Below, piece after piece: positions 1 through 20,390 of a DNA stretch of 20,390 nt. Under the pieces are notes generated by a model. It ran no database searches. It worked only from the letters and a program-made list of their open reading frames with translations, and was not told the DNA's origin. Position 1 is the first letter of the stretch. Each line of letters opens with the position of its first letter. The translations under genes were made by a program, and so were the position numbers. This stretch comes from a virus, in IMG/VR virus record IMGVR_UViG_3300042945_002165, positions 1-20,390 of that record, one strand, 5' to 3'.

Positions 1-381
1 TTAATGCCGCGCCTTTGCAGAGTGTTGTATGTATCGCGCGGCAGCACTCTCGGCCTCTGGCCTAACCTCACATAAGACATCCAGCAACGCTCCAATGATT
101 TCGGTGGGGTTGCCCTGCTTGTCCCGCAAGGAAGCATCCCGCATCACCTTCAGGGGTACCCCATACTGCAACGCAATGCTGATTACCGTGGCGGCAGTGC
201 AGCAGATAGCGTAGAGATCGGTGCCAGCCCGAGGTCCTGATACGAAGACTTCCCGGATCTCCCCACCATGGATGGAGTAGGAGATGTGGTACCTCTCCCC
301 ATTGAAGTAGAGTTCTTCAATCGTAGACTCGCGCCGATTGGGGAGTCGGTGGCGCGAATCGGAAATTGCAACGGACGACAT
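1..381 (-). CDS. TSCPD-domain protein (ribonucleotide reductase-related, stand-alone)
   Basis: A 126-residue protein whose middle (about residues 17-90) resembles the TSCPD domain found at the C-terminus of B12-dependent ribonucleotide reductases: an HGGEIREVFV strand followed by a GTDLYAICC helix and an ISIALQYGVPL segment. In phages this domain often occurs alone; its exact role is not settled, but it fits the dCMP deaminase and MazG-like genes upstream in a nucleotide-supply setting. I chose the ATG at 381 over the one at 387 because the AAGGAAGG ribosome site lies about 8 bases before 381 and only 2 before 387. It overlaps the preceding gene by 65 bases. The TAA stop is the first triplet of the window, so the gene is complete. 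Confidence 0.75.
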   Translation of the reverse strand: MSSVAISDSRHRLPNRRESTIEELYFNGERYHISYSIHGGEIREVFVSGPRAGTDLYAICCTAATVISIALQYGVPLKVMRDASLRDKQGNPTEIIGALLDVLCEVRPEAESAAARYIQHSAKARH

Positions 382-505
382 ACACATTCCCTTCCTTCAA
401 AACATCAACGGAGACTTCTCGCCCGCGCTTCCTGTAGTAGGCGAGGATCTTGTTTGCCAATCGCTGGCTGTGGAATTTGCTACCAAGGTAGTCAGGAAAG
501 TCCAT
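317..505 (-). CDS. Small conserved phage protein, unknown function
   Basis: A 62-residue basic protein starting 14 bases inside the end of the polymerase gene, with AGAAGGA 8 bases before its ATG. The centre (residues 15-50) is a basic helix with KILAYYRKRG followed by alternating strands around VSVDVLKEGNVYVVRC. That is the helix-then-sheet pattern of small accessory proteins often seen in phages beside replication genes, but I cannot name a family. The unusually long 65-base overlap with the TSCPD gene is the main reason for doubt; the good ribosome site and protein-like composition argue for a real gene. No function is proposed. Confidence 0.6.
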   Translation of the reverse strand: MDFPDYLGSKFHSQRLANKILAYYRKRGREVSVDVLKEGNVYVVRCNFRFAPPTPQSARVYD

Positions 506-1880
506 CGGGGTTGTCCTTCTTGCGCTTCCCCCAGTTCATCCCAGTCTGGGACTCCCACGGGATCAGCATCTGCCTCTTCACCCCAAAGATGTCGGTGACC
601 TCAAGGGGATGCGTGAGGCATTCTACAATCTGGGGTAGGAGGAGGGCAACCTTATCTTGCTCCACTTGGCAAAAAGCTGCGTCATGAATGTTGTTGAGGA
701 TCTGGACTTCCGGCAACTTGCCATAGATTTCGAGGAGACCACGGGCTGTGAGATCCCCCACCGTGGATTGGGGCACGTAGGCAATGGCTGCCCTCAGCGT
801 CGCATCGTCGTGGGGGTTACCCCAAAAGTTACGCACCCTGCCAAAGGGGGTCACCAACCTATGCTTGGTCTGTATTTCCTGGAGGATCCAGGAGTGCCAC
901 TTCTTAATTTTGGAGAAGGTCTTGAAGTATAGCTTCTGGAATTCCTCGATGACCTTGATCTCAACTTTGAGGGTGATGGCGATGGTGCGGGCAGTACCAC
1001 CATAATTGCTGCCGTGGGCCGCCCTCTTGGCGATATCTCTGTAGGACATCTCCCGATAGTATTTGCGGTCAGCCAACTCCCTCTTCGGCTCAAAGCCAAA
1101 CACCATCGAGGCCACCATGGTGTGGACATCCCCCGACTCAACAGCCTTGATGTAGGTCTCATCACCCGCAAGGTAGCCGACGACTCTGGCCTCCGCCCCC
1201 TGCTGATCGCAATTTACAAAGATGTAGCCGGGGTCGGGGATGAACATGCGGCGGACAAAGTCATCGATATTCTGGAGGTTGCTGGCCCACCCATAAGGGT
1301 GGCTGCTGCTACTCCATCTGCCGGTATCCGTACCCCCAATGTTAAAGTTGGCATGCCACCTACCCTGAGGGGATAGCTGCTTTGTCACAGTATCCAGTGT
1401 CTTTGATAGGTCCCGCATCTGGAGGAGGGGGGTGGTGATGGGCATAGCCCTGGTATATTCCCGGTGGAGTTTCTCCAGGGTATCCCTATCCGTGGATACC
1501 TTCTTCTCTCCCTTCTTGGATACGATCACCTCCGGAAGGTACAACCTCTGGTAGAGCAACTCCTTGAGTTGGGTGTAACTACGGGGATTGTATGTCTTGC
1601 CCCACACCTTCTGGCAGATGTAGTTGAAGTTGTCCTCTACCTTCTTGAGGGAGGTCTCCAACTCCTTGGCAATGACATCTTTCTTCTGGGGATCAATGAG
1701 GATACCCTTGTCCATCATATCGATTGCCAGGGGGAGAAGGGATTTCTCAAACTCATAGGTGTTGTTTGGCTTCAAGACCCTGTAGATTTCCTGGGTCATC
1801 ATCCCATCCAGCCCATTGTAAACCATGTGCTGGAGGGTATCATCCATCGGGGGCAGCTTATCTGTGGTGATGGTTTTCAT
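492..1880 (-). CDS. Family A DNA polymerase, polymerase part (split gene)
   Basis: The 462-residue polymerase domain of a PolA-type replicative enzyme, which would copy phage DNA. Visible motifs: TGRW at 186-189, NLQN at 201-204, motif A with Asp225 (DQQGAEAR), motif B with Arg281, Lys285 and Tyr293 (KRAAHGSNYG), and motif C with His399-Asp400. Motif C reads HDA rather than the usual HDE, and motif A has QG where SQ is usual. The N-terminus begins only about 20 residues before YNGLD (21-25), which matches the ExoIII YxxxD motif of the 3'-5' exonuclease. The rest of that domain is in a separate protein encoded at 2550-3512, so the two must probably associate. Start at 1880 overlaps the preceding stop (ATGA). 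Family assignment is firm; the split is seen directly. Confidence 0.95.
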   Translation of the reverse strand: MKTITTDKLPPMDDTLQHMVYNGLDGMMTQEIYRVLKPNNTYEFEKSLLPLAIDMMDKGILIDPQKKDVIAKELETSLKKVEDNFNYICQKVWGKTYNPRSYTQLKELLYQRLYLPEVIVSKKGEKKVSTDRDTLEKLHREYTRAMPITTPLLQMRDLSKTLDTVTKQLSPQGRWHANFNIGGTDTGRWSSSSHPYGWASNLQNIDDFVRRMFIPDPGYIFVNCDQQGAEARVVGYLAGDETYIKAVESGDVHTMVASMVFGFEPKRELADRKYYREMSYRDIAKRAAHGSNYGGTARTIAITLKVEIKVIEEFQKLYFKTFSKIKKWHSWILQEIQTKHRLVTPFGRVRNFWGNPHDDATLRAAIAYVPQSTVGDLTARGLLEIYGKLPEVQILNNIHDAAFCQVEQDKVALLLPQIVECLTHPLEVTDIFGVKRQMLIPWESQTGMNWGKRKKDNPDGLS

Positions 1881-2077
1881 AGCTTGGCCTTCAGCCTTTC
1901 CAACTCATCAATGATACGCATGGCGTAGATGGTGAAGTCCTGCAACTCTTCTTGGGCGTGGGTCAACCACTGGTGGGTGGTGAGGTCTTCCCTCTCCATG
2001 GTGGTGCCATACTTCAAGAAGCCCCGCTTGGCTCTCTCCGTATAGGAGGCAATCACTTTCTGGGTATACTTGTCCAT
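1877..2077 (-). CDS. MazG-like small helical protein
   Basis: A 66-residue, mostly helical protein. The segment from residue 13 to 60 (ERAKRGFLKYGTTM, then HAQEELQDFTIYA and a final helix) resembles the metal-binding helices of MazG-like nucleotide pyrophosphohydrolases, in which an EExxD pattern (EELQD here) holds the metal. It is shorter than true MazG domains, so activity is unproven. A role in trimming the nucleotide pool would suit its position beside the polymerase and the dCMP deaminase. The ATG at 2077 has GGAGGA 4-5 bases before it. It overlaps its upstream neighbour by 25 bases and the polymerase start by 4. It is one of three genes that separate the two polymerase parts. Confidence 0.7.
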   Translation of the reverse strand: MDKYTQKVIASYTERAKRGFLKYGTTMEREDLTTHQWLTHAQEELQDFTIYAMRIIDELERLKAKL

Positions 2078-2235
2078 TGTTCCTCCAGCCCCTTCACCAA
2101 TTGTTTCAAGAGGGATAGGGTGTGGGTTTCGGATAGGGGGATCTTGTGGAAGCTACCATCCACCATCACGTTGAGGATGATGGTGTCCTCGCGGGTGAAG
2201 TAGGCGAGGTCAACCACCCCCAAACAACGCAGCAC
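2053..2235 (-). CDS. Small unknown protein between the polymerase halves
   Basis: A 60-residue protein with a predicted strand-rich first half (DTIILNVMVDGSFHKIPLS) and a C-terminal helix (LSLLKQLVKGLEEQ). The start is GTG at 2235; AGGA lies about 9 bases ahead and a stronger AAGGAGG about 15 ahead. It overlaps the gene before it by 26 bases and the MazG-like gene after it by 25, so it is probably translated by coupling. I do not recognise a family. Its place between the exonuclease and polymerase parts raises the possibility, purely inferred, that it works with the polymerase. Confidence 0.55.
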   Translation of the reverse strand: MLRCLGVVDLAYFTREDTIILNVMVDGSFHKIPLSETHTLSLLKQLVKGLEEQWTSIPRK

Positions 2236-2557
2236 GATTGATCGTCCTGCCCTCCTTGATCATGCGAGCCACAGTCTCCTTGAAGTAGTCGTAGTCATAC
2301 CCAAGGAAGAGGACGAAGTCTTTGATGTTGGTTGCCGATGAAGTGAAGATTGCAGTCCTTGCCTGATCCCGGATAACGGGGGTGACTTTGGGGGAGGTGG
2401 CATCCTCCACAGCCTGAACCACCACAGCCAGCATCAACTTCTCTTCGGGGCTGTATTCCTTGGGGGCCACGGGATCAACGTGAGCTTGGTAGGACATCTC
2501 ATCCCAGCCACCCAAGATGATGTTGTGGTTGGATTGGTACTCCCGCTTCTTACTCAT
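2210..2557 (-). CDS. Conserved phage protein, unknown function
   Basis: A 115-residue protein. After a polar N-terminus, residues 38-110 are helical: a segment EEKLMLAVVVQAVED, a linker with DQARTAIF, then FVLFLGYDYDYFKETVARMIKEG. The last part looks like a short helix-turn-helix-like tail (F..FLG.DYDYF...) that I have seen in general form in small phage proteins next to replication genes, but I cannot give a function. It starts inside the last codons of the exonuclease gene (8-base overlap), with AGGAACAAG as a modest ribosome site, so it is most likely coupled to it. Confidence 0.7.
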   Translation of the reverse strand: MSKKREYQSNHNIILGGWDEMSYQAHVDPVAPKEYSPEEKLMLAVVVQAVEDATSPKVTPVIRDQARTAIFTSSATNIKDFVLFLGYDYDYFKETVARMIKEGRTINRAALFGGG

Positions 2558-3512
2558 CTTTCTTGTTCCTGTCCTTCACCTTGCCCACCCTCAGAAGCTT
2601 CCACGATTTCTCGTTGCAGTAGATGCTGCCAAGGAAGCCCAGGGATTTGGGCCACTCGATCTCCACACTATGGGAGAGAAGCATGGTGTCATCAACAGGG
2701 TAGTTGATGGGGTAGCCTTCCCGCTTCAGGTAGGTTAAATCGTAGACGGCATTGTGGGCAATCTTGATTTTGGGGGAAGCCATGAGGGTGGCGATGGCTT
2801 GCTTCTTGGCGGGGGTAGCCTCACCAAAGGGTAGCACCAGGGGAAACACATAGACTTCATGGGGGGAGGTGGCAAAGCAAATCATGGTGATCTGCTGGTT
2901 TGCCGTCTCAATGTCGAAGGCGAAGGACTCTGCCTTCAGTATCTGCTGGGTAGCTTCCGCCACATCCTGATCATCCTCCACGATGTGGATGGTGCGTCGG
3001 GGAAAGGTGGATGTCTTCTTCTGGGATTCCTGCCACGCCTTCTTCAGATCCATGGCAACCACGGGGAGAAGGCTGTGGTCTTTTACGATTGACCTGGGGT
3101 GGTGGGTGGCAACGACCCTGATGTCATCGTCTGTGTAGAGGATGGTGCCTCGATGGTCAGATAGCTTCTCCCCTGTAAGGGACCAGAGGGACAGATCCCC
3201 CATAGCGAGAATGAAGTTGGCATCTCGGCACCTATCCCGCACCCTATTGTAATGCGGGACAAACTCCGACTTGAGATATCCAAGCTGCTTGCTGGTAGGA
3301 TTGCCGGCTGCTTCATCAGGTACTTCCTTCTTCTTGTGGAAGTAGTTGCTGGGATTTTCAAAGCGGGGTGGGTGGGGAAAGAGGGTGATGAATTCCACAG
3401 CCCCAAGATCTGCGTACTTTGCGGCAATCTTAAAAAGAGAAGCGGGGTATCCCGCAAGAGGGACCCCCGCCTTCATGGAATCTACGGATGGATAATCGAG
3501 GAGGATCAGCAT
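2550..3512 (-). CDS. UDG-like domain fused to 3'-5' exonuclease (polymerase N-terminal part)
   Basis: A 320-residue protein with two domains. Residues 1-160 resemble a family 4 uracil-DNA glycosylase-like fold (GVPLAGYPASLF at 16-27, ILAMGDLSLWSLTG at 101-114, THHP at 136-139), but the GEAPG motif is degenerate and the iron-sulphur cysteines are absent (FPHPP replaces KCRPP), so it is probably non-catalytic. Residues 190-307 are a DnaQ/PolA-type proofreading exonuclease: ExoI Asp200 and Glu202, ExoII Asp258 (NAVYD), then VDDTMLL and PKSLGFLGSIY. The protein ends before ExoIII; the missing YNGLD lies in the polymerase gene 670 bases downstream. UDG-like domains fused to phage family A polymerases are known, as far as I recall in SPO1-type enzymes. 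It overlaps its upstream neighbour by 7 bases. Confidence 0.85.
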   Translation of the reverse strand: MLILLDYPSVDSMKAGVPLAGYPASLFKIAAKYADLGAVEFITLFPHPPRFENPSNYFHKKKEVPDEAAGNPTSKQLGYLKSEFVPHYNRVRDRCRDANFILAMGDLSLWSLTGEKLSDHRGTILYTDDDIRVVATHHPRSIVKDHSLLPVVAMDLKKAWQESQKKTSTFPRRTIHIVEDDQDVAEATQQILKAESFAFDIETANQQITMICFATSPHEVYVFPLVLPFGEATPAKKQAIATLMASPKIKIAHNAVYDLTYLKREGYPINYPVDDTMLLSHSVEIEWPKSLGFLGSIYCNEKSWKLLRVGKVKDRNKKDE

Positions 3513-3868
3513 GGCACAGTCAGGTTGTATTTGGCTGCGACCACCCTCATTTTTTGCTTGAAGTCTTCCAAAGGAGTCTTGGAAACTGTCTTCACATCAT
3601 CATGTGCCTCTTGTAAGTCCATGAGGAACTCAAGCGAAAGACGGCAGAGATGCGAGGGAAGAAGTTCCTTGTTCGAAAGATCCTCAACGTCTTTTTTCTC
3701 CATTGCGGGGGTGTAATCTTTCTTTTCAATGAGGTGGCCTATGCCACACTTCATAAGTCTCTTTCCCTTCTGGATTCGATACACGCAAGTATCGTATTCA
3801 TCTCGGGAAATGCCACCCTGTTTGAGGACGCCGAGGTAGGCTTTGTTGAAGGCTTGCTGCGTATCCAT
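3506..3868 (-). CDS. Conserved phage protein with KCxIGxLI motif (copy 1)
   Basis: A 120-residue protein. Its core, CVYR...KCGIGHLIEKKDYTPAME at about residues 28-57, is a signature of small phage proteins of unknown function; the C-terminal half is helical (SLEFLMDLQEAHDDV and a last amphipathic helix). A second member of the same family is encoded at 15592-16002 with CMYR...KCAIGWLIADDRYSP. Two conserved cysteines and the glycine-rich turn suggest a compact fold, not a known enzyme. I chose the ATG at 3868 because GGAG lies 7 bases before it; a longer frame from 3913 would read through a strong hairpin at 3887-3918. It is the first gene after that hairpin. Confidence 0.75.
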   Translation of the reverse strand: MDTQQAFNKAYLGVLKQGGISRDEYDTCVYRIQKGKRLMKCGIGHLIEKKDYTPAMEKKDVEDLSNKELLPSHLCRLSLEFLMDLQEAHDDVKTVSKTPLEDFKQKMRVVAAKYNLTVPC

Positions 3869-3886
3869 GATTAGTCTCCAGGGGTT

Positions 3887-3918
3887 GCTGGGTGGGGCTA
3901 ACCCAATCCCCACCCAGC
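3887..3918 (-). other. Strong intergenic hairpin
   Basis: A perfect 11-bp inverted repeat (GCTGGGTGGGG / CCCCACCCAGC) with a 10-base loop fills the 59-base gap between the DUF669-like gene and the gene at 3506-3868. On the transcribed minus strand it is followed by AACCCC and not by a run of T, so it is not a classical intrinsic terminator. It ends about 12 bases before the GGAG ribosome site of the next gene. It could protect or punctuate the message, or lower expression of downstream genes. Confidence 0.7.
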
Positions 3919-3927
3919 GTTCCTACA

Positions 3928-4332
3928 TCAGGCTGCGATCCAGGAAGCGACGTTCATGTATTCCTTCCCGTCGCGGGACTTCTCAGCCTTGTAGTCGAAC
4001 TTCACATCGTAGCCGACGAGACCCTCGATGGCTTCCTTCGCCGGGATCTTGTCGTTGAGATCCGGGTCGATCTTCTTCAGCGCAGCCTTGCTGTATTTGG
4101 CAGCAGCGTCGGTGAAGTAGAGGCGGCTGCTGCGGAGGACGCGATTCAACTCGACGCCTTCCAGGTCCTGACCACTCAGGGCTTCGCGCGCCTTGAATTC
4201 CAGGACAGCAAAGGGCTTGTTGTCCTGCGTGACATCAAGCTTGTAGCCAGAGACGTAACCGAGGTAGCGCCCCGGCGGGATCTCGCGGATATCTTCAACG
4301 CCTTCAAGGGTCTTGTTCCAGAAATCAGTCAT
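3928..4332 (-). CDS. DUF669-like putative single-stranded DNA-binding protein
   Basis: A 134-residue protein. After DFWNKTLEGVEDIREIPPGRY it shows the PPGxYxGYVxG start typical of the DUF669 group of phage proteins, thought to be OB-fold ssDNA-binding proteins or recombinase partners. It then has strands with VTQDNKPFAVLEFKAR and ends in a conserved DGKEYMNVASWI strand. It follows the Sak4-like ATPase gene with a 17-base gap, and pairs of this kind commonly form a phage recombination or replication module. A start at 4332 is preferred: it has a purine-rich GAGAAGAGAATAGAG leader and removes an arginine-rich extension that would overlap the ATPase. Binding is inferred from family and context. 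Confidence 0.75.
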   Translation of the reverse strand: MTDFWNKTLEGVEDIREIPPGRYLGYVSGYKLDVTQDNKPFAVLEFKAREALSGQDLEGVELNRVLRSSRLYFTDAAAKYSKAALKKIDPDLNDKIPAKEAIEGLVGYDVKFDYKAEKSRDGKEYMNVASWIAA

Positions 4333-4349
4333 CTCTATTCTCTTCTCTT

Positions 4350-5105
4350 TCAGTTTTCGATCTGCTTGAAGACGGCACCCAGATCGAATGGTGCCTCTGC
4401 AACTACCCGATGGGGTGCGCTGCATTTCAGGTAACCCATATCACGGGTCGTCTGCGTTTGCAACACTGGCTTGCCGTCCTTGGCGCGGGTCGCAAGCCAG
4501 ACGTTGTTCATGTAGCGGGCAACAATGGTGGGGAGTTGCTGCCCGAGGAAACTGGGGAATGCCTTGACGATTCCGCCTGTCTTCTGGTTTTCGATAAGAC
4601 GGAGGTGGGCAATCAGCACCAGATGGAAATTGTATTTGTCACTGGTGAGGCGGGCAATCTGGTTTTCGAATCGCTTCCGCATAACGTCCCAGAGGCTGCG
4701 GTCGAAGCCGCTCTTATCGTCCACAATACCGTTTTCCTTGAGGACTTGAGACATGCAGACATCGTTCCAGAAGGTGGCGCTATCCACCACCAGCACCGTC
4801 TTGTTGTCCCAGCTTTCGAGGGGTCCGAGATTCTCATCGGGCAACTCCCACTTGGTGGTGACAGCAATGGATTTCTTCCAGGAGTCGGGATCCTTGGAGG
4901 CAATGCTGAAGTAGGAGATGTTGTCGGCCTTGTCTTCCTTGAGGTAGGCACTCAGGATCCCGAGGTTGTTGTCGAGATCAAGGATGCGGACCTTGTAATC
5001 CAGGTTGGCGAGGGTCGCCATAAGGCCGGTCTTGCCAGCCCCAGGATCTCCGAGAAGCAACAGCTTCACGCGCTTTTGGTTTGGGTGTTTCGAGAATACA
5101 GGCAT
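4350..5105 (-). CDS. Sak4-like / AAA_24 RecA-fold ATPase
   Basis: A 251-residue P-loop ATPase. Walker A is GDPGAGKT at 19-26, a RecA-like second strand follows (VRILDLDNN at 39-47), Walker B is TVLVVDS at 103-109 ending in Asp108, and a LVLIAH strand at about 163-168 carries a sensor-like His. Length and motif order match the phage AAA_24/Sak4 group, which promotes annealing or strand exchange together with an SSB partner. Here the following gene is the DUF669-like candidate SSB, and a Cas4-like nuclease lies upstream in the same array, which supports a recombination or replication role. The ATG at 5105 has GGAGA about 9 bases ahead and lies inside the end of the preceding small gene (40-base overlap). 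Confidence 0.85.
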   Translation of the reverse strand: MPVFSKHPNQKRVKLLLLGDPGAGKTGLMATLANLDYKVRILDLDNNLGILSAYLKEDKADNISYFSIASKDPDSWKKSIAVTTKWELPDENLGPLESWDNKTVLVVDSATFWNDVCMSQVLKENGIVDDKSGFDRSLWDVMRKRFENQIARLTSDKYNFHLVLIAHLRLIENQKTGGIVKAFPSFLGQQLPTIVARYMNNVWLATRAKDGKPVLQTQTTRDMGYLKCSAPHRVVAEAPFDLGAVFKQIEN

Positions 5106-5263
5106 TTCAAATTCTCCATTTCGCTTCTATGTGCCCAACTCAGCGTGCCATCTGGTAGCTTGATGGTTGCCGGGTCGCAGCCGGGGTCGTCCAACAGGAC
5201 GGTGGTACCAGGGGGGTACTTGTTGATGGTGGCTGACAGGTCAGCCGTGTGTGTCCACTTCAT
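5066..5263 (-). CDS. Small unknown protein coupled to the dCMP deaminase gene
   Basis: A 65-residue protein whose ATG at 5263 follows the TAA of the deaminase gene with no gap, an arrangement typical of translational coupling; no good ribosome site is seen. The first 45 residues look strand-rich (TTVLLDDPGCDPATIKLPDG), and the last 20 are basic and overlap the ATPase start by 40 bases. No family is recognised. It could be a small accessory protein. The alternative, that this stretch is untranslated, cannot be excluded, but it would leave a 158-base gap in an otherwise gap-free array. Confidence 0.5.
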   Translation of the reverse strand: MKWTHTADLSATINKYPPGTTVLLDDPGCDPATIKLPDGTLSWAHRSEMENLKCLYSRNTQTKSA

Positions 5264-5689
5264 TTAGAAATTGCATTCGATATTAGCTTCGCGAAAGATC
5301 TCGCGAGATTGAAAGATCTCTGCACCCCACCTCTCAAGGAATGAATCACATACAGGCAGTGCCACCACACGGGAGATTTCCTTGCTGACGATACTGAGGG
5401 CGCAGTTGCAACAGGGCGGGTGCGTCGTATACAACGTGGCTCCCTTGGTGGGGAAAGCCGCGTTGTCCAGGACGTTCCTCTCTGCGTGCAGGGTGTATCG
5501 TAGCCGAATCTCCCGGTGCGTCAAGCGATTCTGCGAGTCCGCTATTCCTGGCGGGAATCCGTTGTAGCCCAGGGCGACTTGCTTGCGGGTCCCCACCAAC
5601 ACGGCCCCGACCTGGGTCGATGGATCCTTGGACCATGAGGCGACGTGGCTGGCGAGATGGAGGAAGCGGGTGTCCCACTTGTCAAGCAT
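5264..5689 (-). CDS. dCMP deaminase
   Basis: A 141-residue zinc-dependent deaminase of the dCMP/CMP family, converting dCMP to dUMP and so feeding dTMP synthesis in the cytoplasm. Key residues are visible: substrate loop SKDPSTQVGAV (20-30), NGFPPG (43-48), His68-Ala-Glu70 with the zinc His and catalytic Glu, and the PCxxC zinc pair Cys93/Cys96. The start at 5689 gives the canonical MLDKWDTRFL N-terminus; a longer frame to 5809 has shadow-like composition. It overlaps the preceding stop by 8 bases. No thymidylate synthase is seen in this window. dUMP production next to a polymerase with a UDG-like domain is noted without further inference. Confidence 0.93.
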   Translation of the reverse strand: MLDKWDTRFLHLASHVASWSKDPSTQVGAVLVGTRKQVALGYNGFPPGIADSQNRLTHREIRLRYTLHAERNVLDNAAFPTKGATLYTTHPPCCNCALSIVSKEISRVVALPVCDSFLERWGAEIFQSREIFREANIECNF

Positions 5690-5894
5690 CGTCTTTCCCC
5701 ATGAAGCTGTTGACCATATCCGCCAACCGCTGGAAGTTTTCATAGCATTGAAGAGCGTCTTCATCGTTGTTGAAGACGATGCCTTGGAAGTCACCCCTCT
5801 TCCCGGCATCTGTCAGGTGATCCATGGTTTCTTCCAGGAGGGTGGTGATCTCAAGTGCTGTCGGAACTTTTGGTAGATTTGCGAAGTCGATCAC
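5682..5894 (-). CDS. Small acidic protein, unknown
   Basis: A 70-residue acidic, helical protein (segments LEITTLLEETMDHL and CYENFQRLADMVNSF). It starts with GTG at 5894, with AAAAGGA about 9 bases ahead, and overlaps the deaminase start by 8 bases, so it sits directly in the nucleotide-metabolism segment. No cysteine pattern, P-loop or membrane segment is seen and I recognise no family. The overlap arrangement on both sides and the helix-forming composition support a real gene. Confidence 0.6.
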   Translation of the reverse strand: MIDFANLPKVPTALEITTLLEETMDHLTDAGKRGDFQGIVFNNDEDALQCYENFQRLADMVNSFMGKDDA

Positions 5895-6033
5895 GTTTGG
5901 ATTTCCTTTTGAGAGTTGCTACTACTTCTTCTGCTATGGTGTCTACAAGTTTGGGGCTGGCCTCCACAGCAACGATGATCATCAGTTGCTTGCTACCTTT
6001 GAAGATGCTACCCCCGATGTGTTTGTACGTCAT
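5851..6033 (-). CDS. Small basic-tailed protein, unknown
   Basis: A 60-residue protein with a first half of strands and small residues (MTYKHIGGSIFKGSKQLMII), a central helix (SPKLVDTIAEEVVATL) and a strongly basic, serine/threonine-rich tail (KRKSKRDRLRKSTKSS). The ATG at 6033 is preferred over a GTG at 6048 because AAAGG lies about 8 bases before it. It overlaps the next gene by 44 bases. The basic tail could contact nucleic acid, but that is only a guess from composition. Confidence 0.55.
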   Translation of the reverse strand: MTYKHIGGSIFKGSKQLMIIVAVEASPKLVDTIAEEVVATLKRKSKRDRLRKSTKSSDST

Positions 6034-6044
6034 GGCGTAGCCTT

Positions 6045-6296
6045 TCACCTATACGGATTTCCGGGAGGTTGCCAACCTTGAGGCATCTCTTTTGCAAGAT
6101 TATTGGCACACCAAATAGAATAGGCATCAACGAGCAGCGGATCTGCACAATGCTCAGCCAAAGCCAACATCTGCTTTTCCGATACGATGTACCACCTACG
6201 GGTACAATCATCTTTATATACCCACCGCCTTGGGCTGATGCGAATGGCTTCCAAGAAGGCAACAGAAAACAATAGTTTGATTTGCTTGTCGGTCAT
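6045..6296 (-). CDS. Unknown 83-aa protein
   Basis: An 83-residue protein starting at an ATG with a good AAGGAG site 6-7 bases ahead. The first half has an aromatic, positively charged segment (ISPRRWVYKDDCTRRWYIVS); the second is helical with two cysteines (AEHCADPLLVDAYSIWCANNLAKEM) and ends PQGWQPPGNPYR. A longer upstream frame is only a shadow of the coiled-coil gene. Its ATG overlaps the stop of a 28-residue membrane peptide (ATGA), so the two are probably made together. No family recognised. Confidence 0.65.
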   Translation of the reverse strand: MTDKQIKLLFSVAFLEAIRISPRRWVYKDDCTRRWYIVSEKQMLALAEHCADPLLVDAYSIWCANNLAKEMPQGWQPPGNPYR

Positions 6297-6379
6297 GGAT
6301 CGCTCCTTTCCACAACGAGCTTGTGCCAGAGCAGCGCCCAGACATAGCCAAATACGTAGGCCGCGACGCAGGAGGTCAT
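6293..6379 (-). CDS. 28-aa membrane micropeptide
   Basis: A very short gene of 28 codons. GGAGG sits 7 bases before its ATG. The ATG overlaps the stop of the coiled-coil gene (ATGA) and its own stop overlaps the ATG of the next gene (ATGA). The product has a short N-terminus (MTSC), one hydrophobic aromatic segment (VAAYVFGYVWALLW) and a charged tail (HKLVVERSDP), as in a single-pass inner-membrane peptide. Without it there would be an 80-base gap here. Function unknown; small membrane peptides of phages often act in lysis control, exclusion or as subunits of larger complexes. Confidence 0.6.
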   Translation of the reverse strand: MTSCVAAYVFGYVWALLWHKLVVERSDP

Positions 6380-6651
6380 GGCTTGGCCTCCAGTGCATCA
6401 TCAATGCTTTGCCGCGCTGCGGCTGGGATTGTCGCCAAGCCGTCCATGCGACAGTCGTCGTCTGCATCACGGACCATCTCCAAAACTGCCCGCAGCTTCT
6501 CGTTCTTCGCGCGCAGCCGCTCGACCTCCGCTTGCAGCTTGTCAATTTCAGACAGCATGACTTCTCGATCTTGATGTGCCCTACTAGGCTTGCCATCGTA
6601 CTGCATCTTGACATGCTCATGCCAGAGGCGGATCTTTGTAAGACGGTCCAT
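6376..6651 (-). CDS. Coiled-coil protein
   Basis: A 91-residue protein. Residues 33-62 form a clear coiled coil (LSEIDKLQAEVERLRAKN and on to LRAVLEMV), followed by an acidic patch (RDADDDCRMD) and a C-terminal helix ending in DDALEAKP. AAAGGAG precedes the ATG by 7 bases and the start overlaps the nuclease stop by one base (TGATG). It is one of several coiled-coil genes in the 6376-8896 block that share AEVERLR-type heptads and a DALEAKP/ETKEAKP-type ending. Such proteins usually dimerise; no enzymatic motif is seen. Confidence 0.75.
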   Translation of the reverse strand: MDRLTKIRLWHEHVKMQYDGKPSRAHQDREVMLSEIDKLQAEVERLRAKNEKLRAVLEMVRDADDDCRMDGLATIPAAARQSIDDALEAKP

Positions 6652-7490
6652 CACTCTTCTCCTTTCAATGATTGCCAATGGGGGCATACTGAAGATACGC
6701 TGCAATACTCTTCGCAGCGGAGGTAGGCTCCCTTGCGTGTCTCGATGTAGAGTTGCTTTGAGTCTTTGGCGTTGGCAATGAAGGCTTCCGCTTCGCCCTG
6801 GGTGTCGAAGAGTTTCACGGCAGTCTTCCTGCCATCCTTCATCACCGCTACCTTGGGTGCCTTGTACCACTGGTCTTCGGGGGTGCAGGGTTTGGGATCC
6901 TTGTGGAGGTTGACCCTCTCTGCAATGCGGGCCTCTGCTTCCTCCGCATCCCACAGGTTGATAGTCACTACCTGGACGGGAAGGGGCGGGTAGTCAAGGC
7001 TGCGCTGGGAGGATGCCTTATGCCAGTCCCGCAGGAAGGCCACGATCTGGAGGGCTTTGACCTCGACACCGTGGCGACGCAGCAGCATGGCGTAGGTGTT
7101 GAGTTGGTTTTCCCATTCTGACTCCACCAGTTGGTGCTTGAAGCGTGCGACGCTGGTGACCTTGTAGTCTTGGAGGATACCCTCCTCAAGGATCAGCCTG
7201 TCGAATTGCCCACTCAGGTTGACACCCTCGATGTGGGCGAAGAGACGCTTCTCGCTGATGGCTTGGTTGTCATAGCGAGACATCACTGCGTGGAAGCCAA
7301 CCCCAAGGAGGGATCCCAACAGATCGCTGGCATCCACTTCAATGCCGGGGTGCTTCTTCTGGAGATCCACCATGTAGGGTGGCTTCCACAAGGAGGTCGC
7401 GGTAATGTCGCTACCACCGTTGTCATATTCGTCAGCCTCCAAGGCGGCAACCATGGGGGCGGGAAGGTTGTACTTATTTGTCAGTTTCAT
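6651..7490 (-). CDS. Cas4/RecB-like PD-(D/E)XK exonuclease with probable Fe-S cysteines
   Basis: A 279-residue nuclease of the PD-(D/E)XK superfamily. The active-site series is present: His67, Glu80, Asp97 (GQFDRLI), Asp108-Tyr-Lys110 (QDYK) and Gln129 in the WENQLNTYAML helix. Four cysteines, Cys202 (PKPCTPEDQW), Cys259, Cys263 and Cys269 (RCEEYCSVSSVCP), are placed like the iron-sulphur ligands of Cas4/AddB enzymes. The likely role is degradation of DNA ends, yielding ssDNA for the Sak4-like ATPase and its SSB-like partner in the same array. The ATG at 7490 has AGGAAGAG just ahead. The first 60 residues are a helical lead-in typical of the phage members. Strand polarity cannot be told. Confidence 0.85.
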   Translation of the reverse strand: MKLTNKYNLPAPMVAALEADEYDNGGSDITATSLWKPPYMVDLQKKHPGIEVDASDLLGSLLGVGFHAVMSRYDNQAISEKRLFAHIEGVNLSGQFDRLILEEGILQDYKVTSVARFKHQLVESEWENQLNTYAMLLRRHGVEVKALQIVAFLRDWHKASSQRSLDYPPLPVQVVTINLWDAEEAEARIAERVNLHKDPKPCTPEDQWYKAPKVAVMKDGRKTAVKLFDTQGEAEAFIANAKDSKQLYIETRKGAYLRCEEYCSVSSVCPHWQSLKGEE

Positions 7491-7683
7491 TTCTCTTCCT
7501 CAGTCTGACACACTCGGGGAATCCCAAGTGCAAGTTGGCTGGCAACGTGGCTTTGATTTCCTGGTAGAGTTGGCGGCACTCCGCAACGCTGGGAGTCTCC
7601 GCTATTACTGCGACGCACTCACGGTGTCCAGGCTTTTCTCCAAGGGGACAGGCGAGGACGTGCAACGCGAACAGCATGAGCAT
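7474..7683 (-). CDS. Small cysteine-containing protein with hydrophobic N-terminus
   Basis: A 69-residue protein beginning with a short hydrophobic stretch (MLMLFALHVLACPLG) that could be a signal sequence; VLAC is close to, but not a perfect match for, a lipobox. The remainder contains three more cysteines (GHRECVAVIAETPSVAEC and PECVRLR) and would suit an oxidising compartment. It lies 79 bases inside the HTH gene and overlaps the nuclease start by 17. Ribosome sites AAAGGGG (10 bases) and GGAAAG (close) precede the ATG; the second ATG at 7677 is also possible. No function is assigned. Confidence 0.6.
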   Translation of the reverse strand: MLMLFALHVLACPLGEKPGHRECVAVIAETPSVAECRQLYQEIKATLPANLHLGFPECVRLRKRNETDK

Positions 7684-7922
7684 CTTTCCATCACCCCTTT
7701 GATTGCAATCTCGACACGGTTTCTTGCTTGCATTGCTTTCTGGATACGCCGCACTGAGTGGCTGACCTGATCAAATGTAAGATCCAGGATGCGGGCAATC
7801 TCCTTATCCCCTCTGGCTTGCATGATAAGATCCCGTACCTTCACATCGGTAGCGTTGAGAGATGCCACCTTCTGGGGTTTCTCAACTACCTCAGCCTTAA
7901 TGAAGTGTCCATTCCATCTCAT
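7605..7922 (-). CDS. Helix-turn-helix DNA-binding protein
   Basis: A 105-residue protein with a LuxR/sigma-region-4-like helix-turn-helix at about residues 27-75: KVRDLIMQARGDKEIARIL as the first helices and FDQVSHSVRRIQKAMQARN as the recognition helix and the one after it. It begins MRWNGHFIKAEVVEKP, a start typical of small phage HTH proteins. The last 25 residues (from MERCSCCSRC) read in an overlapping frame with the next gene and may be non-conserved. Its ATG overlaps the stop of an 18-residue membrane peptide (ATGA). It could regulate early genes; the target is unknown. Confidence 0.7.
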   Translation of the reverse strand: MRWNGHFIKAEVVEKPQKVASLNATDVKVRDLIMQARGDKEIARILDLTFDQVSHSVRRIQKAMQARNRVEIAIKGVMERCSCCSRCTSSPVPLEKSLDTVSASQ

Positions 7923-7975
7923 AGTAGGAATCCCACCAGCAATCCAAGGATAAGGGATATCAGAAAGACAGTCAT
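7919..7975 (-). CDS. 18-aa membrane micropeptide
   Basis: Eighteen codons encoding MTVFLISLILGLLVGFLL, essentially one transmembrane helix. AAAGGAGAAGAGAA directly precedes the ATG, nearly the same leader as for the gene starting at 6651. The start overlaps the stop of the gene before (ATGA) and the stop overlaps the start of the HTH gene (ATGA). This exact fit and the strong ribosome site argue that it is translated, despite its size. Function unknown. Confidence 0.6.
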   Translation of the reverse strand: MTVFLISLILGLLVGFLL

Positions 7976-8232
7976 TTCTCTTCTCCTTTCAGCTTGCTAT
8001 TTCTTGCCCTGCCGTAGGCATCTGCGAGGGCGCCTCGGCTGGCATTACAAAGATCAATCAACGCTGCTCTCAGCAACGCTGGTTCTTCTTTAAGTCTTTC
8101 GACTTCCGCGCGAAGCCGCTCGTTCTCGGCCAGCAGCCAGCCGCGATCTTCGTTTGCTTTGCCAGCATTGCCTGAGTTCAAGCTGTAGCCCGCATACCGC
8201 GCGCGGATTTCTGCGATCTTGTCGTCGGTCAT
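7972..8232 (-). CDS. Coiled-coil protein of MTDDKIAEIRAR type
   Basis: An 86-residue protein opening MTDDKIAEIRARYAGY, a pattern common in small phage proteins of unknown function, followed by EDRGWLLAENERLRAEVERL, a coiled coil, and a helical Ala/Arg-rich tail. It shares WLLAENERLRAEV-type heptads with its neighbours. Its ATG overlaps the stop of the preceding gene (ATGA) and its stop overlaps the start of the 18-residue peptide (ATGA). A longer frame to 8277 would run into the neighbour and lacks a ribosome site. Confidence 0.7.
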   Translation of the reverse strand: MTDDKIAEIRARYAGYSLNSGNAGKANEDRGWLLAENERLRAEVERLKEEPALLRAALIDLCNASRGALADAYGRARNSKLKGEEK

Positions 8233-8576
8233 GGATTGACCTCCAGTGCCTCTATTCCATTCTCCATAAATCGGCACCTTTCAACCGCTGACTTGACCTC
8301 AAGAGCCTCTATTCCCTTCTCCATGATTCTGCATTTTTCAACCGCGCCAACGCTGGTTTGGGGAACCCAGTAACGCAGCCCATCCAGAGCGTCCCGTAGC
8401 GCATCTCGCAGCCGCTCAACCTCGGCCCGCGCCTCGTCACGCTCGCGGGTCAGCTTTTCGATCTCATCTGCGGCCTCCCTCATCAGCAATGATCGAATGC
8501 GACATGGGCAGGATATTTCTATGCCTTTGAAGTCCGGCATGGTGACCCGCAGCCGTTGAGTGATGTCGTCGGTCAT
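8229..8576 (-). CDS. Coiled-coil protein with tandem 19-residue duplication
   Basis: A 115-residue protein, MTDDITQRLRVTMPDF, then a short cysteine pair (SCPCR), a coiled coil (LTRERDEARAEVERLRDAL) and two consecutive 19-residue units of pattern AVE(K/R)CR(I/F)ME(K/N)GIEALEV(K/N) at the C-terminus. The units are tandem copies at DNA level as well. The coiled-coil stretch is almost the same DNA as in the next gene upstream (8771-8802). Both ends are joined to neighbours by ATGA overlaps. No enzymatic motif is visible. Confidence 0.7.
   Translation of the reverse strand: MTDDITQRLRVTMPDFKGIEISCPCRIRSLLMREAADEIEKLTRERDEARAEVERLRDALRDALDGLRYWVPQTSVGAVEKCRIMEKGIEALEVKSAVERCRFMENGIEALEVNP
8234..8345. 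repeat. Imperfect 57-bp tandem duplication
   Basis: Two adjacent copies (about 8234-8289 and 8290-8345), with landmarks TTGACCTC, GCCTCTATTCC, TTCTCCAT and TTTCAACCGC in the same order and an exact 57-base (19-codon) period. The reading frame is kept, giving the repeated C-terminal unit of the protein encoded at 8229-8576. The copies have diverged at several positions, so this is not a very recent event. Confidence 0.8.
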
Positions 8577-8896
8577 GGCTTGGCCTCTTTGGTCTCTACG
8601 CCCGAATCGAAAGTCGCCAGCACGTCCGCGTGTGCATTCAGCCTGTCGTTGAGCGCGCACCACGGGTGGTCTGGATTGCTGGACGGATCTGGATGATGCC
8701 TGTTGAACCAGCGCAGAAAGTCGCGCGCATCGAGCAGCAACGTGTCGCGCTCTGCGCGCAGCCTCCCCCCCTCGGCCCGCGCCTCGTCGCGTTCGCGGGT
8801 CACCGCATCGAGCGCGGTCTGGAGTTGAGCGAGCGCCGTCTGTATCGCCGTTGCTTCCTCGGCGGTGATCACTAATAGCTCGACCCCTATTTTCAT
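8573..8896 (-). CDS. Coiled-coil protein
   Basis: A 107-residue protein: MKIGVELLVI, a long coiled coil (TALAQLQTALDAVTRERDEA and on through RLRAERDTLLLDA), then an aromatic segment DFLRWFNRHHPDPSSNPDHPW and a helical tail ending ETKEAKP. A 32-base stretch of the coiled coil (8771-8802) matches 8421-8452 of the next gene with two differences, so the two genes share recent ancestry or have exchanged DNA. AAGGA precedes the ATG by about 8 bases, and the stop overlaps the next ATG (ATGA). Function unknown. Confidence 0.7.
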   Translation of the reverse strand: MKIGVELLVITAEEATAIQTALAQLQTALDAVTRERDEARAEGGRLRAERDTLLLDARDFLRWFNRHHPDPSSNPDHPWCALNDRLNAHADVLATFDSGVETKEAKP

Positions 8897-8937
8897 TGTC
8901 CGTTTCCTTGTTTGCTTGCGTTAAATGCATCGCTCAT
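8893..8937 (-). CDS. Possible 14-aa micropeptide
   Basis: Fourteen codons (MSDAFNASKQGNGQ) behind AGGAGGATGAACG, with ATGA overlaps at both ends. The product is polar, unlike the membrane micropeptides. The strong purine run is also part of the coding end of the upstream gene, and the downstream gene has its own AAGGA, so this may be a chance frame that merely hands ribosomes on. Confidence 0.3.
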   Translation of the reverse strand: MSDAFNASKQGNGQ

Positions 8938-9185
8938 CGTTCATCCTCCTCCGGATACGGATCTCTCCCGTCCTCGATTTCGCGGCAGACTCGGCGCAGT
9001 TCATCGGCCTGGGCGGTCCTCTCGTCTGACCCTGCCGCCTCCGCCTCCGTCGCCGCCGCTGCCCACGCCGTCGCCCGCGCCGCCGTCGCGATGCGTTCTC
9101 GGCGGTCGCGTCGCCATTGCCTCGCGTCAGCCTCTAGCGCCGCATGAATCGCGTCGCGATCAAGATAGGGATCGGAATTACTCAT
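8934..9185 (-). CDS. Ala/Arg/Glu-rich helical protein
   Basis: An 83-residue protein, very rich in Ala, Arg and Glu (ARQWRRDRRERIATAARATA, then AAATEAEAAGSDERTAQADEL), predicted to be almost fully helical, with a strongly acidic end (DPYPEEDER). AGGAGA lies 7 bases before the ATG. Its DNA is much richer in G+C than the surrounding genes (runs of GCC/GCG codons), which suggests a different origin or expansion of Ala codons. It overlaps the zinc-ribbon gene by 8 bases. No family recognised. Confidence 0.65.
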   Translation of the reverse strand: MSNSDPYLDRDAIHAALEADARQWRRDRRERIATAARATAWAAAATEAEAAGSDERTAQADELRRVCREIEDGRDPYPEEDER

Positions 9186-9330
9186 CGTCTGTCTCCTCTG
9201 TGTGGCCTGATCCTTGGCATGTCGGGCACTCCTCCCTGTAGGGTTGATCGTGCCAACCAGTGGGGTAGTTGGCTGGGACGCGGGACCATAGGATGATGAA
9301 GCCCGCCCCGCCACATTCATTGCATGTCAT
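9178..9330 (-). CDS. 50-aa zinc-ribbon protein, DnaJ-type CxxCxGxG pair
   Basis: A 50-residue protein with two zinc knuckles of the type found in the central domain of DnaJ: CNECGGAG at residues 3-10 and CPTCQGSG at about 36-43, the latter followed by HTEETDDE. The four cysteines should bind one zinc ion. Between them is an aromatic linker (WSRVPANYPTGWHD). AGGTGA lies about 5 bases ahead of the ATG; the gene overlaps its upstream neighbour by 14 bases and the downstream one by 8. Phages often carry such single ribbons beside metabolic genes, possibly for protein or nucleic-acid contact. The role here is unknown. Confidence 0.7.
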   Translation of the reverse strand: MTCNECGGAGFIILWSRVPANYPTGWHDQPYREECPTCQGSGHTEETDDE

Positions 9331-9496
9331 AGGTCACCTGGATGTTGGCTAGGCGGCAAGCTAGCAGGAAATCGAAGGCGTCCTGGGTGTAGAACCCTTT
9401 CTCCTCATCGGCGAGGAGGGACCAATCCTTGTGGGGGAATTGCACCAATGCCAGGGCTGATGCAAGTCGCAAGACTAGATCAGAAGGGTGGGTCAT
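9317..9496 (-). CDS. Small unknown protein
   Basis: A 59-residue protein: MTHPSDLVLRLASALALVQF, then HKDWSLLADEEKGFYTQDAF and DFLLACRLANIQVTYDMQ. The helical, moderately hydrophobic composition suggests a small soluble domain, not a membrane segment. The ATG at 9496 is preferred over 9508 because GGAGA lies 6 bases before it. It overlaps its upstream neighbour by 17 bases and the zinc-ribbon gene by 14. No family recognised. Confidence 0.6.
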   Translation of the reverse strand: MTHPSDLVLRLASALALVQFPHKDWSLLADEEKGFYTQDAFDFLLACRLANIQVTYDMQ

Positions 9497-9656
9497 AGAG
9501 ATCTCCATTGAGGTGTCGCCGCATGTAGGTTTCCGCCATGGTGTAGTAGTGGAGGGCTAGGGTGCGGTTGCCTAGCCACTCCTCGTCACTTGCTTTCTGC
9601 TTCCAGTGTTTTGCTTTCTGCAATGTCGTTGGCATGGAGTAGGAGGAAGGCTTCAT
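9480..9656 (-). CDS. Small unknown protein (start uncertain)
   Basis: A protein of about 58 residues. Its reliable part is QKAKHWKQKASDEEWLGNRT followed by LALHYYTMAETYMRRHLNGD and LYDPPF, a compact two-helix arrangement. Candidate starts are ATG at 9656 (behind GAGGGG, very close) and ATG at 9635 (no ribosome site); a start at 9749 is open but would run almost entirely inside another gene. It overlaps the preceding gene by about 70 bases, so coupling is likely. Function unknown. Confidence 0.5.
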   Translation of the reverse strand: MKPSSYSMPTTLQKAKHWKQKASDEEWLGNRTLALHYYTMAETYMRRHLNGDLYDPPF

Positions 9657-9771
9657 CCCCTCTAACTTTACTCCAGCGTAGGAGTGTTTTGGTAAGCCGT
9701 GCAGCAATGGCATCACGTTGCTCCTCTGATAGAGTTTCAAAGTCGGCATCGAAGATTTCGGAGTCGCTCAA
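9586..9771 (-). CDS. Small acidic helical protein, TTG start
   Basis: A 61-residue protein read from TTG at 9771, which overlaps the preceding TGA stop (TTGA). GAGGGAAATCAA precedes it. The sequence is acidic at the start (MSDSEIFDADFETLSEEQRD), then helical with AIAARLTKTLLRWSKVRGDE and a terminal ESKTLEAESK. A non-ATG start with a stop overlap is consistent with reinitiation. No family recognised. Confidence 0.55.
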   Translation of the reverse strand: MSDSEIFDADFETLSEEQRDAIAARLTKTLLRWSKVRGDEAFLLLHANDIAESKTLEAESK

Positions 9772-10013
9772 TTGATTTCCCTCTTCACCTTTTGCAGTAG
9801 GATATCCCGCATGGCATTGTATGTTAACTCCAGCACCTTGACTTCATTGCCGGGAGGGGAAGTGTTAGCTATGAAGGAGAGCATAGAAGTTGTAAAGAAC
9901 CTCAGCGTCGTAGCTAAGATATCTGCGTCGTCTTTACCGCTATGCTTTTCCTCAAGATAATTCAGGATGGCAATGAACACTTCGTCTTCAGGAGTTTTGG
10001 TAGGGATTTTCAT
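9768..10013 (-). CDS. Unknown 81-aa helical protein
   Basis: An 81-residue protein with three likely helices (EDEVFIAILNYLEEKHSG, DDADILATTLRFFTTSMLSF, and KVLELTYNAMRDILLQKVKR). Its ATG overlaps the stop of the HExxH gene by one base (TGATG). No catalytic motif or membrane span is clear, although the middle helix is fairly hydrophobic. It looks like a helical-bundle protein; function unknown. Confidence 0.65.
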   Translation of the reverse strand: MKIPTKTPEDEVFIAILNYLEEKHSGKDDADILATTLRFFTTSMLSFIANTSPPGNEVKVLELTYNAMRDILLQKVKREIN

Positions 10014-10285
10014 CAGTGATGTCCACTTCTATCGCGGGCTTCGATTTCAAGGGGGTTGTCCCAATACCCATGGCGCAGCAGATACCACAGATAGAAGACG
10101 GTGAATCTGAAGACACCCAACCTTTCGATCTGCTCTACATGGATTGCTTCATGTTGGAGGAGACCGGGGTTTAGGTGGGGATCGTCCAGCATGTGGACTG
10201 TTTTCCAGGGGAGGGTGATTGCCCTGAAGCCGGTACGTTTCAGGTACCATGCCACCATAGGGTGGGCTGGGTATACGACACGCAT
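10013..10285 (-). CDS. Small HExxH metallopeptidase-like protein
   Basis: A 90-residue protein with a zinc-binding HExxH motif, LLQHEAIHVEQIERLG (His45, Glu46, His49), followed about 30 residues later by NPLEIEAR, whose Glu is a plausible third ligand. Between them is a hydrophobic, aromatic stretch (FRFTVFYLWYLLRHGYW) that could lie at a membrane. This layout matches the minimal core of zincin-type peptidases (an HE..H helix then E.EA), and similar small proteins occur in phages and bacteria. The substrate is unknown. AGGAGA stands 5-6 bases before the ATG. Confidence 0.65.
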   Translation of the reverse strand: MRVVYPAHPMVAWYLKRTGFRAITLPWKTVHMLDDPHLNPGLLQHEAIHVEQIERLGVFRFTVFYLWYLLRHGYWDNPLEIEARDRSGHH

Positions 10286-10300
10286 ATGGTTCTCCTGTAA

Positions 10301-10387
10301 TTAGATCCGGCGGTTGACCTGATTGACCGTCCATGACAGGCGGGGGGCACGGATCAGATCTTGCTGCTGTTGGATGCCGCCGGTCAC
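10301..10387 (-). CDS. Possible 28-aa peptide, GTG start
   Basis: In the 119-base gap between the rIIB-like and HExxH genes, one frame from GTG at 10387 encodes 28 residues (TGGIQQQQDL then IRAPRLSWTVNQVNRRI) and ends just before the AGGAGA of the next gene. The second half has a protein-like basic/aromatic composition, but no well-placed ribosome site is seen. Listed as a candidate only. Confidence 0.25.
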   Translation of the reverse strand: MTGGIQQQQDLIRAPRLSWTVNQVNRRI

Positions 10388-10404
10388 CCTCGGGAGGTGC
10401 CCCC

Positions 10405-11121
10405 TTAGGCGTAGGTGGTCTGGCTGGGGGTCGGATTGCTGGTTTCCGACAGAACCTTCAGCTTACAGACCCGCACCTTGGTATTCTTGTAGTCGATGGG
10501 GACGGAGACAACGTCGGCAGGATCCACCTCGCAGATGAGGGTGCGTTGCCCACCAAACTCCTTGAGGTATTCGTAGCTGCAAACGTGGAGACCGTGGCTG
10601 CACGTAGACTCGGGGTCATCATCGACAAGGCTGCGGTCCATGGTGTGGACAGAGCCGATGGTGTAGTGGTTACTGTTGCCGGTGTGGCAATCCCAGTAGT
10701 TGTCCTTCACCCTCTTGTAGAAGAGGAGATTGCCATCGGGGGTGATGGTGATCTTGTTGGTGGAGATGAAGCGCCACATCTGGTTGCGGCTACGCATCGA
10801 GGGGTTGGCAAGGAGGCGGCCAAGGAAGTTCATAAAGGGGGTAACGTCGAACCCCTGGCTACGCAACTCCAGGATGTGGGGGACGATGGCGTTGTCCAGC
10901 ACCTCACCCTTGTAGGTGATGGTGTTGCCAGAGATCACCAAGCCGGAAGCCCAGGAAGCCACCGCAGTAACGGGAGACATCAACTCAACGGCAGCATCCC
11001 AATTCCCGTTGCGGAGGTGGGTCTTGACCTCCTCGAAATTGGGGTGGGATCCATCGATGGTGATGGGTTGGTAATCCTTGAGGATGGTGACGGTGTCGTT
11101 GGTGATGAGGTAGGGATACAT
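10405..11121 (-). CDS. rIIB-like protein
   Basis: A 238-residue protein directly after an rIIA-like gene. Its second half has the features of phage rIIB-like proteins: MWRFISTNKITITPDGNLLF (about 117-136), YKRVKDNYWDCHTG, a long stretch with SVHTMDRSLVDDDPESTCSH, and GLHVCSYEYL, then CEVDPADVVSVP and a KVRVCKLKVL end. In T4 the rIIA/rIIB pair is membrane-associated and lets the phage withstand superinfection exclusion by a resident prophage; whether this protein does the same is inferred. The start at 11121 has AAAGGA about 8 bases ahead and follows the rIIA stop with one base between (TGA-T-ATG). Confidence 0.8.
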   Translation of the reverse strand: MYPYLITNDTVTILKDYQPITIDGSHPNFEEVKTHLRNGNWDAAVELMSPVTAVASWASGLVISGNTITYKGEVLDNAIVPHILELRSQGFDVTPFMNFLGRLLANPSMRSRNQMWRFISTNKITITPDGNLLFYKRVKDNYWDCHTGNSNHYTIGSVHTMDRSLVDDDPESTCSHGLHVCSYEYLKEFGGQRTLICEVDPADVVSVPIDYKNTKVRVCKLKVLSETSNPTPSQTTYA

Positions 11122-11122
11122 A

Positions 11123-12928
11123 TCAGATTCCTTTCAGGATGAGGTTGATGAGTTGAGAGTAGCAGGGAGAAGTTGTGGTGCCAGAATGATGCTCGACATG
11201 CTTGAGCATAGGGAAGTTGTGTAGTACCTGTTGAAGTCTGGTGTTCCACTGGGTGCTGGGTCTGGTGAAGAGAGGCTGAAATATCTGAGGCACAAAGACC
11301 AGATTGGGGACGGGAGGAAGAAGCCCCTTGGTGGAGAGGATCTCGATGAGGTTACGATACCTTGCCACTCCGTAAGAAGACCAATCTGCACCGCATGCTG
11401 CGGCATCCTCCCCCTTCTCAGCATCCCATGCGGCGAAGGCTGCCATATGGATCGGCGTCAAGTCAATGAGATTCTTCAGCTTGCCCTTGAAATCGTGAGG
11501 CAACACGTAGATGGGGAAGTCATAGAATTCTTGGAGATTGCACAACATGTTGTGGTCGATGTCAAGGTGGCACCACTTCATGTCGGAATCCAACTTGATG
11601 TAGTGGTTTGCTGTTTCGGTGGCGGGCACAAACTTGTTGCGCTTACTCAAGGTACGGTACTTGATTGCCCGTTTGCTTTTGATGATGGGCATATCAGAAA
11701 GCTTGACGTAGGGAATGTTAGCTTCCGTAACTTCGGAATCGTCGGGTACGATGATGACATGAGGATTGCCCCGGATCGAGGCGGGCACTATGGGGTTAGC
11801 AATCACGTATTGTTGGATGCGCTTTGAGGCACCCTTCAAATCCTGGTCAGCTACTAACACCAAAGAGAAACTATCCCATATCCTGTTAGGATAGGGCAGC
11901 ATAGACCACCCACTCTTCTTCTTCATGGTATGATAGGATATACCATGAGAAGACTTAAGATTGATACCAACGTGGGTATAGTTAATGTTACCACGTTGGT
12001 AGTTGGAGACGAATGGGTTGTCGTTGAGAAACTTGACGATCTCGACGGGATCAGTCATCCGATCCAGAATTAACGTGACTTGATTTCGGTATACCTTGAT
12101 GGCGTTTTCGTAGTCTTCCTTCAACGCATCTATGGTGTGTCGGTTGTATACGATCTCCTCACGGGAAGCGGTGACTTCGATCTCACCGATACCATACTTC
12201 AAGATGATAGGATGCTGTGCCGTGGTGCCCAGTTTGTAGGTGTCGAGGGGGTAGAGGACTGGACCCACCAATACTCCCGGTTTGTTGTTATCCTTGGAGC
12301 TAAGGATCATCGTGAGGTAGTCATCGTAGACAATCTCGGGGTCCGAGATCTCTTCACCGTCGATGATAGGACGAGGCTTGAAGAAGCGGATCTGCGTCAA
12401 TGCTTCCCGAAACTTGTACCCATCAGAAGAGGGAATGCAGATCTTCAACCCCGTTTCCGTGGTGGGTTTGCTGGAGATCTCATTGAGGGTGGGGATACCA
12501 TCACCCGCAATCGATGCGATGTAGGTAGTCTCGGTGCCGTTGTTGTAGGAGGTGATGGTGAAGGAGTGGACCAAGGCGAAGGGGGACTTGGCACCCAACC
12601 CAAAGCCACCGATCTGGCTGTTGTCGCTACGCTTGGAAGACTCACCGAAATGGCAGAACACATCAACCATCTGGTTGCGGGACAAGCCCGGCCCGAAATC
12701 CCTAATAGTGAATTGGGGATCCAGGTAATTGGGAATGGTGATTTGCATGGGGGTATGGGGGCAAGCGTCCAGTGCGTTGGATGCCAACTCCCTGACGATG
12801 GATGCCACAGGATTACTGTAAAGGCGGGAAGTCAACGCCTTGATCATGATCCCATTGGTGGAGATCTTGAAGTCACAGACCTTGTTGAAGCCTGATCCCT
12901 CATGGGTATTCTGGATATCGATGAGCAT
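11123..12928 (-). CDS. rIIA-like GHKL ATPase
   Basis: A 601-residue protein with an N-terminal GHKL (Hsp90/MutL-type) ATP-binding fold: N-box VRELASNALDA (Glu47, Asn51, Asp54), G1 box RDFGPGLS (Asp77, Gly79, Gly81) and G2 box GGFGLGAKSPF (107-117). Residues 130-330 contain the transducer-like region (PIILKYGIGEIEVTASREEI). The long C-terminal part is not recognised. Together with the following rIIB-like gene this matches the rIIA/rIIB pair of T4 and other large phages. The ATG at 12928 lies 3 bases after the stop of an 18-residue membrane peptide; the ribosome site (GTGAGATAACC) is weak, so coupling may matter. Confidence 0.85.
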   Translation of the reverse strand: MLIDIQNTHEGSGFNKVCDFKISTNGIMIKALTSRLYSNPVASIVRELASNALDACPHTPMQITIPNYLDPQFTIRDFGPGLSRNQMVDVFCHFGESSKRSDNSQIGGFGLGAKSPFALVHSFTITSYNNGTETTYIASIAGDGIPTLNEISSKPTTETGLKICIPSSDGYKFREALTQIRFFKPRPIIDGEEISDPEIVYDDYLTMILSSKDNNKPGVLVGPVLYPLDTYKLGTTAQHPIILKYGIGEIEVTASREEIVYNRHTIDALKEDYENAIKVYRNQVTLILDRMTDPVEIVKFLNDNPFVSNYQRGNINYTHVGINLKSSHGISYHTMKKKSGWSMLPYPNRIWDSFSLVLVADQDLKGASKRIQQYVIANPIVPASIRGNPHVIIVPDDSEVTEANIPYVKLSDMPIIKSKRAIKYRTLSKRNKFVPATETANHYIKLDSDMKWCHLDIDHNMLCNLQEFYDFPIYVLPHDFKGKLKNLIDLTPIHMAAFAAWDAEKGEDAAACGADWSSYGVARYRNLIEILSTKGLLPPVPNLVFVPQIFQPLFTRPSTQWNTRLQQVLHNFPMLKHVEHHSGTTTSPCYSQLINLILKGI

Positions 12929-12931
12929 TGG

Positions 12932-12988
12932 TTATCTCACAAAGAGTAAAAGGAAGATTGCAAGAAAGAAGACATGAAGAAAGGTCAT
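12932..12988 (-). CDS. 18-aa membrane micropeptide before rIIA
   Basis: Eighteen codons encoding MTFLHVFFLAIFLLLFVR, a single hydrophobic helix with a terminal Arg. Its ATG overlaps the TGA stop of the preceding gene (ATGA) and its TAA stands 3 bases before the rIIA-like ATG. No separate ribosome site is visible, so it would rely on coupling. Position and form match the three other membrane micropeptides of the array. Since rII proteins act at the membrane, a link is possible but inferred. Confidence 0.5.
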   Translation of the reverse strand: MTFLHVFFLAIFLLLFVR

Positions 12989-13272
12989 GCCAGGGATTTG
13001 AGACGTTGCCTCAAGGAGGGGATAGCTTCCCCCGCCTTGATCAATCGCATGCGGTCCTCCATTTCTAGGGATCCAAGCTTGCGGCGAAGCTTGAAGATGG
13101 TCCAGGGTTGGGACAGGATGGCATAGGATGGTTTGTGTAGGCCACACTTACGCCACCCGACGATGGGTGTGCAGATTCCCCATGGCTTTTCGTGAAGGGG
13201 AATTGCGAGGTTAGCATCCACCAGGATGGCAGGATGCGGGTTGTCCATTGGGGTCTTGGCGATGTAGATCAT
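12985..13272 (-). CDS. Unknown 95-aa protein
   Basis: A 95-residue protein: an N-terminal strand-rich part (MIYIAKTPMDNPHPAILVDA), a Trp/Cys-containing centre (KPWGICTPIVGWRKCGLHKP) and a basic helical end (DRMRLIKAGEAIPSLRQRLK). The ATG at 13272 overlaps the preceding stop (ATGA) and AGAGG is 8 bases ahead of it; the ATG at 13278 has poorer spacing. I do not recognise a family. The two Trp/Cys motifs could bind a metal or just form a core. Confidence 0.65.
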   Translation of the reverse strand: MIYIAKTPMDNPHPAILVDANLAIPLHEKPWGICTPIVGWRKCGLHKPSYAILSQPWTIFKLRRKLGSLEMEDRMRLIKAGEAIPSLRQRLKSLA

Positions 13273-13451
13273 CCCCATAGCCTCTTCAAAATCACTTGCG
13301 GGGTAACACCGAAATGGGATGCGGTGATACCGACGATGTCTTCAACAGGTAGATCTGGATTCTCTATCTCGTACCTGTTGAAGACTACGGAGACTGCGAG
13401 ATCGGGCTTCCGACCCCGCAGCTTCACGTTTCGGATGAGGTTTAAGTTCAT
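13269..13451 (-). CDS. Small HTH-like protein, unknown
   Basis: A 60-residue protein, MNLNLIRNVKLRGRKPDLAV, then a middle segment, then a C-terminal two-helix unit (VEDIVGITASHFGVTPQVIL) whose shape resembles a small helix-turn-helix (IVGITASHFGVTPQVILKRL). The ATG at 13451 overlaps the preceding stop (ATGA) and has GGGTGGA immediately ahead. DNA binding is only a suggestion from the helix pattern and the basic N-terminus. Confidence 0.6.
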   Translation of the reverse strand: MNLNLIRNVKLRGRKPDLAVSVVFNRYEIENPDLPVEDIVGITASHFGVTPQVILKRLWG

Positions 13452-13681
13452 TCCACCCGCCAAACGCGGACACCAGCTTCGCCGTTCTCTTCCAATCGGC
13501 GGATGCTGAGGCGGATGCCCAATACCTTCGCCTTCTTGGTGGCAGAAGCGGTGACTGTGGAGGGATTACCCTCCGACATGGGGACGAAGAAGCTATCGCC
13601 CACAGTCAGCTTATCAACAGGGTACTTGAGGGGACGACCCTGGCGGGAGGGAATCGGGACGTTACGCTGGATGTTATACAT
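13448..13681 (-). CDS. Conserved phage protein with YP(V/F)xxLxVGDSFFVP motif
   Basis: A 77-residue protein. RPLKYPVDKLTVGDSFFVP at about 16-34 is a signature of small phage proteins of unknown function. It is followed by a Thr/Ser/Ala segment with ASATKKAKVLGIRLSIRRLE, whose basic helix could contact nucleic acid, and a GVRVWRV end. AAAGG lies 8 bases before the ATG. The stop overlaps the next ATG. Function unknown despite wide occurrence. Confidence 0.75.
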   Translation of the reverse strand: MYNIQRNVPIPSRQGRPLKYPVDKLTVGDSFFVPMSEGNPSTVTASATKKAKVLGIRLSIRRLEENGEAGVRVWRVE

Positions 13682-13692
13682 TGTAGGACCTT

Positions 13693-14421
13693 TCAGATTA
13701 CGAAACCAGAAGTGTCGGCCTTCGCTTTTGCACCCTTGGGAGAGAGGCCAACGATGACTCCCTTGGGATCCAGGAAACGGAGATCGTGAAGATCACCGTC
13801 AATTACGGGGTATCCCCAATAGGTTTGGGGTTTGTTGCGGAATACCGCAGCGACGTTGAAGCCGAGACGCAATGCCTCAAGGCATTCAGCTTTGTTGCGT
13901 TCGCTGCGGGAGAATGTGAGGTGGTAGTTGGCTGGCAACTTGCGGCGCAGCTTGTTAAGATTCTTGGTGTAGTCCATGAATTGCATGTGGGGAAAGACAT
14001 CCATCAAGGAGGATTGATATACACCACTGGGGAAGGATACCCGGATCCTGTCCCATGCGATATCATCACCACCACCCATCCGAATTACAGGTTTCAAGTT
14101 AAGGTTGGATGCCTGGATACCTACTTTGTGGATGGATTTGACAACGTCCATCATGTATTCATCGCGGTATCTCATAAAGCGACGGGTTTTCTGGATGCGG
14201 GATTCCCTGACGCTGTTGGTGGTTAATCCCTTGGCGATGATGGCAGCATGGCCGGAATACATGGCGAGGCACAATTCCTTGCAGCCTGGGGAGGCATAGG
14301 CACACATATTGCCTACACCGGCAACCTCATGGGGTGCCATGTAGTGGATGGCATTAAGGTAGCCCATCACTACAGCCTTGGATGCCTTGGCATTATCGAT
14401 AGAGAAGATGCGGTTTTGCAT
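13693..14421 (-). CDS. GP88-like phage protein
   Basis: A 242-residue protein with the hallmarks of the phage 'gene product 88' family: an N-terminal Cys cluster (GNMCAYASPGCKELCLAMYS, about residues 37-56), a central PVIRMGGGDDIAWDRIRV region (about 111-128), MQFMDYTKNLNKL, YHLTFSRSERNK, and the end VIDGDLHDLRFLDPKGVIVG with a final DTSGFVI. The conserved Cys, Asp and Arg residues suggest an enzyme, perhaps metal-dependent, but no activity is established for the family to my knowledge. GGAGGA stands 5 bases before the ATG. Length fits the family. Confidence 0.85.
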   Translation of the reverse strand: MQNRIFSIDNAKASKAVVMGYLNAIHYMAPHEVAGVGNMCAYASPGCKELCLAMYSGHAAIIAKGLTTNSVRESRIQKTRRFMRYRDEYMMDVVKSIHKVGIQASNLNLKPVIRMGGGDDIAWDRIRVSFPSGVYQSSLMDVFPHMQFMDYTKNLNKLRRKLPANYHLTFSRSERNKAECLEALRLGFNVAAVFRNKPQTYWGYPVIDGDLHDLRFLDPKGVIVGLSPKGAKAKADTSGFVI

Positions 14422-14509
14422 AGGTTCCTCCGGGTTGGGGGTCAGAAGCTGGCACGTTTCGGCGGGGTCGAGGTGTGCAAAGTTTGCATGGCAGGGCTGC
14501 CGAAAACGC

Positions 14510-14905
14510 TCAGCTTTCCCATTCCGCCATCATGCGATTCAGGGTCTTGTCGGGAACATTGTGAATGGACTTGCCGGGGTAGGTGCAGACAGTGATCGAG
14601 CGGGAGTACCCGTACTTCCTAGCAAGATCCAAATAGGGGGTGATGTGGGCAAGCTTCACGAAGGTATTGGCAACGTAGATGTGGGGAACACCAATTTCCA
14701 TGGAGTTTCTCACAGAATCCTGGCACATCTGGTGGCAATAGGGCAGTTTGGTGGGGTCGAACAAGTAATTACCGTTTTTATCCACCATCCACATATCAGC
14801 TTCAAACCAGGACTGATCCAAGTTCAGATTCCTAAAAAAGATTTCCCTGACGAGGGTGGACTTGCCGGATCCGGGTAAACCCCGGAAGATCCAAAGGTGT
14901 TTCAT
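14510..14905 (-). CDS. P-loop kinase (polynucleotide-kinase-like)
   Basis: A 131-residue P-loop protein: Walker A GLPGSGKST at 9-17, then WFEADMWMVD at about 33-42, HIYVANTFVKLAHITPYLDL as the strand plus lid helix, and RMMAEWE at the end. The layout (RGxPGSGKST, FEADxxF/W, VxNTxxxxxE/H) is that of small zeta-toxin/PNK-like kinases related to the ATPase domain of N4BP2, found in many phages. The substrate may be a 5'-OH nucleic-acid end or a nucleotide; it cannot be told. It has the best ribosome site in the window, AGGAGGT with 5 bases to the ATG, so strong translation is expected. Confidence 0.8.
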   Translation of the reverse strand: MKHLWIFRGLPGSGKSTLVREIFFRNLNLDQSWFEADMWMVDKNGNYLFDPTKLPYCHQMCQDSVRNSMEIGVPHIYVANTFVKLAHITPYLDLARKYGYSRSITVCTYPGKSIHNVPDKTLNRMMAEWES

Positions 14906-14907
14906 TG

Positions 14908-15030
14908 TTACCTCCTAGAGTGGCGACGAAGCCATGCTTTTGCATGGTGTCTGGTGTGGAAAGGACCGGCGATTGGGGTATCACCTTGGAAGATACCCCA
15001 CGCTTCCCAAATTGGGTAGAAGCGGATCAT
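14908..15030 (-). CDS. 40-aa small protein
   Basis: A 40-codon gene filling what would otherwise be a 121-base gap. Its ATG at 15030 overlaps the preceding stop (ATGA), and its TAA ends 2 bases before the kinase ATG, within the shared AGGAGGT region. The product begins MIRFYPIWEAWGIFQGDTPI and continues AGPFHTRHHAKAWLRRHSRR: aromatic then strongly basic. Its composition resembles small phage proteins with a TRxxAxxWLxRH ending. No function known. Confidence 0.6.
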   Translation of the reverse strand: MIRFYPIWEAWGIFQGDTPIAGPFHTRHHAKAWLRRHSRR

Positions 15031-15218
15031 GCGGTATTCCCCAAGAAGATATCAAGATCTTCCACGGCTTTGAGGTAACTGCCACGGGGGTATTTCTTGA
15101 GGGTGATAATGGTGGCAAGATTCAGGAGATCTTTTCCCGTGAGGCGGGAGTGCCTCATGCCCTTGGCGTGTAGTTTCAGGTGTGCTTTGAGGTAGATTGC
15201 GGTAGACACTTTATCCAT
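15027..15218 (-). CDS. Small basic conserved phage protein
   Basis: A 63-residue basic protein: MDKVSTAIYLKAHLKLHAKG, then MRHSRLTGKDLLNLATIITL, KKYPRGSYLKAVEDLDIFL. The segment RHSRLTGKDLLxxAxxITxKKYxRG recurs, as far as I recall, in small phage proteins of unknown role. The ATG at 15218 (GGAGG 6 bases ahead) is preferred over the one at 15230, which would overlap the micropeptide. It overlaps the 40-residue gene by 4 bases (ATGA). Possibly nucleic-acid binding by charge; unproven. Confidence 0.65.
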   Translation of the reverse strand: MDKVSTAIYLKAHLKLHAKGMRHSRLTGKDLLNLATIITLKKYPRGSYLKAVEDLDIFLGNTA

Positions 15219-15219
15219 A

Positions 15220-15300
15220 TCAGCCTCCAATGGGATTGAAGATTGCGAGTAGCAGCCAGGGGATCAGGATGATCAGGGAGAAGGCCAGCATCTCTTTCAT
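15220..15300 (-). CDS. 26-aa membrane micropeptide
   Basis: A gene of 26 codons whose ATG overlaps the preceding stop (ATGA) and whose TGA is one base before the next ATG (TGA-T-ATG). The product has a short charged start (MKEM), a hydrophobic run [17 protein letters not shown] and an NPIGG end: one membrane span. The last codons contain the GGAGG that serves the following gene. Third of four membrane micropeptides with this arrangement. Function unknown. Confidence 0.55.
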
Positions 15301-15512
15301 GACAGACCCCTAAAGGCTTCACGAATGCTGGTCTTCGTGAAGAGGCAACCATCTGGAGTCTTGTGTCCTTCGTAGCGAAGGAAGAATTTGAAGGCGCCTT
15401 TACCTTTACCATAGAGCTTGGCAAGGTGGGATGCTTCCTTGTAGAGGGATTCATCATTCATGATCCACAGGGAAACATTCCAACTGTTGCGGCTGCGGTG
15501 TCCGTTATACAT
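15297..15512 (-). CDS. DUF7249-like small protein (YNGxRxxxxWNVxLWIxNDE)
   Basis: A 71-residue protein beginning [20 protein letters not shown], the motif of a widespread small phage/plasmid family (I believe DUF7249) of unknown function, followed by [19 protein letters not shown] and a strand/helix end ([13 protein letters not shown]). GGAGGT lies 5 bases before the ATG at 15512, so a longer open frame to 15560 is unlikely. The 79-base stretch upstream (15513-15591) holds small inverted repeats (TGGGGA/TCCCCA, CATATG twice) and no convincing gene. Confidence 0.75.
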
Positions 15513-15591
15513 TGTGACCTCCAAACCATATGCGGGATTGCATATGACAATGGGGACCATTGCTGATCCCCATCCTCATAGGCAATTGGCA

Positions 15592-16002
15592 TCAATCCTG
15601 AAGTGCGGCAGTAGAGACATACTCAGACAGTAGTCTGATACACTCTTTCTTGAAGTGTTGGACAAACTCGGTATATTCAGCAGCATTATCGTGGCAGGAC
15701 TGTAGGTTATACAGAAAGTCATGGAATACTATATCCCCGCTAAACTGGGTAAGATCCAATTCTGGATTAGGCATCCAATTCAGACTTTGTATAGCAGAGA
15801 CAGCGACATTACTTTCGAAATCCGGGGAATAGCGATCATCAGCAATAAGCCAACCAATTGCACATTTAGATCCGTCCTTTGCCCTATACATGCAATTAAG
15901 AACTCCTCCATCTATCTCCGTTTCAACGGAACCCTTTCCCTGCTGGATCAGAAGAGGTACCACGGTGTTGAAGATGTGCTGCATGGTTTCATGGAGATTC
16001 AT
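15592..16002 (-). CDS. Conserved phage protein with KCxIGxLI motif (copy 2)
   Basis: A 136-residue protein of the same family as the gene at 3506-3868: CMYRAKDGSKCAIGWLIADD, then RYSPDFE, at about residues 37-63, preceded by an N-terminal helix (MNLHETMQHIFNTVVPLLIQ) and followed by a helical half with LYNLQSCHDNAAEYTEFVQH. The extra loop compared with copy 1 lies after the RYSP segment. GAGGACACC before the ATG is the same ribosome site as that of the next gene upstream, suggesting duplication of a leader. Function unknown. Confidence 0.75.
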   Translation of the reverse strand: MNLHETMQHIFNTVVPLLIQQGKGSVETEIDGGVLNCMYRAKDGSKCAIGWLIADDRYSPDFESNVAVSAIQSLNWMPNPELDLTQFSGDIVFHDFLYNLQSCHDNAAEYTEFVQHFKKECIRLLSEYVSTAALQD

Positions 16003-16013
16003 GGTGTCCTCGG

Positions 16014-16313
16014 TTATTCGTAATGAGGGGTGGTGGTTACTTGCGGGAAACCCTCAAAGATATTTACGCTATACCTCCCTACTGACGCTACGCTATCAAG
16101 AGGGGGAAGTTCTTCATTGCGGTAAGCAATTGCCTCATAGGCTTCATTGCCGTAGTCTACGGCTTCTTGATAGTCAGTGAATATTCTGACCATCTTGGAC
16201 CAATGATCATGGTAAAGAGGGAGGACGTGGTCCCAGTACCATCCCCCCTCTTCCGGACCACCGTAACGCCGAGTGACGAATACGGGGCAAACCGTATAGA
16301 GTTGGGTTTCCAT
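16014..16313 (-). CDS. Conserved phage protein with RRYGGPEEGGWYWD motif
   Basis: A 99-residue protein, METQLYTVCPVFVTRRYGGP then EEGGWYWDHVLPLYHDHWSK, which carries a GGPEEGGWW/Y signature common in small phage and plasmid proteins of unknown role; the C-terminal part (AVDYGNEAYEAIAYRNEELP) is helical. The ATG at 16313 has GAGGA 4-5 bases ahead, the same GAGGACACC leader as the next gene; the upstream ATG at 16328 would lack this. The many Trp/Tyr residues suggest a compact sheet. Function unknown. Confidence 0.7.
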   Translation of the reverse strand: METQLYTVCPVFVTRRYGGPEEGGWYWDHVLPLYHDHWSKMVRIFTDYQEAVDYGNEAYEAIAYRNEELPPLDSVASVGRYSVNIFEGFPQVTTTPHYE

Positions 16314-16324
16314 GGTGTCCTCCG

Positions 16325-16558
16325 TCACTTGATGATTTCCTTCAACTCGGCCTTAATCCGTCTGGCGATATCACCCCGCCAAGAGGAAGCGTTAGCCAGG
16401 AAGTACAGGACGATGCTTTTCGCATTGTCCAGCCCGTATTGGCTGGAGGGCGACACCAAGCAATGCATTGCCTGGAGGTAGGGGACAGCCCCAAAGTAGG
16501 GCTTCCTCCAATCGCGGCTGATGTCAGAAGCGATCTCGTAGATTGGCCGGTGGGTCAT
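16325..16558 (-). CDS. Conserved phage protein with YFGAVPYLxAM motif, first gene of the array
   Basis: A 77-residue protein: MTHRPIYEIASDISRDWRKP, YFGAVPYLQAMHCL, then GLDNAKSIVLYFLANASSWR and a basic end. The YFGAVPYLxAM and IVxYFLxNAxxWxG segments mark a small family widespread in phages, of unknown function. GGAGGATAGT precedes the ATG at 16558. It is the first gene transcribed leftward out of the control region, so its promoter should lie between 16559 and about 16700, where the hairpins are. Confidence 0.7.
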   Translation of the reverse strand: MTHRPIYEIASDISRDWRKPYFGAVPYLQAMHCLVSPSSQYGLDNAKSIVLYFLANASSWRGDIARRIKAELKEIIK

Positions 16559-16598
16559 ACTATCCTCCATATAGGGGGGTTATTGCTAGGGGTTTTGC

Positions 16599-16695
16599 CC
16601 TGGCCCGACGAGACTGGCTCGGCTCGTCGCCCAGGTCCAGTGCGATTTTTGCGGGGCTGCCATGCGAAAAACGCGCTGGTCGAAAAAAGCCAGCG
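16599..16695. other. Three tandem hairpins
   Basis: First: CCTGG..CGACGAG (16599-16612) pairs with CTCGTCG.CCAGG (16623-16635), 12 bp with a small internal loop and a 10-base loop. Second: GCGATTTTTGC (about 16642-16652) with GCGAAAAACGC (about 16664-16674), one mismatch and one wobble. Third: CGCTGG (16674-16679) with CCAGCG (16690-16695). Read leftward, the third stem is followed by CGTTTTT, which resembles an intrinsic terminator; the whole could also be a leader or a structured origin element. Confidence 0.65.
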
Positions 16696-16722
16696 ATTTC
16701 AACGGGTTAGCGGCGCCCGGCC

Positions 16723-16769
16723 TCGCGGCGAAGTTGCAAAAGTCCGGCGCGGTTTCGCGGCAAAGTTGC
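16723..16769. repeat. 15-bp direct repeat, 32-bp period
   Basis: TCGCGGCGAAGTTGC at 16723-16737 and TCGCGGCAAAGTTGC at 16755-16769, one mismatch, spaced by about three helical turns, just before iteron array A. The spacing suggests paired protein binding on the same face of the DNA. Confidence 0.6.
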
Positions 16770-16783
16770 TGCAATGGGATTGT

Positions 16784-16953
16784 GTGAGGGTTGTGAAGGG
16801 GGAAAGGGGGATCTCTTCACGGGCTAAGCCCTTGATTTTATTGGATTTGTGAAGGTTGTGAAGGTTGTGAAGGTCTCTTTCTAACTAGAAGGAAGGTATA
16901 TAAGGGATGGGGGAAATGTTGTGATTTTGCCTTCACAACCTTCACACCCTCAC
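16784..16953. repeat. Iteron array A (9-bp GTGAAGGTT repeats, direct and inverted)
   Basis: GTGAGGGTT at 16784 and GTGAAGGGG at 16793, then three tandem GTGAAGGT(T/C) at 16849, 16858 and 16867; after a spacer with TATATAAGG come the inverse copies CCTTCAC (16930), AACCTTCAC (16937-16945) and a CCCTCAC variant (to 16953). A perfect 17-bp inverted repeat, TGTGAAGGTTGTGAAGG, joins the two arms. The layout is that of initiator-binding iterons; a related array is at 19375-19578. Confidence 0.85.
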
Positions 16954-16957
16954 ATTG

Positions 16958-16969
16958 CTAAAATTTTAG
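16958..16969. promoter_or_regulatory. Perfect palindrome CTAAAATTTTAG (copy 1)
   Basis: A 12-bp perfect palindrome next to iteron array A. The same 12 bases recur at 19347-19358 next to array B, which makes chance unlikely and suggests a binding site for a dimeric regulator or an AT-rich opening element. Confidence 0.55.
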
Positions 16970-17038
16970 GGATTTGGGGTGGGGATTGTTGGATTGTTGC
17001 TGGAATTGCTGGAGTTTTGGAAGATTGTTGCGCGGGGT

Positions 17039-17072
17039 GTTGCTAGTGTTGCTAGTGATGCTAGTTGCTAGT
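17039..17072. repeat. GTTGCTAGT 9-bp tandem repeats
   Basis: GTTGCTAGT at 17039 and 17048, GATGCTAGT at 17057 and a truncated TGCTAGT at 17066. The period is 9 bp, as in the GTGAAGGTT repeats, but the motif is different, so it may bind a second protein. The surrounding 60 bases are a low-complexity GTTG/GGA sequence. Confidence 0.65.
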
Positions 17073-17119
17073 GGGGGGATTGCGGGGAATTATGTAATGG
17101 TATTAAGGGGATAGGGGGG

Positions 17120-17137
17120 TGTGGCATAAATGTCACA
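17120..17137. promoter_or_regulatory. Operator-like 18-bp palindrome
   Basis: TGTGGCATAAATGTCACA, symmetric except for one pair of positions, lies about 150 bases before the gene at 17290. It resembles a dimer-binding operator; the TGTG/CACA ends recall Crp-type sites but the spacing is 2 bases too long for that family. Confidence 0.4.
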
Positions 17138-17205
17138 GTTGGGGCAGGAGGCATGCATGGGGCGCATAGCTGGCGATGGGAGCCATGCAAAAATACCGTA
17201 ACTAC

Positions 17206-17289
17206 CAGGGCGAGGATGGGCTATGGTCCGAATGCCTCGCCGATCATGGCGAAGCCGGAAGCCCCCCGATAGGGGGTAGGAGAGTACCC
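17206..17289 (+). promoter_or_regulatory. Folded 5' leader of the gene at 17290
   Basis: The stretch can form a 7-bp stem GGCGAGG/CCTCGCC around 17209-17242. Near the start codon there are two mutually exclusive helices: CCCCC with GGGGG (about 17263-17279), or GGGTA with TACCC (about 17276-17289), which would place the ribosome site GGAGAG in a six-base loop directly before the ATG. Such alternatives are typical of translation control by RNA structure. No known riboswitch class is recognised. Confidence 0.4.
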
Positions 17290-17568
17290 ATGAAGACCAA
17301 GACCCAAGCCCCAAGCGTGAAGACCGTGAACCCGGACCACATGGTCAAGGTGGTTCTGGAATGTCCCCTCCGCGACATAACGATCCGCACTGCCACGAAC
17401 GGTAGCAAATACGTCAATCTGCCGTACTCCATGCGCGGTGAATGCATCGGACTCAAGAACGTCGCGGTGGTCTTGAAGCAGGGTAAGCTTACCCTTGCCT
17501 TGGGCGCCACCACGACCGCGACCGCCAGCAAGACGGTCGATCCGGAGTTGGCCGCGCTGATCGACTGA
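17290..17568 (+). CDS. Small unknown protein, rightward
   Basis: A 92-residue protein with a basic start (MKTKTQAPSVKTVNPDHMVK), a strand-rich centre (VVLECPLRDITIRTATNGSK, YVNLPYSMRGECIGLKNVAV, VLKQGKLTLALGA) and an Ala/Thr-rich end. AGGAGA lies 7 bases before the ATG at 17290, in the loop of a possible hairpin; the frame is open to 17176 but upstream ATGs lack ribosome sites and would erase the leader. It stands alone between iteron array A and the cargo genes and is the first rightward gene. It may act on the control region, but no DNA-binding motif is certain. Family unknown. Confidence 0.7.
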   Translation: MKTKTQAPSVKTVNPDHMVKVVLECPLRDITIRTATNGSKYVNLPYSMRGECIGLKNVAVVLKQGKLTLALGATTTATASKTVDPELAALID

Positions 17569-17569
17569 T

Positions 17570-17606
17570 CCGCCTAGGCGGCAGGGCTACTAGCCTCACG
17601 GCTAGT
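17570..17606 (+). terminator. Hairpins after the 17290 gene
   Basis: Two inverted repeats follow the stop codon: the perfect palindrome CCGCCTAGGCGG (17570-17581) and ACTAGCC-TCAC-GGCTAGT (17589-17606, 7-bp stem, 4-base loop). The downstream sequence GGCCTTGCTTGCT is only modestly T-rich, so termination is possible but not certain. Confidence 0.45.
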
Positions 17607-17631
17607 GGCCTTGCTTGCTACCCAATATCTT

Positions 17632-17648
17632 GCATTTTAGTAAAATGC
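17632..17648. promoter_or_regulatory. AT-rich palindrome GCATTTTA-G-TAAAATGC
   Basis: A perfect 8-bp inverted repeat around one base, 170 bases before dps. It shares TTTTAGTAAA with the sequence at 19353-19362, just right of the second CTAAAATTTTAG palindrome, so it may belong to the same set of operator-like sites. Confidence 0.4.
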
Positions 17649-17689
17649 TATGGGGTGGGTGCTGCTGGCGGCGGCCGCATCGACCCCCA

Positions 17690-17710
17690 GGGGGAAAAAC
17701 CACCCCCTTT
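17690..17710 (+). terminator. Possible intrinsic terminator before dps
   Basis: GGGGG-AAAAACCA-CCCCC-TTT: a 5-bp G:C stem, an 8-base loop and a short T run followed by GTGTT. It would insulate the dps-gmd pair from rightward transcription. The rest of 17607-17815 holds the AT palindrome at 17632 and a CAAATTTTCAAAATTTTGGG stretch; no certain promoter is seen. Confidence 0.45.
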
Positions 17711-17815
17711 GTGTTGGGTTGGTGGTTGGTACCATAGACACAAATTTTCAAAATTTTGGGCTTCACGTTGCTTCCCCTACATGATAAACTTTCCCAAACC
17801 TCAGGAATCCCCAAA

Positions 17816-18238
17816 ATGTCCCAAAAACTCCTTCAATCCCTCCTCGATGACACCATCGCCCTCTCCCTAAAGACCCTCCACTTCCACTGGGTCGTCACCG
17901 GACCCCACTTTTCGGCCCTCCACGACCTCTTCAACACCCAATACAAAGCCCTTTCCGAATCCGCCGACCACATTGCCGAGAGAATGCGGTCCCTTTCCCT
18001 CACCCCAACCCCCTTCACCTCCCTCGACGCCACCTTCTCCATCGACCCCACCCCCAAAAAGACACCCAAAGACACCCAAATCCTGGAAATCCTGGCCCTC
18101 GACCACGAAAAGCTGGCCCTCTTCTCCTCCGAAGCCTCCCAGGAAACCACCACCGATCCCGCCACCAGCAACCTCTTCGCCGAAAAACAGGAATACCACT
18201 CCAAAGCCGCGTGGTTCCTCCGCAGCCACCTCCAATAA
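17816..18238 (+). CDS. dps: Dps-family ferritin-like protein
   Basis: A 140-residue protein of the Dps/ferritin-like family, which forms 12-subunit cages that oxidise and store iron and shield DNA from oxidative damage. The signature helices are present: LKTLHFHWVVTGPHFSALHD (residues 18-37) and ADHIAERM (50-57). By alignment with E. coli Dps, the ferroxidase ligands correspond to His24, His36, Asp51 and Glu55, while the usual Asp/Glu at position 40 is Asn, so iron oxidation may be weakened. It is a little shorter than typical (about 150-170 residues). AGGA lies 9 bases before the ATG. Codons end mostly in C, unlike the leftward array, suggesting transfer. It is followed 15 bases later by gmd. 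Confidence 0.9.
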   Translation: MSQKLLQSLLDDTIALSLKTLHFHWVVTGPHFSALHDLFNTQYKALSESADHIAERMRSLSLTPTPFTSLDATFSIDPTPKKTPKDTQILEILALDHEKLALFSSEASQETTTDPATSNLFAEKQEYHSKAAWFLRSHLQ

Positions 18239-18253
18239 CCCCAGGAAACCCCC

Positions 18254-19201
18254 ATGCGCGCCCTCATCACTGGCATCACCGGCCAAGATGGCTCCTATCT
18301 CGCCAACTTCCTCCTCTCCAAAAACTACCAAGTCCACGGTCTCATCCGCAGCCACTCCCCCAACCTCAAAAACCTCCAATTCTTCAACCTTGATTCCCGC
18401 ATCACCTTCCACCAAGGCGACCTCACCAACGCCTCCGACATAACCCGCATAGTCTCCATGGGCTTCGACGAAATCTACAACCTCGGTGCCCAATCCTTCG
18501 TCGGTTCCTCCTGGCAAAACCCCACAGCCACCTCCCAAGTCAACGCACTAGGCCCCCTTCACCTCCTTGAAGCCATCCACCAACACAGCCCCCGCACCAA
18601 ATTCTACCAAGCCAGCACCTCCGAAATGTTCGGCAACAGCAGCGCACCCCAAAACGAATCCACCCCCTTCCAACCCCGCAGCCCCTACGGTGTAGCCAAA
18701 CTTTTCGGCCACCACATCACCCGCAACTACCGCGAATCCTACAACCTCCACGCCTCCAGCGGCATCCTCTTCAACCACGAATCCCCCCTGCGTGGCCCCC
18801 AATTCGTCACACGCAAAATCACCCTCGGCATCGCCGCCATCCTCAACGGCAAACTCAAGAAAATCTCCCTCGGCAACCTCGACGCAAAGCGCGACTGGGG
18901 TTTCGCCGGAGACTACGTAAAAGCCATGTGGCTAATGCTCCAGCAACCCAACCCCGACGACTACGTCGTCTCGACAGGCCAAACCCACAGCATCCGCGAC
19001 TTCCTCTTCCACGCTTTTGACCGCGTGGGCCTCCGCTGGGAAGACCACGTAGTCTTCGACCCCACCCTCTTACGTCCCGCCGAAGTCAACATCCTCCAAG
19101 GCGACCCCACCAAAATTTCAAATTTGGGGTGGGAACCCGAAACCTCCTTCACCCAACTCATCCACAAGATGGTGGATTGGGATTGCCACCGCTTGCGCTA
19201 A
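18254..19201 (+). CDS. gmd: GDP-mannose 4,6-dehydratase
   Basis: A 315-residue short-chain dehydratase (extended SDR) that turns GDP-D-mannose into GDP-4-keto-6-deoxymannose, the precursor of fucose, rhamnose and related sugars of surface polysaccharides. Motifs: NADP-binding GITGQDGSYL (residues 7-16), the STSEMFG segment with the catalytic Thr/Glu, YGVAK with the catalytic Tyr and Lys, FNHESPLRG, FVTRKIT, GNLDAKRDWGFAGDYVKAMW and the C-terminal LGWEPETSF. It is slightly shorter than usual (about 320-350). One change, NHESPLRG for NHESPRRG, is noted. AGGAAA lies 8 bases before the ATG. C-ending codons match dps. A phage might use it to alter the host surface and block competitors; this is inferred. 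Confidence 0.95.
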   Translation: MRALITGITGQDGSYLANFLLSKNYQVHGLIRSHSPNLKNLQFFNLDSRITFHQGDLTNASDITRIVSMGFDEIYNLGAQSFVGSSWQNPTATSQVNALGPLHLLEAIHQHSPRTKFYQASTSEMFGNSSAPQNESTPFQPRSPYGVAKLFGHHITRNYRESYNLHASSGILFNHESPLRGPQFVTRKITLGIAAILNGKLKKISLGNLDAKRDWGFAGDYVKAMWLMLQQPNPDDYVVSTGQTHSIRDFLFHAFDRVGLRWEDHVVFDPTLLRPAEVNILQGDPTKISNLGWEPETSFTQLIHKMVDWDCHRLR

Positions 19202-19346
19202 CAGCAATTTCAAATTTGGGTTGCCTCCCCAAAATTTTCTCTGTAGGGTATCCTTGCCCCCCTCCCACACTTCAGTACCCACACAAAATGTGGGGATAAT
19301 GGGGTGGGGGAAGCGACTGCACGCCCTTCGGACGTGTGGCATTTGC

Positions 19347-19358
19347 CTAAAATTTTAG
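19347..19358. promoter_or_regulatory. Perfect palindrome CTAAAATTTTAG (copy 2)
   Basis: Identical over 12 bp to 16958-16969. Here it lies 17 bases before the first repeat of array B; in array A it lies 4 bases after the last. The relation to the iterons, not the distance, is conserved. Confidence 0.55.
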
Positions 19359-19374
19359 TAAAGTGGGGGCGGTT

Positions 19375-19578
19375 GTGAGGGTTGTGAGGGTTGAATTTGA
19401 CGGCGCCTTCACGCCCTAAGTCCTTGAAATCATTGAGTTTGTGAAGGTTGTGAAGGTTGGAGTCCCTACTTTTCCCCATGAAGAAAGTATATAAGGTGGG
19501 GAAAATGTTGCGGGGGAACCTTCACAACCTTCACAATCCAATGATTTCAATGGGTTAGCCGTGAGGGTTGTGAGCGTC
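19375..19578. repeat. Iteron array B with long inverted repeat and TATATAAGG core
   Basis: GTGAGGGTT at 19375 and 19384, GTGAAGGTT at 19441 and 19450, inverse AACCTTCAC at 19517 and 19526, then GTGAGGGTT at 19561 and GTGAGCGTC at 19570. The arms TTGAAATCATTG + TGTGAAGGTTGTGAAGGTT (19424-19458) and their inverse (19517-19550) match over 12 and 19 bp. Inside, TTTTCCCCA and TGGGGAAAA form a nested 9-bp inverted repeat around AGTATATAAGG. It shares order and core with array A. Confidence 0.88.
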
Positions 19579-19665
19579 CAAAAAATGAAATTTGGGGTAG
19601 GTGGGCGGGGGGCCTCACCATGATGGCAGAAAACTTCCAGAGTTGTCAAGTGGCGATTTTGGGGG

Positions 19666-19694
19666 TTGCGCGTCGCGGAGGCCGGTGTTAGGGT
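19666..19694 (+). promoter_or_regulatory. Sigma70-like promoter before the helicase gene
   Basis: TTGCGC at 19666-19671 and TAGGGT at 19689-19694 with a 17-base spacer fit a TTGnnn / TAnnnT promoter. Transcription would start near 19701, about 25 bases before the ATG at 19726. Strength and regulation cannot be judged by eye. Confidence 0.45.
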
Positions 19695-19725
19695 GGCCGC
19701 GCTTCGTGCAGAGAAGGAGATGACT

Positions 19726-20390
19726 ATGGAAGACGAGAAGAAAGATTCCACGATTCTGGGACCGGCGGGTCTCTTCAAGATTGCGGCGGAAAGGCTGAAG
19801 CCGTGGCGCACCCCCAACGGCGATGTCTTCGTGGATTTGTGGGTCGATGCGATCCGGCATACAGTCCCCGTGAAGAGTGAAGCCTTCACCGGGTTGATTT
19901 ATATGGTGGCGGCGCAAAATGCGCCAGGAAAGCTGCCAAGTGGGAAAGCGGTGGAGGAGTTGAAGGCCTACTGCGTCGGAACCGCGTTGGCCAGCCAGCG
20001 CATGCTTCCCGCCTACGTCAGGGTTGGCGGCGAAACCAACAAGACAATCTGGTATGATTTGGGCAGCGATAGCCACGAAGTGGTGAAGTGGGAAGGTGGC
20101 TTCTGGCGGATTTGTCGCCAGACGGGCGATACCCCCCGCTTCTATAGGCCCAATGGCATGTTGCCGCAGATTGTGCCGGATGGGGGCGGCAACCTTGTGG
20201 AGTTGCTGGGGAAGCATGTCAGGGCAAAGCCCGAAGATATTGTGCTGCTGGCCGCGTGGCTGGTGGGCGCTTTCAAGGTGGGGGGACCCTACCCCATCCT
20301 CATTATCAATGGTGAGCAGGGAAGCAGCAAATCCACCACGACGAGGTTGCTGCGTCGGCTTGTGGATCCCCACGCCAGGGATATGCGGGA
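19726..20390 (+). CDS. Phage helicase/primase-type P-loop protein (partial, runs off the window)
   Basis: 221 codons are visible, without a stop before the window end. After a 110-residue N-terminal region (AVEELKAYCVGTALASQRM and AYVRVGGETNKTIWYDLG) come WEGGFWRICRQTGDTPRFYR, a PDGGGNLVELLGKHV segment, IVLLAAWLVGAF and PYPILIINGEQGSSKSTTTR with Walker A GEQGSSKST at about 196-204. This order matches phage/prophage ATPases annotated as D5-like primase-helicase or DNA-binding ATPases that open replication forks. No primase (AEP/prim-pol) domain is seen in the N-terminal part; it could lie elsewhere. AAGGAG is 6 bases before the ATG at 19726 (one base from that at 19720). Placement right after an iteron array suggests a replication initiator partner. 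Confidence 0.8.
   Translation, partial: MEDEKKDSTILGPAGLFKIAAERLKPWRTPNGDVFVDLWVDAIRHTVPVKSEAFTGLIYMVAAQNAPGKLPSGKAVEELKAYCVGTALASQRMLPAYVRVGGETNKTIWYDLGSDSHEVVKWEGGFWRICRQTGDTPRFYRPNGMLPQIVPDGGGNLVELLGKHVRAKPEDIVLLAAWLVGAFKVGGPYPILIINGEQGSSKSTTTRLLRRLVDPHARDMR

Follow-up and report, generated by a model that had tools for sequence, protein, structure and literature searches.

Two genes and the domains they encode

The window, the whole stretch of 20,390 nucleotides that was analysed (IMG/VR virus record IMGVR_UViG_3300042945_002165), carries on its minus strand two open reading frames encoding a UDG-exo protein and a family-A DNA polymerase protein, with three small ORFs that overlap one another in between, as the sequence-only reading had described (Table 1). 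Packing is tight, with an 8 nt overlap between the exo gene and small gene 1 and an ATGA overlap between small gene 3 and the polymerase start. The same 3,021 bp is found in three further metagenome contigs, with 0, 0 and 5 mismatches.

Table 1. Coordinates of the split polymerase locus within the window
Feature	Position	Strand	Remarks
UDG-exo protein, 320 aa	2550..3512	-	UDG-like domain (~residues 1-165) and 3'-5' exonuclease without ExoIII
UDG-like domain, type-4 UDG / UdgX fold	3018..3512	-	UdgX/type-4 UDG matches
ExoI, D200 and E202 (Klenow D355/E357)	2907..2915	-	Conserved 138/138; codons D200 2913-2915, E202 2907-2909
ExoII, D258 (Klenow D424)	2739..2741	-	Conserved 138/138
Conserved C-terminal tail of exo protein, LRVGKVKDRNKKDE region	2553..2594	-	Past the last aligned residue; final 10 residues predicted disordered
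Small gene 1 between halves, 115 aa	2210..2557	-	Counterparts in close relatives; no Pfam/PHROG match
Small gene 2 between halves, 60 aa	2053..2235	-	Counterparts in close relatives
Small gene 3 between halves, 66 aa	1877..2077	-	Matches several PHROG families of unknown function
Family-A DNA polymerase protein, 462 aa	492..1880	-	Polymerase domain and last helix of the exonuclease domain
New N-terminal head of polymerase protein, 20 aa before ExoIII	1821..1880	-	M[KR][IV][IV]xT in most of the clade
ExoIII YNGLD, Y21 and D25 (Klenow Y497/D501)	1806..1820	-	Conserved 122/122; placed by intact-only HMM; codons Y21 1818-1820, D25 1806-1808

Pfam detected DNA_pol_A in the polymerase protein (2.1e-45), and the signature residues of the family are present, with D225 of motif A, K285 of motif B and H399/D400 of motif C all conserved in 122/122 sequences and Y293 of motif B in 118/122. 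The UDG-exo protein matched DNA_pol_A_exo1 (1.4e-7) over profile positions 2-112 of 173 only, and its match to PHROG 192, the standalone PolA-type exonucleases, reached an E of only 0.057. ExoIII is absent from this protein according to the Pfam profile, the alignment and an HMM built from intact (single-chain) relatives only, in which the chain ends at state 339. The family-A 3'-5' exonuclease set (ExoI DxE, ExoII D, ExoIII YxxxD) is complete, but it is spread over two polypeptides, with the acids of ExoI and ExoII in one chain that stops short of ExoIII and that of ExoIII in the other, just as had been proposed from the sequence.

No Pfam UDG match was obtained for the window copy of the UDG-like domain; its relatives in Caulobacter phage Kuura and in L233 match PF03167 (UDG), and these, together with the UdgX/type-4 UDG matches, identify a UDG fold. 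As for the active-site residues and Fe-S cysteines of family 4 UDGs, a comparison at the level of motifs shows DYPS in the window domain at the place of the relatives' GEAxG, and its first 90 residues contain no cysteine. In structure prediction the window exo chain alone had a pLDDT of 93, falling below 50 only at residues 311-320. The tail has a strongly conserved acidic end, K[RKA][DE][DE], in which positions -1 and -2 vary, single acids not being invariant.

Position of the cut

In the intact-only HMM the exo chain occupies 14-339 and the polymerase chain 357-768, without overlap, and Y21 and D25 of the latter fall on the ExoIII Tyr and Asp columns (states 357/361), D25 exactly so. Likewise, against PHROG 17, which comprises intact phage polymerases, the exo chain matches 555-790 and the polymerase chain 808-1239. 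Aligned with intact UDG-exo-pol relatives, the halves fit consecutively and YNGLD does not lie outside ExoIII, which bears out its earlier identification as the missing motif. The final 24 positions of the Pfam exo model (150-173) independently match the polymerase frame in G005, the record that contains L202. PHROG 17, the tree described below, the HMM and Foldseek all show the two chains to be homologous to one ancestral chain. Intact UDG-exo-pol enzymes have WK and YNxxD joined by only ~17 residues, with no tail or head extensions; both new chain ends, the exo tail and the polymerase head, carry extra conserved sequence.

For modelling of the joined halves we used the natural in-frame exo-TAA-pol pair of L233, with TAA read as Gln, and an alignment comprising 4 fusions of this kind plus 9 intact relatives. 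AlphaFold returned a Klenow fold (pLDDT 94.1, pTM 0.90) in which ExoIII sits on a helix (353-378) from the polymerase half, and the best Foldseek matches were Klenow/Bst over ~630-660 columns, with a target TM of 0.74-0.79. Because the halves were tethered and the alignment consisted of fusions and intact relatives, the model shows compatibility and not association. The tail had been expected to become ordered in the fused model, but residues 326-336 remained below 50 and disordered.

Spread of the split and the DNA between the halves

We identified ~148 distinct phage junctions cut at this place, mostly from uncultured phages, with Kuura as the one isolate. D200, E202, N254 and D258 are 100% conserved in 138 exo proteins, as are Y21 and D25 in 122 polymerase proteins, compared with a mean of ~60% per column. 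In the polymerase phylogeny the split forms group as a single clade, arising by one change (support 92/90), with no re-fusion among 44 representatives, and members of the clade diverge to ~27% identity. These comparisons indicate that the cut arose once, long ago, and has been retained since, and the earlier view of a settled split, not a fresh break, is supported by this one-origin clade and its many junctions. A scan with the polymerase alignment across 84,980 bacterial and archaeal genomes revealed no relative, and hence no prophage or host link. Two candidates were rejected as the same split, L003 because its exo chain includes YNCLD and is thus broken elsewhere, and L002 because it is broken inside the polymerase domain.

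The exo-pol gap ranges from -5 to ~1,250 nt over the ~148 junctions, with no room for a gene at 34 of them, and the genes that it holds are unrelated between phages (ThyX, HNH and others). Among the loci whose gaps are largest, 3 carry HNH_3 genes, and no homing endonuclease was found at the break in the window. Using Rfam, a search for group I introns gave no match, and no intein sequence was found at the exo C-terminus or the polymerase N-terminus; the clade does carry inteins at another site (L014, L018, L107). Such variation in the gap DNA, from overlap to 1.25 kb of unrelated genes, speaks against splicing, and the initial judgement that there is no intron here stands. All three reading-frame relations between exo and polymerase occur, which rules out programmed frameshifting or readthrough as a general joiner.

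The next gene's Shine-Dalgarno was considered as the sole cause of the conserved exo tail because 127/148 junctions have a possible downstream start that overlaps or touches the exo stop. This was rejected on two grounds. The codons of the tail show synonymous variation (Arg AGG/CGN, Thr ACN), and in 6/6 loci with the next start >30 nt away the tail persists, as TIK in five and TTK in one.

A candidate composite proofreading site

In proofreading polymerases a single chain normally carries the whole exonuclease site, be it the polymerase chain itself, as in Pol I, T7 and T4, or a separate one, as in DnaQ and ExnV1. In the split clade two chains appear to contribute to one metal-binding site, and to have done so stably for a long time, and the phage depends on this enzyme. 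The reading that we favour, with a probability of roughly 0.87 based on sequence and modelling, is that a single-chain UDG-exo-pol family-A phage polymerase would have undergone a single break, in the loop that connects the helix following ExoII to the ExoIII-bearing helix, and that the two chains, made separately from one operon, would reassemble into a Klenow-like enzyme with a composite 3'-5' exonuclease site, to which the UDG-exo chain contributes D200, E202 and D258 and the polymerase chain Y21 and D25. We infer binding, the composite active site and its activity, and the conserved tail and head may stabilise or regulate the joint. As the site is divided over two chains, both apparently must join before errors are removed, and proofreading would be possible only in the assembled enzyme. 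Each of 16 phage records, mostly not certified complete, has one polA, and no PF00929 (DnaQ-type) exonuclease was detected in them, so the split enzyme, the sole DNA polymerase of these phages, is probably their only proofreader.

A more tentative extension, which we regard as possible but doubtful, is a natural two-subunit proofreading polymerase with fidelity set by association. The UDG-exo chain would dock and complete the site, the conserved new ends (TIK[RK][DE][DE] at the exo C-terminus, MKIIxT at the polymerase N-terminus) would mediate or regulate docking while also touching DNA or a third protein of the replisome, and the phage could thereby switch the proofreading and uracil recognition of its polymerase on or off.

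An independent role of the UDG-exo chain, as a nuclease or in uracil processing, is unlikely; it would need the chain to have its own third acid (e.g. in K[RKA][DE][DE]) and YNGLD to be purely structural. The strong conservation and acidic end of the tail would suit this, as would ExnV1 (PDB 7r0t), an isolated family-A exonuclease with the same fold in a separate chain, which is stable and soluble (PMC9629493). However, the tail acids at -1 and -2 vary whereas Y21 and D25 of the polymerase do not, the tail is predicted to be disordered, and ExnV1 has the full catalytic set, including the D501 equivalent (PMC9629493), whereas the window exo chain ends before ExoIII. Loss of proofreading, with both remnants retained for structural reasons or for the sake of the UDG domain, is less probable still; the UDG and polymerase functions could be under independent selection, but in a dead site one would not expect the four acids to stay invariant over deep divergence, along with the Tyr of ExoIII and the Asn of ExoII.

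Rejoining of the halves at the RNA or protein level, by an intron, trans-splicing intein, frameshift or ribosome hop, has precedents in the introns of family-A phage polymerases elsewhere and in the clade's own inteins, and TAA-ATG is in frame at five loci. Against this stand the nine stops in the window's exo frame before the polymerase start, the lack of Rfam matches and intein ends, and the unrelated or absent gap genes in all frame relations, which together make it very improbable. An assembly or sequencing artefact, raised by the sequence-only reading and by the window being a metagenomic virus record, has a negligible chance, since the same 3 kb in three more contigs and the ~148 relatives with the same cut point to neither assembly error nor chance, and the isolate Kuura has the split in an assembly checked by restriction digest (PMC9959647).

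The single-chain polymerases of PHROG 17 (e.g. Microcystis phage Mel-JY34, MW202489) are direct homologues with the same domains in the same order, but form one polypeptide, whereas the window pair is two ORFs with a stop and intervening genes. MW202554 (ctLwi270) also has UDG-exo and polymerase in two adjoining genes, but is broken after ExoIII, leaving the exonuclease site whole. In the Methanothermobacter split polymerase the break reportedly affects the polymerase part. This enzyme, archaeal and of family B whereas the window pair is of family A and from a phage, is a proofreading polymerase arising by natural gene fission, as relayed in PMC3984812 from Kelman 1999. Phage polymerases are also known to be split, and gp43A and gp43B of Aeromonas phage 25 / 44RR form a two-chain replicative polymerase whose halves co-purify with polymerase activity (PMC2988022), although this is a family B enzyme broken at another site, where a Seg endonuclease or an untranslated spacer is found. 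OM43 phages MEP401 and MEP402 encode a family-A polymerase by two ORFs that flank a small one, for which the authors suspect an intron (PMC10580990), but the break is inside the polymerase domain and the exonuclease is whole, while that of the window is inside the exonuclease site. Phage Aeh1 NrdA, split by mobE within a region critical to its function, regains normal activity on reassembly (PMC2988022), and differs in being another enzyme with a homing-endonuclease insertion.

Scans that look for an exonuclease domain only inside polymerase genes would overlook proofreading in such phages. With one subunit added or withheld, the pair would serve as a natural on/off system for studying the requirements of proofreading; Kuura, an isolate, makes it directly testable. 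Kuura has the same split (Kuura_029 and Kuura_026), with two small genes in the gap, other than those of the window; its authors identified the polymerase only and annotated the exo gene as 'hypothetical' (PMC9959647), a gene that the split explains.

Exonuclease motifs and fold of the two chains

The UDG-exo-pol polymerase of the window is confirmed to be split into two open reading frames, an exo chain and a pol chain.

Polymerase halves and associated genes
Feature	Location	Strand	Remarks
Exo-chain ORF, 320 aa	2550-3512	-	First in transcription order
Three small overlapping ORFs	Between exo-chain and pol-chain ORFs	-
Pol-chain ORF, 462 aa	492-1880	-	Last in transcription order
thyX between polymerase halves	L096:1905-2588, L107:4047-4730		Thy1 4.6e-41 for L096

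The N-terminal half of the exo chain is a type-4 UDG-like domain by sequence and by fold, followed by a Pfam DNA_pol_A_exo1 match that covers the profile only up to position 112 of 173, and the pol chain is DNA_pol_A. On PHROG 17, which comprises intact phage polymerases, the two chains cover 555-790 and 808-1239, respectively. Using a profile of intact forms only (17 UDG-exo-pol relatives: 15 from IMG/VR, Mel-JY34 and MW202489), the exo chain aligned to states 14-339, with the ExoI and ExoII Asp residues at states 225 and 291, and the pol chain to states 357-768, its first aligned residue falling exactly on the Tyr of YNCKD. The sequence-only reading had taken YNGLD of the pol chain for the missing ExoIII, and this held against the intact relatives as D25 occupies state 361, the ExoIII Asp. 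Its claim that the exo chain ends before ExoIII was likewise upheld, both by the end of the profile match and by the predicted exo chain structure (pLDDT 93), which stops before the ExoIII helix. The Klenow counterparts are D355, E357, D424, Y497 and D501 (ExoI/ExoII by alignment), the roles of which are summarised in PMC9629493. As an independent line, in G005, the record of relative locus L202, positions 7-130 of the Pfam exonuclease model match the exo frame and positions 150-173 match the pol frame.

Across 138 exo proteins D200, E202, N254 and D258 never varied, and nor did Y21, D25 or the catalytic Asp residues of the polymerase site across the 122 pol chains that were complete, compared with a mean column conservation of ~60%. 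Exceptionless residues on one chain with a known role in the site of the other are the strongest computational argument that the halves would assemble. Pol residue 289 (window 1014-1016), the counterpart of E. coli Phe762, is apparently a His throughout the 122 split polymerases, as it is in several intact relatives; Phe, Tyr and Leu are the residues usually discussed here in phage PolA.

We also folded a natural tethered pair from an in-frame exo-TAA-ATG-pol locus (L233), with TAA read as Gln (pLDDT 94.1; pTM 0.90). The helix that bears ExoIII (residues 360-364) spans 353-378 and comes from the polymerase half. Foldseek matched 630-660 columns of the model to the Klenow and Bst fragments (target TM 0.74-0.79). 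This shows predicted halves compatible with one Klenow-like body, in a tethered model that is not proof of free-chain association. Within the reach of sequence analysis and structure prediction, the results support a proofreading site that would be formed by two chains.

Intact relatives have ~17 residues between ExoIII and the WK that follows ExoII (e.g. WKDEGKEWDAKTGEDQLWSYNCKD). In split phages the exo chain continues for ~10-15 residues and ends in a conserved C-terminal motif, T-I-K-[RK]-[DE]-[DE] or D-R-N-K-K-D-E; on the pol chain ~20 residues precede ExoIII, usually starting M-[KR]-[IV]-[IV]-x-T. The exo Lys at -4 is 96-100% conserved with synonymous variation in surrounding codons, and the motif is also kept at loci without an overlapping downstream start. 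This tail is predicted to be disordered in both the exo chain alone and the fused model, and may serve in docking, or in contact with DNA or another protein.

Rejoining of the halves and origin of the break

In the window, the exo frame carries nine stops before the pol start, Rfam gave no match (nor in 1700-2800 at E<=1), and intein sequence is absent from the ends of both halves. Across loci the gap ranges from an overlap (ATGA or TAATG) to 1,254 nt, with no gene at 34 junctions, and its contents differ: near the window it is occupied by small genes, in L096 and L107 by ThyX, and in L131, L141 and L278 by HNH_3 genes. As this cargo is variable and unrelated, a shared splicing mechanism is untenable. 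At five loci (L233, 3998-4003; L234, L282, L285 and L333) the exo TAA directly abuts an in-frame pol start, so any stop readthrough would yield a fused polymerase.

A maximum-likelihood tree was built from the polymerase part (67 rows). Its 44 split representatives grouped in a single clade that requires one change of state (support 92/90) and was recovered by 94% of bootstrap trees, without any re-fusion. Placement of the long branches L215, L217 and L219 is uncertain, but all three are intact. The single clade and variable gap therefore indicate an old break and a gap in which genes are gained and lost; together with the stops and lack of an Rfam match, the clade bears out the earlier view of a settled arrangement, not a fresh break or intron. 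A homing-endonuclease origin of the break is possible.

Elsewhere, L014:7441-9708, L018:5276-7543 and L107:5001-6854 carry in-frame insertions of ~294 and 156 aa at the polymerase O-helix motif, with intein-like ends (HG/CLT...VTGN/SNYGG) and no match to Pfam intein models; the shorter (~156 aa) looks like a mini-intein. Another natural UDG-exo-pol split, just past ExoIII, occurs in a Manatee Spring phage genome (MW202554, 1727-4364), and polymerase genes are broken within the polymerase domain in MF497422 (3956-7090, with a gene between the parts), L377, L381, L382 and L383.

Distribution and genome context

IMG/VR was scanned with both proteins and with alignments, and each locus classed by reading frame. 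Among the matches listed, relatives were ~27-100% identical and every one holding both halves was split at the same place, with intact polymerases more distant; at least ~148 distinct junctions remained once duplicates were removed. Caulobacter phage Kuura was the sole isolate found with this split, with no other same-site split in 50,697 phage records by best matches, and its authors named the polymerase only (PMC9959647).

Known split phage polymerases include Aeromonas phage 25 gp43A/gp43B, whose halves co-purify as active polymerase (PMC2988022), those of OM43 phages (PMC10580990), MIJ3 PolB with a split intein (PMC6892783) and the PolIII core of jumbo phages (PMC7824862). ExnV1, a separate exonuclease, has its whole site on one chain (PMC9629493), whereas the exo chain here lacks ExoIII. 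Among those found, none is a family-A enzyme broken between ExoII and ExoIII, and open-access full text yielded no description of this arrangement, which is therefore, within that literature, a new form of a known theme.

We examined 16 phage records, of which Kuura is complete (43.8 kb) and most others are 48-61 kb, mostly without certified completeness. Each had one polA, any second listed match being the same open frame, and none had a PF00929 (DnaQ-type) exonuclease, therefore the split enzyme is probably both the sole replicative polymerase and the sole proofreader in these mostly uncertified records. The window also contains adjoining rIIA-like and rIIB-like genes (10405-12928, minus strand; PHROG RIIA 2.8e-75, RIIB 4.1e-63), a Gp88-like protein (13693-14421, minus strand; PF17338, 9.4e-35) and, on the strand opposite to the polymerase halves, Dps/ferritin-like and GDP-mannose 4,6-dehydratase-like genes (17756-19201, plus strand).
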